Shown here piece after piece: positions 1 to 64,000 of a stretch of DNA of 64,000 nucleotides. The DNA is from Bacteroidota bacterium (GTDB taxonomy: Bacteria > Bacteroidota > Bacteroidia > Cytophagales > Cyclobacteriaceae). Every line of letters starts with the position of its first letter. Position 1 is the stretch's first letter. The position numbers and the translations under genes were made by a program. The stretch covers positions 62,001 to 126,000 of the forward strand of contig VGMW01000006.1 in assembly GCA_016866235.1 (NCBI GenBank), in the 5' to 3' direction. The notes below the pieces were generated by a model that searched no databases, was not told the DNA's origin, and saw nothing but the letters and a program-made list of their open reading frames with translations.

Positions 1-617
1 ATCAGCCGGGTGAGGTGGCGGGCATTAAATCATCGACTTTAGAAATCGATGGACCTTTTGCCTACGGCAAACTCAAATCGGAAATTGGTGTACACCGATT
101 GGTCCGAATCTCGCCATTTGACTCCAATCAACGGCGACACACTTCGTTTGCATCTGTTTTTGTCTACCCGGTGGTAGACGATACCATCAACATAGACCTG
201 AATCCTGCCGACATTGAATTGCAGACTTCCCGATCCGGTGGTGCCGGTGGTCAGAATGTGAACAAAGTGGAAACAAAAGTTCAGCTTACCCACAAGCCTA
301 CCGGAATTGTAATTGTTTGTCAGGTCGAGCGGTCGCAACATGCCAACCGGGAGAAGGCCATGCAAATGCTTAAATCGAAGCTCTACCAGTTGGAGATGGA
401 GAAAAGAAATGCTGAGCGTGAAAAAATCGAAGCCGGTAAGATGAAAATTGATTTTGGATCTCAGATCAGGAACTATGTGCTTCATCCGTACAAACTCGTG
501 AAGGATGCGCGAACCGGTGTTGAAAGAACCGATGCTCAGAATGTTCTTGATGGCGATCTTGACGACTTTATCAAGGCCTTTTTGCTGAGTGCTCAAGAGC
601 AGTCAGGACAAAAATGA
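1..617 (+). CDS. prfB: Peptide chain release factor 2, C-terminal part (partial at left edge)
   Basis: Release factor 2 reads UGA and UAA in the ribosomal A site and triggers release of the finished peptide. Only the C-terminal ~205 residues are in the window; the frame enters from the left edge (first whole codon at base 3). The RF2-type stop-codon recognition tripeptide SPF is encoded near 111-119 and the universal GGQ catalytic motif (context [14 protein letters not shown]) near 231-272. An internal GTG at 15 is not the true start, since the preceding codons (QPGE) also fit the family. The stop overlaps the next start by four bases (ATGA), so the following transporter may be translationally coupled. 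Whether this prfB uses the programmed frameshift found in many bacteria cannot be seen here. Confidence 0.97.
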
Positions 618-1807
618 CCTACGGAAAATACCCTTCCAGGTTCTGGGTGCTTTGCGCCGGCTCCTTTTTCTTTTTTGGAAGCTTCAACATGGTGGTTCCT
701 GAATTGCCTTCGGTGTTGGAGAAACTCGGAGGTGGTGAGCATAAGGGATTGATCATTTCCCTTTTTACCCTAACCGCCATGCTGTCGCGGCCATTCAGTG
801 GTCGTCTTTCCGACACCATCGGACGGGTGCCTGTCATGATTTTTGGTGCCTTGGTTTGTGTGGTGTGCTCCATCATTTACCCCTTCACCGCTAGCGTGAA
901 TGGATTTTTATTGCTCCGTTTTTTTCATGGATTCTCAACAGGTTTTTCTCCCACTGGTTTCACTTCCTATGCAGCTGATATCATTCCCCCCAATAGGAGA
1001 GGCGAAGCCATGGGGTTGTTAAGTGTTTTTGGCACACTGGGAATGGCAGGAAGTCCCGCCATTGGTGACTGGTTGGCACGCACCTGGTCATTGGATGTGA
1101 TGTTCTACGGATCTGCAGTTTTTGCGTTGATCGCAGTTATGATTTATGTCAGCACCACTGAAACGCTGTTTAGACGACAACGATTCAGGTGGTCTCATTT
1201 CAAAATTGGGTTGACCGATGTTTATGACCCTCTGGTGCTTGTTCCTGGAATTGTGATGCTGCTTACCTCTTTTTCATACGGCTCCATGCTTACGTTGGTC
1301 CCTGATTTGAGTGATGCCCTGGGCATCGGAAACAAGGGTCTCATTTTTATGATCTTTTCCACCGCTTCACTTCTTATTCGCATCGTTGCCGGCACCATTT
1401 CGGATCGGTTCGGAAGGCCGGTGGTTTTGAAAATAAGTGCTGCACTCATCGCCATTGCCATGGTTGTGACCGGCAGTGCAAATGCCCCATGGATGCTGTG
1501 GCTTGGTGGGGTTTTGTATGGACTGGCCAACGGCATGAATTCCCCAACCCTATTCGCCTGGGCTACTGATTTAGGGAACCCCAAGAGTAAAGGCAGGGCC
1601 TTTGCTACCCTATACATCGCCATGGAGTTTGGAATTGGATTGGGCGCCTTAGCCTCAGGGTACATTTTCGCCGATGACCGTTCAAATTTTCTGATGGCAT
1701 TTTTAGTTGGTTCAGTTTTATCCTTTTTAGCTTTAATCTTTCTCTATATGTCCACCGAAGGAAAAGCACTGAAAGGAAATTTTAACAACCAACCTGTAAC
1801 AGACTAA
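614..1807 (+). CDS. MFS transporter, drug/sugar exporter type
   Basis: A 397-residue major facilitator superfamily protein with about 12 hydrophobic segments, acting in the inner membrane as a proton-coupled importer or exporter. The loop 2-3 signature appears as [13 protein letters not shown] (about residues 63-75), and a related loop, [13 protein letters not shown], recurs in the second half, as expected from the internal duplication of the family. The ATG overlaps the prfB stop by four bases. The substrate cannot be assigned from sequence. The following gene starts 24 bases downstream and encodes GalT, so a sugar-related role is possible but is only inferred from position. Confidence 0.9.
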
Positions 1808-1812
1808 GGAGG
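1806..1812 (+). promoter_or_regulatory. Strong Shine-Dalgarno-like sequence upstream of galT
   Basis: The sequence AAGGAGG directly overlaps and follows the stop codon of the MFS gene and lies about 19 bases before the galT ATG at 1832. Such a complete anti-16S match is rare in this window, where most genes have weak or no Shine-Dalgarno sites. The spacing is longer than the usual 5-10 bases, so its use for galT is uncertain. Confidence 0.4.
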
Positions 1813-1831
1813 TTTTTCCTCCCTTTAAATC

Positions 1832-2860
1832 ATGGCCCCTAGTCAAAAATGGGAACGAAGATGGCACCCCCTCAGGGAAGAGTGGGTGGTTTATGCAGCA
1901 CACCGCAACAGTCGTCCATGGAGTGGCGCCAGTTCACCGGTCAATACACCCGCACCTGAATTTGATCCACAGTGTTACTTGTGCCCGGGAAACAAACGCG
2001 TCTCTGAAGTTCACAACCCGGCATACAAAAGCATTTATGTTTTTAACAACGATCACCCTGTGGTTGGTGAATCGGCTCCTACACCTGAGCCCTATACTTT
2101 TCCAAATGAGGTTTATCAGTCCGGCCATGCACAGGGTATCTCCAGGGTGATCTGCTTTTCGCCCAACCACAGTCTTTCACTTGGTGATCTGGAGGTTGAC
2201 CAGGTTTTTGATGTATTCCGGACTTTCAGGGAGCAGACTTTGGAAATGCTCAAAAACCCTTCCATTCATTCCCTTTTGATCTTTGAAAACCGCGGACAAG
2301 AGGTAGGTGTCAGCAATCCCCACCCCCATGGACAGCTTTATGCCACAACTTTTCCTTTGCGCAACATTGAGCAGCAATGCCAGTTGTCGCGCAAGCATTT
2401 GAAGGAAAAAGGCAAGTCAATTTTTGATGCCATTGTTGAAAATGAATTGGCCGATCATAGAAGATTAATTATTGAAGACGATCTCACCGTTTCATTCATT
2501 CCTTACTTTGCCCGGTATGCCTATGAAACCATGATTTTTCCAAAAAGCAATTATCAGCATCTGGGTCAAATGGACGATGAATCCCTTCGATCACTGGCAA
2601 GGAATTTCAGAACTGTGGTGAGGAAAATGGATCGTTTGTATGAAGTTCAGTTTCCGTATGTCTTAACGGTAATGCAGGCTCCGGTGGATCAAAATGACCA
2701 CCCTGAGTTCAGGTTACACCTTTGGTTGCAGCCGCCATTAAGACGGCCTGGTCTTTTAAAATATTTGGCAGGTCCTGAATTGGGCGCAGGAAATTTTATG
2801 GCCGACACCATGCCCGAGGAAAAAGCAGAGGAGCTTCGAAACAGTAGAGACCGCGCATGA
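1832..2860 (+). CDS. galT: Galactose-1-phosphate uridylyltransferase
   Basis: Transfers UMP from UDP-glucose to galactose 1-phosphate (Leloir pathway, cytoplasm). The 342-residue protein is of normal family length. It carries the zinc-site pair CYLC near residue 48 and the HIT-like catalytic motif HPHGQ near residues 165-169 in the context EVGVSNPHPHGQLYA; the second histidine is the nucleophile that becomes uridylylated. It overlaps the next gene, a GHMP sugar kinase, by four bases (ATGA), which supports a sugar-1-phosphate pathway operon. Because the neighbouring kinase resembles arabinokinases, the natural sugar of this GalT homologue may not be only galactose; that is inference. Confidence 0.93.
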   Translation: MAPSQKWERRWHPLREEWVVYAAHRNSRPWSGASSPVNTPAPEFDPQCYLCPGNKRVSEVHNPAYKSIYVFNNDHPVVGESAPTPEPYTFPNEVYQSGHAQGISRVICFSPNHSLSLGDLEVDQVFDVFRTFREQTLEMLKNPSIHSLLIFENRGQEVGVSNPHPHGQLYATTFPLRNIEQQCQLSRKHLKEKGKSIFDAIVENELADHRRLIIEDDLTVSFIPYFARYAYETMIFPKSNYQHLGQMDDESLRSLARNFRTVVRKMDRLYEVQFPYVLTVMQAPVDQNDHPEFRLHLWLQPPLRRPGLLKYLAGPELGAGNFMADTMPEEKAEELRNSRDRA

Positions 2861-4158
2861 CTACAGTCAATGCTGCATTGGGATCTGCTTGTGGTCGGTT
2901 GGATGTAATGGGCGGCATCACCGATTACTCAGGTGGTTTGGTGATTCAAAAGTTATTAAAGGAAAGTACGACCATTGCATTTACCCCGCGTAGCGATGGT
3001 CGATGTGTTTTCGCAAGCAATTGTTTTGGTGAGCTGCGTTCAGCGGAAGTTCAGCTCAGTGAGCTTTTACAACAAGGTAAGCCGGTACTCAGTCATTCCT
3101 TTGATTTTTTTAATGCCAACCCGGACATCAAATGGGTGTCATACATCGCAGGCTGTTTTTTGGTTTTAATGAAAGAGATTGATTTAAATTTTCATGGAGG
3201 AGAATTTAAAATTGAGTCATCGGTACCACTGGGTAAAGGGGTTTCTTCGTCAGCTGCTTTAGAGATGGCCACCATGCGTGCCTTGCGTGCACATTTCCAA
3301 TTCAACCAAAGTGAATTGTTGCTCGCGGAATGGGCACAGGTCGCAGAAAATGAGGTTGCCGGTGCTCCTTGTGGTCTAATGGATCAGTTGAGCAGCGCTT
3401 TTGGTGAACATGGTAAACTGCTTCCCATTCTTTGTCAACCGAATCAGGTAAAAGTGCCTGTTGAAATTCCTGATTCAATTCATTTTGTCGGGCTGGATTC
3501 AGGTCACAGACATTCCGTTGGTGATTCACCTTACGCCCTTGCGCGGTGTGCAACGAATATGGGTTTCACCATGATCCTTCTTGAAGATGAGTCCATGGTT
3601 TCAAGGATAAATCAATTCAGACGTTCTGGTGATCGCGCACTGCTTCCGTTCAACGGTTACCTCTGTAACCTGAACCACGGAGATTTTTTTCTCCGCTACC
3701 TATCCCGAATTCCTGAAAAAATGACCGGTCAGGAATTTATCAGCCGATTTGGAAACCATACTGATTTAGTAACGAAAATAGAACCGGATAAAATATACCC
3801 TGTTCGTGCCTGTGCTGCACATGCTGTGGCAGACCACAAGCGCACACATGATTTTTTAAATGCTTTAAGTCAGCTTGATGCCAATCCTCGCAACGGATCA
3901 TCATTGTTGGGCAAGCTCATGCTTGAATCCCATCGAGGTTATTCTGAGTGTGGTTTGGGAAGCAGGTACACCGATCGCATCATCCGGCTCGCGCTTGAAG
4001 CCGGAAGCAATGTCATTGCCGGAGGTAGAATCAGTGGAGGTGGTAGCGGTGGAACCGTTGCACTTTTGGTAATCGGTCAGGAAGGTCTCGATGCAGTGCT
4101 CAAAATAAAGCAAACACTGGAGCAGGAGTGGGGTAAAGAGCTTAGTCTATTTCTTTGA
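2857..4158 (+). CDS. GHMP sugar kinase, galactokinase/L-arabinokinase-like
   Basis: A 433-residue GHMP-family kinase, expected to phosphorylate the anomeric hydroxyl of a sugar using ATP. All three family motifs are visible: a substrate-binding motif GRLDVMGGITDYSGG at residues 13-27, the phosphate loop PLGKGVSSSAALE near 125-137, and a glycine-rich C-terminal motif GGRISGGGSGGTVALL near 388-403. Motif 1 is not the GEHTDYNGG form of ordinary GalK. It closely resembles, from memory, the kinase domain of plant L-arabinokinase, as do ENEVAGAPCGLMDQ and GLDSGHRHSVG. It is translationally coupled to galT. Substrate may be galactose, arabinose or a related sugar. It ends immediately before the convergent DUF2807 gene with no spacer. 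Confidence 0.85.
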   Translation: MTTVNAALGSACGRLDVMGGITDYSGGLVIQKLLKESTTIAFTPRSDGRCVFASNCFGELRSAEVQLSELLQQGKPVLSHSFDFFNANPDIKWVSYIAGCFLVLMKEIDLNFHGGEFKIESSVPLGKGVSSSAALEMATMRALRAHFQFNQSELLLAEWAQVAENEVAGAPCGLMDQLSSAFGEHGKLLPILCQPNQVKVPVEIPDSIHFVGLDSGHRHSVGDSPYALARCATNMGFTMILLEDESMVSRINQFRRSGDRALLPFNGYLCNLNHGDFFLRYLSRIPEKMTGQEFISRFGNHTDLVTKIEPDKIYPVRACAAHAVADHKRTHDFLNALSQLDANPRNGSSLLGKLMLESHRGYSECGLGSRYTDRIIRLALEAGSNVIAGGRISGGGSGGTVALLVIGQEGLDAVLKIKQTLEQEWGKELSLFL

Positions 4159-5013
4159 TCAGGACTCCTCCCGCAAAGGCATTCGAGAAAACCTGCAAGA
4201 ATCAGATTTCTTAATTTTTCCGCTACCGGAGCTATGGCTGTTGATGTGTGCCGGATTACCACAATAATGAACTGTTCCACTTCCGGTGATTTCAGCGTCA
4301 ATTGTGGTTCGCACATTAATAAAAATATTGCCGCTGCCGGTTATTTCCGCTTTGCATCGGTCAACCTTAAGGTCATAGCCATGCACGCTGGCGCTGCCTG
4401 CAATGTGTGTCTTGAGCTGTTCGGCCCAGCCGCTTACCTCCAAATCCCCAGAACCGGTGATATCGGCCGAAACTACTCCGCCTGAAATACCATCTACCGT
4501 GGTTTTTCCTGAACCACTAATGTCCGAATCCAAATTTTTTATTTTTCCCTTGATCGAAAGCTTGCCTGAACCGGCAACTCCGGTATTGAGTTGAAGCACC
4601 TCCACTTCAAGATTCACCGATCCGGATCCCGCGACCTCAAGATCCATTTCATCTGTTTGAAAGATCCCCTGTCCCTGAACGCGACCAGATCCCGCCACAC
4701 CAATACCATTAAGTCTGCTTACGGTAACGTAGATGGTCACATCTTCCATGTGGTCTGAGTATTCCCAAAATCTCCAGATTTTAGAAGTTGATTCGATAAT
4801 CAGTCTGCCCGATTCTACCCTTGTTTCGATCCGGTCCAATACATCCTTATCACCTGACAATTGCAGACTTGAAGTCCGTCCTGGCTTTATGATCAATTTT
4901 CCGGGCACCCTCAAAGAAATTTTCGAAAAGGATTCAGTTTGACGTCTTTCCGTGGACTGTCCGAAAATCAAAAACCATGAAAGGGTAAGAAATAGCAGTA
5001 ACGATTGTTTCAT
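4159..5013 (-). CDS. Secreted DUF2807 (head GIN domain) protein
   Basis: A 284-residue exported protein of the DUF2807/GIN family, common and functionally unassigned in Bacteroidota, probably cell-surface or periplasmic. The start is placed at the ATG at 5013 because it directly precedes a signal peptide (MKQSLLLFLTLSWFLIFGQ); an upstream in-frame ATG at 5040 would add nine residues before it. After an N-terminal segment the protein repeats a short unit of the form (V/I)xGSGxV about eight times, every 20-25 residues, which fits a right-handed beta-helix. Its stop codon abuts the stop of the convergent GHMP kinase gene. No catalytic motif is visible. Confidence 0.85.
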   Translation of the reverse strand: MKQSLLLFLTLSWFLIFGQSTERRQTESFSKISLRVPGKLIIKPGRTSSLQLSGDKDVLDRIETRVESGRLIIESTSKIWRFWEYSDHMEDVTIYVTVSRLNGIGVAGSGRVQGQGIFQTDEMDLEVAGSGSVNLEVEVLQLNTGVAGSGKLSIKGKIKNLDSDISGSGKTTVDGISGGVVSADITGSGDLEVSGWAEQLKTHIAGSASVHGYDLKVDRCKAEITGSGNIFINVRTTIDAEITGSGTVHYCGNPAHINSHSSGSGKIKKSDSCRFSRMPLREES

Positions 5014-5026
5014 GTGATGGTAATTT

Positions 5027-5049
5027 CGGCCTAACGACAATGTTAGCCG
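5027..5049. promoter_or_regulatory. Dyad between the divergent DUF2807 and GNAT genes
   Basis: CTAAC (5031-5035) and GTTAG (5042-5046) are perfect inverted repeats around a 6-base centre, extended by CGG and CCG outside with one extra C. It lies in the space between two divergent starts (5013 and 5117) and could be an operator. It is short enough to arise by chance. Confidence 0.3.
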
Positions 5050-5116
5050 ATAAAGGTTGCTTCAAAAAGGAAAAAAATCATTTCGAAAAAGAACTAAATT
5101 GGATTCCTTGAGAATT

Positions 5117-5590
5117 ATGGCCAAAAGTAATTTCCAGCGAATGCTTGATTTGGCGGATGAGGTCTTCCATACAAGACATGATTCTGATCAACTGGATGTC
5201 AACGATCAGGTAATTGAGCGCCTGGCCAGACTGCATCCGAATGCTGTTTGTGAATTTGACGATGGCAATGGGCCGGTGGCATGGATCATTTTAATTCCAA
5301 CAACCTCTTCGCTGATGCGTGAATTTTTAAACAAGTCCATTGGAGAGCAGGAATTGTTTGAGCGCACCACTGAAGGTGCGGTATACGATGCATTGTATTT
5401 GTGCTCAGCTATGGTGTTGGAGGAATACCGCAGGAAAGGAATATGCAGAAGGCTTGTATTGGAGGCAGTTGAAAACATCCGAAGGGATCATCCCATCCAA
5501 TCACTGTTTGTATGGACCTTTAGCGACGCAGGAAGCGCGGCTGCTAAGGCACTTTCTGAGGCAACAGGCCTGCCATTATTCAAGCGGTAA
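5117..5590 (+). CDS. GNAT family N-acetyltransferase
   Basis: A 157-residue protein with the acetyl-CoA binding core of the GNAT fold: a beta strand LYLCSAMVLEEYRRKGI followed by the helix of motif A (RRKGICRRLV, about residues 105-114). It should transfer an acetyl group from acetyl-CoA to an amine; the acceptor is unknown. The ATG at 5117 is preferred because homology-like sequence begins there; the open frame extends 20 more codons upstream to 5057 with a basic, unconvincing leader. It is followed after 52 bases by a TetA-like exporter on the same strand. Confidence 0.75.
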   Translation: MAKSNFQRMLDLADEVFHTRHDSDQLDVNDQVIERLARLHPNAVCEFDDGNGPVAWIILIPTTSSLMREFLNKSIGEQELFERTTEGAVYDALYLCSAMVLEEYRRKGICRRLVLEAVENIRRDHPIQSLFVWTFSDAGSAAAKALSEATGLPLFKR

Positions 5591-5642
5591 GGAACATTCC
5601 TCGAAAAACAGGTTATTTGCCATTTCATTTTAATTAAGGACT

Positions 5643-6860
5643 TTGAAAAAGAACCAGGCCGCCATCGGTTTCATTTTTGTAACCCTGCTCATAGATGTAA
5701 TCGGTCTTGGAATTATAATTCCTGTGATTCCGGCACTGATCATGGAGCTTACTGGAAAGGGGGAAAGTGAAGCGGCACCCATCGGAGGATGGCTGCTCAC
5801 CACCTATGCCGTGGTCCAGTTTTTCTGCGCACCCATCATCGGCGGTATCAGCGATCGATTTGGTCGGCGACCTGTTCTGCTTGCCTCCTTGTTGGGATTT
5901 GGGCTTGATTATCTATTTCTGGCTTTTGCACCAACCATCGGCTGGCTTTTTGTCGGGCGGTTCATCGCGGGAATCATGGGTGCAAGTTTTACAACTGCCG
6001 GCGCCTACATCGCCGACATCAGTCAGGATCCTGCAGAACGTGGAAAAAACTTTGGATTAATGGGTGCCGCCTTCGGACTTGGATTCGTTTTGGGACCAAT
6101 GTTTGGTGGACTATTGGGTAGCCTGGGTCCAAGAGTTCCATTTATTGCTGCAGCCGGTTTGTCTTTGGTGAATTTTATTTACGGTTGGTTCATTTTACCA
6201 GAGTCATTAAAGGCCGAAAACGTCAGAAACTTTGATTGGAAAAGAGCCAATCCGCTGGGAACGCTAAAGCAACTCTACAGTTATCCCGTTGTGGCCGGTC
6301 TTATGACAGCCTTGGGTTTTTTGTATGTGGCTGTACACTCGGTTCAAAGCAACTGGTCTTTCTATACGATCCACAAATTCAAATGGACTTCCTTTGACAT
6401 CGGAATTTCACTGGGTGTAATCGGACTTGCCACAGCCCTTGTTCAGGGTTTGCTGATCCGTTGGATCAATCCAAAACTCGGACAAAACCGTTCCGTGTAT
6501 TTTGGTCTCGGATTTTATGCTGCGGGATTCACACTGTTTGCTTTCGCAACGCAAGGTTGGATGATGTATGCGTTTACCTTGATTTACTGCCTCGGCGGTA
6601 TAGCCGGGCCTGCCCTTCAGGGGGTAATGTCCGGTGTGGTGCCGCCCAATGCACAAGGTGAACTGCAAGGTGGATTCGGAAGTCTGATGAGCTTGACATC
6701 CATTTTTGGTCCGGCCATTATGAGCAATTTGTTCGGATTTTTCTCTTCACCGGGAGCGCCGATATATTTTCCAGGTGCAGCCCTGATGCTTGGTGCCTTC
6801 CTTACCCTGATCAGCACGCTGATGGCGCGATATACCTTAAAGAAGACAGCAGCCACCTGA
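5643..6860 (+). CDS. MFS efflux transporter, TetA-like
   Basis: A 405-residue, 12-helix MFS protein of the TCR/TetA-type proton antiporter group. Motif A is clear (GGISDRFGRRPVLLAS, about residues 74-89) and motif C-like GFVLGPMFGGLLG follows helix 5. An early charged-polar pair in helix 1 (LLIDVIGLGIIIPVIP) is typical of TetA relatives. The start must be the TTG at 5643, since a stop lies in frame at 5631; AAGGA sits at 5636-5640, unusually close. Substrate is unknown and resistance should not be assumed. It forms a run with the GSCFA gene, which starts seven bases after its stop. Confidence 0.85.
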   Translation: MKKNQAAIGFIFVTLLIDVIGLGIIIPVIPALIMELTGKGESEAAPIGGWLLTTYAVVQFFCAPIIGGISDRFGRRPVLLASLLGFGLDYLFLAFAPTIGWLFVGRFIAGIMGASFTTAGAYIADISQDPAERGKNFGLMGAAFGLGFVLGPMFGGLLGSLGPRVPFIAAAGLSLVNFIYGWFILPESLKAENVRNFDWKRANPLGTLKQLYSYPVVAGLMTALGFLYVAVHSVQSNWSFYTIHKFKWTSFDIGISLGVIGLATALVQGLLIRWINPKLGQNRSVYFGLGFYAAGFTLFAFATQGWMMYAFTLIYCLGGIAGPALQGVMSGVVPPNAQGELQGGFGSLMSLTSIFGPAIMSNLFGFFSSPGAPIYFPGAALMLGAFLTLISTLMARYTLKKTAAT

Positions 6861-6866
6861 TTGATT

Positions 6867-7865
6867 ATGAAATCCGGAAAGGATTGGAAGTTCAGGACAG
6901 AAGTTTCGCCAGAGCCACTTCGGAGGCCATTTTCACTCCATGACCAGATTTTAACCTTGGGTTCCTGTTTTGCAGAACAAATGGGAGCACGCCTTGCTGA
7001 AAACAAATTCAAAGTTTTCGTCAATCCCACCGGAACCGTTTACAATCCCATTGCCCTCCATCGTCTGATTAAAAACGCCTGTGAAAAGACCTTACCAGAT
7101 CGCAGTCGATTTGTTCAACGCGATCGACAATATTATTCCCTTGATTTTCATTCTTCGTTTTTTGGTTCAAGTGAAGATGATCTTTATCAAAAGCTTTTAG
7201 AATGGAATCAATCGATAAAGGGAATGGTGGCCAGCGCAAATGTTTTTATCCTGACCTACGGTACTTCCTGGGTCTATAAAACAGATCAATCAGCGGAGCC
7301 GGTGGCCAATTGTCACAAATTACCAGGTAAGTTTTTCTCAAAACATTTACTCAGCCCGGAAGAAATTCAATGGTCGTTTTCTAACCTTCACCAGGCCATC
7401 ACAACCCTTAATCCTAAGGCACAATGGATTCTTACCGTAAGTCCGGTCCGTCACCTAAAAGACACCTTACCGCTAAATGCTGTTGCTAAATCAGTGCTCC
7501 GTGTAGCTTGTCACAAATTGTCAGAGCTGGATAACGTCTGTTATTTTCCTGCCTATGAAATCATGACCGATGATTTAAGAGATTATCGGTTTTACGAAGC
7601 CGATTTAATCCATCCGTCTGAAACTGCCGTGGACTACATATGGGAATTGTTCCGAGACGCAGCCTTACATAAACCTGATCTGGAAATCCTTGACCGATGG
7701 GAAAAAGTCAGGCGTGGACTTCAGCATCGACCATTTAATCCCTCGGGTAGCGACTATAAGAAATTTCTTCAGCAACTCGATCAGGAATTGATGGCGCTCT
7801 CTTCCGTATTGGATCTATCGGCTGAAATACGTCAGATAAAAAATTTGCTTTCTGAACTCAAATGA
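6867..7865 (+). CDS. GSCFA domain protein
   Basis: A 332-residue protein of the GSCFA family, named for the motif seen here as [12 protein letters not shown] (about residues 29-40). The family is thought to be related to SGNH/GDSL-type hydrolases, with the serine of GSCF as candidate nucleophile and a late D-x-x-H (here DLIHPSE, near residue 250) as the other catalytic residues. The ATG at 6867 is chosen over a TTG two codons upstream. Its last codon overlaps the start of the next gene (ATGA), so it is co-translated with the YyaL-like protein. Substrate and cellular role are unknown. Confidence 0.85.
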
Positions 7866-9889
7866 GAGGTGATTCAACAGCAAAGCCGAACAGGCTGATT
7901 CATGCCTCCAGTCCCTACCTGTTGCAACATGCGTACAATCCGGTGGACTGGTTTGAATGGGGCGATGAAGCATTAACAAAATCTAAGTCAGAGGACAAAC
8001 CTATTCTGGTCAGTATAGGATATTCTGCCTGCCATTGGTGTCATGTCATGGAACGTGAATCATTTGAAAACCCGGACATCGCTGCCATCATGAACGAGTT
8101 TTTCGTTTGCATAAAAATTGATCGTGAGGAGCGGCCCGACCTGGATCATATTTATATGGATGCTGTTCATGCCATGGGAAGTCAGGGAGGCTGGCCGTTG
8201 AATGTCTTTCTTAATCCTGGTGGTGTTCCATTTTATGGTGGAACTTATTTTCCGCCAGCCCGCTGGTCTCAGGTGCTTCTTGGAATTAATAAGGCATTCA
8301 AGGAGCGAAGGAAAGAAATTGAGGATAGTGCGGAGGAGTTGCTGCAATTTCTTCAGCGTTCGCAGCCACAACTTGATTCACCGGAAAATAGAATTAACGG
8401 TGAAGTCATTGAATCCATGTTTAAAGCAATTTCCAGTCAGTATGATGAAGAAAAAGGTGGGTTGAAAAAAGCCCCTAAATTTATCATGCCATCCATCTGG
8501 CAATTTTTACTTCGGTATGCTGTTTTAACCCGGAACCAGGCGGCATTAGACATGTCTGTTCAAACGCTGGAAAAAATTGCATGTGGAGGAATTTACGATC
8601 AACTGGGCGGTGGATTTGCGCGGTATTCTGTCGATGACCGGTGGTTTGCGCCACACTTTGAAAAAATGCTCTACGACAACGGACAGTTGCTGAGTTTGTA
8701 CGCTGAAGCCTTGCAGGCAAGCGGAAACCCGATCTTCAAAAAAGTGCTCGAGCATACCGTCCAATGGTTGCATCAGGAAATGACCCATCCGGGCGGGGGT
8801 TTTTATTCAGCGCTCGATGCCGATACCGAAGGGGAGGAGGGAAAATATTATTGCTGGACGTGGACAGAGCTTCAGGCAGTACTTGGGGAAAACGTAAGCG
8901 TGGCCGCCGACATGTTTTCCTGTACCCGCGAGGGTAACTGGGAGCACGGAAAAAATATTTTACTCGGAAAATTGATTCAGAAAAAAACGGTCAATGAAAA
9001 TGTAATTGATGCCGAGGTCAATCAATATCGTTCGCTGCTCCTTGCAGCACGTGAGAAAAGAGTGGCGCCCGGACTCGATGATAAAATTATTACCTGTTGG
9101 AATGCATTAACCATTATAGGTTTGTGTGATGCTTCTGCTGCAATGGGCCGACCCGACTGGTTAGTATTGGCCAATCGTGCATATGATTTTGTGTTGAAGG
9201 AACTTTCCTCGGAAAATATCCTTTACAGGAGCTGGAGAAATAAACGATCTTCTACCGAAGCATTTCTTGATGATTACGCCGCCATTATCCTTGCTTCCAT
9301 AAAACTCTACTCCCATACTTTCAATGAGGGATTTTTAAATGATGCGAAGCGTTTCACTGAAACTGCTCTACAGCACTTTAATAATCCGGAGTCATCTTTA
9401 TTTTTTTATTCTTCTGATAGGGCTGAAAATCTGCTCACCCGAAAAACAGAATACTACGATAACGTCATTCCTTCCTCTAACGCTTTAATGGCAATGGCTT
9501 TATTTCGTTTGGGCAGGTTAACGGGTGAAGTCAGGTGGGAGGAGCGGGCTGTTAATATGGTAACTGAAGTTTCCAGCCTTTTTTCACAAAGCGCCGCGTA
9601 CATGTCAGCATGGGGTGAATTGGCCACCGAAATTTATCATGGGTTGGAAGAAGTTTCTGTCGTTGGACCGGGTGCACTTGATTTCAGAAGTGCGTTGGGT
9701 ACTTCATTTCATCCATTCGCACTGTTTGCTGGTGCCACCGATCCCTCCGGACATTCAATATTAAAGGGCAAAGAGTTGATTTACGGTCAGGTTTCAGCAT
9801 ACCTCTGCCGCAACCGCACTTGTTTACCGCCCACCGATCAATGGAAAGAAATTCAAGCCATGTTAAGTGGTATCAAATCTTTAGGCTGA
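7862..9889 (+). CDS. Thioredoxin-domain protein, YyaL/SPATA20-like (DUF255)
   Basis: A 675-residue protein with an N-terminal thioredoxin-like DUF255 domain (about residues 1-170) and a C-terminal alpha/alpha toroid similar to those of sugar epimerases and glycosidases. The opening [18 protein letters not shown] and the cysteine pair in [10 protein letters not shown] (Cys57 and Cys60) are the family hallmarks. The toroid shows aromatic and acidic conserved patches such as [11 protein letters not shown] and [10 protein letters not shown]. No signal peptide, so cytoplasmic. The biochemical role of this widespread family is not established. It overlaps the GSCFA gene by four bases. Confidence 0.93.
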
Positions 9890-9950
9890 AAACCATTTCT
9901 GCTTTTTAGCGTTATGATGCGAATTCCCTCTTGTTAAATTCAATGAATCC

Positions 9951-10634
9951 ATGAATCATCCTGTATTATCCGTCGTAGGGTTAACCAAAAAATATCAATC
10001 CATAGGTCATGAGCTCACCGTCCTGGACGGTGTATCGTTTCAGGTGATACCAGGAGAGACCTTGTCGGTGGTTGGGCCAAGCGGATCCGGTAAAACAACT
10101 TTACTCGGATTGTGCGCAGGTTTGGATACCCCCACTGCAGGTGATGTTGTCCTGGGCGGCAAAAGAATCAATGAACTTTCCGAAGATGACAGAGCGCGTC
10201 TGCGTAATGAGATGACCGGATTTATTTTTCAGAATTTTCAGTTGTTGCCTACACTTACTGCACTTGAAAATGTTTTAGTCCCGGCGGAGTTGAGAGGTGA
10301 AAAAAACATCAAGACCCGTGCAGAAGAACTTCTGAAAAGAGTTGGTTTGGCTGACCGTACCGATCACTATCCTTCCCAGCTTAGCGGAGGTGAGCAGCAA
10401 CGTGTGGCGGTTGCCAGGGCATTTATGACAAGGCCTTCCTTGTTGTTTGCGGATGAACCCACCGGTAACCTGGACGATCAAACCGCCACGCAGATCACCG
10501 AGCTTCTATTTGAAATGAACCGAGAGTATGGAACAACCTTGATTTTGGTGACGCATAATTTAGAATTGGCAAGTAAGACGGGAAGAATTCTTGAAATGAA
10601 GGGTGGAAAACTTATGGCCGACCGCGCCAATTAA
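9951..10634 (+). CDS. ABC transporter ATP-binding protein, LolD/YbbA type
   Basis: A 227-residue ABC ATPase of the MacB/LolD/YbbA group. Walker A is GPSGSGKTT (about residues 43-51), the Q-loop lies in [10 protein letters not shown], the signature is LSGGEQQR (about 144-151), and Walker B is [12 protein letters not shown] (about 163-174) with the switch histidine in LVTHN. It pairs with the large permease that begins a few bases after its stop. Together they probably act as a mechanotransmitting or lipid/lipoprotein-handling complex in the inner membrane rather than as a classical importer. Confidence 0.93.
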
Positions 10635-10638
10635 AATC

Positions 10639-13197
10639 ATGATGGCTCGTTCATCTGAAAACCAATCAAGTCTTTCCAACCGATGGTCATTTCTTATGGC
10701 CTGGCGAGATGCGCGAAAAAATTATAAGCGCTTGCTGCTTTTTGCGGCATCCATGATTTCAGGAATTGCAGCTGTTGTTGCCATCGACGCACTTAACCAG
10801 TCCTTACAAGGTGACCTCAATCGAAATGCGCGGGAACTTCTGGGTGCCGATCTGGTGGCCAACAGCAGTAAAACTTTCACCGCCGAACAGATAAATATAT
10901 TTGATTCCACCAAGCTGGAAGGGACCAATGCTGCTGAAATGGCCTCCATGGCCACTTTTGAAAATGCGAATCAATCAAGATTGGTTCGACTCAATGCATT
11001 TGGTGAAGGATATCCCTACTATGGTGAAGTTGTCACGAGACCCGAACGCGTATGGCCTAAATTGGAGGAAGGGGGTTATGCACTGGTAGATGAATCACTT
11101 GCCATTCAATTTGAGGTGAGCAGCGGGGACACCATTAAAATCGGAAACACACGTTTTCAGGTAGCAGGGCATGTTCGCCAATTCCCCGGAGGTAGTGGCA
11201 TTCTTCAAACCTTTACGCCATCAGTCTATATTGGCTACAAGGATCTGGATAGTACGGGCTTGGTTCAATTTGGTAGCCGCATCACTTTTCGCCGATTTAT
11301 GATCACGAAATCTGACAACCAAACTGCACTGGTTGAGAAAAGTTTGGGTCCGGTACTTAAAAAATCAGGTGTTAACCTGGAGACCGTTGAAGAGCGAAAG
11401 AAAAATTTAGGACGGGCGTTTGCTTCCGTTTATAGGTTTTTTACGCTACTGGCTTTTGTGGCTCTGATGTTGGGTTGTATCGGTGTTGCGAGCTCGGTCG
11501 CCATCTATGCACGCGAAAAAAGAGCGGAGGTTGCATTGCTTCGATGCCTGGGCGCATCGGGCTGGCAGGCGTTCAAAATTTACTTCATTCAGATTCTGGT
11601 GGTTGGTTCAGTAGCCAGTTTGGTTGGTGCCTTGCTGGGATTGTCCATCCAACAATTTGTCCCGATTGTTTTTGGTGATTTTATTCCTGGACAGGTTTCA
11701 TTTGAAATCTCCTGGTTGTCTGCCTTAAAAGGATTTTTAGCTGGCATCCTGGTGTGCATCCTTTTTTCAGCATTACCACTTTTGGAAGTTCGTTTCGTTC
11801 CACCTTTATCGGTTCTCCGTTCAGAGGAATCCCCTGTGAAGAAATTTTCCAAGGCAAAGTGGCTGATTATTTTTCTGATGTTTCTATTTCCAAGTGGCGT
11901 GGCGTCATGGCTCACTGGAAAAATAAGTAACGGTATATTTTTTACAGCCGGCATGGCTGGGGCACTGGTCGCATTGTGGCTTACAGCCGAGGCATTGCTT
12001 TGGTTGGTGAAAAAATATTTCCCAATCAATGCTCCATTTACCGTCCGCCACGCGCTCTCCGGGCTATTCCGACCAAACAACCAAACGAGGTTGCTTATGA
12101 TCACGCTTGGATTGGGAACTTTTATTATTGCTACGCTAAATATTGTTCAGAACAGTCTGCTCAGTCAGGTTGAGTTTCAGGGAAGCTCAAACCAATCCAA
12201 TGCGATTATGTTCGACATTCAGTCGGGTCAACGAAAAGGTGTTGGTGAGCTCGTCAGTGAAAGCAAATTCCCGATTAACCAGGAAGTGCCGATTGTTACC
12301 TGCCGGTTGACTGAATTGCGCGGACAATCTGTTGAAAAGTGGAAACAGGACACGACCTCAGGAATTCCGGAATGGGCACTCATGCGGGAGTATCGTGTTA
12401 CCTACAGAGATTCACTTTCAGGATCTGAAGCATTGCTCTCGGGAAAATTGCAGCAGTTTAAGCCGGGTAAGCCTGATTCGGTTTCCGTTACCATTTCAGA
12501 AGGTTTCCAGGAAACCCTGAAAGCCAAAATTGGGGATACGCTTGTGTTTGATGTTCAGGGCATGCCTGTAAAAACCGTTATCTCCGGCATTCGAAAAGTA
12601 GATTGGCCAAAAGATCCTCCCAACTTCATTTTTGTTTTTCCTTCCGGCCTCCTGGAACAAGCGCCACAGATATGGGTAATCAGCACCCATCTGGAAGAGG
12701 GCACACCCTCGGCGGTCTTCCAACAGAAACTGGTAACATTTTTCCCCAACGTATCCTTAATCGATCTTTCCCTGATCCTGAAAACCGTAAACAGCATTTT
12801 TGAAAAAGTTGGCCTCGTGGTTAGATTTTTGGCCCTATTTAGTATGATCACCGGACTGGTTGTGCTGGCGGGTACAGTCGTCAACAGCCGCTACGCGCGG
12901 CAAAAAGAAAATATTCTACTCCGAACACTTGGAGCGGGCAGCCGTCAGCTAACGGCCATCACACTTATTGAGTATATCTGGTTGGGCACATTTGCTGCAC
13001 TCACTGGAATGGTGCTTGCTTTATCTGCTGGATTCCTTTTGTGTTTTTTCTTTTTTGAAGTATCCTTTTCAGTCAACCTGCTTGAATTGTGGTGGACCTA
13101 TTTCGGCGTCACTGCGCTGACGGTTGTCATCGGATGGTTGAACGCCCGTGGACTGCTTCACCTGCCGCCTTTAGAAGTTTTGCGAAGGGAATATTGA
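10639..13197 (+). CDS. ABC transporter permease, YbbP/FtsX-like
   Basis: An 852-residue inner-membrane permease with the duplicated FtsX/MacB-type layout: an N-terminal helix (about residues 30-55), a large periplasmic region, a three- to four-helix FtsX block near residues 260-400, a second periplasmic domain and a final FtsX block ending in LPPLEVLRREY. This size and topology fit YbbP. The start is one of two adjacent ATGs at 10639 and 10642; the open frame begins further upstream inside the ATPase gene. It is partnered with the ATPase at 9951, and the cargo is unknown; the YbbA-YbbP family has been linked to lipase/esterase or lipoprotein functions. Confidence 0.9.
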   Translation: MMARSSENQSSLSNRWSFLMAWRDARKNYKRLLLFAASMISGIAAVVAIDALNQSLQGDLNRNARELLGADLVANSSKTFTAEQINIFDSTKLEGTNAAEMASMATFENANQSRLVRLNAFGEGYPYYGEVVTRPERVWPKLEEGGYALVDESLAIQFEVSSGDTIKIGNTRFQVAGHVRQFPGGSGILQTFTPSVYIGYKDLDSTGLVQFGSRITFRRFMITKSDNQTALVEKSLGPVLKKSGVNLETVEERKKNLGRAFASVYRFFTLLAFVALMLGCIGVASSVAIYAREKRAEVALLRCLGASGWQAFKIYFIQILVVGSVASLVGALLGLSIQQFVPIVFGDFIPGQVSFEISWLSALKGFLAGILVCILFSALPLLEVRFVPPLSVLRSEESPVKKFSKAKWLIIFLMFLFPSGVASWLTGKISNGIFFTAGMAGALVALWLTAEALLWLVKKYFPINAPFTVRHALSGLFRPNNQTRLLMITLGLGTFIIATLNIVQNSLLSQVEFQGSSNQSNAIMFDIQSGQRKGVGELVSESKFPINQEVPIVTCRLTELRGQSVEKWKQDTTSGIPEWALMREYRVTYRDSLSGSEALLSGKLQQFKPGKPDSVSVTISEGFQETLKAKIGDTLVFDVQGMPVKTVISGIRKVDWPKDPPNFIFVFPSGLLEQAPQIWVISTHLEEGTPSAVFQQKLVTFFPNVSLIDLSLILKTVNSIFEKVGLVVRFLALFSMITGLVVLAGTVVNSRYARQKENILLRTLGAGSRQLTAITLIEYIWLGTFAALTGMVLALSAGFLLCFFFFEVSFSVNLLELWWTYFGVTALTVVIGWLNARGLLHLPPLEVLRREY

Positions 13198-13243
13198 GAC
13201 CCTTCGACTTCAGGTTGATCTCCTATTTTCTTAACATTGCGGC

Positions 13244-13759
13244 ATGAGACCCGTATTGTCCCTATCAGCAAACAAGCAGGATGTTTTCCGTGCCGTCGAA
13301 GAGCACCTCAGTCAAAAAGATTTTCGGATTGTAAACCGTGCACTGGATAAACCCTGGGGTGGATTTTATGTTATTGATGAATCACAGGCTGGTGATTTTG
13401 CTTCGTATTATTTTCCTGAAGTTGATTTCAACTCACTTAAGATTACTGCCAACCTCAGTCCAAAGATTTTGGTTGTCGCTCCGAACAAAAGGCTTTCCTG
13501 GCAATATCATTTTCGTCGCGCTGAAATATGGAGGTTGGTGGCAGGGACTGCCGGCATTACCACCAGCGATGATAATGTGGAGCGTCACAACCGCGAACTC
13601 TCTATGGGGGAAATTGTCAGACTCAAACAGGGGGAAAGACATCGGCTGATTGGCCTTGAAACTTTTGGAATGATTGCTGAAATATGGCAACACACCGACC
13701 CCGCCAACCCCTCCGATGAATCCGACATTGTACGGGTGCAGGACGACTTTGCGCGCTGA
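13244..13759 (+). CDS. Cupin, mannose-6-phosphate isomerase type II-like
   Basis: A 171-residue single cupin protein resembling the isomerase part of type II phosphomannose isomerases. Visible family features are DKPWGGFYVI (about residues 36-45), the metal-site segment LSWQYHFRRAEIWRLVAGTA (about 83-102) and a second cupin strand around KQGERHRLIG. The usual QxHxHRxEHW motif is degenerate: the segment reads QYHFRRAEIW, so one metal-binding histidine position is replaced. It may therefore bind metal differently or have a different substrate. No nucleotidyltransferase domain is present. Confidence 0.7.
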   Translation: MRPVLSLSANKQDVFRAVEEHLSQKDFRIVNRALDKPWGGFYVIDESQAGDFASYYFPEVDFNSLKITANLSPKILVVAPNKRLSWQYHFRRAEIWRLVAGTAGITTSDDNVERHNRELSMGEIVRLKQGERHRLIGLETFGMIAEIWQHTDPANPSDESDIVRVQDDFAR

Positions 13760-13764
13760 CCTTT

Positions 13765-15060
13765 TTAATTCTTTCCTTTACCGATAATCAGTCGGTTGCT
13801 TCTGTCGAAAGCCAGATAACTCCAGGTCCAACTCCAGAACGTCATGATCTTATTTTTGAAGCCAACGATGCTCATCAGGTGAACAAACATCCAGATGAAC
13901 CAGGCAATAAATCCCTGAAGTCTGATTTTACCCATATCCACCACGGCTTTATGTCTGCCCACCGTCGCCATCGATCCCTTGTCGTGGTATCGAAAAGGTT
14001 TAAGTGGTTTTTTTTCGATCAGATTTTTAAGGTTGGTGGCGAGGAGCCTTCCTTGCTGCATTCCGGGCGGAGCCATCATGGGATGTCCGTTGGGAAATAA
14101 AGCGTCACCTTCCATCTGCGCGACATCACCGATGGCGAAAATATTTTCGTGGCCTTTCACCCGATTGAATGCATCCACTTTTATTCTGTTATTTCTCCCA
14201 ACCGATTCCTCCTTCAGACCGGAGATTGGGTTGCCCCGCACACCGGCAGCCCAGATTACTGAGCGGGTCTGAAGGGTTCTGCCATCGCTCAAGACCAGGT
14301 TCATTCCATCGTAGGATTTAACAACGCATCCGGTCTGAACTTTAACACCCATTTCCTCCAGATAAGACTTTGCTTTCGCACCTGCTTGGTCAGACATGCC
14401 ATTGAGCAGCCTGGGGCTACCTTCAATGAGGTGTATATCCATTTGCGCCAGATCCAGTTCAGGATAGTCCTTTGGAAAGACATTGTTTTTAAGTTCTGAA
14501 AGGGCGCCCGCCAATTCAACACCCGTCGGACCACCGCCCACAATCACAAAATCAATCAGGCTGTTCATCGACTCCTGGTCTTCGTAGAGCAACGCAAATT
14601 CCATATTGCGGATAATCTGATTTCGAATGGTGATGGCATCACCAATGGTTTTCATGGACATGGCTTTGGCTTCCAATTCAGCATTACCGTAAAAGTTGGT
14701 GGTTGCGCCGCTGGCGATGACCAGATAGTCGTAATCAATTCCACCAATGGTGGTTTCGATGAAGTTTTCTTCTGGTCGGATATTTTTTACCTCTCCAAGC
14801 CGGAAATGAAAATCGTGGTATCCTGAAAATCTTTTTCGAAAGGGAAATACAATGGCAGACGTCTCCAGACCTGAGGTGGCAACCTGATACAATAGGGGTT
14901 GGAAGGTGTGGTGGTTGTATCGGTCAAATAGAACAGTTTGTACATCGGAATCTTTCAGTCCCCGGACAACTTCCATTCCAGCAAAGCCTCCACCAATAAT
15001 TACCACCCTTGGTTTGCCAAGGTCTTTGACTCTGGTTTGTGTCGTTAGGGTAGAGGCCAT
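13765..15060 (-). CDS. ndh: Type II NADH dehydrogenase (NDH-2)
   Basis: A 431-residue FAD-dependent pyridine-nucleotide oxidoreductase of the NDH-2 family, which passes electrons from NADH to quinone at the inner membrane without pumping protons. Two Rossmann nucleotide-binding motifs are seen: VVIIGGGFAGMEV near residue 18 for FAD and FVIVGGGPTGVELAG near 172 for NADH. The C-terminus contains amphipathic and hydrophobic stretches (FIAWFIWMFVHLMSIVG) that fit membrane attachment. The ATG at 15060 is preferred; the frame remains open to 15144, adding a 28-residue leader without domain features. It is divergent from the leucine operon. Confidence 0.9.
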   Translation of the reverse strand: MASTLTTQTRVKDLGKPRVVIIGGGFAGMEVVRGLKDSDVQTVLFDRYNHHTFQPLLYQVATSGLETSAIVFPFRKRFSGYHDFHFRLGEVKNIRPEENFIETTIGGIDYDYLVIASGATTNFYGNAELEAKAMSMKTIGDAITIRNQIIRNMEFALLYEDQESMNSLIDFVIVGGGPTGVELAGALSELKNNVFPKDYPELDLAQMDIHLIEGSPRLLNGMSDQAGAKAKSYLEEMGVKVQTGCVVKSYDGMNLVLSDGRTLQTRSVIWAAGVRGNPISGLKEESVGRNNRIKVDAFNRVKGHENIFAIGDVAQMEGDALFPNGHPMMAPPGMQQGRLLATNLKNLIEKKPLKPFRYHDKGSMATVGRHKAVVDMGKIRLQGFIAWFIWMFVHLMSIVGFKNKIMTFWSWTWSYLAFDRSNRLIIGKGKN

Positions 15061-15335
15061 TTGGTGCTGAGTGTTTGGTGGTGCGAATTTATCCCAACGA
15101 AAAGCAGACCCGATGGTTTTATGGTTGAAATAAAACTTTAGCAAAGATGCTCTTTTGGTACTTCAGTCTATTTTCCAAACGGCCGGTAGCTTAAATATTT
15201 CTATTCAATTTTTGGTCGATTTCAGACCTTGAGCGACATTAGCTCCCCCGAAAACAAGCGTCATTTTTTTCAACCCGTAAATGGCTTTTTCGAAACCGAT
15301 GGATTCTCTTTTTCTTTTATCCCTTCAACTGAATT
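15061..15335. other. Intergenic region between ndh and leuC
   Basis: This 275-base divergent space must carry the promoters of ndh and the leucine operon. No perfect TAnnTTTG box was found for leuC; AATTTTTG near 15207 is one base off. There is no leucine-rich leader peptide or attenuator hairpin, so classical Leu attenuation is not supported. An open frame across the leuC start (15229-15447) has no leucine run and is not a leader peptide. Confidence 0.5.
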
Positions 15336-16745
15336 ATGTCATCGCCTAAGACCATTTTCCAAAAAATCTGGGACAACCATGTCGTTCGACGCGCCGATGG
15401 TTATCCGGATGCTTTGTTTATTGACCGGCACTTTATTCACGAGGTAACCAGTCCTCAGGCTTTCGATGGACTTAGAAAAAGAGGAATCCCTGTTTTCAAT
15501 ACCTCCAGAACTACGGCTACAGCAGACCATAATGTGCCCACCAGGGATCAACACCTTCCCATTAAAGAAGCATTGTCCAGACATCAGGTTGAAACCTTGC
15601 GTAAAAACTGCGCTGAGTTTGGCGTAGAGCTCTACGATCTCGGGCATCCTTTTCAGGGTATAGTTCACATCATCGGCCCTGAACTCGGTCTTACGCTGCC
15701 CGGTATGACCATCGTTTGCGGCGACAGCCACACTTCTACCCATGGTGCTTTCGGTAACATCGCGTTTGGAATTGGAACCAGCGAGGTAGAGCAGGTACTT
15801 GCCACCCAATGCATCCTCCAGCAGCGACCTAAAACCATGAGGATAGAAATTAATGGCAAGCTGAGCAAGGGAGTGGTAAGCAAAGACATTATTCTTTACA
15901 TCATTTCTAAAATTTCAGCCAGCGGTGCAACGGGATATTTTGTTGAATATGCCGGAGACACCATTCAGTCCCTGTCCATGGAAGCACGAATGACCATCTG
16001 CAACATGAGCATAGAGATGGGGGCACGCGGCGGTCTTATCGCACCTGATGAGACGACCTTTAATTACATCCGCGGAAGGCGATTTGCACCACAGGGTGCG
16101 GCATTCGAGCGCGCAGTCCTAGAATGGGGAAATCTCCGTTCTGATGATGGTGCAGTTTATGATCAAGTCCTCCATTTCAACGCAGCGGATATTACACCGA
16201 TGATTACTTATGGAACCAATCCGGGTATGGGCATTGGTATTGCTGAACATATTCCTTCGCTCACAGATATAACCGAAGCCTCTGAAAAAACCTCTTTCAG
16301 TAAATCTCTGGACTATATGGGGCTGGAGCCAGGTACCCAACTGATCGATAAGCCCGTTGATTATGTGTTCATCGGGAGTTGTACCAATGCACGAATGGAA
16401 GATCTCAGAATGGTAGCCGATGTGGTGAAGGGTAAAAGAAAAGCTGATGGTGTTGAGGTGTGGGTGATCCCGGGATCCAGACAAGTGGAGACGCAGGCGA
16501 GGCAGGAAGGTTTGGATAAGATTTTTGAAGCTGCCGGATTTGAACTCAGAAGTCCAGGGTGTTCAGCCTGCTTGGGAATGAATGAGGACAAGGTACCCGC
16601 CGGAAAATACTGCGTGAGTACATCCAACAGAAACTTTGAAGGCCGTCAGGGCCCCAAATCAAGAACATTTCTAGCCAGCCCGCTTACCGCTGCAGCAGCA
16701 GCCATTACCGGCAAAGTGACAGACATCCGTAACCTGCTGAACTGA
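15336..16745 (+). CDS. leuC: 3-Isopropylmalate dehydratase large subunit
   Basis: Large subunit of isopropylmalate isomerase, an aconitase-family [4Fe-4S] enzyme in leucine synthesis that converts 2-isopropylmalate to 3-isopropylmalate. The 469-residue length is normal. The three cluster cysteines are visible in FIGSCTNAR (near residue 347) and CSACLGM (near 407-413), and the substrate-side [13 protein letters not shown] (near 128-140) is conserved. It is the first gene of the leuCDBA operon and is separated from leuD by only five bases. Confidence 0.97.
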
Positions 16746-16750
16746 TCGTC

Positions 16751-17344
16751 ATGAAAGAAAAATTTACCATCCTGAAGTCAACCGCAGTTCCTCTTGCGAT
16801 TGAAAACATCGATACGGATCAGATTATACCTGCACGATTTCTTAAAGCCACCACCAGAGAAGGCTTTGGAGAGAATCTTTTCAGGGACTGGCGTTTTCAG
16901 TCCGACAACACACCCATAACGGAGTTCGTACTCAACAATAAGACGTTTGGAGGGAAAATTCTGGTAGCAGGGAAAAACTTTGGATGTGGTTCCTCCAGAG
17001 AGCACGCAGCCTGGGCCATTGCCGATTATGGTTTTCGAGTAGTGGTCTCCAGTTTTTTTGCAGACATCTTCAAAAACAATGCGCTGAACAACGGAATTCT
17101 ACCGGTGGTCATCAGCGATGCAGATCTCTCCTCCCTTCTGAAAAAAATTGAAACCAATCCTGCGCTGGAAATAACGGTGGATTTACCAACACAAATTATT
17201 TCCGCCGGGGGCTGGAGCGCATCATTTGATATTAATCCTTACAAAAAGGATTGCCTGATGAACGGGTACGACGACATAGACTACCTGATAAGTTTAAACG
17301 ACGTCATCCGAAATTTTGATAAAGCATCTTCAGCCTCCGCATGA
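16751..17344 (+). CDS. leuD: 3-Isopropylmalate dehydratase small subunit
   Basis: Small (swivel) subunit partner of LeuC, 197 residues, the usual bacterial length. Typical motifs are [13 protein letters not shown] (about residues 19-31) and [16 protein letters not shown] (about 74-89), where the GSSREH loop contacts the substrate carboxylates. Its stop overlaps the leuB ATG by four bases, so leuD and leuB are probably translationally coupled. Confidence 0.97.
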
Positions 17345-18435
17345 ATAAAAAAATAGTTGTTTTACCCGGTGATGGTATCGGTCAGGAAGTAACCGCCGAA
17401 GGCAGAGCAATTCTTGAAGCGGTTGCCTCGGTTTTTGACCATCAATTCTCTTTCGATACCGCCCTCATTGGTCACGCCGCTATTGAATCGACCGGAGATC
17501 CACTTCCTGAAGCCACGTTGGATAAACTCAGGAATTGTGATGCCATTCTTTTTGGCGCGGTAGGTCATCCCAAATACGATAACGATCCTTCCGCTAAGAT
17601 CAGACCGGAACAGGGCTTATTGAAAATGAGGAAAGAGCTTGGATTGTACGCCAACCTCCGACCCATTAAGCTGTTTGATGAATTGCTTGGTGCATCCAGC
17701 ATTAAACCAGAAGTATTAAAGGGTTCAGACATCCTGTTCTTCCGCGAATTAACAGGCGATGTTTATTTCGGCGAAAGGGGTCGGAGAGACAATAACCTGA
17801 CCGCCTACGACACGATGATTTACACTCGTTATGAAGTGGAGCGTATTGCGCATAAGGCGTTTGCTGCTGCAAGGACAAGAAGAAAAAAGGTGATGTCTGT
17901 CGATAAGGCCAATGTTCTTGAAAGCTCACGGCTTTGGCGTGAGGTGGTGCAGGCGGTGTCAGCAGAATATCCCGATGTAACGTTGGAACATCAATTTGTG
18001 GATTCAGCTGCGATGCTGCTCATTAAAAATCCAAGAGCTTTTGACGTGGTAGTTACCGGCAATCTTTTCGGTGACATTCTTACGGATGAAGCCTCCCAAA
18101 TTGCCGGCTCTATGGGTATGCTTGCTTCAGCTTCCGTGGGCGACCGGGTGGGTTTATACGAGCCCATCCATGGAAGTGCGCACGACATCACCGGAAAAGG
18201 TATTGCCAACCCTTTGGCCTCTATTCTGTCGGCTGCACTGCTGTTGGATATTTCATTTGGATTGAAATCTGAATCGGATGCTGTCATCGAAGCGGTTTCT
18301 TCTGTGCTGAAAGATGGCTACCGAACAGTTGACATAAAAGATGAATCGACGCCAAAGGATAAAATTCTCAACACCCGGCAGATGGGTGAACAGGTTGAGA
18401 AAAGAATCCGTACGCTTTCAAAACCTGCTCATTAA
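17341..18435 (+). CDS. leuB: 3-Isopropylmalate dehydrogenase
   Basis: NAD-dependent oxidative decarboxylase of the leucine pathway, making 2-ketoisocaproate from 3-isopropylmalate. The 364-residue protein begins with the family motif [12 protein letters not shown]. The substrate/metal-binding loop is [21 protein letters not shown] (about residues 239-259, given here as its two ends VVTGNLFGD and EASQIAGS), and the NAD-site motif [15 protein letters not shown] lies near 273-287. It sits third in leuCDBA. Confidence 0.97.
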
Positions 18436-18458
18436 TAATCTAGAAGCCCCTATAACCT

Positions 18459-19619
18459 ATGGAACGTATTCAGATATTTGACACCACACTTCGGGATGGC
18501 GAACAGGTGCCGGGTTGTAAACTCGAGACACACGAAAAGGTCGAGATTGCTAAAGAGCTCGAGTCACTGGGTGTAGACGTGATCGAAGCTGGCTTTCCGA
18601 TTTCCAGTCCGGGTGATTTTCTCTCGGTGGTTGAAATTTCAAAAGCAGTTTCAAAGCCAGTGGTTTGTGGTTTGACAAGGGCTAAGAAGGAAGATATTGA
18701 TGTCGCAGCGGAGGCCTTGCATCATGCCAGACGCGGTAGAATCCATACTGGCATCGGAAGTTCGGATGTCCACATTGAGCACAAATTCCGGAGTACAAGA
18801 GAAAAAGTGCTCGAGCAGGGCGTAAGCGCCGTGAAATATGCCAAGAGCAAAGGGCATGAAGTTGAGTTTTATGCTGAAGATGCCGGTCGAGCTGATTTGG
18901 ATTTTCTGGTTAAAATGACTCAGGAAGTCATTGCAGCCGGCGCTGATGTGGTAAACATTCCTGATACCACCGGTTATTGTTTGCCGAACATGTATGGCAA
19001 AAGAATCGCTTATCTTTTTGAGCATGTAAAAAACATCGATAAAGCCATCATCTCTGTTCACTGCCACAACGACCTGGGTCTGGCAACAGCCAACACCATG
19101 GCTGGATTGGCCAACGGAGCCCGCCAAGCAGAGGTCACCATTAACGGTATCGGTGAAAGGGCGGGCAATACCTCACTGGAGGAAATAGCGATGATCATCA
19201 AAATCCACAAGGACCTGAAAATGGAGACCGGAATCATTTCTGAACGTCTCTATGATCTGAGCCAGATGGTGAGCACCAAAATGCGGATGCCGGTACAGGC
19301 CAATAAGGCAATTGTTGGTAAAAATGCATTCGCCCACTCCTCGGGAATTCACCAGGATGGTTTCCTGAAACACGCGGAGAACTACGAGATCATTAATCCC
19401 TCTGACGTAGGTGTGCCATCCAGTTCAATTATTCTAACAGCACGCAGTGGAAGGGCCGCCCTGCGCCACCGTCTTGAGTTATTGGGCATCAACCTGGAAG
19501 GTCAGGATATTAATGTTGTCTATGAACACTTCCTTCAAATGGCAGACCTTAAAAAGGAAGTAGATAACAATGATTTACGGGTGCTTGTCGCCAACCTTCC
19601 TCTACTACAAAAGCCCTGA
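18459..19619 (+). CDS. leuA: 2-Isopropylmalate synthase, short form
   Basis: Condenses acetyl-CoA with 2-ketoisovalerate, the first committed step to leucine. The DRE-TIM barrel is complete: metal-site [14 protein letters not shown] at the N-terminus, [12 protein letters not shown] near residues 205-216 and the GIGERAGN motif near 231-238. The protein has only 386 residues and ends soon after the barrel and its helical subdomains; the ~120-residue C-terminal LeuA dimer domain that binds leucine for feedback inhibition in ~500-residue enzymes is absent. It could alternatively act in a related condensation such as homocitrate or citramalate synthesis, but its place behind leuCDB supports LeuA. 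Confidence 0.92.
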
Positions 19620-19637
19620 TTGCCCTGGCCTGCGCCA

Positions 19638-19681
19638 GCTGTCATTGACAGCAACCTATTTATTCAATAGATTGGAATAAA
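19638..19681 (+). terminator. Possible hairpins after leuA
   Basis: Two small inverted repeats follow the leuA stop: GCTGTC/GACAGC (19638-19652, 3-base loop) and TTTATTC/GAATAAA (19659-19681). Neither has a clear following T run, so this may be only a weak or factor-dependent stop between the leucine operon and the next gene. Confidence 0.3.
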
Positions 19682-19690
19682 AATTAAGCC

Positions 19691-20515
19691 ATGCATTTAC
19701 GCATCACCTTACTCTTAACCCTGGTTTTATCCACCGCTTTCGGTCAGCGGATCGGCATGCAGCTGTACAGCCTTCGCGATTACCTGCCTAAAGATGTTTA
19801 TGGCTACCTCGATAAAACCAGTGATTGGGGAATCCGTGAACTGGAGGGCGGAAGCACCTACGGACTTTCTGTTGAAGATTTTCTTGAATTGTGCGAAGAG
19901 CATGATTTGGACATGGTGGCCATTGGTGCTGATTACAATGATCTGGCCTCTGGCGTGAATAAAGTTATTGATCAGGCAAAGGCATTTGGTGTGGACTATG
20001 TGGTATGTTATTGGATTCCACACGCTGATGGTCCCCTTGGGATTGAGGATGCCAAAAAAGCGATTGCGGTATTCTCCTCAGCCGGAAAAACGCTCGCAGA
20101 AAATGGAATCAAGTTGTGCTACCATCCACATGGATTTGAGTTTACCAAATATGGAGACGGAACTGTATTTGATTACATGATCAAGCAATTGGATCCGCGC
20201 TACATGAATTTCGAAATGGACGTGTATTGGGTAAAACAAGGTGGTGCCGATCCGCTGGCCTTATTAAAGAAATACCCAAATCGTTTTCCTTTGGTGCACC
20301 TTAAGGACAGGCTGCCGGGTACACCCAATTCCGACAATGGACACGCAGATGTTGAAACCAATGTTGTTTTGGGTGAAGGTGATGTTGGCATCGGTGCATT
20401 TATGGATGAAGCCAAGCGTTTGGGCGTAAAACACTTCTTTATAGAGGATGAGAGCAGTAGGGTTATTGACCAGGTTCCGCAGAGCGTGAAATTCCTCAAG
20501 AAGTGGCTTAAATAG
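19691..20515 (+). CDS. Exported sugar phosphate isomerase/epimerase-like TIM barrel
   Basis: A 274-residue protein of the xylose-isomerase-like TIM-barrel superfamily (AP endonuclease family 2 fold). It starts with a signal peptide (about residues 1-18, cleavage after a short FG end), so it is periplasmic or anchored outside the inner membrane. Typical features are QRIGMQLYSLRDYLPKD after the signal and metal-site acidic and histidine residues in CYHPHGFEF, FEMDVYWV and LVHLKDR, with a late FIEDES. Many Bacteroidota carry exported members with sugar-related roles; the substrate is unknown. It is followed by a strong terminator. Confidence 0.82.
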   Translation: MHLRITLLLTLVLSTAFGQRIGMQLYSLRDYLPKDVYGYLDKTSDWGIRELEGGSTYGLSVEDFLELCEEHDLDMVAIGADYNDLASGVNKVIDQAKAFGVDYVVCYWIPHADGPLGIEDAKKAIAVFSSAGKTLAENGIKLCYHPHGFEFTKYGDGTVFDYMIKQLDPRYMNFEMDVYWVKQGGADPLALLKKYPNRFPLVHLKDRLPGTPNSDNGHADVETNVVLGEGDVGIGAFMDEAKRLGVKHFFIEDESSRVIDQVPQSVKFLKKWLK

Positions 20516-20533
20516 TTTCATTGAATCTTTTTG

Positions 20534-20566
20534 AAAATAGCCCTGTGCATTGCATAGGGCTATTTT
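20534..20566 (+). terminator. Strong intrinsic terminator-like hairpin
   Basis: A 15-bp stem (AAAATAGCCCTGTGC paired with GCATAGGGCTATTTT, one G-U pair) closes a 3-base loop, 18 bases after the stop of the epimerase-like gene. The A-rich left and T-rich right arms make it usable in both directions. It separates the leuCDBA-epimerase stretch from the next SDR gene. Confidence 0.85.
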
Positions 20567-20703
20567 ATTACAGGTCTTAACACCTCACTTTTATTTGTTA
20601 TCGTTTTTTGGAACTAAATCGATGAAACCTAATCAGATCGTTTTCGGGCTGACCGATTTCAGTTTCCTGGTTGCATGCGACTGATTATTTTGCAGAAAAA
20701 TTT

Positions 20704-21405
20704 ATGAAGAGGGCATTTATTACGGGAGGATCGAAAGGCATAGGCTTCGGAATTGCTGAAGCTTTATTGAAGGATGGTTATCAGGTTGCGATTACCGGTC
20801 GGAATATGGCAAGTCTGGACGATGCGGTGAAAAAATTGAATACGATTGGTAAGGGAAATGCCATTGCATTGGTGTGCGATGTACGCGACTACAACGCAGT
20901 GCAAAAAGCAGTCGCTTCTACGGTGGAGGAATTCGGGGGTATTGATGTGGTGGTGGCCAATGCGGGGCTTGGGCATTTTGCACCGGTCGAATCACTCACC
21001 ATTGAGCAATGGAATGAAACCATCGACACCAACCTCACGGGAGTCTTTTACACCATCAAAGCCACACTGCCCGCATTGATGGAAAGCAAAGGGTATATCA
21101 TAACCATTTCAAGTCTTGCAGGCACCAATTTCTTTGCGTCGGCTTCGGCCTACAATGCGTCTAAATTTGGTTTAACAGGATTTACACAAGCCATTATGTT
21201 GGATCTTAGAAAGTATGGAATAAAGGTCACCACCATCATGCCGGGATCTGTGGCAACAGAATTCAATGGAAGCCATAAGGCTGGCGATGAATCCTGGAAA
21301 ATTCAAATCGAGGACATTGGTCAGATGGTTTCGGATCTATTGAAACTCAATCCAAGAACACTCCCAAGTAAAATTGAGGTGCGACCGAGTTTACCGAAAG
21401 GTTAG
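20704..21405 (+). CDS. Short-chain dehydrogenase/reductase, 3-ketoacyl reductase-like
   Basis: A 233-residue classical SDR. The NAD(P)-binding TGGSKGIGFGIA is at the N-terminus, NAG appears as VANAGLG, and the catalytic Ser-Tyr-Lys set is complete in ISSLAG and AYNASK. It probably reduces a small ketone or aldehyde with NAD(P)H in the cytoplasm. The ATG at 20704 is chosen because the nucleotide-binding strand starts immediately after it. A box one base off TAnnTTTG (TTATTTTG, 20685-20692) lies just upstream. Substrate unknown. Confidence 0.88.
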   Translation: MKRAFITGGSKGIGFGIAEALLKDGYQVAITGRNMASLDDAVKKLNTIGKGNAIALVCDVRDYNAVQKAVASTVEEFGGIDVVVANAGLGHFAPVESLTIEQWNETIDTNLTGVFYTIKATLPALMESKGYIITISSLAGTNFFASASAYNASKFGLTGFTQAIMLDLRKYGIKVTTIMPGSVATEFNGSHKAGDESWKIQIEDIGQMVSDLLKLNPRTLPSKIEVRPSLPKG

Positions 21406-21422
21406 GGAAATGCTGATTGTAT

Positions 21423-22151
21423 CTAGGCGGTAACGCGTACCCGCTTTCTACGGATGAGCGTCCAGATGGCGGCAAAGGCAACTGCGCCCATGGCAATTTG
21501 TGCTGCAAGCACAATATCTGGTTGATCGGAACTCCTTTTCAGCACAATACCATTGAAGGCCCAAATCACAGCAATAGCAAGATAGGGGTTGTTCAGACGA
21601 ATCATGTTTACGGCGGTCACCACGATTCCGGAGGCGATCATAACAATTGTCCAGGTTACTTCATCCAACCCAAACCTTTGCCAATTCATGGAAACCAGAA
21701 GTGCAGTGGTATTGGCAATAGTGGCTACGAATATCCATCCGAGGTAAACCCCGAAAACCAGCCTCAGAAATTCATTTTTTTCTTCCGCCAGACCCACGTT
21801 AATGATCGTCAGGATGATCAGTAATCCGATCATGATTAACAAGGAAAGAAACACCTGCTCATAGTGCCAGCAAATGATCCAATAGATGTTTAGGACACAA
21901 CTGTTGATAAACAAGTAGTTCTCCGTCATGTTCGAACGGAAGCTGGATCTAAATTGGACGATGGAAAAGGCAAAAAGCAATAGATAGATCAATCCCCAGA
22001 TGGCGAAAGTAATGCCTGCGGGAACGAACAGGTTCACGTACAGATCCGACAACTCACCGGTTGTTTTACCATTGATCGGAAGGGAGGTAGCGAGGTAATT
22101 CACCACCACCATGGCGATAAACAAAATGGTATTTAAGATTTTAATGCGCAT
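21423..22151 (-). CDS. TspO/MBR-like (tryptophan-rich sensory protein-like) membrane protein
   Basis: A 242-residue integral membrane protein with about seven hydrophobic helices. It has the pattern of the large Bacteroidota group annotated as tryptophan-rich sensory proteins: an N-terminal VVNYLATSLPINGKTTG, then LFVPAGITFAIWGLIYLLL, where the PAGxxFxIWG segment recalls the first helices of TspO. True TspO has five helices and binds porphyrins; whether this larger relative does so is not known. It is convergent with the SDR at 20704. The gene lies downstream of the LytS/LytTR pair on the same strand, separated by 239 bases containing a large inverted repeat. Confidence 0.65.
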   Translation of the reverse strand: MRIKILNTILFIAMVVVNYLATSLPINGKTTGELSDLYVNLFVPAGITFAIWGLIYLLLFAFSIVQFRSSFRSNMTENYLFINSCVLNIYWIICWHYEQVFLSLLIMIGLLIILTIINVGLAEEKNEFLRLVFGVYLGWIFVATIANTTALLVSMNWQRFGLDEVTWTIVMIASGIVVTAVNMIRLNNPYLAIAVIWAFNGIVLKRSSDQPDIVLAAQIAMGAVAFAAIWTLIRRKRVRVTA

Positions 22152-22157
22152 TGAGGC

Positions 22158-22223
22158 TTACTGGTAGGGAATACAGTTGATAATTCATTGGCTGAACATG
22201 ATGTGCAACTGTGTTACCAGTAA
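22158..22223. repeat. Nested inverted repeats upstream of the TspO/MBR-like gene
   Basis: TTACTGGTA (22158-22166) pairs with TACCAGTAA (22215-22223), and inside it ACAGTTG (22173-22179) pairs with CAACTGT (22206-22212), leaving a 26-base loop. The structure lies seven bases upstream of the ATG at 22151. It may be a 5' UTR hairpin controlling translation, or an operator; it could also terminate transcripts from the upstream regulator gene. Confidence 0.5.
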
Positions 22224-22390
22224 AAAATACGCTGTTCATTTGAAAAACTCTGATTAATGAATTTAGGTCTTAAATCCACCAATTCCAAATGACCTGGCTG
22301 CCTGATTAGGGTAAACTTTAGTAAAACCTTGTTTAAATGATAGAACAAGGGATATCCAACAGAAAATTAACTTTGATTTTTGGCGATTTC

Positions 22391-23161
22391 TTAGCGGTCC
22401 AGCCACGCTTTTAGTTCGCCTGCCCGTTCGCGACTCACCGCCAGTTCATGTTCGGTCTGCTGATTCAGCCGTACCTCTATGCCTATACTAACAGAACCAC
22501 GCAATTCAGATACAGCGCTGAAGTTCACAATAAACTTCCGGCTGATGCGGAAAAATTGCTCCGGATCGAGGATGGATTCAAGCTCTTCCAGGGTATGATC
22601 AATTAGAAATTTATGGCCTTCATTCCGGGTGATTAAAAAAGCTGCTTTTCCATCAGCAAAGAAATACGCTGCCTGATCAACCGGCTTATACTGAAGCTTA
22701 TTCCCGGATTTAATCATCAGGCGCTGCTTATAACTACCGGTCGATTTTTTAAGCAGGTCACGCAACGCCTGCAGTTCCTTTTCACCTAAAACCGATTCCG
22801 ATTTGTTCATGCCCTTAAATTTCTTCAGTGCACGTTCCAGATCTTCTTTTTGAATGGGTTTTAGTAGATAATCAATGCTCCATTGTTTAAAAGCCTCCAT
22901 AGCATACTGATCGTAGGCTGTGGTGAAAATGATGGGCGTTTTAACCTCCACAAAATCAAAAATTTCAAAGCTTTTACCGTCCGCCAGCTGCACATCCATA
23001 AACAACAGGTCTGCAGTGCCTCCGTTTTTGAAATAGGCAACGGTATCCTGCACACTGTCGAAATGATCAATGATCTTAATCTCCGGATCAGTTTCTTTCA
23101 CCATGGTGGTAAGCCGCTCTGCAGCCAATCCTTCATCTTCGATAATTAGGGTGTTGATCAT
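22391..23161 (-). CDS. LytTR-family response regulator
   Basis: A 256-residue response regulator with an N-terminal receiver domain (about residues 1-120) and a C-terminal LytTR DNA-binding domain (about 150-256). The acidic pocket is in IIEDEG, the phosphoacceptor aspartate is in LLFMDVQLADG (about residue 56), the conserved Thr/Lys positions are in IIFTTAYDQYAMEAF and YLLKPIQ. The LytTR part shows YFFADGKAAFLIT and FFRISRKFIVNF. It starts four bases after the stop of the sensor kinase on the same strand, its expected partner. Confidence 0.95.
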   Translation of the reverse strand: MINTLIIEDEGLAAERLTTMVKETDPEIKIIDHFDSVQDTVAYFKNGGTADLLFMDVQLADGKSFEIFDFVEVKTPIIFTTAYDQYAMEAFKQWSIDYLLKPIQKEDLERALKKFKGMNKSESVLGEKELQALRDLLKKSTGSYKQRLMIKSGNKLQYKPVDQAAYFFADGKAAFLITRNEGHKFLIDHTLEELESILDPEQFFRISRKFIVNFSAVSELRGSVSIGIEVRLNQQTEHELAVSRERAGELKAWLDR

Positions 23162-23165
23162 TGGG

Positions 23166-24188
23166 TTAGTTTTTTGTGAGGAGGGGTAAGGTTACTTTAA
23201 AGGCAGTTTCAGTTTTATCGATGATTACTTCTTTGTCGGTCAGAAATCCGTAACGTCTGATGATGTTTCGAAGTCCGACGAAAGTTGAAGCTTCTTTGGT
23301 TATTTTTTCCTGGAGGTTGTTGATGACGCTGATGGAATCGCCTTCTCTTTTTAAGGTTATGCTTAAAGGATTTTTTTGGGAAACAACGTTGTGTTTGATG
23401 GCATTTTCAATAAGCATTTGCAATGATGCAGGGGCAACCTGAAAATGCTCAGTATCATCTATCTTCTCCAGTTCAATTTTGATGTTTTCTCCAAACCTGA
23501 TTTTCAGCAGATACAAGTAGGCATCCAGAAAATCCAGTTCTTCTTTTAATAAAACTAGTTTTTTTTCCTGATAAAACAAAAGGTAACGGTAAACATTGGA
23601 TAAATGAGAGATGAATTTTGCTGAAACCACCGGATCCTTATAAACCAATGATGACAATGCATTCAGGCAGTTGAATAAAAAATGGGGATTGATCTGACTG
23701 CGTAAGGCCTCAAATTGCGCTTCAACGTTTATTTTTTTCAGTTGCTCTGCTTCCAGTTCCGATTCCCTGAGCTTGTTGATGTAAAAGTAAATTCCATTGG
23801 CCGCGTTCAGAAACAGATTGATTCTGAATCCGAAGATGGTTAGCAACCTGAGGTGATTGTTCGACCACTCAACGGTCGTGTTGAGGATGTTGGTGATGAA
23901 CAAAAGAGCGAAAAGTGAACAAAGAACTATACCTGCAAGGCTGGTGATGAATTGAAGCACCAATGGATGGATTTTGCCTGAAAGCTGTCTGGAATACTTG
24001 TTAATGAGATGCTCGGCCAGTCTGTTGAATTCCCAGATCAAAAGAATGAAAATGGATAGAGTGATAAAAAGCAGTCCGTTCGGAAGCTGATCCGCAATTA
24101 GACTTTCACTGCTGGTGAACAAAATGTTGGCGAAGGAGTACAACGACAACAAGGCAATAAAAATATATCGGTGACGGATGCTAAACAC
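23166..24188 (-). CDS. LytS-like sensor histidine kinase (His_kinase family)
   Basis: A 340-residue kinase with about four N-terminal transmembrane helices (residues 1-140), a short coiled linker, and the His_kinase domain with the phosphoacceptor histidine in LRSQINPHFLFNCLNALSS (about residues 164-182). The ATPase part includes MLIENAIKHNVVS (N box) and FVGLRNIIRRYG. There is no large periplasmic sensor domain, so the signal may be sensed within the membrane. It forms an operon with the LytTR regulator and is divergent from the photolyase cluster that begins at 24433. Confidence 0.93.
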   Translation of the reverse strand: MFSIRHRYIFIALLSLYSFANILFTSSESLIADQLPNGLLFITLSIFILLIWEFNRLAEHLINKYSRQLSGKIHPLVLQFITSLAGIVLCSLFALLFITNILNTTVEWSNNHLRLLTIFGFRINLFLNAANGIYFYINKLRESELEAEQLKKINVEAQFEALRSQINPHFLFNCLNALSSLVYKDPVVSAKFISHLSNVYRYLLFYQEKKLVLLKEELDFLDAYLYLLKIRFGENIKIELEKIDDTEHFQVAPASLQMLIENAIKHNVVSQKNPLSITLKREGDSISVINNLQEKITKEASTFVGLRNIIRRYGFLTDKEVIIDKTETAFKVTLPLLTKN

Positions 24189-24235
24189 TTACCAAATCAG
24201 ATTATAGAAATACGACAGTTGATTTCGACCTTATG

Positions 24236-24265
24236 CAAATATAAACCAGTGTATGTTTTGGCAAA
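24236..24265 (-). promoter_or_regulatory. Bacteroidota-type promoter for the LytS/LytTR operon
   Basis: On the minus strand TTTG (24265-24262) is followed after 18 bases by TATATTTG (24243-24236), a full match to the Bacteroidota -33/-7 form TTTG-N18/20-TAnnTTTG. The predicted RNA start is near 24229, about 40 bases upstream of the kinase ATG at 24188. This is the best promoter match seen in the window. Confidence 0.75.
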
Positions 24266-24432
24266 CACCTTTCTGAATTTTAGGATGCTCCGGGTTATTT
24301 TCCTTCATCCCTAAGGATTACCGGTGTGCATAATGTTTGATTCCTGGAGTGAAGGGTTGGTTTCGACGACTGAAAAAAGCATTTCGCCAGCTCTTAAAAT
24401 CTAAATTTATTGATTGCTCCAATGCGTACTTA

Positions 24433-25929
24433 ATGTCATGGAGTACAACAGTGAAAACAGCTCGACTGATATTCCCCAATACACTCTATCCAACCGCAAA
24501 ACCCGTTGATCAGGAGGAATTGGTGCTGGTGGAAGAGGATCTTTTCTTCAGTCAATATGATTTCCATAAAAATAAACTATCCTTCCATCGTGCCTCCCTT
24601 ACTGCCTGCCAGGAATCGCTCTTAAAAAAGCATCAGGCTGTTCATTACATCCGCGCTGGATCTGCTGGAAGTGACATCCGTGCGCTGATCCCACATTTGA
24701 GTAAACAGGGTTTTAGCCAAGTTATTACCGAAAATCCAACCGACTACCTTTTAGAACGTCGCTTGAGAAAAGCAGCACTCAAGGCCAACGTAAAACTCAC
24801 CGTAGAGCCCTCTCATAGATTTATTTCCTCTGATGATTTTCTTACTCAATGGTTTTCGGGCCGTAAAAATTATTTTCAGACCGACTTCTACATTGCACAG
24901 CGAAAACGACTCGGTTTGCTTCTTGATAAGGAAGGAAAGCCACTGAAGGGTAAATGGAGCTTTGATGCGGAGAACCGCGCACGATACCCAAAAAATAAAA
25001 AGCCACCCGTACTTCCAATCGTAAAGAAAAGTGCTGCATGGATCTCTGCCCAGCAGGAAATTGACGCTGTTTTCAAAAAAAATCCTGGTTCGGCCGTGGG
25101 TCTTACTTTGCCCGTCAACCCCACACAAGCCCGTGCCTGGTTGCAGTCGTTTCTCGAACAACGCTTCAAAAGTTTTGGCGAGTATGAAGATGCCATGGTT
25201 CAGGGGGAATCCTTCCTTCACCATTCCTTATTATCACCACTACTCAATGCAGGTCTACTAAGTCCTGAAGAAGTGGTGTCCTCAGCCGTGGAGGCAGCGC
25301 GCGAATTCAATGTCCCATACAACAGTCTGGAAGGATTTGTTCGTCAGATTGTAGGGTGGCGGGAATTCATCCGAGGGGTTTATCAATTTGCAGGCGTTAA
25401 ACAACGTACGACCAATTTTTTTAACCATCGTCACTCCATACCCAACGCTTTTTACACCGCAACCACCGGAATATTTCCTGTCGACGAGGTTATCGGGCGA
25501 TTGTTAAAAACCGGTTACAGTCATCACATCGAGCGTTTGATGATCCTGAGCAATTTTATGTTGCTCTGTGAAATTCATCCCGATGAGGTTTACCGGTGGT
25601 TCATGGAAATGTATGTCGATGCCTACGACTGGGTAATGGTTCCAAATGTTTATGGAATGGGTCAGTTTGCCGATGGCGGCCTGATGTGTTCAAAACCCTA
25701 CATCAGCGGCAGCAACTATATTCTTAAAATGAGCAACTATTCAAAGGACCCCGCCTGGACTGAAGTGTGGGATGGACTCTTTTGGAGGTTCATGGATAAG
25801 CAGCGTGCGTTTTTTCTCGGCAATCCAAGACTGGGCATGTTGGTGAAAATGTTCGATGGCATGGATATCCAAAAACGAAAGGCTCACCTCCGGACAGCTG
25901 AAAAATACCTTGAAAAGCTTCACCGATGA
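24433..25929 (+). CDS. Cryptochrome/photolyase family protein, FeS-BCP (PhrB-like) relative
   Basis: A 498-residue protein of the prokaryotic photolyase-related group (deoxyribodipyrimidine photolyase-related, FeS-BCP). An N-terminal alpha/beta antenna-type domain starts TARLIFPNTLYP, and the C-terminal FAD domain carries the group hallmark LCEIHPDEVYRWFMEMY, then DWVMVPNVYGMGQFADGG and SKPYISGSNYILKMSNY. In FeS-BCPs the segment after this normally supplies three cysteines (C-x2-C-x12-C) to a [4Fe-4S] cluster; here it reads SKDPAWTEVWDGLFWRFM, with none. Only the first ligand-like Cys, in LLCEIHP, remains. The start at 24433 is preferred to 24337, whose extra 32 residues are outside the fold. 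It heads a tightly overlapping cluster. Confidence 0.9.
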   Translation: MSWSTTVKTARLIFPNTLYPTAKPVDQEELVLVEEDLFFSQYDFHKNKLSFHRASLTACQESLLKKHQAVHYIRAGSAGSDIRALIPHLSKQGFSQVITENPTDYLLERRLRKAALKANVKLTVEPSHRFISSDDFLTQWFSGRKNYFQTDFYIAQRKRLGLLLDKEGKPLKGKWSFDAENRARYPKNKKPPVLPIVKKSAAWISAQQEIDAVFKKNPGSAVGLTLPVNPTQARAWLQSFLEQRFKSFGEYEDAMVQGESFLHHSLLSPLLNAGLLSPEEVVSSAVEAAREFNVPYNSLEGFVRQIVGWREFIRGVYQFAGVKQRTTNFFNHRHSIPNAFYTATTGIFPVDEVIGRLLKTGYSHHIERLMILSNFMLLCEIHPDEVYRWFMEMYVDAYDWVMVPNVYGMGQFADGGLMCSKPYISGSNYILKMSNYSKDPAWTEVWDGLFWRFMDKQRAFFLGNPRLGMLVKMFDGMDIQKRKAHLRTAEKYLEKLHR

Positions 25930-27050
25930 CCATCAGTTTCCCAACCGAGTACGCAAAAATTTTGGAACGGATGCACCGGATCGATCCGATCAACTATTCG
26001 GAAACCAGAAACTACCTCAATGGAGCGGTCACCCTTTTATCACCATACCTCTCCAGAGGCGTGATCAGCACCCGTCAGGTTTTTGAGTCTTTGATTGAAA
26101 GGGGTTTTTCTTTTGAACAATGTGAGACACTCATCAAAGAGCTGGCATGGAGGGACTATTTTCAACGGACCTGGCAGGTTAAAAAAGACCTGAGCACTCC
26201 AATACGGCAACCCCAGGAAGGGGTAGAGCGCCGCGGTCTGCCCGCTTCTCTCGCTAAGGCAAAAACGGGCGTCCCCTCAATAGATGAGGCAATTGATGAA
26301 CTCACCTCCACTGGCTATATGCACAACCATTGCAGGATGTATACCGCATCGGTAACCTGCAACATCGCGCGCTACGATTGGCTGGAGCCAGCGCGTTGGA
26401 TGTACTACCATCTACTGGATGCCGACTGGGCATCCAATGCCTGCAGCTGGCAATGGGTGGCAGGCGCCAACAGCACCAAAAAATATTATTGCAATCAGGA
26501 AAACATCAATCATTACACTGGACGTCAGGATAAAACCTTTCTGTCCTGTAGTTATGAGGATCTCCTCAACATTCGTCCACCTGGTGATTGGAATGAAACG
26601 GTGACTGAGATCTTATATTCATCACTACCAGCAGTGGTAGCTCAAGAGCTGGATCCCACACTGCCGGTTTGTGTATACAACTTTTACAATCTCGATCCAT
26701 TGTGGAGATCGGATCAACCATGCAACCGTGTGTTGTTGCTGGAGCCTGATCATTTTTCAAATTATCCAGTTCATGAGCGCAGTATTCATTTTATGCTGGA
26801 GCTCACTGAAAATATTCCGGACCTGATGGTGTTCAGCGGAAGCTGGAGTGATTTCAAACAGCGATTCCCCCATCAGACCATATACTTTAAAGAACATCCG
26901 CTTTTCAGTCACTATGAAGGCCAAATGGACCAAAGAGCATGGCTTGTCCCTGAAGTTCAAGGTCACTTCAACTCATTTTCGGGCTATTGGAAAAAAATCG
27001 AGCACCCACTCAAAAAACAATTCACCAGGCAAACTACCCTCTCCTTATGA
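25926..27050 (+). CDS. Photolyase FAD-binding-domain protein with domain order FAD-first
   Basis: A 374-residue protein that begins almost at once with the photolyase FAD-binding domain (about residues 25-200): LSPYLSRGVISTRQV, ELAWRDYFQRTW, STGYMHNHCRMYTA, and LLDADWASNACSWQWVAG. Trp positions corresponding to the electron-transfer chain (in YDWLEPA and SWQW) are retained, and Asn occupies the position four before the first Trp of WQW, next to flavin N5 in photolyases. There is no N-terminal antenna domain. Instead ~150 residues follow the FAD domain and look alpha/beta (for example RVLLLEPDHFSNYP), suggesting a permuted order. It overlaps both neighbours by four bases. Repair or signalling activity is unknown. 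Confidence 0.85.
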   Translation: MTISFPTEYAKILERMHRIDPINYSETRNYLNGAVTLLSPYLSRGVISTRQVFESLIERGFSFEQCETLIKELAWRDYFQRTWQVKKDLSTPIRQPQEGVERRGLPASLAKAKTGVPSIDEAIDELTSTGYMHNHCRMYTASVTCNIARYDWLEPARWMYYHLLDADWASNACSWQWVAGANSTKKYYCNQENINHYTGRQDKTFLSCSYEDLLNIRPPGDWNETVTEILYSSLPAVVAQELDPTLPVCVYNFYNLDPLWRSDQPCNRVLLLEPDHFSNYPVHERSIHFMLELTENIPDLMVFSGSWSDFKQRFPHQTIYFKEHPLFSHYEGQMDQRAWLVPEVQGHFNSFSGYWKKIEHPLKKQFTRQTTLSL

Positions 27051-27697
27051 AAATCAATGCAAACGACCTCAGCACGATGGAGCAACGCTACCGCGCTACT
27101 TTGATTAACTCCCTTGCCGGCGTGCGGCAGGTGGCGCTGGTTGGCACCCAATCTCCAGATGGGGTCAATAACCTGGCCATTTTCAATTCATTAATTCACA
27201 TCGGGGCCAATCCGCCACTTTATGGTCTGCTGTTCCGGCCTGCAACGGTTCGACGAGATACACTCACCAATATTTTTGAAACCGGTAGCTATACGATCAA
27301 CTTTCCATCATCAAGATATTTCATGCAATCGCATCAAACATCGGCGAAGTATGGAGAGCAAGAGTCTGAATTCGACGAAGTGGGACTCACCGCTGCCCAC
27401 GAGCCCAACGTCCATGCGCCATTTGTGAAAGAAGCCATTGTTAAAATGGCCATGAAGTATGAAGAAAAAGTTGACATCTCCATCAATGGCACCATTATGA
27501 TCATCGGCTCCATTCAGATGATCTGTTTGCCCGATCGTATGGTTTCGGAAGATGGCTATGTCGGACACGATCTCGGGGATACCCTGGCTTGTGCAGGTTT
27601 GGATGCGTACTACAGGGTTAGCGAAATCGGACGGTTAAGCTATGCGCGTCCAGGCCAGTGGTCTGAGCCCGTCGAAAGAACGAGTGTGAAGGCATGA
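27047..27697 (+). CDS. Flavin reductase-like (split-barrel FMN-binding) protein
   Basis: A 216-residue protein of the flavin reductase-like split-barrel family, which binds FMN and may reduce it with NAD(P)H. The characteristic opening is a strand-loop [25 protein letters not shown] followed by [10 protein letters not shown] and a segment around [10 protein letters not shown] (first segment given only as a location, about residues 25-49). The ATG at 27047 overlaps the preceding stop (ATGA); the longer open frame to 26987 is only an extension. It sits inside the photolyase cluster, so it may supply reduced flavin to, or act beside, the two photolyase homologues. That is inference from context. 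Confidence 0.83.
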
Positions 27698-27840
27698 AAA
27701 AAACCTTTCTGCCTGAAAAAATCTGTGTGGTGTGTGGCCGCCCTTTTTCCTGGCGAAAGAAATGGGAAAAAGTCTGGTCAGAAGTACGCTACTGCAGCGA
27801 TCGGTGCAGAATGAACAGAAACAAATCAAGCAAATCATGA
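27694..27840 (+). CDS. DUF2256 zinc-ribbon-like microprotein
   Basis: A 48-residue protein with four cysteines in two pairs, CVVC (residues 11-14) and CSDRC (34-38), as expected for a small zinc site. The motif [11 protein letters not shown] followed by VRYCSDRCR is the DUF2256 signature. This family is frequently found beside cryptochrome/photolyase-related genes, as here, but its function is unknown. It starts in the ATGA at the end of the flavin reductase gene and its own stop overlaps the next ATG in the same way, so it is embedded in a translationally coupled chain. Too short for many gene callers, but the pattern is strong. Confidence 0.92.
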
Positions 27841-28538
27841 AAAACATTTTAATCGCAGGTGCAGGTCGAGGCATCGGTCTTGCCTGCGCAAAAAAACTCA
27901 GTGGGGTCTCAAATATATTCGCCATTACCCGAACACCGACCGCTGAACTTGAACAAACCGGCGCAACTGTTTTACAGGCCGATGTGGCCAAGGACACCTT
28001 GTCGGTTCAACCTGGCTGGCCGGATGAATTTCATGGGCTGGTCTATTGCCCCGGAAGCATCAACCTAAAACCATTTCATCGGCTCACCGAACAGGATTTT
28101 CTGTCCGACTTCCAGCAAAATGTTTCCGGTGCAGTGCGTTTGATCCAACAATTTCTACCTGCTCTTAAAAAAGCCTCAGGGGCTTCGGTGGTTCTTTTCA
28201 GCACGGTAGCCGTAAAAAATGGAATGCCTTTTCATGCCTCCATTGCAGCATCTAAAGGTGCAGTAGAAGGCCTGGCCAAAAGCCTTGCCGCTGAACTGGC
28301 AGGATCAAAAATCCGGGTAAATGTTATCGCTCCTTCGCTGACCGATACACCACTGGCTGGGTCCTTGCTGAATACAGAAGAGAAAAAAGAAGCTGCAGGC
28401 AAACGGCACCCGCTGCAGCGTGTAGGTACTGTCGACGACATGGCTGCAATGACAGCCTTCCTGCTTGGTGAGGAGAGTAGCTGGGTCACCGGGCAGATAA
28501 TAGGAGTAGACGGTGGCCTTGGCAGTCTTCGTGTTTAA
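27837..28538 (+). CDS. SDR-family protein lacking the catalytic tyrosine
   Basis: A 233-residue short-chain dehydrogenase fold. The nucleotide-binding loop [11 protein letters not shown] is intact and the C-terminal [20 protein letters not shown] and [11 protein letters not shown] are typical. The active site is altered: the expected YxxxK reads IAASK in [16 protein letters not shown], so the catalytic Tyr is Ile although Ser (LFSTVAV) and Lys remain. I recall the same variant in SDRs linked to photolyase clusters elsewhere, so this may be a subfamily trait. It may bind a nucleotide or flavin without reducing a ketone. The ATG at 27837 overlaps the DUF2256 stop. Confidence 0.85.
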
Positions 28539-28573
28539 TAATATTGTCGTTCAGAAGGATTGAAGCGAAGGGG

Positions 28574-30016
28574 ATGAAAATACTGCTAACAGGTGCCAAT
28601 GGATACATCGGAAAACGCTTGCTTCCGGTTCTCTTGTCCATGGGTCATGAGGTGGTTTGCTGTGTACGGGACCGGAAAAGGCTGCCTGCAGCCCCATTCC
28701 TCCAACACCCTTCGGTAAGCATTCTCGAACTGGACCTTCTCAACGTCCCGCCTTCCGTTCCCAACCTTGATGACGTAGACGCGGCTTACTACCTGGTTCA
28801 TTCCATGAGTGACCGCCTTCAGGACTTTGAAGAACTTGAAGTCACCTCAGCCAATAATTTCATACGTCTGCTCATGGGTACCAGGGTACAGCAGATCATT
28901 TACCTTGGCGGAATCGTCAACGACCCCAGGCTTTCGCGCCATCTTTCCTCAAGGAAACATGTCGATGAGATTTTGAGGAGCTCCGGAATTCCGGTCACCA
29001 CCCTGAAGGCGGGCATCATCGTTGGATCTGGAAGTTCTTCTTTTGAAATCATCCGTGACCTGGTAGAACGCCTGCCGGTCATGATCACCCCACGTTGGCT
29101 CAACACCAAGATCCAGCCGATTGGTATTAAAAATGTTCTTGAGTACCTGACCGGTGTACTGCTCAAGGCCGATACGTTTGATCAGTCTTACGACATTGGC
29201 GGCGCCGAAGTTCTTACCTACAAAGATCTGCTGCTTCAGTTTGCAGAGACCAGGGGATTAAAACGGCTTATACTCACACTGCCGGTGATGACGCCGCGCC
29301 TGTCTTCCTACTGGCTCTATTTTGTAACCTCAACTTCCTACAAACTCGCGGTCAACCTGGTGAACAGCATGTATGTTGAAGTCATTGCGCGTTCGAACAA
29401 CCTTGGTCAACAGCTGGGAATTCGCCCCGATACCTATCGGCAGGCAGTAGCCAATGCCTTTAAGCAAACGGAAGAAAATGAAGTCATCTCCAGTTGGAAG
29501 GACTCCATGGTTTCCAGCATGCCGTCGTTTAAATTATACGACCACCTTGCTGTGCCGGTCAATGGATGTCTGATGAACAAACAGCAGGTTGAAATCACCG
29601 GCTCTGGTGAACAGGTGTTGTCTAATTTCTGGTCCATCGGTGGCAGCAGAGGCTGGTATTATGGCGACTGGCTTTGGTTGCTGCGCGGATTTCTGGATAA
29701 AGTCGTGGGAGGAGTAGGATTGCGTAGGGGCAGGACCAATCAATCAGAAATCAGCTCAGGTGACACCCTTGATTTTTGGAGGGTGCTGGTGGCCGACAAG
29801 GAAGCCAAACGTTTGCTGCTCTTTGCTGAAATGAAACTTCCTGGAGAGGCCTGGCTTGAGTTTTGGATTCGCGAGCAAAATGGTAAACCGTATCTGTTTC
29901 AGACAGCTACTTTTCGTCCGAAGGGACTTTTTGGAAGATTGTATTGGTACGTTCTGGTGCCCATCCATTTCTTTTTATTTAAGGGCATGGCACAACGGAT
30001 TGTGAATTTTCGGTAA
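28574..30016 (+). CDS. NAD(P)-binding SDR with C-terminal DUF2867
   Basis: A 480-residue protein with an atypical/extended SDR domain (about residues 1-300), starting KILLTGANGYIGKRLLP, with YYLVHSM and IIYLGGIVND, followed by DUF2867 (about 330-480) ending in YWYVLVPIHFFLFKGMAQRI, a region with hydrophobic helices that may touch the membrane. The ATG at 28574 is preceded by GAAGGGG, a reasonable ribosome-binding site. It lies 35 bases after the previous SDR and is the last gene of the photolyase cluster. Such SDR-DUF2867 fusions are widespread but of unknown substrate. It is convergent with the DUF547 gene. Confidence 0.85.
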   Translation: MKILLTGANGYIGKRLLPVLLSMGHEVVCCVRDRKRLPAAPFLQHPSVSILELDLLNVPPSVPNLDDVDAAYYLVHSMSDRLQDFEELEVTSANNFIRLLMGTRVQQIIYLGGIVNDPRLSRHLSSRKHVDEILRSSGIPVTTLKAGIIVGSGSSSFEIIRDLVERLPVMITPRWLNTKIQPIGIKNVLEYLTGVLLKADTFDQSYDIGGAEVLTYKDLLLQFAETRGLKRLILTLPVMTPRLSSYWLYFVTSTSYKLAVNLVNSMYVEVIARSNNLGQQLGIRPDTYRQAVANAFKQTEENEVISSWKDSMVSSMPSFKLYDHLAVPVNGCLMNKQQVEITGSGEQVLSNFWSIGGSRGWYYGDWLWLLRGFLDKVVGGVGLRRGRTNQSEISSGDTLDFWRVLVADKEAKRLLLFAEMKLPGEAWLEFWIREQNGKPYLFQTATFRPKGLFGRLYWYVLVPIHFFLFKGMAQRIVNFR

Positions 30017-30025
30017 GAAGAAAAT

Positions 30026-30796
30026 TTAAGGTTCAGCAGCAAAGTTTTTGAGTGCCGGGGTCCAATCATAGTCCTGGTAACGGATTTCAAATCCACTGAT
30101 ATCCACCCCAAGATATTTCGATAGGACCTCCAGCTGTCCGGATTTTCCGCCGAAATCAGCGGCGAACCACTGCATGATGCGCGTGACCCAGACAATCTTT
30201 TTATCGCGGTCTACCTTCGTTTCTCCTTGAAGAAATCCACGCGCAGCCCGTTCCAGCTGCTGGTCTAGTTTTTCTTCTGAATAAAATGCGATCGGTGGAC
30301 AACTTTTAGCGCCACAGTTCAACGCAAAATGCACCCTGAAATCTGGCACGCCTACTGCCAACGCCCTAACATTTTTGCCGGGAAACATTTGTGCGAAATA
30401 GCCAAGGCTGTATTTCGCGCGGTATTTTCTAAGGATGCCGTGTTCCACCTCATCGAGGGTGAGGGTGAAATCTGAAAATTTTATTCCACGGTAGGTAAAA
30501 ATGGATGACTTGGTCAGCTTGTTCCGAAGGGCAAACACCTGGTACCAGCCATTGTAGAGATTTATCCAAAACGTTTTTTTCTGATTGTCGCTGGTGAGGG
30601 ATTGCACAAGTTGAAGCATGGAGACCTGTCCCAATTGCTTTTCGATCTGATCGGTTGGTTCGCCTGTTTTCACGGCATAAATAAAATCCTGCGAAAGCCG
30701 AATCAGCATCGCCCGCTGGTCGGCGGCAGCGTTCATTTCCCCTCCGAGGACCACCGGGGCGACCAATAGGCATAAAATCAAAATGTTGCGTTGCAC
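30026..30796 (-). CDS. Secreted DUF547 domain protein
   Basis: A protein of about 256 residues with a DUF547 domain of unknown function, recognised by KTFWINLYNGWYQVFALR, EVEHGILRKY and VHFALNCGAKSCPPI (the last containing the conserved Cys-Gly-Ala-Lys-Ser-Cys pattern). The GTG at 30796 is proposed because it directly precedes a hydrophobic export signal (RNILILCLLVAPVVLG). The open frame continues to an ATG at 30889, but that would overlap the divergent gene at 30882 and bury the signal. Probably periplasmic. The family has a transglutaminase-like pattern; activity is not established. Confidence 0.78.
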   Translation of the reverse strand: MQRNILILCLLVAPVVLGGEMNAAADQRAMLIRLSQDFIYAVKTGEPTDQIEKQLGQVSMLQLVQSLTSDNQKKTFWINLYNGWYQVFALRNKLTKSSIFTYRGIKFSDFTLTLDEVEHGILRKYRAKYSLGYFAQMFPGKNVRALAVGVPDFRVHFALNCGAKSCPPIAFYSEEKLDQQLERAARGFLQGETKVDRDKKIVWVTRIMQWFAADFGGKSGQLEVLSKYLGVDISGFEIRYQDYDWTPALKNFAAEP

Positions 30797-30881
30797 TGGC
30801 TGGACTAAAATTGACCAAACATCAAATTTAGGGTTTTTGATTTTGAGCCTTTTGGCTAGATTGAAAATCAATCTTTGTACC

Positions 30882-33800
30882 ATGAACATCAGAAACCTCT
30901 TTTTGCTTTCCCTCTGCCTGATTCTTCAGGTGGTGAGTGTCCAACAACTGTCTGCGCAAGTCGACGCCAAATACTTCAGTAAAATGAAATGGCGCAATGT
31001 AGGTCCGCTGCGCGGTGGCCGTTCCCTCGGAGCAACGGGTAGCCCCGGCAGGCCTTTGGAATATTATTTCGGTGCTACCGGCGGTGGCTTGTGGAAGACT
31101 ACCGATGGTGGACAGGAATGGTCGCCGGTAACCGATGGTCAGATCACCTCTTCATCCATTGGAGCGGTGGCAGTGGCCGAGACCAACCCGGATGTTGTTT
31201 TTATTGGAGGAGGAGAGACGGAACTGCGTGGAAGCATCACCCAGGGCGACGGCGTTTATAAATCTATGGATGGCGGTAAGACCTGGAGACATATGGGCTT
31301 GAAAGAAACCCAGGCGATTTCAAGAATCAGAATTCATCCAACCAATCCTGAGGTAGTCTATGTTTCTGCCTTGGGTCATCCTTACGGAGAAAATGAAGAG
31401 CGTGGTATTTTCAGATCTGTTGATGGGGGCAATACCTGGAAAAAAGTTTTGTATGTGAGTCCGCGCGCAGGTGGTGCAGACCTGATCATAGACAGAAAAA
31501 ATCCAAAGGTGATCTATGCCAGCATCTGGCAGGTTTACCGCAAAACATGGAAGATGTGGGGTGGGGGACCCGACTGCGGATTGTATAAATCAGTTGATGG
31601 TGGTGATACATGGATCAACCTGACCAGGAATCCAGGTATGCCTGCTGGGCCCATTGGTAAAATCGGAATCACCGTCTCACCGGCCGATCCAAACCGGTTG
31701 TGGGCTATTGTTGAAGCCAATGAAGGTGGTGTGTACCGTTCAGACGATGGAGGCTGGACATGGAAAAAGGTGAATGAAGAACGAAAACTTCGTCAGCGCG
31801 CTTTTTATTATTCCCGTATTTATGCTGATCCCATCGATCGCGAAACAGTCTATTGCCTGAATGTGGATTTCTATAAGTCAACCGACGGCGGCGTAAATTT
31901 TGACAAAGAGATCAATGGGCCACACGGCGATTACCATGATTTGTGGATCGATGCCAACAATCCGCAACGGATGATTGTGGCCGATGATGGCGGTGGCAGT
32001 GTTTCGGTCAATGGAGGGAAAACCTGGACGGAACAGGATTACATCACCACGCAGTTGTACCATGTAACGGTTACCAACGATGTGCCCTACCATATAGCCG
32101 GTGCTCAGCAAGACAACAGCACGCTGGCCATACCCAACGAAGGTTGGGATTATATGCAGGCCGGTGGACCCAACCATGGTTGGTATTATGAGGTTGGCGG
32201 TGGTGAGAGTGGATACATCACCCAACATCCAAAGGACAATGATATTTTTTATGCAGGCAGTCAAGGAGCATTACTGACCCGTTACGACCGCAGCAATGGA
32301 CAGATTCGGGATATCCAGGTTTATCCCAGGTTCTTTTCTGGTGAACCATCCAGTGCCTTGCCCGAACGCTGGCAGTGGACTTACCCAATTGTGTTTTCGC
32401 CAAAAAATCCTGGCGTTCTGTACACCTGTTCACAGCATGTTTGGAAAACCACCGACGATGGACAGCGTTGGGAGAAGATATCACCTGATCTCACCTATGC
32501 CGATCCGGAAACCCTTGGACCAACGGGCGGTGAGATTACCAAGGACATGAACGGACCGGAGATTTACGCTACGGTATATGCTTTGGCGCCGTCAAATCAC
32601 GATGAGCAGGTCATCTGGGCTGGTTCTGACGATGGACGGATTCACATTACCAGAGATGGAGGTAAGAACTGGAAAGAAATCACGCCAAAGGAAATTCCAA
32701 AACATTCGGTGGTGAGCATTATTGATGAGTCCCGTCATACACCGGGAACGGCTTATGTGTCGGTGTATCGTTATCAGGTGGATGACCGCAAGCCTTATAT
32801 TTTTCGCACCACCGACTTTGGCAAAACGTGGACAAAAATAATCAGTGGAATTGCAGACGGACATTTCGTGCGGGCTGTGCGGGAGGACCATCAGCGACCC
32901 GGATTACTTTTTGCGGGTACGGAGCATGGCGTATACGTAAGTTTTAATGCAGGTGATGTGTGGCAGCCGTTGCAAATGAATTTACCAGACACACCGGTGA
33001 GGGATTTGGTGGTGAAGGATAACGATGTGGTCTTGGGTACGCATGGTCGTGGCTTTTGGGTCTTGGACGATATTCAACCCTTGCGTGAGTTAAATATGGA
33101 GACCATGAAGCAGCAGGCAGTATTTTTCAAGCCTGCGGATGCTTACCGTGGTCTTGGTCCTGTTGTATTCCAGTATTATCTGGAGCGTCAGGTGGATTCG
33201 GTGTTGATTGAAATATTGGATGCGCAGGGGAAAATCGTCACCAGTTTTAGTGGTAAGCAACCTGAGTACAAGGTTGATCCAAATGTACCCTCATGGGATC
33301 GCAAGCCTAATCCACCGGTAACGGCGAAGGGATTGAATACCTTCAGTTGGAACCTGCGGTATCCGGGTGCAACGGTTTTTGAAGGCATGATTTTATGGGG
33401 CGCTCGTCCACAGAGCGGACCGAAGGCGCCGTTGGGTGAGTATCGGGTTCGGTTTACTGCAGGAGATTATTCGAAGGAGTATTCGTTCCGTGTGAAGCTT
33501 GATCCGAATTTGAAGGGTGTGACGGAGGCTGATTTAAAGGAGACCTTTGATTTGGCGATGAAGATCAGGGATCGTGAGAGTCAGGGTAATGCGGCGGTGG
33601 TTAGGATCAGGCAGTTGCGTGGTAAGTTGAAGGAGGTGGGGCAGCAGAGCACGGATGTGGAGTTGGGCAATTTGATCAAGACATTGCAGGACAAGCTGAC
33701 GGTGTCGGAGGAAGTTTTGTATCAGACCAAAAACCGCAGCGGTCAGGATCCTTTGAATTTCCCGATTCGGTTGGGCAACCGCATATCGGCGGTGCGCAGG

Positions 33801-33971
33801 AGTTTAGAGACGGGGGATGCCAGGCCGACGGAGGGAGCGTATAAAGTCTTTGCGGAGTTGGGAGCGGAGTTGGACAGGCAGTTGGGTGTTTTGGAAGGCG
33901 ACATCAGGGCTGGTTTGCCGTTGGTGAATGCAAGGTTGAGGGTGCTTAAGCTTGCAGAGATCAGTGAATAG
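30882..33971 (+). CDS. Large secreted Asp-box beta-propeller protein (sortilin/VPS10-like, glycosyl hydrolase-annotated)
   Basis: A 1029-residue exported protein. After a signal peptide (about residues 1-26) come many Asp-box motifs of the form S/T-x-D-G-G-x-T-W, for example TTDGGQEWSP, SMDGGKTWRH, SVDGGNTWKK, SVDGGDTW, SDDGGWTWKK and TRDGGKNWKE, spread over residues ~50-750, which indicates one or two multi-bladed beta-propellers. The last ~250 residues are a different domain with a beta-sandwich-like part and a helical end. Proteins of this layout are often labelled glycosyl hydrolase but no catalytic set is proved. Codon use becomes strikingly G-rich after about 33.4 kb. Cell-surface or secreted role, ligand unknown. 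Confidence 0.85.
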   Translation: MNIRNLFLLSLCLILQVVSVQQLSAQVDAKYFSKMKWRNVGPLRGGRSLGATGSPGRPLEYYFGATGGGLWKTTDGGQEWSPVTDGQITSSSIGAVAVAETNPDVVFIGGGETELRGSITQGDGVYKSMDGGKTWRHMGLKETQAISRIRIHPTNPEVVYVSALGHPYGENEERGIFRSVDGGNTWKKVLYVSPRAGGADLIIDRKNPKVIYASIWQVYRKTWKMWGGGPDCGLYKSVDGGDTWINLTRNPGMPAGPIGKIGITVSPADPNRLWAIVEANEGGVYRSDDGGWTWKKVNEERKLRQRAFYYSRIYADPIDRETVYCLNVDFYKSTDGGVNFDKEINGPHGDYHDLWIDANNPQRMIVADDGGGSVSVNGGKTWTEQDYITTQLYHVTVTNDVPYHIAGAQQDNSTLAIPNEGWDYMQAGGPNHGWYYEVGGGESGYITQHPKDNDIFYAGSQGALLTRYDRSNGQIRDIQVYPRFFSGEPSSALPERWQWTYPIVFSPKNPGVLYTCSQHVWKTTDDGQRWEKISPDLTYADPETLGPTGGEITKDMNGPEIYATVYALAPSNHDEQVIWAGSDDGRIHITRDGGKNWKEITPKEIPKHSVVSIIDESRHTPGTAYVSVYRYQVDDRKPYIFRTTDFGKTWTKIISGIADGHFVRAVREDHQRPGLLFAGTEHGVYVSFNAGDVWQPLQMNLPDTPVRDLVVKDNDVVLGTHGRGFWVLDDIQPLRELNMETMKQQAVFFKPADAYRGLGPVVFQYYLERQVDSVLIEILDAQGKIVTSFSGKQPEYKVDPNVPSWDRKPNPPVTAKGLNTFSWNLRYPGATVFEGMILWGARPQSGPKAPLGEYRVRFTAGDYSKEYSFRVKLDPNLKGVTEADLKETFDLAMKIRDRESQGNAAVVRIRQLRGKLKEVGQQSTDVELGNLIKTLQDKLTVSEEVLYQTKNRSGQDPLNFPIRLGNRISAVRRSLETGDARPTEGAYKVFAELGAELDRQLGVLEGDIRAGLPLVNARLRVLKLAEISE

Positions 33972-33997
33972 AGGTTAATAAAGCCTGTTTTTGATGC

Positions 33998-34027
33998 TTG
34001 TGGGAAGCTTGAACCTTATTAGTTTTG
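33998..34027 (+). promoter_or_regulatory. Promoter of the tRNA-Leu pair
   Basis: TTG (33998-34000) followed after 19 bases by TAGTTTTG (34020-34027), an exact match to the Bacteroidota -33/-7 pattern. The first tRNA begins 25 bases further on at 34053. This fits a short transcript carrying both leucine tRNAs. Confidence 0.65.
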
Positions 34028-34052
34028 CGTCCCCTGAGAAATAGGAAGTACT

Positions 34053-34134
<82 letters not shown>

Positions 34135-34148
34135 CTGAAAAGTGTGAA

Positions 34149-34233
34149 GCCGAAGTGGTGAAATTGGTAGACACGCACGTTTCAGGGGCGTGTGGCGCAA
34201 GCTGTGCGGGTTCGAGTCCCGCCTTCGGCACCA
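34149..34233 (+). tRNA. tRNA-Leu (anticodon CAG)
   Basis: A second leucine tRNA 14 bases after the first. The acceptor stem GCCGAAG pairs with CTTCGGC (34223-34229), with discriminator A and an encoded CCA at 34231-34233. The anticodon arm CACGT-TTCAGGG-GCGTG gives anticodon CAG, reading CUG. The D arm and most of the core are identical to the GAG tRNA, suggesting an old tandem duplication; the acceptor stems differ. Confidence 0.96.
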
Positions 34234-34316
34234 GAGATTTTTCTTTTAAGTGATCGGTGGATGGATCTAATCCGCCGGAGTAGTTTCTAGAAATTTTTTG
34301 AGCAGGTCCTCAAGCC

Positions 34317-34948
34317 TTACCAAATCCTCACCAGCTCTTTTCCATATTCTGGCTCCTGTTCCCAAACCTGAGTTTTAAAAGTCTCATCCAGGTCAACGGT
34401 CAATCCGGGAAAAAGTGGACTTTCCAGATTTTCTCCTATGGTGCGCATTTTATGAGGCTGAAATTTTCCTTCCGGGGTGAGGGTATGAATGGTCACTGTT
34501 TTGTCTTCCGGCTGGACGATCCAGTATTCTTTTACACCGTAAGTTTCATAAATGAAGTATTTGTCTTTCACATCCCGGGTTGCGGTGGAGGGGGAAAGAA
34601 TTTCAACCACCAGGTCAGGTGCGCCGACACAGCCTTTGAGTTCAATTTTTGCCGGATCGCAAATAACTATGAGATCTGGCTGCAATACGGTGTCGAGCAA
34701 GCCATTCTTCCCAATAAAAAAACATCAAGTGGTGCATGCAGCACGTTGCATGGTTTTCCTTGAAAGAATTTCTGAAACTCAAACATCAGGATTGAACTGC
34801 ATCGTTGGTGCCTTGCATTGGCCGCCGGTGACATGGGAAAAATTTTGCCCATGATCAATTCAACGCGATCATGAAACTTCCATGAAAGATATTCCAGGTG
34901 TGAATAAGTCTTATCCAGGTTCAATTGGCTGAGAGAGGTTATTTCCAT
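34317..34948 (-). pseudogene. Uma2-family (DUF820) endonuclease-like gene with a frameshift
   Basis: The N-terminal half (34667-34948, starting MEITSLSQLNLDKTYSH) and C-terminal half (34317-34700) of one Uma2-type PD-(D/E)XK protein are in different frames. The family core QPDLIVICDP and APDLVVEILSPSTATRDV is in the second frame. The break falls in a run of seven A on the plus strand at 34716-34722; one extra base restores a continuous protein through DVFFIGKNGLLDTVLQPD. It may be a real inactivating frameshift, a slippage-expressed gene or a sequencing error in the homopolymer. A TATATTTG promoter box lies just upstream on the minus strand (34961-34954). Confidence 0.85.
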
Positions 34949-34953
34949 GAAGA

Positions 34954-34961
34954 CAAATATA
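34954..34961 (-). promoter_or_regulatory. TAnnTTTG box upstream of the Uma2-like gene
   Basis: TATATTTG on the minus strand, six bases before the ATG at 34948. No clear -33 element is seen. If used, the transcript would have almost no leader. Confidence 0.35.
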
Positions 34962-35076
34962 GGGTTGCATAGGATTTATGGTTCCCTTTTGATGAGCGTC
35001 TTTTAACGGTGGGGGTGGGGTTAATAGACTTATTGTTCTATCCAGGGAACACTGCTCTGATTTTCAGCTCAAATCC

Positions 35077-35310
35077 CTATCCCTCCTCCTCCAAAATCTC
35101 TTTCGCCCGCGCCTGGTCCGATTCGAATACGGAAAGCTGGACACTACCCACCGAACTGCTCACCATAGGATAGAGGTAGGCAGTTTCACTATGGCTAATC
35201 ATACACGGAATACCATAAGCATCCAGCTTTGATTTCGCTAGATCAGCCTTCCATGGCTGATCGTATTGCACCAGTACAACAATCTTCTGCTTTGTCATCT
35301 TCTCCATCAC
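35077..35310 (-). CDS. DUF2007-type small protein (putative signal transducing protein)
   Basis: A 77-residue cytoplasmic protein with the compact alpha-beta pattern of DUF2007: an opening strand IVVLVQYDQPWKADLAKSKL, a second strand GIPCMIS, a strand VQLSVFESD and the ending ARAKEILEEEG. In this family the fold resembles a ferredoxin-like or PII-like regulatory domain, but no ligand is known. Translation may start at the first ATG or at the one four codons later. It stands alone between the Uma2 remnant and the divergent deoxyribonucleotidase gene. Confidence 0.75.
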   Translation of the reverse strand: MMEKMTKQKIVVLVQYDQPWKADLAKSKLDAYGIPCMISHSETAYLYPMVSSSVGSVQLSVFESDQARAKEILEEEG

Positions 35311-35416
35311 TCAATTTACACTTTCTGAAACAGCCATTACCATCCTTGCTTCAGACATGAATTAACCCGCTTTTTACCCCCATCGGTTTTGGCTAACTTC
35401 CCCTTTAATTCTAAAA

Positions 35417-35980
35417 ATGAAACGCATTGTTGTTGACATGGATGACGTAATGGCCGATGCCACCGGTCAGTTCCTCTATTATTACCAAAATGAATTTGGC
35501 ATCGTCATCCAACGGGAATCGCTGCATTTCAAAGAAGAACTTCAGGGTTTTCCCAGCGAACATCATGAAGCTGTTTACCAGTTTACCTTCCGCAAAAATT
35601 TCTTTCGCTCTATGAACATCCAACCCCACTGTCAGCGGGTCATGGAGCGTCTTAACAGTCATTTTGAAGTTTTTATCGTGTCCTCAGCCATGGAATTCCC
35701 TAATTCGCTCAATGAAAAGCTTGAATGGCTGGGTGAACATTTCCCGTTTCTACATTGGAAGCAATTTGTTTTCTGTGGCAGAAAATCGATCGTCCATGGT
35801 GATTATATGATCGACGACCTGCCCCACAACCTCAGGGGATTCAATGGCGAAAAACTTTTATTCACCGCGCCTCATAACATGCACCACGAGGGCTTTCATC
35901 GACTCAACAACTGGCTGGAAGTGGAGCAATACTTCTTTGAAAATGTCCAGTCACCAAACAACCAGACCTCAAAACAATAA
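35417..35980 (+). CDS. 5'(3')-Deoxyribonucleotidase (NT5C type)
   Basis: A 187-residue HAD-superfamily phosphatase that removes phosphate from deoxyribonucleoside monophosphates, helping balance dNTP pools. The nucleophile motif DMDDVMAD is at residues 6-13 (first Asp nucleophile, third acid/base), motif II serine is in FIVSSAMEFP, and motif III/IV is in YMIDDLPHNL. The length and motifs fit the bacterial YorS/NT5C family. It is followed 27 bases later by a secreted nuclease, which is interesting as both act on DNA or its products, but a functional link is only inferred. Confidence 0.88.
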   Translation: MKRIVVDMDDVMADATGQFLYYYQNEFGIVIQRESLHFKEELQGFPSEHHEAVYQFTFRKNFFRSMNIQPHCQRVMERLNSHFEVFIVSSAMEFPNSLNEKLEWLGEHFPFLHWKQFVFCGRKSIVHGDYMIDDLPHNLRGFNGEKLLFTAPHNMHHEGFHRLNNWLEVEQYFFENVQSPNNQTSKQ

Positions 35981-36007
35981 GGGCTGTCAATGGTTTATTA
36001 AAAATCA

Positions 36008-36925
36008 ATGGACTTAACGCAAAAGTCATCTGCAGGCAGGCGATTCCTGTATTTCCTGTTTTTTACTCTGTCCATCCTTCAGGGTTACGGGCAGGCTCAC
36101 TCGTCTCAGGAACTTTTCCTTCCATTGGTTATGCCGGGTCAAACGGTGGTTCGTCACATGGCCTACACACTCCTTTACGATGAAGAACATGAACAGGCGC
36201 GATGGGTGGCCTATGAACTTACGGCTGCCGAAACATCCGGTTCAGTTGAACGGGAATCTTCTTTCTCGCCCGATCCCTATGTTTCAACATTAACAGCAGC
36301 CGATGAGGATTACAAGGGTAGTGGCTTTGACCGAGGTCACCTTGCACCTGCCGCCGATATGGCCTGGTCTGAACAGTCCATGAGAGAATCCTTCTACTTC
36401 AGCAACATCTCACCACAATCACCCTCTTTCAATCGGGGCATCTGGAAGCAACTAGAGGAACTGGTGCGTACCTGGGCTGAATCCTATGGCGCCATTCAGG
36501 TGGTCACCGGTCCTGTTTTACAACCTGGACTACCGGCCATCGGCCCGAACAAGGTTTCTATTCCTTTGCTATTCTATAAAGCACTAATGGTTCACACCCC
36601 GTCCGGTTACCAGGCTATAGGTTTTGTATTACCCAATGAAGGATCCGATCGGTCGCTGAAAAGCTATATGACTTCCATCGATGAGCTTGAACAACTAACA
36701 GGATTGGATTTCTTCCATTTGCTTGCCGATGACGAAGAATCACAAATCGAACAGTCTGTTCATCCGGACCACTGGATATGGAGCAGCAGCCATCGCACAA
36801 CCCATCCAACGTCCCCGGTCCGTCAAGAATCAGCGTCCAGGCAATGTGCTGGGATCACCAAAGCTGGTGAGCGGTGTAAGAACATCACCAGAAGTGCTTC
36901 CGGTTTTTGTCACCTTCATGATTGA
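36008..36925 (+). CDS. Secreted DNA/RNA non-specific endonuclease (NUC1) with C-terminal Cys/His tail
   Basis: A 305-residue exported nuclease of the beta-beta-alpha metal type (Serratia NucA/NUC1 family). It has a signal peptide (about residues 1-30) and the active-site motif DRGHLAPAADM (near residues 109-119) with catalytic His and the metal-site Asn in FYFSNISPQSPSFNRG. The nuclease ends near residue 255. After a linker rich in Ser/Thr/Pro comes a ~28-residue tail, CAGITKAGERC followed by CHLHD, with the Cys/His spacing of DUF5763-type mini zinc motifs. This tail could bind metal, DNA or a surface partner. It is probably secreted or periplasmic. Confidence 0.88.
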   Translation: MDLTQKSSAGRRFLYFLFFTLSILQGYGQAHSSQELFLPLVMPGQTVVRHMAYTLLYDEEHEQARWVAYELTAAETSGSVERESSFSPDPYVSTLTAADEDYKGSGFDRGHLAPAADMAWSEQSMRESFYFSNISPQSPSFNRGIWKQLEELVRTWAESYGAIQVVTGPVLQPGLPAIGPNKVSIPLLFYKALMVHTPSGYQAIGFVLPNEGSDRSLKSYMTSIDELEQLTGLDFFHLLADDEESQIEQSVHPDHWIWSSSHRTTHPTSPVRQESASRQCAGITKAGERCKNITRSASGFCHLHD

Positions 36926-36940
36926 ATTTGATTTCTTAAA

Positions 36941-36977
36941 GTGAAACCGGCCCGTAGATCCGGGCCGGTAAATTCAC
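36941..36977 (+). terminator. Hairpin after the secreted nuclease gene
   Basis: ACCGGCCCG (36946-36954) and CGGGCCGGT (36961-36969) form a 9-bp GC-rich stem around a 6-base loop, extended by GTGAA/TTCAC outside with a 3-base bulge. It lies 16 bases after the nuclease stop. There is no long T run, so it is a likely but not classical terminator. Confidence 0.65.
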
Positions 36978-37182
36978 TTCTGTGCGACAATCTCCAAACC
37001 TGACTTTTAAAATCAAACCATTAATATTTTTTGTCAGGGTGGTAAGGGGCTTAAAACCCTATACCAAGTCTATGATTGATATCAACGACAGATCAAATGT
37101 AAATTCCAATTCGAGCCATGATCTTCATTAATGGGCTTTTATTAGGTTACGATAGGTGAAACTCATTTTTTCACCTTTTTTT
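36978..37182 (+). ncRNA. Candidate small RNA between two terminators (unproven)
   Basis: This part of a 372-base gene-free gap holds a hairpin (GGTAAGGG at 37041-37048 with CCCT and TACC at 37057-37065, one bulged A), a 10-base palindrome TTGATATCAA (37076-37085) and ends in a textbook terminator (37154-37182), yet has no open frame. A terminator that far from the nuclease gene suggests a separate short transcript. No perfect promoter was seen; TATTTTTTG near 37026 is one base too long for TAnnTTTG. No known RNA family was recognised. Confidence 0.25.
37154..37182 (+). terminator. Textbook intrinsic terminator without an adjacent gene
   Basis: AGGTGAAA (37154-37161) and TTTCACCT (37169-37176) form an 8-bp stem with a 7-base loop, followed directly by a run of T (37176-37182). 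It is oriented for plus-strand transcription, but the nearest plus gene ended 229 bases earlier and already has its own hairpin. Confidence 0.75.
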
Positions 37183-37250
37183 CGACGTTTTTAGGCTTGG
37201 GTTGAGCAGCTTTTATGCACCATCCAGTTTTTAAGGATGCATCAAAAAGA

Positions 37251-37271
37251 CGATTTCATATTATGAAATCG
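37251..37271 (-). terminator. Terminator for the phoH-like gene (minus strand)
   Basis: CGATTTCAT (37251-37259) and ATGAAATCG (37263-37271) form a 9-bp stem with a 3-base loop. Read on the minus strand it is followed by TCTTTTTG, and it lies 26 bases beyond the phoH stop at 37298. Confidence 0.6.
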
Positions 37272-37297
37272 ATGTATTAATTATATAAGAAATCTGG

Positions 37298-38269
37298 CTA
37301 ATCGGCTGAGCCTTTGCTTTTAATAGATTCCCCTTTGGTGCGGTAGGCTTCGATGATGTCGCGAACCAGCCGGTGTCGCACCACATCCTTTCCGGAAAGT
37401 TCAACAATCCCAATACCGGCCACGCCGGTCAGGTAATTAACCGCTTCTTTTAACCCTGATTTTTGATTGGGGGGAAGGTCGATCTGTGATCCATCGCCGG
37501 TCACAATCATTTTAGACTCAGGCCCCATCCTGGTCAAAAACATTTTCATCTGCATGGGCGTGGTATTCTGTGCCTCGTCCAATAAGATGAAGGCGTTGTT
37601 AAGGGTACGTCCACGCATATACGCCAGAGGAGCGATTTCAATGATTTCCCGCTCCATGTACAACCGAAGCTTTTCAAAAGGAATCATGTCGTGCAAGGCA
37701 TCGTAAATCGGTCTCAGGTATGGATCAATCTTTTCTTTCAGATCACCCGGAAGAAATCCCAGGTTTTCCCCTGCTTCAACCGCGGGACGGGTGATGATAA
37801 TTTTTCTAACCTCCTTCTGTTTCAAGGCCCGCACGGCCATGGCGACGGAGATGTAGGTCTTACCCGTACCTGCAGGTCCTAAGGCAAAAACAAGATCATT
37901 CTCCCGAATCGATTGAACCAGTCTATGCTGGTTAGGAGTTTTTGGTCGAATCGGGTTCCCTCTGGTGCCAAACAAAATGAGTCCTTCTGCATGGATTTCA
38001 CCAGTCAGATCGGTCTGCTCCTGTGCAATGTAACCCTTCACCTGATCCTCGGACAGCGACCCATAATTGTTGAAGTGGGCAATCAATGCGTCGATCACAT
38101 CGCTGATCTGAACTACCTCCATGGCCTCACCCTTGATGTGGATTTCATTGCCCCTGGACACAATGCGGGAGCGGGGGAAGGCCCCTGAAATCTCGTTGAT
38201 GTTCCTGTTCTCGACCCCTAAAAAATCCGGGAGTGAAATGTCTTCGAGCGAAATTGTTTTTTCTATCAA
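37298..38269 (-). CDS. phoH: PhoH-like ATPase
   Basis: A 323-residue PhoH-family protein, a cytoplasmic P-loop ATPase related to RNA helicases and linked in some bacteria to RNA metabolism with YbeY. Walker A is GPAGTGKTY (about residues 134-142), Walker B is FILLDEAQNTT (about 226-236) and the sensor-like TGDGSQIDLP follows. The ~110-residue N-terminal part has a KH-like pattern around RNINEISGAFPRSRIVSRGN. Its promoter region is shared with the divergent SAM hydroxide adenosyltransferase gene. Confidence 0.93.
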   Translation of the reverse strand: MIEKTISLEDISLPDFLGVENRNINEISGAFPRSRIVSRGNEIHIKGEAMEVVQISDVIDALIAHFNNYGSLSEDQVKGYIAQEQTDLTGEIHAEGLILFGTRGNPIRPKTPNQHRLVQSIRENDLVFALGPAGTGKTYISVAMAVRALKQKEVRKIIITRPAVEAGENLGFLPGDLKEKIDPYLRPIYDALHDMIPFEKLRLYMEREIIEIAPLAYMRGRTLNNAFILLDEAQNTTPMQMKMFLTRMGPESKMIVTGDGSQIDLPPNQKSGLKEAVNYLTGVAGIGIVELSGKDVVRHRLVRDIIEAYRTKGESIKSKGSAD

Positions 38270-38320
38270 GATTTTAATGGTTGACCGGGCACCAACTGCA
38301 TTTTACAGTGGAGGGTTTGT

Positions 38321-38338
38321 TAAATTTGTGCAAAGCTA
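38321..38338. promoter_or_regulatory. Divergent promoter boxes between phoH and the SAM-hydrolase-like gene
   Basis: TAAATTTG (38321-38328) on the plus strand and TAGCTTTG (38338-38331) on the minus strand both match TAnnTTTG and abut around the quasi-palindrome TTTGTGCAAA. No clear -33 element is seen for either direction, so one of the two may be incidental. Confidence 0.45.
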
Positions 38339-38360
38339 AAGATTACTTTTTTACCCGACC

Positions 38361-39134
38361 ATGGCCCTGATTACCCTGCTTACTGACTCCGGGGACAGCG
38401 ATTTTTACGTTTCTGCCATCAAGGCCAAAATATCCAGCATCAATCCCGGGATTAGAGTGGAGGACATCAGCCATAGCATAGGTCATGGCAACGTTGCCCA
38501 TGCTGCATTTGTGCTCAACGCTGTATTCAGGGATTTTCCAAAGGGAACAGTGCATCTGGTCGGCGTGGATGCCACCGGACAACCCGGTGCAGGACACGTT
38601 GCCATCCAACTGGAAGATCATTTTTTTGTTGCCTGCAACAATGGAATCCTCTCCCTCATCAGCGATAAGAATCCACAATACGTCGCGGAATTGAATACGC
38701 TTAATCTGGGCAATACCACTTTTCCTGAAAAAGAGATCCTCGCGCCGGCAGCAGCCAAAATTGCCAGCGGTGTGTCGCTTTCCGATTTAGGTCGTCCGGC
38801 AACGAACTTCCGCAGGCTTACCATCAGGCACCTCAAAGCCAACAAGAGTCAGATTCTTGGTCACGTCATCCATGTCGATCATTTTGGAAACCTGATCACC
38901 AACATCAGTAAGGATGTCTTTGATCAGCTTTCAGCCGGTAAGAATTATATCGTGCAGTTTGCAGGGGAACGCATCTCTAGGCTTCACACCAACTACAACC
39001 AAACCGATCCCGGCGATTGCTTTGTGTTGTTTAATAGCCAGGGTCTTTTAGAGATCGGCGTTTACAAGGGCGATGCAAGCCGGCTGCTGGGTTTGCAGGC
39101 CGATAGCCCCGTCAACATCATTTTTCAGGATTAA
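38361..39134 (+). CDS. S-adenosyl-L-methionine hydroxide adenosyltransferase family (DUF62)
   Basis: A 257-residue protein of the fluorinase/chlorinase relatives that, in their common form, hydrolyse SAM to adenosine and methionine using hydroxide. It starts with ITLLTDSGDSDFYVSAIKAK and has the family segments DISHSIGHGNVAHAAFVL and VHLVGVDATG; the late ILGHVIHVDHFGNLITNI is the C-terminal domain hallmark. No halogenase-type insertion is noticeable, so the hydroxide-dependent activity is more likely. Monocistronic, divergent from phoH. Confidence 0.9.
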   Translation: MALITLLTDSGDSDFYVSAIKAKISSINPGIRVEDISHSIGHGNVAHAAFVLNAVFRDFPKGTVHLVGVDATGQPGAGHVAIQLEDHFFVACNNGILSLISDKNPQYVAELNTLNLGNTTFPEKEILAPAAAKIASGVSLSDLGRPATNFRRLTIRHLKANKSQILGHVIHVDHFGNLITNISKDVFDQLSAGKNYIVQFAGERISRLHTNYNQTDPGDCFVLFNSQGLLEIGVYKGDASRLLGLQADSPVNIIFQD

Positions 39135-39143
39135 TCACAGTTC

Positions 39144-39178
39144 TGGGATTCAGGATTTTGGTTTATTTTAGAATCCCA
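39144..39178 (+). terminator. Weak hairpin between two plus-strand genes
   Basis: TGGGATTC (39144-39151) and GAATCCCA (39171-39178) are perfect 8-base inverted repeats around a 19-base loop, in the 58-base gap before the next gene. No T run follows; it could be a terminator or an upstream regulatory structure. Confidence 0.3.
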
Positions 39179-39192
39179 AACCGCCTGAATGT

Positions 39193-39933
39193 ATGACCTA
39201 CGATCGTTTTATCCGATTGATCAACCCCCAAACCATGATGGTTTTGTTGGTTTCCATGGGAAGTTGCTATGCTGCTGTCTTGTTTGAAATTGACTACAAC
39301 TACGATCTTCTTCTTCTGAATCTGGCCATTACCTTCCCGCTGAGCTTTTCCATTCAGGCAGCTTTCCGAAGAAGGGAACGGGCCCTTGAATTTCTGAGTT
39401 TATTCAAATCTTCTTTGGTTACTGTCCACCAGAGTTTTCAACATGAAAAAAAACTGGGCTCCAAACAGAAGGAGCAATCCAGGAAAATGCTCCAGAAAAT
39501 TGCTGACCGCATGCTTGGCTGGCTAACGCATCCCGATGTATCGCCCCATGAAATTCACGCTGAAATGGACCGGGTTTTTTACTTCATCGCTGAAAACAAG
39601 GATTCAATTTCTGAGGGCGTAACCCAGAAAATTATCCGCTACATGAAAGATGCTTATCGTGGTGCTGAGTATTTGATTGCCATGAGCCGTCACAAAACTG
39701 TACAAGGCCTACGGATGTACTGTATTATTTTTATCTACCTCTACTCGTTGGTTAATGCACCGGTGTTGTTGCACCACATTGGTTTTGAAGCAAGCTGGTT
39801 GGTGTACATCATTTGTTTTGTATCGTCATTTTTACTGGTGACGCTCTACAACATCCAGGAGCAAATGGAAAATCCGTTCGACAATACAGGGCTCGACGAT
39901 ATCCAACTGAACGACTTCAGGCTGAATGGTTAG
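39193..39933 (+). CDS. Membrane protein, possibly bestrophin-like
   Basis: A 246-residue protein with two hydrophobic hairpins: one near residues 13-55 and one near 175-225, separated by a soluble, mostly helical part (residues 60-170). The ending NIQEQMENPFDNTGLDDIQL resembles the conserved acidic C-terminal segment of bestrophin-type chloride channels, where such residues bind calcium. The rest is too diverged for me to confirm. If correct it would be an anion channel in the inner membrane. Otherwise it is an uncharacterised multi-pass membrane protein. Confidence 0.5.
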   Translation: MTYDRFIRLINPQTMMVLLVSMGSCYAAVLFEIDYNYDLLLLNLAITFPLSFSIQAAFRRRERALEFLSLFKSSLVTVHQSFQHEKKLGSKQKEQSRKMLQKIADRMLGWLTHPDVSPHEIHAEMDRVFYFIAENKDSISEGVTQKIIRYMKDAYRGAEYLIAMSRHKTVQGLRMYCIIFIYLYSLVNAPVLLHHIGFEASWLVYIICFVSSFLLVTLYNIQEQMENPFDNTGLDDIQLNDFRLNG

Positions 39934-39936
39934 TTG

Positions 39937-41013
39937 TTAGTTTTCGCTAATCAGCGTTGTCAGGGTAATCCGCTGGACCGGATTCAAAGGGTCATTGGAG
40001 TAAATCAGCACAGACTTATTTTGGCGACCGGTTCTTTCCCCCGCAGAAAAATTTAGGGTTAGTTTCCCGATCCCACCGGCCGCTATGGATGGCCCGTCTA
40101 CCATAGCGGTAAGACAGGTACAATTGGGAACCAGTGCGCGAATTTCAAGCGACTTCTTACCGGTATTTCTCAAAAGAATTTCCCGCGACACCACCGAACC
40201 AGTTCGTTGTGTGCCCAAATTCAAATCCGCTCCTGAGATGGTGAGTTTTGGCGCCTGGTCCAGTTCTTTGCCAGCAGGTTTTGGGAAAAATTCTTCAAGG
40301 GTTGCGTAAACCGTCAGATGAATTTCCGGATGCTGTGGGTCGTCGGTTTGTAGAATGATTTGATCAGACCGGAATCCATAACCACCTTTTTTTCGTCCAT
40401 CGTAAGTCACCATCAACTGCCCGGATTCCTGAGCGCCCAACTTTTGAGGTGATTTAATGGAAATAAATGCCGGTGTTACGATGCCATGAAACTGGATGGT
40501 GTTGTTGGAATTGTTTCGAACACTGAATGCTTTTGCCGGTGTATCCTGGTTGTTGTACACCTTCCCAACATTAAATATGGATGAAGTGAAGGAAAGACTT
40601 CCCGCGGTATAATTATGGGCTTCACGAGCGGTCCGGTCGGTGTCAACCACATTTCCCTTGATCTGCAAAACAATTGCATTCTGGGTACGGTCTGTGGTGA
40701 TGGAAATGGTTTTGGAGAAATAACCCGGCCTTCCTTTTGGTTCGAATTGGGCTCTCACGAATCCTTGTGCGCCCGGTGGCACTGGTGTTCTGGTCCATTC
40801 CGGTGTGGTACAACCGCAGGACGCTTCAACGTTTACGATGGTCAGGGGGTCTAAACCTGTGTTCCTGAACCTGAACTCATGCTCAACGGATCCGCCTTGT
40901 TCACGGATGGTTCCAAAGTCCCAGGACTTCTCTTCAAAGGAAACCACCTCCGTACGTTGTCCGGTGGCCTCATAGACAAGAAAGACCAAAATCAGGATTC
41001 TGAAAAAGTTCAT
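39937..41013 (-). CDS. Secreted DUF1573 repeat protein
   Basis: A 358-residue exported protein with three DUF1573-type immunoglobulin-like domains, family typical of Bacteroidota. The start at 41013 directly precedes a signal peptide (MNFFRILILVFLVYEATG); the frame is open to 41073. The family motif appears as WDFGTIREQGG and EHEFRFRNTGLDPLTI followed by VEASCGCTTPEW, and recurs near the end as LRNTGKKSLEIRALVPNCTC. DUF1573 is thought to be related to ASPM/SPD-2/hydin domains; it may act in cell-surface assembly. A TAGTTTTG box lies at 41032-41025 on the minus strand. Confidence 0.88.
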   Translation of the reverse strand: MNFFRILILVFLVYEATGQRTEVVSFEEKSWDFGTIREQGGSVEHEFRFRNTGLDPLTIVNVEASCGCTTPEWTRTPVPPGAQGFVRAQFEPKGRPGYFSKTISITTDRTQNAIVLQIKGNVVDTDRTAREAHNYTAGSLSFTSSIFNVGKVYNNQDTPAKAFSVRNNSNNTIQFHGIVTPAFISIKSPQKLGAQESGQLMVTYDGRKKGGYGFRSDQIILQTDDPQHPEIHLTVYATLEEFFPKPAGKELDQAPKLTISGADLNLGTQRTGSVVSREILLRNTGKKSLEIRALVPNCTCLTAMVDGPSIAAGGIGKLTLNFSAGERTGRQNKSVLIYSNDPLNPVQRITLTTLISEN

Positions 41014-41024
41014 AAAATCTACTT

Positions 41025-41032
41025 CAAAACTA
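41025..41032 (-). promoter_or_regulatory. TAnnTTTG box upstream of the DUF1573 gene
   Basis: TAGTTTTG on the minus strand, 12 bases before the ATG at 41013. A TTG-type element lies 16 bases further upstream (41051-41049), slightly closer than the usual 18-20. Confidence 0.4.
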
Positions 41033-41093
41033 CTAAGTAATTTCGCCTCAAGCGTTTTCTTTGCAAACGTCATTCCTATAATTAATTGTTCCT

Positions 41094-42065
41094 ATGGCAA
41101 GAATTCTAACCGGCATCCAAAGCAGCGGTAAACCACACCTTGGGAACCTACTGGGTGCCATCATTCCTGCCATAGAATTGTCGCGGATCCCGGGCAATGA
41201 CTCCTTTTTCTTTATCGCTGACCTTCACTCGCTCACAACCATCAAAGATTCGCAGGTTCGCATCAACAACACCAATGCCGTAGCCGCCGCCTGGCTTGCT
41301 TGTGGTTTTGATGTGGAGAAAAACTGTCTCTACCGACAAAGCAGGATACCAGAGGTTTGTGAACTCACCTGGTACCTGAACTGCTTTACGCCTTTCCCAA
41401 TGCTGGCCAATGCGCACAGTTTCAAAGACAAATCTGAGAAACTGTCGGATGTTAATGCCGGATTGTTCACTTATCCGGTGCTAATGGCCGCCGATATCTT
41501 GTTGTACGATTCCAATGTTGTTCCGGTTGGAAAGGACCAGAAACAACACCTGGAAATGTGCCGCGATATCGCGACGGCCTTTAACCGAACCTTCGGTGAA
41601 ACGTTTGTGGTGCCTGAAGCCAAAATTGAGGAACAGGTGATGACCATTCCCGGGACCGACGGTCAGAAGATGAGTAAGTCTTACGGTAACATCATCGATG
41701 TATTTCTCCCTGAAAAGGAATTGCGTAAACAGGTGATGTCCATCGTTACCGATAGTACCCCAATTGAATCGCCAAAAGATCCGGACAAGGACAATGTTAT
41801 TGCCATCTACCGACTTTTGGCCGATGCTGCGCAAACGGCTGATTTAAGAAGTAAATACCTCGCCGGAAATTTTGGTTACGGAACCGCCAAGCAGACGCTT
41901 TTCGAGTTGATCATGGAAAAATATTCCAGCGAGCGCACCGAATTTCAAAAGCTAATGTCTGATACCGCTCACCTGGAATCACAGCTGCGGCTGGGGGAGG
42001 AAAAGGCTAGGAAAATCGCTTCAGCTGTGTTGGCCCGTGTACGGACCAAACTTGGATTCAATTAG
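41094..42065 (+). CDS. trpS: Tryptophanyl-tRNA synthetase
   Basis: Class I synthetase that charges tRNA-Trp. The 323-residue length is normal for bacterial TrpRS. The HIGH-type motif is HLGN in SGKPHLGNLLGAI (about residues 12-24) and the KMSKS motif is intact (about 195-199, context DGQKMSKSYGN). The opening RILTGIQSSGKPHLGN is typical of the family. Its stop overlaps the stop of the convergent Sua5 gene by four bases. Confidence 0.97.
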   Translation: MARILTGIQSSGKPHLGNLLGAIIPAIELSRIPGNDSFFFIADLHSLTTIKDSQVRINNTNAVAAAWLACGFDVEKNCLYRQSRIPEVCELTWYLNCFTPFPMLANAHSFKDKSEKLSDVNAGLFTYPVLMAADILLYDSNVVPVGKDQKQHLEMCRDIATAFNRTFGETFVVPEAKIEEQVMTIPGTDGQKMSKSYGNIIDVFLPEKELRKQVMSIVTDSTPIESPKDPDKDNVIAIYRLLADAAQTADLRSKYLAGNFGYGTAKQTLFELIMEKYSSERTEFQKLMSDTAHLESQLRLGEEKARKIASAVLARVRTKLGFN

Positions 42066-43012
42066 ATCGACGTTGCTGCTGCCCTCTGCAGTCGGTCGTT
42101 AATGGCAGGTCCAAGGCCAACTTCCGGAACAGATTCTGCCAGAATGATATCGGCTTCACTTTCATCGAGTGCGCGTAAGGCAGCAAAAAGATTTCGTGCA
42201 GCTTCGTTAACATCACCGCTGGGGGAAAGAATTTTTTCAATCTGCTCGCCCCTTGATTTCTCGAAAAGAAGCAATCCAACTTTTCGGTTTCCTTTTTCGC
42301 TGATCAGTTCGTCCAGATTACCCAACCGCATTGGTTTTCTGGGCGCGTAATGTTGGGTCAATTGTCCAGGTGCGGCCGGATTGGATGAAACAATTTTTTC
42401 TATGGTTTTTCCAGTGATTCTCGCGATGGACTTCCTGTCGATGCCACCCCTTCGGTAGATCACAGCCTGCTCGTTCTCGAATCCAACCACCGTTGATTCA
42501 ATTCCAACCTTACAGGAACCGCCATCCAAAATGTAGGCGACCCGATTACCCAATTGCCGCCTTACATGTTCAGCGGTGGTGGGGCTGATGTAACCAAACG
42601 GATTTGCACTGGGTGCCGCCAACGGAAAACTCAGGTAGCCAAGCAACTCCAGGGTAAGTTCGTGGTCAGGACACCGGAGGCCAACCCTCGACAGCCCCGA
42701 GGTCACCAGGTCTGAAATGGACTGAGATTTTTCGAGGAGAATCGTTAAGGGTCCGGGCCAGAAAACATCGGCCAGGTCGTAAGCGGCCTGCGGTATGTCT
42801 ACGGCATAGGTTTGGATTTTGTCCGGATCTGGAATGTGGACGATCAGCGGATCGAAAGCTGGTCTTTGTTTGGCTTCAAAAATTTTGGTGACCACGGTTG
42901 AATCAAGTGCGTTGCCAGCCAAGCCATAGACGGTTTCGGTTGGAATGGCCACCAGTTCACCGGCGTTGAGGTGGCTGATCGCTTTTGCTATATCACGTCC
43001 TGCAGATGACAA
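42062..43012 (-). CDS. Threonylcarbamoyl-AMP synthase (Sua5 type)
   Basis: Makes threonylcarbamoyl-AMP from threonine, bicarbonate and ATP for the t6A37 modification of ANN-decoding tRNAs. The YrdC domain (about residues 1-200) shows IPTETVYGLAGNA near 23-35 and SKRP-equivalent KQRPAFDPLIVH, SAPSANPFGYISPT and KVGIESTVV. The ~110-residue C-terminal part is the Sua5 domain, so this is the long Sua5 form rather than short TsaC. Tail-to-tail overlap with trpS. Confidence 0.93.
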   Translation of the reverse strand: MSSAGRDIAKAISHLNAGELVAIPTETVYGLAGNALDSTVVTKIFEAKQRPAFDPLIVHIPDPDKIQTYAVDIPQAAYDLADVFWPGPLTILLEKSQSISDLVTSGLSRVGLRCPDHELTLELLGYLSFPLAAPSANPFGYISPTTAEHVRRQLGNRVAYILDGGSCKVGIESTVVGFENEQAVIYRRGGIDRKSIARITGKTIEKIVSSNPAAPGQLTQHYAPRKPMRLGNLDELISEKGNRKVGLLLFEKSRGEQIEKILSPSGDVNEAARNLFAALRALDESEADIILAESVPEVGLGPAINDRLQRAAATSI

Positions 43013-43022
43013 ACTTCCTGGC

Positions 43023-43364
43023 TTATTGAATGATCACCGTGATTTTATTCAGGCGCGCTGAGGTGAGCTTTTCGGTCTGCTCTCCGCCACCACTGTTGTC
43101 CTTATCGCCTTTTCTGACCAGAATGTAATAGGCCTGTGGTTGCAGCTTTTTAAAGGATGCAATTCCTTTCTTATCGGTCATGGTCATGGCTACCTGATTG
43201 ACCTCCTTTTCATAGTCAGCTTGCGATTTGAACAGGTAAACCTGGGCACTGCTTACGGTGTTACCGGTCTCATCCCTCACGGTTACCTGAAGTCCGGTCT
43301 GAATGATTTGGGCGGCCGCGATCAGACTAAAGAAGGTCAGGGCGGCAATGGATATTCTTTTCAT
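43023..43364 (-). CDS. Small secreted carboxypeptidase-regulatory-like (Ig-fold) protein
   Basis: A 113-residue protein with a signal peptide (about residues 1-18) followed by a single beta-sandwich of the CarboxypepD_reg-like type: LQVTVRDETGNTVSSAQVYLF is the opening strand pair and GIASFKKLQPQAYYILVRKG the typical later strands (each given as location about residues 24-44 and 70-89). Likely periplasmic or surface-exposed, with no catalytic residues. It is ten bases upstream (in minus orientation) of Sua5, so they may be co-transcribed. Confidence 0.7.
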   Translation of the reverse strand: MKRISIAALTFFSLIAAAQIIQTGLQVTVRDETGNTVSSAQVYLFKSQADYEKEVNQVAMTMTDKKGIASFKKLQPQAYYILVRKGDKDNSGGGEQTEKLTSARLNKITVIIQ

Positions 43365-43384
43365 GGCTTTTTAAGCTTCGTTTG

Positions 43385-43392
43385 CAAAGATA
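43385..43392 (-). promoter_or_regulatory. TAnnTTTG box for the small secreted protein and Sua5
   Basis: TATCTTTG on the minus strand at 43392-43385, followed by CAAACG, 20 bases before the ATG at 43364. No good -33 element was found. Confidence 0.4.
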
Positions 43393-43450
43393 ATGCCATG
43401 GCGGCAGGCTTGTTTTTAATTTAAATTGCAGGGCTAAATTTTAATCAACC

Positions 43451-44521
43451 ATGGATAAGCAAAGCAAATCATTCTTATACAATTACCTCAACAATGCCTC
43501 GCCCACCGGTTTTGAGCATAAGGGTCAGCAGATATGGCTGGATTACCTCAAACCCTACTCCGATGATTATATCGTTGACACTTACGGAAGTGTGGCGGCG
43601 GTGATAAATCCAAAGGGAACCTATAAGGTGGTGATTGAGGCTCATGCCGATGAAATCAGCTGGTTTGTTAATTACATTACCGAGGAGGGGTACATCTATG
43701 TCAGAAGAAATGGAGGCTCTGATCACCAGATTGCGCCTTCCATGCGCGTGAACATCCATACGGAAAAAGGAATCGTGAAAGGAGTATTTGGATGGCCCGC
43801 CATCCATGTAAGGGATGCGGCGCGTGAGGAAACGCCTTCCTTGAGAAATATTTTTATCGACATCGGTGCTGAAAGTAAAAAGGAAGTTGAAGCCATGGGG
43901 GTCCACGTAGGATGTGTGATCACTTTTGAAGACGGATTGATGGAGTTGCATAAAAATTACCTGACGGGCAGAGCACTGGACAACCGCATGGGCGGATTTA
44001 TGATCGCTGAGGTTGCAAGAAGAATCTCACAGAATAAAAAGAAGCTGCCTTTTGCCTTGTACGTGGTCAATGCCGTTCAGGAGGAAATCGGTTTGCGCGG
44101 AGCAGAAATGATCAGCCGCCGAATTAAACCCGACCTGGCTATTTGTACCGACGTAACCCACGACACCCAGTCGCCGATGTACAATAAAAAAGACAGTGGA
44201 AACCTGAAGTGTGGCTTGGGGCCGGTTCTTTGTTATGGACCAGCCGTTCAAAACAATGTCCTGAAAATGATCATTGATGTTGCCAACAAAAAGAAAATTC
44301 CATTTCAGCGTCAGGCTGTCTCAAGATCGACCGGTACCGATACCGATTCTTTTGCTTACTCCGCTGAGGGGGTGGCTTCTGCTCTCATTTCCCTTCCTTT
44401 GAAATACATGCACACCACCGTTGAAACCGTGCACAAGCAGGATGTTGAAAGTGTCATCAAACTGATTTATGAGGTTTTGATGGCGGTGAAACCGGGCATG
44501 GATTTCCGCTACATCAAATAG
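43451..44521 (+). CDS. M42 family metallopeptidase
   Basis: A 356-residue di-zinc aminopeptidase of the M42 (TET-like glutamyl aminopeptidase) family. Metal and catalytic residues are visible: His/Asp in VVIEAHADEIS (about residues 60-70), the bridging Asp in TGRALDNRMGG (about 174-184), the Glu pair in VQEEIGLRGA (about 210-219), Asp in CTDVTHD, and the late His in YMHTTVETVH. It likely trims peptides in the cytoplasm as a large oligomer. Its 3' end overlaps the convergent aroA gene by eight bases. Confidence 0.95.
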   Translation: MDKQSKSFLYNYLNNASPTGFEHKGQQIWLDYLKPYSDDYIVDTYGSVAAVINPKGTYKVVIEAHADEISWFVNYITEEGYIYVRRNGGSDHQIAPSMRVNIHTEKGIVKGVFGWPAIHVRDAAREETPSLRNIFIDIGAESKKEVEAMGVHVGCVITFEDGLMELHKNYLTGRALDNRMGGFMIAEVARRISQNKKKLPFALYVVNAVQEEIGLRGAEMISRRIKPDLAICTDVTHDTQSPMYNKKDSGNLKCGLGPVLCYGPAVQNNVLKMIIDVANKKKIPFQRQAVSRSTGTDTDSFAYSAEGVASALISLPLKYMHTTVETVHKQDVESVIKLIYEVLMAVKPGMDFRYIK

Positions 44522-45752
44522 CAGGTCCTTCAGAAACTTCAATGCCGCACCGGCGAACATCCTCCCAGAACCGAGGATAGGATTTGTTAACGACCGACGG
44601 ATCTTCAATGACCACCTTGGTCAAGGTGCAAAGTGGTGCTAGTCCCATGGCCATTCGATGGTCGTGGTAGGTTTTGAAGCTAAGGATTTCAGGTATCGGA
44701 TTTTTCGAAGGAATCAGTTTCCAATTTCCTGTGGAAGGTTCCTCCAGAAAGGCTCCTATTTTCGCCAACTCGGTTTGCAGGGCAAGTATGCGGTCGGTTT
44801 CCTTTATGCGCAGGCTTTCTAAACCGGTAAAATGTCCTGTAATGCCTTTGACCGCACATATTGGAAGGACCGTTTGTGCCAGATCCGGACAGTCGTTAAA
44901 ATCCCATTCCAGTTTATGATGGTGATCGGTCTTGGATAACCGTAATCCCCCTGCTTCTCTTTCAGTCTTAACGCCCAATGACTGGCCTATGGTTTCCATC
45001 ACCTGGTCACCCTGGAAGGAGTGGGTGAAATTCCCGGGTAAAAAGATGTTGGCACTTTCAGCCATACTGGTGAACGCGTACCAGTAGCTGGCGGCGGACC
45101 AATCCGGCTCCACCTGATAGTCGACCGACCTTAAGGGGCTGGGTTCAATTTCAATGGTATGCCCCTCGAACGATACTTTGGCAGAAAACATTTTCATCAT
45201 GGCCTCGGTCATGCGGATGTAGGGCTTGCTTCCGATATGGCCCTCCAACCGGATGATCAATCCTTGCGGCAGTACCGGGCCGATCATCATCAAGGCCGAA
45301 ATAAACTGGCTGCTCAGGTTTCCTGGCACGGATACCTCCCTTGACTTCTGCCCCGAGAATCCTTGGATTCGGACTGGGGGAAATCCTTCCTTTTCGGTGT
45401 ATTGAATATCGGCTCCGATGGTTCTCAGGGCATTGACCAGCGGGGCAATGGGGCGTTCCTTCATTCTATCGGTACCCGTCAGTAGTTTTTGCTGACCTGA
45501 GATGGAATAAAAGGCAGTCAGAAACCGCATGGTGGTGCCAGCATCCATGACGTTGAGCACTGATTCCTCTGACTTCAATAACTTTTGCATCAGGGCTGTA
45601 TCCCTGGCCTCAGACAGGTTTCCCAGTTTGGATTTTCCGCCCGTCAATGCGTCCAAAATCAGGACTCGGTTGCTTACACTTTTTGAAGAAGGAAGTCCTG
45701 AAACATTTCCTTTAATGTTCGATGTCTTTTTTAGTTCCAGATCAGTACTCAT
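44514..45752 (-). CDS. aroA: 3-Phosphoshikimate 1-carboxyvinyltransferase (EPSP synthase)
   Basis: Sixth step of the shikimate pathway, joining shikimate 3-phosphate and phosphoenolpyruvate. The 412-residue protein is somewhat short but complete. Key segments are LPSSKSVSNRVLIL (substrate Lys/Ser), DAGTTMRFLTAF in place of the usual NAGTAMR, and SLRIKETDRI near the C-terminus. It is preceded on the map by aroB in the same orientation, with a small opposite-strand gene between. The GNAGTA loop difference lies in the PEP/glyphosate region; sensitivity cannot be predicted. Confidence 0.93.
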   Translation of the reverse strand: MSTDLELKKTSNIKGNVSGLPSSKSVSNRVLILDALTGGKSKLGNLSEARDTALMQKLLKSEESVLNVMDAGTTMRFLTAFYSISGQQKLLTGTDRMKERPIAPLVNALRTIGADIQYTEKEGFPPVRIQGFSGQKSREVSVPGNLSSQFISALMMIGPVLPQGLIIRLEGHIGSKPYIRMTEAMMKMFSAKVSFEGHTIEIEPSPLRSVDYQVEPDWSAASYWYAFTSMAESANIFLPGNFTHSFQGDQVMETIGQSLGVKTEREAGGLRLSKTDHHHKLEWDFNDCPDLAQTVLPICAVKGITGHFTGLESLRIKETDRILALQTELAKIGAFLEEPSTGNWKLIPSKNPIPEILSFKTYHDHRMAMGLAPLCTLTKVVIEDPSVVNKSYPRFWEDVRRCGIEVSEGPAI

Positions 45753-45824
45753 TTAATGCTGTTCAAAGATTTTTTTCAGGAGGTCTTTCAAGTGTGTTTA
45801 TCAACCAATTATTTTTACTGGAGT

Positions 45825-46010
45825 ATGAGTAAGAAAAATGTTGTCATAGGAATAGGGTTGGCCGGTGGTGCTCTCCTTGCCTGGTGGCTTTTGTCCGGTG
45901 AGCGGAAGCAAAAGACCAAAGATTTCGTTGCTAAAGGTGCTGAGGCACTTAAAAAAGCCATTAACAACGCAGTCAAAAAGGAAGACGAGCAGGAAGCCCA
46001 TTACCTCTGA
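45825..46010 (+). CDS. Small single-pass membrane protein (YtxH-like)
   Basis: A 61-residue protein with one transmembrane helix (about residues 6-25, VVIGIGLAGGALLAWWLL) and a lysine-rich, helical cytoplasmic tail ending KEDEQEAHYL. This glycine-containing helix plus charged tail is the look of YtxH/envelope-stress small proteins. GGAG lies directly before the ATG at 45825, an unusually tight ribosome-binding site. It is on the opposite strand between aroB and aroA, and its 3' end overlaps aroB by ten bases. No function assigned. Confidence 0.7.
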   Translation: MSKKNVVIGIGLAGGALLAWWLLSGERKQKTKDFVAKGAEALKKAINNAVKKEDEQEAHYL

Positions 46011-47035
46011 AGTTTAGCGTAGAAATCCAGTGCGTTCAGAATTTCTTCTGAACCAACCTCCACATCCCATTGGTACTTACCAATTCCCTTTGGTAAGGCC
46101 ATCAGAATTTTTCCCTCCTTATTTTTCTTATCCTGCCTCATAAGGGCCACAAGCGACTGACCAGTTGTGGATGGGCCTATTTTTCCGAAGATTTTTAGAA
46201 TAAAATGACTTATTGACTGAAGCTCTGATTCCGTGAGGTTTCCTTTTTGTAAGGCAATCCAGGATTCACAGACCATGCCTGCCGCAATAGCCTCCCCGTG
46301 TAAGATCCTGTTTCCGGATTGAAAAGAGGCAGTTTCCAGCGCATGGCCAATGGTGTGACCAAAATTCAAGACCTTCCGAAGACCCTTTTCCGTAGGGTCG
46401 GCAGTGGTGATTTGGGTTTTAAAGGCAATCGAGTGAGACACCAATTCTTCCCATTGCTGGTCCTCCAGCGATTGTCGATTTATTGTATTCCAAAGTATGT
46501 TGTCGGAGAGGAGGCAATGTTTAACAACCTCTGCAAACCCCGACCTTAGTTCAGCGGAAGGAAGGGTTTTGAGGAAGCCAGTGTCTACCACGGTAGCCAC
46601 TGGATTTTGAAATACGCCTATGTGGTTTTTGAAGCCTTTAAAGTCTATCCCCAGTTTTCCGCCGACGCTGGCATCCACCTGCGCCAACAAGGTGGTGGGT
46701 ACGAGGATGAAACGGATACCTCTCTTGTAGGTGGCAGCGCAAAATCCGCCCATGTCCCCCAAAACGCCACCACCCAATACAATCAGTATGGAGGAGCGGT
46801 CGGCTTCCAATTGGGTTAATTCATTCCATATTCGCTCTGCGCCATGGAGGTTCTTATTCTCCTCACCCGAAGGGATGGTGATAACGTGGTGGTCAAATTT
46901 TCCTTTGAATACCGGATAACAATTGATGAGGGTATTTTCATCCGTCAGCACGATTGCCTTCCCTGCGGGGATCTCAGAGAGAAGATCCCGGACGGTGTCG
47001 GCCGCGTGGCTGGTTTGAATGCACCCCTTTTCCAT
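46001..47035 (-). CDS. aroB: 3-Dehydroquinate synthase
   Basis: Second step of the shikimate pathway, converting DAHP to 3-dehydroquinate with NAD and a metal. The 344-residue protein has the NAD-site LGGGVLGDMGGFCAATYKRG (about residues 86-105), the conserved PTTLLAQVDASVGGK, and metal-site residues in FAEVVKH, FGHTIGHALE and LHGEAIAAGM. It precedes aroA on the minus strand, although a small opposite-strand gene lies in between. Confidence 0.96.
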   Translation of the reverse strand: MEKGCIQTSHAADTVRDLLSEIPAGKAIVLTDENTLINCYPVFKGKFDHHVITIPSGEENKNLHGAERIWNELTQLEADRSSILIVLGGGVLGDMGGFCAATYKRGIRFILVPTTLLAQVDASVGGKLGIDFKGFKNHIGVFQNPVATVVDTGFLKTLPSAELRSGFAEVVKHCLLSDNILWNTINRQSLEDQQWEELVSHSIAFKTQITTADPTEKGLRKVLNFGHTIGHALETASFQSGNRILHGEAIAAGMVCESWIALQKGNLTESELQSISHFILKIFGKIGPSTTGQSLVALMRQDKKNKEGKILMALPKGIGKYQWDVEVGSEEILNALDFYAKLQR

Positions 47036-47096
47036 CTGGATTTTATTGAAACTCGCTCGAAATTTAGCCCAAATTAATCAGCAGTCGGTCCGACTT

Positions 47097-47131
47097 GGTT
47101 CTAAAAAGAACCTAACAGCCGTTTATATTTG
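47097..47131 (+). promoter_or_regulatory. Promoter box with upstream dyad before proline dehydrogenase
   Basis: TATATTTG (47124-47131) is a full TAnnTTTG match 15 bases before the ATG at 47147. Just upstream, GGTTCT (47097-47102) and AGAACC (47107-47112) form a 6-base inverted repeat with a 4-A centre, in place of a clear -33 element. The dyad may be the site of an activator or repressor. Confidence 0.45.
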
Positions 47132-47146
47132 CGCGCGATTAAGCGA

Positions 47147-48331
47147 ATGAAAAATCAAAACGGCCCGGAAATTTTTGACGATACCAGAAAGGCATTTCTG
47201 CACCTGTCGGATGCTGACATCAGCCGGGCCAATTTCGTTTTCTCGGTTGTAAACCATCCATGGGTTTCGGCAATCGCCACCAGTTTGTTAAAGTTTGCTT
47301 TTGTGCTGAGACTTCCGGTGGGTTGGATCGTGAAGCCAACCATCTTCAGTCAGTTTTGTGGGGGTGAAACCATGCAGGAATCCGAAAAGACCATCAATAA
47401 AATCGGTCGGTTTGGGGTCAAAACCATTTTGGATTATTCTGTTGAAGGTGAGCAATCGGAAGCAGGATTTGATCTTACCTGCCGCGAGGTTATGAAGACC
47501 TTTGAGGTTGCTGCGAGCAATCCACAGGTTCCTTTTTGTGTTTTTAAGGTAACAGGCCTTGCCGATGCCGGACTATTGGAACGGGTTTCAGCCAATGCTT
47601 TACTAACGCCCGATGAATCGGTTGCCTTTGCCAAGGTAAAAGAGCGGGTTGAAAAAATTTGCCGTAAGGCATTTGAAACCAATGTCCCGGTGCTGATGGA
47701 TGCAGAGGAGACCTGGATTCAGGATGCTATCGATGCATTGGCGTTGGAGATGATGAAAAAATACAATGGTAAACAGGCCATTGTGTTCAACACGTTTCAG
47801 ATGTATCGAACCGTCGGCCTCGACCGATTAAAATACTTCCATCAGGAAGCGACATCCGGACAGTTTTATTTGGGTGTGAAATTGGTACGGGGCGCATACA
47901 TGGAGAAGGAGCGTAAAAGGGCAGTTGAAAATGGATACCAAAGTCCTATTCAGCCTGACAAACAATCCACTGACCAGTCCTTTAATCAGTCCGTCAGCTT
48001 TTGCCTATCCAACATACAACGGATGGCGGTGGTTTGTGGATCCCACAATGAGGATAGTACACTTTTGCTGATGCGGTTGATGGCAGAGGGGGGACTAAGC
48101 AACAACGACAATCGAATTTGGTTCTCACAATTGTTGGGGATGAGCGACAACATTTCATTCAATCTGGCTGACCTTGGTTACAACGTGGTGAAATATGTTC
48201 CCTTTGGACCTGTCCGTTCAGTAATACCCTATTTGATCAGAAGGGCAGAGGAAAACACCAGTGTCGCGGGGCAAAGCAGCAGAGAGTTGCGGCTCATACG
48301 GCAGGAACGTTCACGCCGCCGATCCGCCTGA
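47147..48331 (+). CDS. Proline dehydrogenase (monofunctional PRODH)
   Basis: A 394-residue FAD-dependent TIM-barrel enzyme oxidising proline to pyrroline-5-carboxylate. Visible features are GRFGVKTILDYSVEGE near the N-terminal part, the strand VPVLMDAEETWIQ, IVFNTFQMYR, the active-site FYLGVKLVRGAYMEKER and YVPFGPVRSVIPYLIRRAEEN near the C-terminus (as location, about residues 352-372). It is monofunctional, without the P5C dehydrogenase fusion of PutA; a separate P5C dehydrogenase would be needed and is not in the window. The ATG at 47147 is preferred over one at 47129. Confidence 0.93.
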   Translation: MKNQNGPEIFDDTRKAFLHLSDADISRANFVFSVVNHPWVSAIATSLLKFAFVLRLPVGWIVKPTIFSQFCGGETMQESEKTINKIGRFGVKTILDYSVEGEQSEAGFDLTCREVMKTFEVAASNPQVPFCVFKVTGLADAGLLERVSANALLTPDESVAFAKVKERVEKICRKAFETNVPVLMDAEETWIQDAIDALALEMMKKYNGKQAIVFNTFQMYRTVGLDRLKYFHQEATSGQFYLGVKLVRGAYMEKERKRAVENGYQSPIQPDKQSTDQSFNQSVSFCLSNIQRMAVVCGSHNEDSTLLLMRLMAEGGLSNNDNRIWFSQLLGMSDNISFNLADLGYNVVKYVPFGPVRSVIPYLIRRAEENTSVAGQSSRELRLIRQERSRRRSA

Positions 48332-48376
48332 TCCGGCCGATCTACCCCGGGTCAACCTCATCTTACCTGAAATTTT

Positions 48377-48384
48377 TACCTTTG
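48377..48384 (+). promoter_or_regulatory. TAnnTTTG box upstream of lysS
   Basis: TACCTTTG followed by CGCGC, 34 bases before the lysS ATG at 48419. It exactly matches the Bacteroidota -7 form; the -33 region is not convincing. Confidence 0.5.
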
Positions 48385-48418
48385 CGCGCTCAACGCAACC
48401 CAAACTAAACCACTGAGT

Positions 48419-50161
48419 ATGTCACTTACCGAACAGGAAATTCAGCGTCGACAGGCACTGGATGAATTGGTAAAACTTGGCATCAATCCCTATCCGGCAG
48501 ATCTCTTTGAGGTCAATGCATCTGCAAAGGATATTCATGAGAATTATCCAACGCAAAAGATAGAATACAAGGACATTGCGCTTGCAGGCCGCATCATGAG
48601 CCGCAGAATAATGGGCAATGCTTCCTTTGCTGAGCTGCAGGATGAAACCGGCAAAATTCAGCTCTATTTAAGACGCGATGACCTCTGTCCGGGTGAGGAT
48701 AAAAACCTATACAATACGGTATTCAAAAAGCTTCTCGACATTGGCGATATCATCGGTGTCACTGGTTTTGTTTTCACCACCCAAACCGGGGAGGTCTCCG
48801 TTCATGTACAATCTTTAAAAGTACTATCGAAAGCACTCCGTCCGCTGCCGGTCGTAAAGGAAACCACCGATGAATCCGGTAAGGTCCACCAGCACGACGC
48901 TTTTACTGATCCCGAGCAACGCTACAGGATGCGTTACGTTGATCTGGTGGTTAACCCACACGTGAGAGAAGTATTTGTGAAGCGGACAAAGTTGGTGAAT
49001 TCGATGCGCGATTACCTCAGCGGCCGGGGCTACCTGGAAGTAGAGACACCGGTACTCCAGCCACTGTATGGTGGTGCTGCAGCACGTCCTTTCAAAACGC
49101 ATCACAATACGCTCGACATGACCTTGTACCTGCGCATTGCCAATGAACTTTATTTGAAGCGGCTCATCGTTGGGGGATACAACGGTGTGTTTGAGTTTTC
49201 AAAAGATTTTAGAAACGAGGGTATGTCCCGGTTCCACAATCCTGAGTTCACCCAGGTGGAGCTTTATGTGGCCTACAAGGATTACAACTGGATGATGGAG
49301 TTGGTTGAGGAAATGGTGGAGAAAGTAGCCTTGGATTTACACGGCTCCACAATTGTAACCGTCGGCGACCAGCAAATTGATTTCAAGCGTCCCTGGAAAC
49401 GCTTCACCATGTTTGAGGCCATTCAGCATTTTACCAGTGTAGACATTTCTGCAATGGATGAGGCTGCATTGATCGACACCTGCCGGAAACTTCAGGTGCC
49501 GTACGATGAGACCATGGGTAAGGGTAAATTGATCGACCAGATCTTTGGTGAAAAGTGTGAACCAAACCTTATTCAGCCCACCTTCATTACTGATTATCCG
49601 GTGGAGATGTCACCATTGGCCAAGAAGCATCGAACCAAAACAGGATTGGTGGAGCGGTTTGAGGCCATATGCAACCGTAAAGAAATTGCCAACGCCTTTT
49701 CTGAGCTCAATGACCCGATCGACCAGCGGGCAAGGTTTGAGGAGCAATTGGAGCTTGGTAAACGCGGGGACGAGGAAGCCATGACGCTGGATGAGGATTT
49801 TCTTCGTGCACTGGAGTATGGTATGCCACCGACGGCGGGACTGGGTATTGGCATCGACCGACTGTCGATGATCATGACCAATTCCAATTCCATACAGGAT
49901 GTTTTGTTTTTCCCTCAAATGCGTCCAGAAAAACCTGTTGAAAGCACTGCAGAAGGGGATCTGGGCAGGTTAGGGATCAGACCTGAATTACTCCCTGTTC
50001 TTTATAAGCTGGGCATCACCAATGAGGCCAAGTTTAAGGAGGTGAAACCTTCCAAGATGTTTAATGATGTGTGTGGAATGCGGAAGAAACTAAAACTCGA
50101 GCAGGTTCAAAATCCAACCTTTCAGGAAGTTGAGGGATGGTATTCGGCCTTACTCGGCTGA
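48419..50161 (+). CDS. lysS: Lysyl-tRNA synthetase, class II
   Basis: Charges tRNA-Lys. The 580-residue protein has an N-terminal OB-fold anticodon-binding domain (about residues 55-160) and a class II catalytic core with motif 2 FEFSKDFRNEGMSR and motif 3 GLGIGIDRLSM (about 474-484). It is about 75 residues longer than the E. coli enzyme because of a C-terminal extension after PQMRPEKP, with LGRLGIRPELLPVLYKLG; such extensions are common in Bacteroidota LysS and look like a helix-hairpin-helix-type domain. Its last 12 bases overlap the convergent deoC gene. Confidence 0.97.
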   Translation: MSLTEQEIQRRQALDELVKLGINPYPADLFEVNASAKDIHENYPTQKIEYKDIALAGRIMSRRIMGNASFAELQDETGKIQLYLRRDDLCPGEDKNLYNTVFKKLLDIGDIIGVTGFVFTTQTGEVSVHVQSLKVLSKALRPLPVVKETTDESGKVHQHDAFTDPEQRYRMRYVDLVVNPHVREVFVKRTKLVNSMRDYLSGRGYLEVETPVLQPLYGGAAARPFKTHHNTLDMTLYLRIANELYLKRLIVGGYNGVFEFSKDFRNEGMSRFHNPEFTQVELYVAYKDYNWMMELVEEMVEKVALDLHGSTIVTVGDQQIDFKRPWKRFTMFEAIQHFTSVDISAMDEAALIDTCRKLQVPYDETMGKGKLIDQIFGEKCEPNLIQPTFITDYPVEMSPLAKKHRTKTGLVERFEAICNRKEIANAFSELNDPIDQRARFEEQLELGKRGDEEAMTLDEDFLRALEYGMPPTAGLGIGIDRLSMIMTNSNSIQDVLFFPQMRPEKPVESTAEGDLGRLGIRPELLPVLYKLGITNEAKFKEVKPSKMFNDVCGMRKKLKLEQVQNPTFQEVEGWYSALLG

Positions 50162-50845
50162 TTTAATTTTTTTCTTCCCCTTTAACTCAGCCATAATTGC
50201 CGGACCTGCGGAGGTTCCGATCCGGTCAGCCCCAGCTTTAATAAATTCCAGCGCCTGCTCTGCCGTTTTGATGCCACCGGAGGCTTTGATGCCTACATTG
50301 GCCGGTAAAATTTTTCGCAGCAATTGAATTACCTCCAGGGTAGCGCCGCCGCCAGCGATCTGGCCGGTGGAGGTTTTTACGAAATCTGCACCCGCATCGG
50401 CACAGAGCGTAGCACCCTCCTCTATTTCCTTGGTTGAAAGTAAAGCAGTCTCAAGAATTATTTTGATCAACCGCTGGTTAGAATGGGCAAGCTGCGTGCA
50501 CCTGGCCAATTCAATTTTAGTCCAGGGCATTCCCGACTTGAAAGCGGAAAGATTCCAGACCATATCGACTTCATCTGCTCCGTGATCGATCACGCGGTTG
50601 ATTTCATCGAGCTTGCTTTCGGTGAGCTGATAACCCAAAGGATATCCTACAACGGTGATCAGTCTGAGACCTGCATTCCCAATTTCACGCTTTGCGTGTT
50701 TAACCCAAAAGGGCGGGACACACACACCATGGAAACCAAAGTCTATTGATTCTTTTACAAGTTGGTCCACCTGCGACTGAACCATGTCTGGCTTCAGCAG
50801 GGTGTTTTCGATGGTTGACCCAATCTGAATGGCAGGTTCCTTCAT
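50150..50845 (-). CDS. deoC: Deoxyribose-phosphate aldolase
   Basis: A 231-residue class I aldolase splitting 2-deoxyribose 5-phosphate into glyceraldehyde 3-phosphate and acetaldehyde. The Schiff-base lysine is in FVKTSTGQIAGGGATL (about residues 155-170), and the second lysine lies in GIKASGGIKTAEQA. A metabolic link to the upstream 6-phosphofructokinase is plausible since both feed triose phosphates into glycolysis. The deoC ATG overlaps the pfkA stop by four bases, so the two are translationally coupled, an uncommon pairing. Confidence 0.95.
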   Translation of the reverse strand: MKEPAIQIGSTIENTLLKPDMVQSQVDQLVKESIDFGFHGVCVPPFWVKHAKREIGNAGLRLITVVGYPLGYQLTESKLDEINRVIDHGADEVDMVWNLSAFKSGMPWTKIELARCTQLAHSNQRLIKIILETALLSTKEIEEGATLCADAGADFVKTSTGQIAGGGATLEVIQLLRKILPANVGIKASGGIKTAEQALEFIKAGADRIGTSAGPAIMAELKGKKKIKSAE

Positions 50846-51948
50846 GCACCAAAGCTTATTCCAAGTCCTTTTGCTGCTTTCACCAGATCACCTTTTGGAT
50901 TAATGGTATGGTATTCACGCACCGCTTCATCAAGCGTAACGGATGTAATGCTGTTGTTTCGAAACGACACCATTCTTCCGAATTTCTTTTCGAGCACAAG
51001 CTCAAAGGCTTTGACGCCGAATAAGCTGGCCAGCACACGATCGTAGGTAGTGGGAGAGCCACCGCGTTGTACGTGTCCCAGGACAGTTTCACGAATTTCA
51101 GCCAGGCATCCGGCTTCCTTAAGTAAGGCTGAGAGCTGATAGGCAACTCCGCCCAGACGTTTGTGCTCCGATCCCTTTTCACCTTCTCTTGAGACCAGCG
51201 CCCCACCGTGCGGTTTCGCGCCCTCAGCAATAACGATATTGACAAAGCCTTTTCCTTTTTTATAACGGAGATTGATCCGCTTGACAATCTTCTCCGGGTG
51301 GTAGGGAATTTCTGGTATGAGGCAAACTTCTGCGCCGCCTGCTATCGCTGTGTGCAGGGCAATCCAACCGGCGTCACGACCCATTACCTCCATGATCATG
51401 ACGCGGTGGTGACTTTCAGCTGTGGTCACCAGTTTATCGAAACTGTCGGTTGCGATTTGAACGGCAGTTTGAAATCCGAAGGTCATATCCGTTGCAGACA
51501 GATCGTTGTCTATGGTTTTTGGGACGCCGATCACTGAAATACCTTTATCTGCCAGGACTTTTGAAATCCTTTGAGAGCCGTCGCCGCCAATATTGATCAC
51601 GGCATCAAATCCGGATTTTTTTATTTTTTCTACCAACTCATCTGATCGATCCTCAAATTTCACAGTACCGTCCGGTTGGGTTACAGGGAATTTGATTGGG
51701 TTGGATTTATTGGTTGTTTTTAAAATGGTTCCGCCTTTTATATGTATCCCAGCGGTTCTGGCGCGGGTCAGTTTAATGATTTCCTGAGGCTCCTTAAAAA
51801 CCCCGTTGAACGACTCAATGCTGCCGTACACTTCCCAATCCTTCTCCCTTCTTGCGCGTTTACATATGCCCCTGATGACAGCATTAAGCCCCGGGCAATC
51901 CCCGCCGCCGGTTAGTACGAGTACTTTTTTCATATTGGTTTCACTCAA
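50842..51948 (-). CDS. pfkA: 6-Phosphofructokinase, PfkA type with mixed-substrate motifs
   Basis: A 368-residue phosphofructokinase. The N-terminal loop is GGGDCPGLNAVIRG and the catalytic segment is PKTIDNDL. The residue after GGD in INIGGDGSQRI is Gly, as in ATP-using enzymes, whereas PKTIDND has Lys where E. coli has Gly (PGTIDND); this Gly104/Lys124 combination is known from the mixed-substrate group III, many of which still use ATP. The start is either 51948 or 51933 (MKKVL). The gene precedes deoC with an ATGA overlap. Confidence 0.93.
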   Translation of the reverse strand: MSETNMKKVLVLTGGGDCPGLNAVIRGICKRARREKDWEVYGSIESFNGVFKEPQEIIKLTRARTAGIHIKGGTILKTTNKSNPIKFPVTQPDGTVKFEDRSDELVEKIKKSGFDAVINIGGDGSQRISKVLADKGISVIGVPKTIDNDLSATDMTFGFQTAVQIATDSFDKLVTTAESHHRVMIMEVMGRDAGWIALHTAIAGGAEVCLIPEIPYHPEKIVKRINLRYKKGKGFVNIVIAEGAKPHGGALVSREGEKGSEHKRLGGVAYQLSALLKEAGCLAEIRETVLGHVQRGGSPTTYDRVLASLFGVKAFELVLEKKFGRMVSFRNNSITSVTLDEAVREYHTINPKGDLVKAAKGLGISFGA

Positions 51949-52063
51949 AACTTAATTTAAGATAGTCAAATCAGAGAGTAAATAATCTCGGAGCCATAAG
52001 TTTCTGCTCAGGTGGTTGGTACGATGGGATCAGCATGGTAAATTGAAGAGTATCCTACACTAC

Positions 52064-52888
52064 ATGTGGTCCAACATCCATACCCATTCAACCTGGTGCG
52101 ACGGCGCATCCACGCCTTCCGACATGGTAAAGTTTGCTGTTGAATCGGGAATGCCCTCTATTGGATTCTCTTCACACGGTCCTTTGCCTTTTCCATGCAA
52201 TTGGTGTCTTCCTCCAGCCAGATTTGAAAGCTATGTAAAAGCGCTGAGGGAATTGGATCGTACGAGTGTGATTCCGGTTTATGCCGGATTGGAAGTTGAT
52301 TTTATTCCTGGCGTTGTTGGCCCCTCCGACTTTAAACATAAACTTGATTTTACCATTGGTTCCGTTCACTTTGTTGATGGTGATGAAACGGATCGTTGGG
52401 AAGCTGATAACAATTTCGAAGTTTTTAAAAGTGGCTTAACAAAGTTCTTTGGAGGTGATGTTCGAAAAGCCGTTCAACGGTATTTCGAGCTTATTCGAAT
52501 CATGTTGAGTACGTCTACACCCGATGTGCTTGGTCACATGGATCGGATTCGTGTACATAACCTTTATGGCTCAGTGTTTGATGAGTCGGAGTCCTGGTTC
52601 AAAACAGCAGTTTCCGATACACTTGAACTTGCAACTACCAAAAATGTGGTGGTGGAAGTCAACACCCGTGGAATGTATAAACGAAAAACACTCGAGCCTT
52701 ATCCCTCCAGGTTCGCTCTGAAGCGCTTAGCGGAATTACGAATTCCGGTAATGCTGGCGTCCGATGCGCACCATGCGGATGATCTTACCCGCGGGTTTAA
52801 TGAGGCGGCTCAGATTATGAAAGACTGTGGAATAAAAAATAGGGTTGAGTTCTCGCGAAGCGGTTGGAAGGAAGTGACGTTAGGCTGA
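52064..52888 (+). CDS. PHP-domain phosphatase, histidinol-phosphatase (HisK/HisJ) like
   Basis: A 274-residue PHP-fold metal-dependent phosphoesterase. The family metal-binding motifs are NIHTHSTWCDGAS near the N-terminus, FSSHGPLPFP, GLEVDFIPG, and late LGHMDRI and VMLASDAHHADD. In Gram-positive and some other bacteria this family removes phosphate from histidinol phosphate. No other his gene is near, so other small phosphate substrates are possible. The ATG at 52064 is preferred, since the first metal motif starts four codons later. Confidence 0.82.
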   Translation: MWSNIHTHSTWCDGASTPSDMVKFAVESGMPSIGFSSHGPLPFPCNWCLPPARFESYVKALRELDRTSVIPVYAGLEVDFIPGVVGPSDFKHKLDFTIGSVHFVDGDETDRWEADNNFEVFKSGLTKFFGGDVRKAVQRYFELIRIMLSTSTPDVLGHMDRIRVHNLYGSVFDESESWFKTAVSDTLELATTKNVVVEVNTRGMYKRKTLEPYPSRFALKRLAELRIPVMLASDAHHADDLTRGFNEAAQIMKDCGIKNRVEFSRSGWKEVTLG

Positions 52889-52899
52889 AACCATAAAAC

Positions 52900-52948
52900 A
52901 AAATCTAAACCAGCGATGGCTGGTCAGCCTTGATGTATATCAGATTTT
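52900..52948. terminator. Bidirectional terminator-like hairpin between convergent genes
   Basis: ACCAGC (52909-52914) and GCTGGT (52919-52924) form a hairpin with a 4-base loop, inside an outer repeat AAAATCT (52900-52906) and AGATTTT (52942-52948). It lies between the stops of the PHP gene (plus) and the TetR gene (minus), where a shared terminator is expected. Confidence 0.55.
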
Positions 52949-52961
52949 AGAAAAGGACGGG

Positions 52962-53543
52962 TTATTTCTTGAGGCCGTTTACGAGCATATCGGCCAGCTG
53001 CTTACCGAGTTCATTCGGGTCGATGGCGCTGGACGGATCGTACCATAGTGGCATCCAGTTCAATGAGGAGAACAGGGTCATTACAGCAAGCTTACGATCG
53101 ATTTCAGCCTTGAATTCACCAGCTCTAACGCCGGCTTCGATGATCGCCTTGAATCGATTGATGTAATTAATGCGGAGTAAAAGAAATTCCCTTAACCAAG
53201 GCTGGCTGAGGTGCCGGTGCTCATTCATAAAAACAGCTGAAGCAGTAAGGTCTTTAGCCATGACCTGAATGTGGCCCGTGATACCCTTGCTAAGCTTTTC
53301 GGCAGCTGAAATATTGAGCTTTTCGACCTCGTCGAGTGATTTTCTAAACTCTGCAGCCATGTCGAAGCAGAGGTTTTGCAGAATCTCTTCTTTGGACTTG
53401 ATGTGTGAGTAAAGGCTGGCAGCTTCTATCCCAAGTTTTTGGGCCAGATCCCGCATGGAGGATGCAGCGTAGCCCTTTTCACGAAAAAGTTCGGCTGCTT
53501 TTCGGATGACTTGTTCCTTACGTGACAGATTTGACGATTCCAT
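52962..53543 (-). CDS. TetR-family transcriptional regulator
   Basis: A 193-residue regulator with the N-terminal helix-turn-helix of TetR proteins: IRKAAELFREKGYAASSMRDLAQKLGIEAASLYSHIKSKEEIL (residues about 14-56, given as location). The C-terminal ligand domain is of the TetR_C variant often linked to fatty acid or acyl-CoA sensing, but the ligand cannot be named. The following genes on the same strand are TauE/SafE, SDR, folA and fmt; the gap from the TauE stop is 88 bases, so TetR may start its own transcript or be the last gene of theirs. No nearby operator was identified. Confidence 0.92.
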   Translation of the reverse strand: MESSNLSRKEQVIRKAAELFREKGYAASSMRDLAQKLGIEAASLYSHIKSKEEILQNLCFDMAAEFRKSLDEVEKLNISAAEKLSKGITGHIQVMAKDLTASAVFMNEHRHLSQPWLREFLLLRINYINRFKAIIEAGVRAGEFKAEIDRKLAVMTLFSSLNWMPLWYDPSSAIDPNELGKQLADMLVNGLKK

Positions 53544-53631
53544 CTTGATTGATACGGGGACTTAAAATTAAGAATATTTCGGCTTGGGAATGAGATGATC
53601 CATCTTAATTCGCCGAAATCGATTGCTCTGG

Positions 53632-54393
53632 TTAGCTAAAGAACCAAAGTTTAACGACCAGGATGGATACGGCCAAGAGCAAGACCCTTTTGATCCATAC
53701 ATCGCCGGCTTTTACGCTCCAACGACTTCCGAACCAGGCACCAATGGCATGGCCAATCGCTACGATGAATCCGATGCTCCAAATAATCTTTCCAGCCAAG
53801 GCGAATGCTACAACGGCACTTCCGGTGTATATGACGGCGGCAAAAACCTTAATGTAGTTTGTCCTGACCAAAGGAAAATGGTGGAGATGGGTTAGCAGGG
53901 CAATCACTAAAAATCCAATACCAGCCTGGATGAATCCCCCGTAAACCCCCAGTGCTAAAAATCCCAAAACTCCAATCGCTTGTCTTTTGGGTGAAAGTAG
54001 TTCCTCGGTGAGCTTTCCGGATGGCTTTTTTTCAAACAGAATGCTCAACACGACCACAACCATGATTATGGCCAGTATTCGATTGAAGAGGTGGTCTGGT
54101 ACATCAATGGCCAGCGATGCACCTATCCAACCACCAATCAGGGACGCGGCGGCAAGCCAGAATACATAGGGTGTTGGCAGTTGCTGTCCTTTGCTGTGGA
54201 ATCCACCGACAGCAAAAATATTTTGAGCCAGGATGGCAACCCGAAGCGTTGCATTTGCCACAGAGCCTGGTAATCCCATGAAGATCAGAATTGGGAGGCT
54301 GATTAGTGTGCCGCCTCCGGCAACGGTATTCAGGAATCCGGACACAGTCCCAACTACGATGTACAGCGCCCAGGATAAAATTTCGCTGCTCAT
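53632..54393 (-). CDS. TauE/SafE-family sulfite exporter-like permease
   Basis: A 253-residue integral membrane protein with eight or so helices and the two half-repeats of the TauE/SafE family: GFLNTVAGGGTLISLPILIF near residues 19-38 and GVYGGFIQAGIGFLVIALL near 146-164. Family members export sulfite, sulfoacetate or other organosulfur anions. It overlaps the preceding SDR gene by four bases, so the two are coupled, but the substrate remains unknown. Confidence 0.88.
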   Translation of the reverse strand: MSSEILSWALYIVVGTVSGFLNTVAGGGTLISLPILIFMGLPGSVANATLRVAILAQNIFAVGGFHSKGQQLPTPYVFWLAAASLIGGWIGASLAIDVPDHLFNRILAIIMVVVVLSILFEKKPSGKLTEELLSPKRQAIGVLGFLALGVYGGFIQAGIGFLVIALLTHLHHFPLVRTNYIKVFAAVIYTGSAVVAFALAGKIIWSIGFIVAIGHAIGAWFGSRWSVKAGDVWIKRVLLLAVSILVVKLWFFS

Positions 54394-55199
54394 CTCACAG
54401 CGGCAGATCGAACAACCTTTACCATAAACTCCGGGAAGAAGCGTTGAATGATCACGGCCAGCGTTTCCTTCCAGCCTCCGATTACGATCGTGTTTTTACC
54501 GGATGCAATTTTGCGGATCATGGTCTCTGCAAAAATAGCAGGATCAATGCCCCGGGCTGTGGCTTTGTCCATGGAATCAAGCTTTGATCCATCGCCGTTG
54601 AGTGCATTGTAGGTGATGTTGGTACGAACCCATCCTGGACACACGAGGGTAATTCGGATCCCTTTATATTTTTTCCAGAGTTCCGCACGCAATGAGTCAA
54701 AATATCCGTGCAGTGCATGTTTGGCCGCCGCATATCCGCTTCTGAAGGGTGTTCCGATAATGCCCATTACACTACTAACCACGACGAGTTGCCCGTTATT
54801 TTTTTCGCAAAAATGAGGCAGCAAGAATTTGCTGATGGCAACACAGGAAAAATAATCCACTTCCATGATTTCCCGATCAACTTCGATGGTGGTGTTCATC
54901 GCCAGACTTCTTTGTGCAATTCCCCCATTGAGGATGACAATGTCCAATTCACCGAATGCCCTGATCGCTTCCAGGGTTTTTTGTTGAAGGATGGCGGCGT
55001 CTTTTAGATCGAATGGCAGAATTTTTACATCCATGGCGCCGGCATCGCGGCATTGCACCGAAATTTTTTCAAGGGCATTGGTATTTCTTGCTGATAATAA
55101 AAGTCGGGCCTTCCTTTTGGCAAGACCAAGCGCGAGCGCTTCGCCGATACCGGAACTGGCCCCGGTTATCCAGACCACCTTTCCTGAATAATTTTTCAA
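54390..55199 (-). CDS. Short-chain dehydrogenase/reductase
   Basis: A 269-residue classical SDR with TGASSGIGEALALG at the N-terminus, NGGI in place of NAG, and the catalytic set intact (VVSSVMG for Ser; GYAAAKHAL for Tyr-x-x-x-Lys). The C-terminal WKETLAVIIQRFFPEFMVK is amphipathic or hydrophobic, as in membrane-associated 'SDR family 7' proteins that reduce 3-ketosphinganine or similar lipids. It overlaps TauE/SafE by four bases and lies just after folA, so folA-SDR-TauE may be one transcript. Confidence 0.88.
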   Translation of the reverse strand: MKNYSGKVVWITGASSGIGEALALGLAKRKARLLLSARNTNALEKISVQCRDAGAMDVKILPFDLKDAAILQQKTLEAIRAFGELDIVILNGGIAQRSLAMNTTIEVDREIMEVDYFSCVAISKFLLPHFCEKNNGQLVVVSSVMGIIGTPFRSGYAAAKHALHGYFDSLRAELWKKYKGIRITLVCPGWVRTNITYNALNGDGSKLDSMDKATARGIDPAIFAETMIRKIASGKNTIVIGGWKETLAVIIQRFFPEFMVKVVRSAAVR

Positions 55200-55214
55200 A
55201 GGATGATTGTTGAA

Positions 55215-55718
55215 TTATCTTTTGCGAAGGTACTCTACAAAATCAAATGCGTACTGGTGTCGTTCGTCGGTGCTGTGGTGAATTCTGCTGACTTCCTTCC
55301 AGCTCTTTTTATCGAATTCAGGAAAGAAGGTGTCACCTTCAATCGCGGCATCAATTTCTGTGAGGTACAACTTATCAGCGCGCTCCATAAAACTTTTGTA
55401 AATCTCTGAGCCGCCAATGATAAAAACTTCGTTTTGGGCTGACGTTCCCGCTACCGACATAGCGGCTTCTGGGGAATGGACCACCTCGCAGCCCGGTGCT
55501 TTAAAGTCCTGCTGTCGGGTGATGACGATGTTGGTTCGGTTTGGAAGAGGGCGGAATTTCTCTGGTATGGAGTCGAAGTTGCGGCGTCCCATGATAACGG
55601 GGTGACCGGAGGTGGTGCGCATGAAATACTTCATGTCATCCGGAAGGTGCCAGGGGAGTGTATTTTGGCGACCTATGACGCCGTTTTTTGATACTGCTGC
55701 GATAAGGGAAATGATCAT
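55215..55718 (-). CDS. folA: Dihydrofolate reductase
   Basis: A 167-residue DHFR, normal length, reducing dihydrofolate to tetrahydrofolate with NADPH. Typical motifs: [28 protein letters not shown] (residues 2-29, given by location), then [18 protein letters not shown] for the NADPH site and [15 protein letters not shown]. It is 15 bases upstream of the SDR and follows fmt on the minus strand, so the fmt-folA pair links formyl-folate use with folate regeneration. Confidence 0.96.
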
Positions 55719-55738
55719 CAGGTAAATTCAAATCAAAT

Positions 55739-56671
55739 TTATTCCAATTTATTTCCCCTTAGGAATTCGTCAACGTTCATTCTTTTTTTTCCTTCTGGCT
55801 GAAGGTTTAACACACTTATCCAGCCATCAGTTGTTTTGATTTTTAGAAAAGTTTTGAAGTCACTTTTTATTTCCCCTGGTTCTCCAATTGGTTTAATGGG
55901 TTCATTTGGATGAACAGTCTCAACACTAAAAACTTTAAAATTTTGTCCACGTAGTTTGGTCCATGCTCCGGGATAGGGCGATAAACCTCGAATAAAATTC
56001 CTCACAGACTCCGTTGATTGATCCCAGTTGATCTGGCAGGTCTCCCTGAAAATTTTTGGTGCCGGCCTTAGGTTTCCTGAGACAACGGGTTGGGGTATTT
56101 CCTTTGCGGTGCCCAATGCAATGGCGTCCACCGTTCTTGCCATCAGGCTGGCTCCAATCACCCTCAGTTTATCGTAAACAGAGCCAGCGTCATCGGTTGG
56201 TTCAATTTTGATTTTCTCCTGGAACAATATGTTTCCGGTGTCAATTTCCTGCTGAATTCTAAAAGTGGTTACCCCGGTTTCTTTTTCTCCATTGATGATG
56301 GCCCAATTGATGGGCGCAGCGCCACGGTATTGCGGCAGCAACGATCCGTGAAGGTTGTACGTGCCTTTGGGTGGGATACGCCAAACGACTTCCGGTAACA
56401 TTCGAAAAGCAACAACCACAAAAAGGTCGGCCTGCAGATCACTGAGTTGCTTGAGGAATTCCGGATCTTTAAGTTTTTCAGGTTGTAATACGGGTAAAGA
56501 ATATTTTTCCGCACAAACTTTAACATCAGAAGGAACCAGCTTCAAGCCTCTTCCCTGTGGCCTGTCCGGCGCAGTAACCACGCCTACAACTTTATGGGTA
56601 CTGTGGATGAGTGCCTCCAGTGTATCCACCGCAAATTCAGGCGTTCCCATAAATACAATTCGAAGTCCCAC
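55739..56671 (-). CDS. fmt: Methionyl-tRNA formyltransferase
   Basis: Formylates initiator Met-tRNA using 10-formyltetrahydrofolate. The 310-residue protein has the N-terminal formyltransferase core with VFMGTPEFAVDTL, the catalytic HGSLLPQYRGAAPINWAI (about residues 107-124) and the C-terminal OB-fold domain (about 208-310). It is upstream of folA on the same strand with a 20-base gap. Folate metabolism is thus clustered here. Confidence 0.97.
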   Translation of the reverse strand: MGLRIVFMGTPEFAVDTLEALIHSTHKVVGVVTAPDRPQGRGLKLVPSDVKVCAEKYSLPVLQPEKLKDPEFLKQLSDLQADLFVVVAFRMLPEVVWRIPPKGTYNLHGSLLPQYRGAAPINWAIINGEKETGVTTFRIQQEIDTGNILFQEKIKIEPTDDAGSVYDKLRVIGASLMARTVDAIALGTAKEIPQPVVSGNLRPAPKIFRETCQINWDQSTESVRNFIRGLSPYPGAWTKLRGQNFKVFSVETVHPNEPIKPIGEPGEIKSDFKTFLKIKTTDGWISVLNLQPEGKKRMNVDEFLRGNKLE

Positions 56672-56696
56672 GAAAGCCTGTGATTAAATTTTGAAA

Positions 56697-57428
56697 TCAG
56701 TGTTTGGGATCCCGGTTTTTTTTGAGTTTGGTATGCTCAATTTCAAGCGAAACCAATCTTGCGATAATGACCACCGGATACAACATGCCGGTCATGGATT
56801 GAAAAATTACAAGGGATTTTGTCATTGGATCGATCGGTACGATATCTCCTGCGCCGACCGTCGTCTGTACCACAAAGGAGAAATAAACCATGTAGGCAAA
56901 ATTCAGTTCAGGGTTGTGGCTGTTGCTGAACACAAATGCGCCTTGATTTGATAAATAGATAAGGTTGTACAGAAATGAACAAACCAGACCAATTAAGATA
57001 TACACGACAACTGCGCCCTGTACACGGTACGTGTTGACTTCATCATCATCCCGTACAACGAACTTGAATATCACGATGCTCAACGTTGCAAAAAATGAGG
57101 TCGATAAAATCATGTCGATTTTTTCCACCGTTGGATCGGCATAGAAATAATCCAGGACTCTGAAGGAAAATGCCATCAGTGCGAGAACCAGTAGGACTTT
57201 TCTCAGCAGTCCGGTCTGCAGGGATTCATCCTTTGCCGCACTAAAGTATCCGGCCAGAACGATGAGGTTAAAAACAATATCCTGAATGGCTTCCTCAATC
57301 GCATTTTCTTCTGAAAGCGGCATCCAGGTCACGATACCGATAAACAGATACACCAATAGGGCCGTGAGGCTTCGTTCCTGTGTCCAATAATTAAAGTTGG
57401 CCGTCCAGGCCTGCCTGATTTTTTTCAT
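56697..57428 (-). CDS. Ion channel family protein with an altered pore motif (GAG)
   Basis: A 243-residue membrane protein with about six hydrophobic helices and a C-terminal pore-loop pair (Ion_trans_2-like, about residues 155-230). The pore helix and filter read YFSFVVQTTVGAGDIVP, so the canonical GYG of K+ selectivity filters is GAG; the codons at about 56849-56857 (minus strand GGC GCA GGA) are clear. The surrounding pattern (aromatic pore helix, TTVG, GD, then P) still fits a K+ channel-type fold. Selectivity may be changed or lost. It precedes fmt on the same strand after 25 bases. Confidence 0.75.
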   Translation of the reverse strand: MKKIRQAWTANFNYWTQERSLTALLVYLFIGIVTWMPLSEENAIEEAIQDIVFNLIVLAGYFSAAKDESLQTGLLRKVLLVLALMAFSFRVLDYFYADPTVEKIDMILSTSFFATLSIVIFKFVVRDDDEVNTYRVQGAVVVYILIGLVCSFLYNLIYLSNQGAFVFSNSHNPELNFAYMVYFSFVVQTTVGAGDIVPIDPMTKSLVIFQSMTGMLYPVVIIARLVSLEIEHTKLKKNRDPKH

Positions 57429-57453
57429 GCCTAAGCAAATAAGCCAGCGCTGA

Positions 57454-58749
57454 TTATTTTAATTCCAGCTCGACAATGGTGTCAATTTCTTCGCGCTTGC
57501 CCTTTGGAATTTTAATGCTCAACCCAAGGTCTGTTTCGGTGAATTTAAGCGGTGTGCGATCGCTGAACATTTTTGCGGAGGCGATCTTCTTACCCAACGA
57601 AGGCAGGGTGAGTGTTTCATCTTCCCAATTCAGCACATGGACGTACACTTTATTTCCTTTTTGGGTGGTTACACCCCAGGTGCGCGGGGTTAATGGTCCG
57701 CCCTTGGTTCCATAAATGGTTTCGCCATTCTTTCGCATCCATTCACCCATTTGTCCCAAAAGTTTCACATGTTCAGGCTGAATTTTTCCATTTGGCATTG
57801 GACCAACATTCAATAAAAAATTAGCACCATATCCCGCAGCCTTAATAACATAACGGATCAGATCGGCTTTGCTCTTGTGTGCCTGATCCTGCAGGTTAAA
57901 TCCCCAGGTGTTGTTGATCGTTTCACAGGTTTCCAGCGGCAGGCTTCCGACTTTCTGATCACCAGAGAAGCCGGTGGTGTTGTGACCCGGTAAATCTTTT
58001 TCAAACATTTGAAAATCTTCCCCTTCAAATGGGGCGAGGTGGTGATTGCTTCCAACCATTGCCGAAGGTTGCAGCCGATGAATCAGGTCGTACGTCTGTC
58101 GGAGCCTCCATTCGGCCTTGGGCTTATCCCACATGCCATCGAACCAAATTCCTGCAATTGGTCCATAGCCGGTAAGTAATTCTGTTAACTGGGTATCCAT
58201 GTAATCGAGATACTTGTTCCAATCCCCACTTTCCGGTCTGCCGGTATACGATACGCCCGTCCCGCCACGGGGAAAATAATCGGGGTGGTGCCAATCCAAT
58301 TGTGAATGATAAAAGAAAAGTTTGATGCCCTGCTTTTGGCATTCCTCGGCGAGCATTTTCAATATGTCTTTTCCGTAGGGGGTTTTTTTCACAACGTTGT
58401 AATCAGAGACTTTACTATCCCACATGGCGAATCCATCGTGGTGTTTACTGGTGATGGTGATGTATTTCATCCCGGCATCCTTAACCATACTTACCCATTC
58501 AGCAGCATTAAATTCAGTTGGATTAAAGAAGGAAGGGAGTTTCTCATAGGTTGCTGCGGGAATACGCTGGTTGTTCATCACCCATTCGCCATCGCCAAGG
58601 ACACTGTACACACCCCAATGAACAAACAACCCAAATCGTGCCTCCTCAAACCATTGACGGGTTTTGAGGTTTTCTTCTGTTGGCTGATAAGGCTGGGCGA
58701 CCGCCACAGAGGCCTGAAATAAAATCAGAAGGAAAAACAATCTTTTCAT
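57454..58749 (-). CDS. Alpha-L-fucosidase (GH29), secreted
   Basis: A 431-residue glycoside hydrolase family 29 enzyme with a signal peptide (about residues 1-18), so periplasmic or extracellular. The family pattern is strong: RQWFEEARFGLFVHWGVYS, KYITITSKHHDGFAMWDSKVS, and IAGIWFDGMWDKPKAEW, whose Asp in WFDG is the catalytic nucleophile. It cleaves terminal alpha-L-fucose from glycans. No SusC/SusD pair or other polysaccharide utilisation genes are nearby, so it may act alone or with distant loci. Confidence 0.95.
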   Translation of the reverse strand: MKRLFFLLILFQASVAVAQPYQPTEENLKTRQWFEEARFGLFVHWGVYSVLGDGEWVMNNQRIPAATYEKLPSFFNPTEFNAAEWVSMVKDAGMKYITITSKHHDGFAMWDSKVSDYNVVKKTPYGKDILKMLAEECQKQGIKLFFYHSQLDWHHPDYFPRGGTGVSYTGRPESGDWNKYLDYMDTQLTELLTGYGPIAGIWFDGMWDKPKAEWRLRQTYDLIHRLQPSAMVGSNHHLAPFEGEDFQMFEKDLPGHNTTGFSGDQKVGSLPLETCETINNTWGFNLQDQAHKSKADLIRYVIKAAGYGANFLLNVGPMPNGKIQPEHVKLLGQMGEWMRKNGETIYGTKGGPLTPRTWGVTTQKGNKVYVHVLNWEDETLTLPSLGKKIASAKMFSDRTPLKFTETDLGLSIKIPKGKREEIDTIVELELK

Positions 58750-58791
58750 AGGCTGGGGTTTGGTTCTGAAAGATCAAAAAAAACAAGCCCA

Positions 58792-58818
58792 TAAGCAATG
58801 TCATAGGCTACTTGCTTA
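58792..58818. promoter_or_regulatory. Inverted repeat between divergent fucosidase and aminopeptidase P genes
   Basis: TAAGCAA (58792-58798) and TTGCTTA (58812-58818) are perfect 7-base inverted repeats around 13 bases, in the 94-base space between two divergent starts. It could be an operator shared by both genes; AT-rich repeats of this size also occur by chance. Confidence 0.3.
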
Positions 58819-58843
58819 ATTTTCCAATTCTATTTTCATGCTT

Positions 58844-60136
58844 ATGCGATACGATCCGATTGATTCATCACTATTCAGCGGTAACCGAAAGCGGTTGGCG
58901 GCTCTGCTCCATACGTCTGGTATGGCTGTCGTGAACAGCAACGACATTATGCCGACCAATGCCGATGGCACCATGGCATTCAGGCAGAACAGTGACCTGT
59001 TCTACCTCACAGGCATCAATCAGGAGGAAACCATTTTATTGCTTTGCCCAGGTGCGCCGGAAAAACACCTGAAGGAAATTCTTTTCATTCGGGAACCCAA
59101 TGAGCTTCTGGAAAAATGGGAGGGTCATAAGTTGACCAAAAAGGAAGCAACTGCACTATCGGGTGTTGAAACCGTTATTTGGCTTTCTGATTTCAAAAAA
59201 ATATTTCACCACCTGATGGTTATGGGTGGGGTTTCCAGTGTATTTCTAAACACCAACGAGCATTACCGATCGGATGTGGTGGTGGAGTCGCGTGACGCGC
59301 GATTCATCGAATGGTGCAAAGCAAATTATCCGCTTCACCGGTATGAAAGACTTGCGCCATTGCTGGCATCACTGCGTTCGGTAAAAAGCCGTCTTGAAAT
59401 AAACCTAATGGCTGAGGCTTGCAGGATTACTGAAAAAGGTTTTCGTCGAATTTTGAAGTTCGTTCGTCCGGGGGTTAAGGAATATGAGATTGAGGCGGAG
59501 TACCTCCATGAATTTGTACGAAACCGTTCGCGCGGATTTGCTTATCAGCCGATAATTGCCGGCGGAAAAAATAATGTCATCCTCCATTACACCGAGAACA
59601 ACCGGGAATGTAAAGCCGGTGAATTGGTATTACTGGATGTGGCGGCTGAATATGCGAATTACAATTCCGACCTCACCAGAACCATCCCGGTGAGTGGTCG
59701 GTTCACCAAGCGACAGAAAGATGTTTATAAATCGGTCCTTAAGGTTATGCGTGAGGCCATGTCCATGATGGGTACCTCGGTGGTTTATTTTGATTACCAT
59801 CGTGAGGTGGAAAAAATTATGGCCTCCGAACTCGTACGTTTAAAACTGATGACCAAAAAGGAATTCACTAAGGAAATTTCGTCTTCGCTTCGGAAATATT
59901 ATTACCACGGGACCTCTCATATGCTCGGTCTTGACGTACACGATGTAGGCAACATGCATGAGAAAATGAAGTTGGGTTCGGTTTGGACGGTCGAGCCGGG
60001 TATTTACATCAAAGAGGAAGGCTTTGGAATAAGACTGGAAAATAATGTGGTCATTGAAAAGCGCGGTGTCACGGATTTGATGAAAACCATTCCACTCGAT
60101 CCGGATGAAATAGAGGATTTAATGAATTCGAAATAA
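58844..60136 (+). CDS. pepP: Xaa-Pro aminopeptidase (aminopeptidase P, M24B)
   Basis: A 430-residue M24 metallopeptidase that removes N-terminal residues linked to proline. The N-terminal AMP_N domain (about residues 1-150) includes VNSNDIMPTNADGTMAFRQNSDLFYLTG; the pita-bread domain shows metal-ligand segments GELVLLDVAAEYANYNSDLTR, YYHGTSHMLGLDVHDVG and VWTVEPGIYI, GIRLENNVV (locations about 268, 350, 385 and 400). All five metal ligands appear present. The start is either the ATG at 58838 or at 58844. Confidence 0.93.
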   Translation: MRYDPIDSSLFSGNRKRLAALLHTSGMAVVNSNDIMPTNADGTMAFRQNSDLFYLTGINQEETILLLCPGAPEKHLKEILFIREPNELLEKWEGHKLTKKEATALSGVETVIWLSDFKKIFHHLMVMGGVSSVFLNTNEHYRSDVVVESRDARFIEWCKANYPLHRYERLAPLLASLRSVKSRLEINLMAEACRITEKGFRRILKFVRPGVKEYEIEAEYLHEFVRNRSRGFAYQPIIAGGKNNVILHYTENNRECKAGELVLLDVAAEYANYNSDLTRTIPVSGRFTKRQKDVYKSVLKVMREAMSMMGTSVVYFDYHREVEKIMASELVRLKLMTKKEFTKEISSSLRKYYYHGTSHMLGLDVHDVGNMHEKMKLGSVWTVEPGIYIKEEGFGIRLENNVVIEKRGVTDLMKTIPLDPDEIEDLMNSK

Positions 60137-60145
60137 AATCTTTTT

Positions 60146-60571
60146 ATGCCAGTTGAAAATATTCATGCCGGTGGAGCGCCGGATCCTGTTGGTGCCTATC
60201 CTCATGCAAAACGTGTAGGTTCTCTGTTGTTTTTGTCAGGGGTGGGTCCGCGGAAAAAAGGGTCTAAAGAAATTCCCGGGGTTACACTGGGTACGGATGG
60301 ATCCATTTTAAACTACGACATTGAAGTGCAATGTCATTCGGTTTTTCAAAACGTACGATCCATTTTGGAAGCTTCCGGTGCTCGGTGGGAAGATCTGGTG
60401 GACGTAACCGTTTACCTCACTTCAATGAAAAATGATTTTCCGGTATTCAATAAGTTATGGTCGGAATACTTTAAGGAAAATCAACCTTGTAGAACTACCC
60501 TTGAAATCAATGCACTCCCAACGCCCATTGCCATTGAGCTCAAATGCATCGCATGGGTAGGGGATCGTTAG
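60146..60571 (+). CDS. RidA family protein (enamine/imine deaminase-like)
   Basis: A 141-residue YjgF/RidA-family protein. Its trimeric relatives hydrolyse reactive enamines and imines formed by PLP enzymes. Family segments are GAYPHAKRVGSLLFLSGVGP, the SILEASG-x-x-W helix ending and DVTVYLTSMKNDFPVFNKLW, and the late substrate-site RTTLEINALPTPI, in which an Arg that binds the carboxylate is expected (in PCRTTLE). It directly follows pepP with nine bases between, on the same strand, suggesting co-transcription. Confidence 0.9.
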   Translation: MPVENIHAGGAPDPVGAYPHAKRVGSLLFLSGVGPRKKGSKEIPGVTLGTDGSILNYDIEVQCHSVFQNVRSILEASGARWEDLVDVTVYLTSMKNDFPVFNKLWSEYFKENQPCRTTLEINALPTPIAIELKCIAWVGDR

Positions 60572-60591
60572 AAATAATCTATTAGGTCAGC

Positions 60592-60918
60592 TTATACAGC
60601 GAAGCTTTCGCCGCAGCCACAGGTTCTGGTGGCATTTGGGTTGATGAACTGGAAACCTTTACCGTTCAGACCATCCGAAAAATCCAATGTAGTGCCCAGA
60701 AGATAGAGTAAGCTCTTTTTGTCCACCAGGATTCTTACGCCCTTGTCTTCGAATATCTGATCGGCGGGTTGTATTTCGGTGTCAAAATTAAGGTCGTACA
60801 TCAACCCGCTGCATCCGCCACCTTTTACCGAAACCCGGATCCCGCTTTCTGCAGGTTTACCTTCAGCAACCAACAACTCCGCTATTTTAGATTTTGCCTT
60901 ATCTGTGACGTTAATCAT
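60592..60918 (-). CDS. A-type iron-sulfur carrier (IscA/ErpA/SufA-like)
   Basis: A 108-residue A-type carrier that delivers Fe-S clusters to target enzymes. The three conserved cysteines are visible: one in VKGGGCSGLMYDL (about residue 36) and two in TRCGCGE-type ending RTCGCGESFAV (about 101 and 103). Its long, conserved GFQFINPNA segment precedes the CGC pair. A good promoter and dyad lie at 61006-61036. Likely targets in the window include LeuC and, if it carried a cluster, the photolyase-like protein. Confidence 0.93.
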   Translation of the reverse strand: MINVTDKAKSKIAELLVAEGKPAESGIRVSVKGGGCSGLMYDLNFDTEIQPADQIFEDKGVRILVDKKSLLYLLGTTLDFSDGLNGKGFQFINPNATRTCGCGESFAV

Positions 60919-61005
60919 ACCATTTCGCTTTTTCTGCGCTCCTTAACTCCCTTGAGACTAACTTTTACAACCTCGAAAACCTCAGAAAGATTCCCGATTT
61001 TCGCG

Positions 61006-61036
61006 CAAAGTTATACAACCGGACCATCCGGTTCAA
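61006..61036 (-). promoter_or_regulatory. Promoter of the iscA-like gene with a dyad filling its spacer
   Basis: On the minus strand TTG (61036-61034), then 20 bases, then TAACTTTG (61013-61006), a good Bacteroidota -33/-7 pair. The spacer contains a perfect 7-base inverted repeat AACCGGA (61017-61023) and TCCGGTT (61027-61033) with a 3-base centre, a favourable place for a repressor. The predicted leader is about 80 bases. Confidence 0.55.
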
Positions 61037-61076
61037 TCGCTTCAAACATGATTTTTTTGAAACTATCCCATCCATT

Positions 61077-61487
61077 ATGGAAAGAATAGAGCATATCGGC
61101 CTGGCTGTCCGCGATCTGGCAGCTTCTGAAAAGATTTTTGAAAAGTTGCTTGGCAGGCCGGCTTACAAAAAGGAGTTCGTAGCCTCCGAACAGGTGACCA
61201 CTGTTTTTTTTAAGGTTGGGGATGTTAAAATCGAATTGCTGGGCTCCGAAAATAAAGACTCGGCCATCGGAAAATTTTTGGACAAAAGAGGGGAGGGCAT
61301 CCACCATATTGCGTTTCATTCCGGTGACCTTCAAAATGATACCGCCCGCCTCACCCAGGAGGGATTTGCATTTACCGGATCCCCACGCCTTGGCGCCGAA
61401 AATAAAATGGTAAACTTTATTCATCCCGCCTCTGCCTCCGGTGTGCTGGTTGAACTTTGTATGGATAATCTTGAAAATCATGAGTGA
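61077..61487 (+). CDS. mce: Methylmalonyl-CoA epimerase
   Basis: A 136-residue vicinal-oxygen-chelate (VOC) fold protein that interconverts the 2R and 2S forms of methylmalonyl-CoA. Typical motifs are IEHIGLAVRDLAASEKIFEKLLG at the N-terminus (residues 3-25, by location), VTTVFFKVGDVKIELLGS and the metal-site GIHHIAFHSGD (about residues 77-87), with ELC near the end in VLVELCMD. It matches short bacterial epimerases in length. It overlaps thiL by eight bases, a combination that suggests economy rather than a shared pathway. No methylmalonyl-CoA mutase lies in the window. Confidence 0.93.
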   Translation: MERIEHIGLAVRDLAASEKIFEKLLGRPAYKKEFVASEQVTTVFFKVGDVKIELLGSENKDSAIGKFLDKRGEGIHHIAFHSGDLQNDTARLTQEGFAFTGSPRLGAENKMVNFIHPASASGVLVELCMDNLENHE

Positions 61488-62511
61488 ACAACGTTCTGAA
61501 ATTTCTGCGCTCGGTGAATTTGGTCTGATCGATCGGTTGGCAGAGCCTTTCAAAATTCAACACCCCGATACCGTAAAAGGTATTGGCGATGATGCAGCGG
61601 TCATCCGATGCGGCGATCACCTTTCACTGCTTTCCACCGATATGCTATTAGAAGGTGTTCACTTTGATTTACGCTATGTCCCGCTTCAACATCTTGGCTA
61701 TAAGGCCATCGCCGTAAATGTATCGGATATCGCTGCCATGAATGGTAAGCCTGGACAAGTGGTTGTCGGTCTGGGCATCAGCAACCGTTTCTCGGTAGAA
61801 GCAGTGGAAGAATTGTATGCCGGCATCAAAGCTGCCTGTCAGCACTATGGTGTTGATCTTGTCGGCGGCGACACCACCTCCTCTGCTGTTGGTCTGGTAT
61901 TGTCAATCGCTGTACGAGGTACGGTCGATTCTGATAAAATCGCCTTTCGCTCGGGTGCTTCAGCCAATGATATTTTGTGCGTTACCGGCGACCTAGGCGC
62001 AGCCTATATGGGGTTGCAGGTGTTAGAGCGGGAAAAGGAAGTTTTCCTGAGCAACCCCGGCACACAACCAGATCTTGAGAAATATTCCTACCTCGTGGGT
62101 CGTCAGTTAAAACCAGAAGCGCGCATGGACATTGTGCATGAGCTGGAAGAATTAAAGGTGGTGCCCACTGCAATGATTGATGTTTCCGACGGCCTCGCGT
62201 CTGAACTTCTTCACATCGGCAGAAACTCCAGATGTGGGGTCAAAATATTTGAGGATAAAGTACCCATCGACCATCAGACGTTTGAAACTGCGGTTGAATT
62301 TAAAATAGATCCCATCACCGCTGCCTTAAACGGAGGTGAAGATTATGAGCTGCTGTTTACGATTAAGCCTGCTGATTTTGAAAAACTAAAAAATCATGCC
62401 GACATCCACTTCATCGGACATCTTCACACGGCAATGGATCAAAATGTGATGATTACCAAGGCTGGTAACACAGTAGCACTGACTGCGCAGGGCTGGAATC
62501 ATTTCTCCTGA
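61480..62511 (+). CDS. thiL: Thiamine-monophosphate kinase
   Basis: A 343-residue ATP-dependent kinase making thiamine diphosphate from thiamine monophosphate. The fold is that of the PurM/ThiL/SelD family; family segments are FGLIDRLAEPF, VKGIGDDAAVI (about residues 35-45), LLSTDMLLEGVHFD, NVSDIAAMNGKPG and LVGGDTTSSA, with MIDVSDGLASELLHIG and GGEDYELLFTI later. The ATG at 61480 is chosen over a longer frame starting at 61441. It overlaps the methylmalonyl-CoA epimerase gene by eight bases. Confidence 0.95.
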   Translation: MSEQRSEISALGEFGLIDRLAEPFKIQHPDTVKGIGDDAAVIRCGDHLSLLSTDMLLEGVHFDLRYVPLQHLGYKAIAVNVSDIAAMNGKPGQVVVGLGISNRFSVEAVEELYAGIKAACQHYGVDLVGGDTTSSAVGLVLSIAVRGTVDSDKIAFRSGASANDILCVTGDLGAAYMGLQVLEREKEVFLSNPGTQPDLEKYSYLVGRQLKPEARMDIVHELEELKVVPTAMIDVSDGLASELLHIGRNSRCGVKIFEDKVPIDHQTFETAVEFKIDPITAALNGGEDYELLFTIKPADFEKLKNHADIHFIGHLHTAMDQNVMITKAGNTVALTAQGWNHFS

Positions 62512-62513
62512 CC

Positions 62514-62879
62514 TCAATCGGTCGGGTAGGGAATGTAAACGAAACGGGTAAAGTCTTTGTCGATTACAAACAGGCAACAAAACTCATCCGGATCTTTATA
62601 ATGCTCAATGAAGGCTTCTTTTTTATCCGGCCCCACCAGATCTCTCTGTAAAAACTCATCCAGAAAACTGGCGAAGTAATTCCATTCTAAATCCATTCTT
62701 TCCTTTTCGATCATGATTTTACCGATCGGCTGATCGTCGCGACTTATGGCGAAAATCGGAAATTCAAATCCGGCTTTTCTGATCTGATAGGAGGCCTCCC
62801 GTAAGTGATCGGCCACTCGGACAAAATCGGAGGAGATGGTCCCCAGGTATTTACCGCTTAGCTCCGGATCGTTGTGCAT
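62514..62879 (-). CDS. Conserved hypothetical protein
   Basis: A 121-residue soluble protein with no motif I recognise. It is alpha/beta in pattern, with VRVADHLREASYQIRKAG as a likely helix followed by the strand PIFAISRDDQPIG, and a compact C-terminal half with DPDEFCCLFVIDKDFTRFVYIPYPTD (residues 96-121, by location). Similar small proteins occur in Bacteroidota next to housekeeping genes. It starts 24 bases after the convergently read AcpH-like gene in minus orientation, so they may share a transcript. Function is unknown. Confidence 0.55.
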   Translation of the reverse strand: MHNDPELSGKYLGTISSDFVRVADHLREASYQIRKAGFEFPIFAISRDDQPIGKIMIEKERMDLEWNYFASFLDEFLQRDLVGPDKKEAFIEHYKDPDEFCCLFVIDKDFTRFVYIPYPTD

Positions 62880-62903
62880 GGCTCAAAATTATCAAATCGA
62901 ATT

Positions 62904-63512
62904 TTACGTTGATGCTGAAATTATTCCGTGGCGTCGAAGGTAGTCTTGGCACATCGCTTCAGCTTCTATGATGAAGGATTCAAATTCCTGCTGGAAGAGG
63001 GTATAATCGGCTTGCAGGTCTTCGGCTGCGAATTCCATTCCTGAGGCATAAGGCGTTCTTCTTGACATGCCGTTTAGAACCGAACGGATGCCTTCCAGGC
63101 TTGCGTAAGCAACCAGCCAATTGCCCCTGATCATGTGGGGCAACATGTGTAGCGCTCTTTCAGGAACGTGGCTTGAATTGCTTTGAACCAATTGATAGAC
63201 TTGCTCCGCAAACTGACCAAGCGGGGTGGGGTGATAATTTCTCCATTGGGCCGCCAGGAAGTGGTCATAGAAAATGTCTATCACAACGCCGGAATAGTGT
63301 CTGTATTTATGCCGGATGCGGTCCTTGCTCGACTTCACACAAGGATGTCGGTCGGTAAACTGATCGATTTCACGGTGCAGTAAAATTCCTGCAGCCAGTT
63401 TCTCAGGAAATCTGGATTGGGGCGTTCTTCCTTTAACAAAATCACCAATAAAATTTCCGAGCTGAACCTCCTGATCATTGCCGGACAGAAACAAATGTCC
63501 AAGAAAATTCAC
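62904..63512 (-). CDS. ACP phosphodiesterase-like hydrolase (AcpH/DUF479)
   Basis: A 202-residue HD-like metal hydrolase of the AcpH family, which in E. coli removes the 4'-phosphopantetheine group from acyl carrier protein. The opening MNFLGHLFLSGNDQEVQLGNF, then ILLHREIDQFTDRHP and VIDIFYDHFLAAQWRNY match the family, including its conserved His and Asp residues. Bacteroidota members are annotated DUF479, and ACP turnover is a reasonable but unproved role. It begins 11 bases upstream of dnaE's stop on the same strand. Confidence 0.82.
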   Translation of the reverse strand: MNFLGHLFLSGNDQEVQLGNFIGDFVKGRTPQSRFPEKLAAGILLHREIDQFTDRHPCVKSSKDRIRHKYRHYSGVVIDIFYDHFLAAQWRNYHPTPLGQFAEQVYQLVQSNSSHVPERALHMLPHMIRGNWLVAYASLEGIRSVLNGMSRRTPYASGMEFAAEDLQADYTLFQQEFESFIIEAEAMCQDYLRRHGIISAST

Positions 63513-63523
63513 GGTTGTTTCAG

Positions 63524-64000
63524 TTAGACAATGGTGATGTCTACGCCGCTAAGTTTTTTGAAACTCCGAACAGTTTCATCCACCGGCTTAATCTGGAATT
63601 TTCTGGAGAGCAATTCCACCTGGACATTTTCACCAGTGTCTATCAGTCTTACGTAAAGCGGGGTTTTGCCTTCATGCTCCTGACAAAGTTTTTCAATGCT
63701 GCTGACCAGATTGCTGTTCAGGGCTTCCGGACTGATGGTCAGTTGCATGCCCTTGGTCCGCTTCATCCCCAATTCATTCAACAACTCCATGGACTTTATT
63801 TTGACTTCCATGTTCTGGTCACCCCAGGTTTTTCGGATGGCGGTACCTTCTACAAACAAATGGTAACCGACTGTCAGGAAGGATTTGAATTTCATGAAGT
63901 CCTCGCTCCAGAAGGTAAACTCAAACTTTCCGGAGTAATCTTCCAGAACAGCTTTACAAAAAGGTTTTCCGGTTTTGGTCATCCGGCTTTCAACCGAGGA
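63524..64000 (-). CDS. dnaE: DNA polymerase III alpha subunit, C-terminal end (partial at right edge)
   Basis: The last ~158 residues of the replicative polymerase alpha subunit. The stop is at 63524 and the frame runs off the right edge; the residues before the first Met at 63982 (SSVESR) are in frame and coding, so that Met is not the start. The visible part begins inside the OB-fold domain (RMTKTGKPFCKAVLEDYSG, then FEFTFWSEDFMKFKSF) and continues into the C-terminal tau-binding region (as location, residues ~85-155). The motif RRxTKTGKPF is characteristic of DnaE OB folds, which bind single-stranded DNA. Confidence 0.9.
   Translation of the reverse strand, partial: SSVESRMTKTGKPFCKAVLEDYSGKFEFTFWSEDFMKFKSFLTVGYHLFVEGTAIRKTWGDQNMEVKIKSMELLNELGMKRTKGMQLTISPEALNSNLVSSIEKLCQEHEGKTPLYVRLIDTGENVQVELLSRKFQIKPVDETVRSFKKLSGVDITIV

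Follow-up and report, generated by a model that had tools for sequence, protein, structure and literature searches.

A six-gene cluster in the window (the whole 64,000-nucleotide stretch of DNA that was analysed) is best explained as a photorepair operon of light-living Bacteroidota, in which both UV lesions are repaired with the help of a flavin reductase and small partner proteins. A probability of about 0.75 is assigned to this reading, whose observed basis is the anatomy of the locus, residue conservation, gene neighbourhood and co-occurrence. On this evidence, and on that of the protein families, the light-driven DNA repair suggested in the preliminary description is very likely. Genes A and B belong to known enzyme classes; what is new here is the helper partners, above all the 48-residue DUF2256 protein, the domain order of B having already been published.

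The cluster consists of six head-to-tail open reading frames, A to F, all on the plus strand. The preliminary description had reported this order and strand, with four 4-nt overlaps among the first five genes, and its coordinates are confirmed: A to E are joined at 25926-25929, 27047-27050, 27694-27697 and 27837-27840, and every overlap reads ATGA. F does not overlap E and follows after a gap of 35 nt. Since 34 of the 492 baseline pairs of adjacent same-strand genes from the retrieved loci overlap by 4 nt, and the tight, often overlapping order is found again in relatives, the four-overlap arrangement is more than chance. The cluster is a probable operon, for which we infer co-transcription. 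Upstream of A, no exact match to one Bacteroidota promoter pattern and no perfect inverted repeat (arms of 7-15 nt, spacer of at most 13 nt) were found. Upstream of the cluster, in divergent orientation, is a LytTR pair of histidine kinase and response regulator. The genome (about 95% complete) also encodes one rhodopsin and one canonical photolyase at other places.

Gene A (24433..25929, plus strand) encodes 498 amino acids from its ATG, which was used as the start; the mechanical open reading frame begins earlier, at a TTG at 24337. The product matches the Pfam family DPRP (6.8e-44) and aligns over query residues 27-475 with PhrB (4dja; 2e-78), retaining the HHI motif. A therefore falls with the prokaryotic (6-4) photolyases (FeS-BCP, PhrB, CryB), its FAD_binding_7 match being slightly below the Pfam cut-off (25.9 of 27 bits). 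It differs from them in lacking all four cysteines of the Fe-S cluster: C350 and C438 of PhrB are replaced by Pro349 and Ser437, and C441 and C454 align with gaps. The Fe-S motif is likewise absent from 52 of 55 A-family rows from B loci, a set in which the window and two contigs are each counted twice. Prokaryotic (6-4) photolyases without Fe-S are already known as subgroup M, to which PromaPL of P. marinus belongs (PMC9178010). A could also be a cryptochrome instead of a repair enzyme.

Gene B (25926..27050, plus strand, 374 amino acids) encodes a NewPHL/SPL-like, putative CPD photolyase in which the FAD domain comes first. Its single Pfam domain is FAD_binding_7 (PF03441; 7.4e-25) at residues 70-196, followed by an extra C-terminal domain. 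Neither PF00875 nor PF04244 was found by the Pfam search, leaving B without an N-terminal antenna domain, and the PDB matches listed for it span at most residues 11-219. In an alignment of 96 rows (window and two contigs each counted twice), the equivalents of A. nidulans W286, N349, W367, D380, D382, N386, W390 and W392 are present in all rows and those of E283 and M353 in 92, and the equivalent of W314 is lost. We take these residues to include the CPD-photolyase active site and the flavin-N5 asparagine. Two tryptophans, W152 and W175, occur in 96 of 96 rows and the distal one is missing, so that B has a Trp dyad, not a triad.

This architecture is that of the NewPHL/SPL class, which is described as repairing CPDs in single-stranded DNA and whose inverted topology is credited to Emmerich et al. 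(2020) (cited in PMC13274461). A Trp dyad is reported for one member (PMC8948257), and SPLs have been described as lacking the alpha/beta domain (PMC9649867). B differs in forming a separate Bacteroidota clade (support 100/99). In a tree with six canonical rows, B and the SPLs group apart (100/100); when A rows are included, B joins the Deinococcus SPLs (85/75) and the alphaproteobacterial SPLs join the canonical photolyases (80/73), a result that carries a long-branch warning. The Deinococcus SPLs have a Cys motif, presumably binding Fe-S, of which B has none. Among five annotated alphaproteobacterial SPL loci, an AarF/UbiB kinase gene adjoins the SPL gene in two and lies within 2 kb in two, whereas B is located among photolyase-related genes.

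The C-terminus of the Deinococcus SPLs resembles the N-terminal domain of canonical photolyases, with a probability of 96%, an E of 5e-9 and a score of 58.4, where none of 60 shuffles exceeded 16.6. For the C-terminus of B, the same comparison gave a score of 24.0 (E 0.005) and the reverse direction 27.9 (E 0.001); shuffles reached at most 18.8, yet one other family scored 24.6. Homology of this part of B (about residues 245-360) to the antenna domain is weakly supported. PF00875 was detected below its cut-off in three Deinococcus proteins, L129, L135 and the second frame of L136 (E 7e-4, 1e-3 and 2e-4), and the Pfam search found it absent from L137, three alphaproteobacterial SPLs and B. The idea that B and its Deinococcus relatives are a newly found permuted photolyase was rejected, the inverted topology having been published (PMC13274461). 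Cryptochrome-DASH was also rejected as an identity for B: the DASH model is its best NCBIfam match but reaches 82 bits against a cut-off of 317. With A among the prokaryotic (6-4) photolyases and B sharing the published NewPHL/SPL architecture, the core reaction is known, and the preliminary statement that the chemistry is undescribed is not supported.

Gene D (27694..27840, plus strand) encodes a basic microprotein of 48 amino acids belonging to DUF2256 (PF10013; 78.6 bits against a cut-off of 25, 3.7e-22). Its consensus, LPxKiCxvCxrpFtWRKKW...YCSxrCR (50 rows, window counted twice), retains the four cysteines of the family (CxxC and CxxxC). Among 198 Bacteroidota genomes, DUF2256 is present in 58 of the 65 that carry A and in four of the 133 without a (6-4) photolyase (six with two weak matches). 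These four are all among the 47 genomes with canonical photolyase only, and none is among the 86 with neither; the weak matches raise these counts to five and one. With DUF2256 in 62 genomes and A in 65, the two coincide in 58 against 20.4 expected, figures to be read in the light of the genomes not being mutually independent; a hand count over 102 genera gave DUF2256 in 35, A in 39 and both in 33. In 40 of 62 genomes a photolyase is no more than 5 kb away from DUF2256, where roughly 0.5% would be expected, and of 30 pairs of neighbouring D and A genes in relatives, 17 show an overlap of exactly 4 nt. On plasmids, seven of 11 DUF2256 loci lack an annotated photolyase within 4 kb, in a gene table that is incomplete and includes one stretch cut at the record start. 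A partnership of DUF2256 with CPD photolyase is disfavoured by genome content, although the gene often adjoins one and in Salinivibrio even overlaps a canonical photolyase gene, not an A-type gene. In the paper collection searched, none names both photolyase and DUF2256. One paper assigns DUF2256 to the TRASH metal-binding clan, another finds it frequent among small proteins (PMC11796252), and DUF2805 appears in the marine correlation table of a third; the relevant passages of these three papers do not link either family to photolyase.

Genes C and E were read from ATG codons downstream of the starts of their mechanical frames. C (27047..27697, plus strand, 216 amino acids) is a flavin reductase-like protein (Flavin_Reduct, PF01613, 3.4e-15); DUF2256 occurs in 29 of 33 genomes carrying C, and C accompanies B in seven of 16 B genomes (p 0.007). 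E (27837..28538, plus strand, 233 amino acids) is an SDR (adh_short_C2, PF13561, 3.6e-42) found with B in seven of the 16 genomes (p 0.02). Classical SDR dehydrogenases use a catalytic Ser-Tyr-Lys set. In E, Ser122 and Lys140 are retained in 14 of 14 relatives, but the Tyr is replaced by Ile at position 136 in the window and by Val or Ile in 13 of the 14 relatives (10 Val, three Ile, one Tyr). The preliminary description mentions neither this replacement nor the cysteine loss of A, nor B's domain order, nor DUF2805 as a usual neighbour in relatives. F (28574..30016, plus strand, 480 amino acids from its ATG) is an NmrA-like SDR (NAD_binding_10, PF13460, 8.7e-10; NmrA) fused to DUF2867 (PF11066, 1.3e-30). 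It was rejected as a core member: 12 of 55 genomes have a photolyase within 5 kb of it, and it accompanies B in five genomes, which is chance level (p 0.47).

The cluster recurs in Bacteroidota. At least one other cluster family lies on the strand of B within 9 kb in 90 of 97 Bacteroidota-type B loci (window included), and none lies on that strand in seven. All 16 genomes with full-length B, out of 198, also contain DUF2256 and an A-type gene. Clusters like this one are present in the cultured relatives Pedobacter sp. Leaf170, in which the A-type gene is of the Fe-S kind, and Poritiphilus flavus. The neighbours of A to E in related genomes are therefore not random, and the proposal of one functional unit stands as a recurring unit, to which F is loosely associated. 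DUF2805, whose consensus looks helix-turn-helix-like by eye, is a usual neighbour in relatives: 47 of 97 loci carry it on the strand of B within 9 kb.

A sunlight-stress island is a possible, tentatively held alternative that is compatible with photorepair as regards the helper genes. Its genes would respond to a common light-responsive promoter without forming one pathway, the SDRs and flavin reductase handling photo-oxidised lipids, carotenoids or quinones. In three relatives examined, the cluster adjoins genes for rhodopsin, lycopene cyclase, CrtB or CrtI, and rhodopsin matches occur in seven of 97 B loci. Flavobacteria with proteorhodopsin are enriched in a photolyase proximity cluster (PMC5932025), and F is mostly distant from photolyase. 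Against this alternative, DUF2256 tracks the (6-4) photolyase by genome content, beyond location, and the 4-nt overlap recurs in D-A pairs. Light signalling, in which A, B or both would be cryptochromes reporting blue light to regulators, with the SDRs and DUF proteins as outputs, is unlikely. RsCryB, of the same group as A, does regulate gene expression (PMC9178010), and the LytTR pair and DUF2805 are candidate regulators; however, B retains CPD-substrate residues and the flavin-N5 Asn, dispensable for a pure sensor, in 92-96 of 96 rows, and the histidine kinase model matches, at a loose threshold, in just four of 97 loci (window included). Chance neighbourhood is refuted for A to E, F excepted, by the 90 of 97 loci and by co-occurrence far above expectation, even though 4-nt overlaps as such are not rare.

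For the preferred photorepair reading, we infer the following substrates and helper roles. B would bind FAD, and its excited reduced flavin would split cyclobutane pyrimidine dimers, possibly preferring single-stranded DNA by analogy to the NewPHLs. A would do the same for (6-4) photoproducts, with no Fe-S cluster involved. Because the distal Trp of the usual electron chain is missing from B, its photoreduction alone may be inefficient; C would help keep the FAD of A and B reduced in the dark. D, with its four Cys, would serve the (6-4) photolyase as a dedicated partner, probably in maturation or in docking to DNA or protein, and E and F may be nucleotide- or flavin/pterin-binding helpers. The small proteins may also transfer a cofactor, as the preliminary description suggested.

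Other light-linked clusters are comparable in part. LitR-linked regions of Pseudomonas, which include light-induced genes, contain phrB, cryB and pterin genes together with an SDR and an FAD oxidoreductase (PMC9758184). The likeness lies in the photolyase, cryB, SDR and FAD oxidoreductase, but the relevant part of that paper names no NewPHL, DUF2256 or flavin reductase, and none of the six genes corresponds to folE, folX or folM. The flavobacterial proximity cluster (PMC5932025) likewise groups photolyase-related genes, with enrichment in rhodopsin genomes; its members are not named in the portion of the text used.

Photolyases are usually regarded as single-protein enzymes. The distribution of DUF2256, found in 58 of 65 genomes that encode a (6-4) photolyase and in 4 (or 6) of the other 133, suggests an unrecognised photolyase partner. 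On a more speculative extension, prokaryotic (6-4) photolyases in general, whether they carry Fe-S or not, would need it as an accessory subunit for cofactor loading, stability or DNA docking. The same extension would join DUF2805, the inverted CPD photolyase, flavin reductase, Tyr-less SDR and (6-4) photolyase in a coupled Bacteroidota repair unit, where dark enzymatic flavin reduction would replace part of the Trp-chain photoactivation. The partner role, if true, would provide a function for a DUF family that many small proteins belong to.

The six genes of the cluster lie in order on the forward strand. Their ATGA overlaps (at 25926, 27047, 27694 and 27837) were borne out, and the family assignments made in the preliminary description match the Pfam results. 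Gene A (24433-25929) encodes a prokaryotic (6-4) photolyase type, B (25926-27050) a second photolyase homologue, C (27047-27697) a flavin reductase-like protein, D (27694-27840) a DUF2256 protein, E (27837-28538) an SDR and F (28574-30016) an NmrA-like SDR fused to DUF2867; 35 nt separate the end of E from the start of F. Divergent from the cluster, on the reverse strand, are a histidine kinase and a LytTR response regulator (22391-24188), a possible regulator of the cluster; of the 97 B loci, the window counted, only 4 gave a match to a histidine kinase model. A TspO/MBR-like protein (PF03073; score 25.3 bits, cut-off 24) is encoded on the reverse strand at 21423-22151, approximately 2.3 kb away from A. 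A TspO gene in Chelatococcus shares an 8-nt overlap with a photolyase gene.

The 97 B loci comprise the best 80 of 579 confirmed by a scan of genome contigs, the window, and 16 further loci, one of which (L047) has only a 100-aa fragment of B; two contigs appear twice (L036/L096 and L041/L114). At a loose threshold, A was found anywhere in 57 loci, D in 50, DUF2805 (TIGR03643) in 48, canonical photolyase in 33, E-like SDR in 32, C in 24, rhodopsin in 7 and F in 6. Stricter thresholds, applied to B's strand within 9 kb, gave A 56, D 50, DUF2805 47, canonical photolyase 28, C 22, E 15 and F 6. These neighbour counts are lower bounds, as the contig or stretch ends less than 5 kb from B in 34 loci. 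At least one of these families was present on B's strand within 9 kb in 90 of the 97 loci, and none in L061, L067, L083, L084, L088, L097 and L126. Same-strand gaps of at most 30 nt were found in 40 of 45 DUF2805-B pairs, 23 of 30 D-A pairs (17 of the 30 with an exact 4-nt overlap) and 21 of 23 B-canonical photolyase pairs; among 492 baseline neighbour pairs, 218 lay within 30 nt and 34 had a 4-nt overlap.

In those 45 pairs the DUF2805 gene (L033:10541-10822, reverse strand, and relatives) is directly upstream of B. The protein has a helix-turn-helix-like appearance by eye, and the window's genome contains one match, away from the cluster (G000:C1:129423). Other neighbours in relatives include rhodopsin and lycopene cyclase (L033), CrtB (L036), and CrtB with CrtI (L045).

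Gene content was compared across 198 Bacteroidota genomes, including the window's own. Full-length B occurred in 16, all with DUF2256 and an A-type gene; C accompanied B in 7, E in 7 and F in 5, the last figure being the chance expectation. Where A and canonical photolyase occurred together, 50 of 52 genomes had DUF2256; where A occurred without canonical photolyase, 8 of 13 did. For canonical photolyase without A the figure was 4 of 47, and for genomes lacking both it was 0 of 86 (5/47 and 1/86 if two weak matches, dropped here, are counted). DUF2805 was distributed similarly (42, 6, 5 and 0 respectively), three genomes with a weaker match only having been dropped, which would make 8/47. By a hand count from the tables, 35 of 102 genera contained DUF2256, 39 contained A and 33 both. 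DUF2256 was also present in 29 of 33 genomes with C, 30 of 40 with E and 28 of 55 with F. These counts indicate that A and D form a tight pair, with C and E as frequent companions and F optional.

Beyond the phylum, DUF2256 was surveyed on plasmids, in 11 annotated records of different genera (one of them still of Bacteroidota) among 133. Photolyase adjoins DUF2256 in four loci and not in seven. An A-type gene is alongside in Sphingomonas and Rhizobium, a canonical photolyase in Salinivibrio, and a photolyase together with TIGR03643 in Acinetobacter. In a Vibrio campbellii record, DUF2256 and photolyase lie within approximately 3 kb. In Thioclava (L151:3989-4785), the gene after DUF2256 encodes an SOS response-associated peptidase, another DNA-damage context. 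DUF2256, a member of the TRASH metal-binding clan (PMC4047054), keeps CxxC and CxxxC motifs around a strongly basic, Trp-rich middle. The literature searched yielded nothing that connects photolyases with DUF2256 or DUF2805. E retains Ser122 and Lys140, with Ile at the position expected for the catalytic Tyr; 14 relatives carry Val (10), Ile (3) or Tyr (1) there. With this substitution, E probably does not act as an ordinary dehydrogenase.

The solved structures closest to A are those of PhrB (5kcm, 4dja; E ~1e-78), together with 9hnk (cryptochrome/photolyase family protein), 3zxs (CryB) and 7ykn ('6-4 photolyase (FeS-BCP, CryPro)'). PhrB C350 and C438 align with Pro349 and Ser437 of A, and C441 and C454 with gaps; thus, a PhrB-type Fe-S cluster is not expected in A. 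The three-Cys motif is absent from 52 of 55 A-family rows in B loci (the window and two contigs counted twice); the exceptions are L036, L069 and L096, of which L036 and L096 are one contig. In the Fe-S-type subfamily of other Bacteroidota, a pattern search found the motif in five of six sampled, the sixth having the first Cys only. Of the 198 genomes, 23 had the closer type (at least 43% identity to A), including 14 of the 16 with B, and 42 the more distant type (at most 39%); none had both. Extrapolating from the rows examined, the closer type apparently lacks the cluster, and the distant type carries it, throughout. Prokaryotic (6-4) photolyases without Fe-S are already known (PMC9178010).

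In B (374 residues), the only Pfam domain is FAD-binding and is placed first, a domain order absent from the preliminary description. Among the listed PDB matches, the best-matching stretches reach no further than residue 219, and the C-terminal 179 residues gave no Pfam match. The published NewPHL/SPL class has the same architecture. All 96 B rows (window and two contigs counted twice) keep the equivalents of A. nidulans photolyase W286, N349, W367, D380, D382, N386, W390 and W392; those of E283 and M353 are kept in 92, and distal W314 is lost.

The C-terminal part of the Deinococcus relatives matches the N-terminal domain of canonical photolyases (probability 96%, E 5e-9). With Pfam, this match falls below cut-off in L129, L135 and the downstream L136 ORF; L137 and three alphaproteobacterial SPLs gave no Pfam match. 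In Deinococcus sp. QL22 (L136:3878-5169), the FAD and antenna-like domains are on two ORFs with a 4-nt overlap, either a natural split or a frameshift. The C-terminus of B matched the canonical domain weakly (24.0; shuffle maximum 18.8), and among 31 family alignments, with the B, A and canonical families counted in, one reached 24.6. The alphaproteobacterial SPL set gave no clearer a result: its score was 26.4, while the A family reached 32.6 and an unrelated family 25.5. B formed its own clade (support 100/99). In a second tree it adjoined the Deinococcus SPLs with weak support (85/75) and a program warning of long branches; the canonical side held 8 rows, 5 of 43 Bacteroidota photolyases and 3 from plasmids, with the domain-cutting motif present in only 15 of the 43 and one plasmid row omitted by the program. 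An AarF/ABC1/UbiB kinase gene adjoins the alphaproteobacterial SPL gene in L131 and L132 and lies within 2 kb in L138 and L139, but L130 has no such neighbour; in L138, L139 and L130 the SPL gene adjoins DUF3429.

Inverted domain order, like the enzyme classes themselves, is already known. Among the nearest described systems are LitR-linked light-responsive regions of Pseudomonas (PMC9758184) and, in flavobacteria with proteorhodopsin, a photolyase proximity cluster (PMC5932025); the window's genome has, outside the six-gene cluster, a single match each for rhodopsin and canonical photolyase. The reading that the evidence supports best is a putative operon for photorepair of the two main UV lesions, including accessory proteins dedicated to that task. 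In the Dinoroseobacter NewPHL, which has a Trp dyad only, approximately 90% of photo-induced radical pairs are reported to be lost in the first few nanoseconds (PMC8948257). Against this background, the flavin reductase-like C may provide a dark route to reduced FAD.
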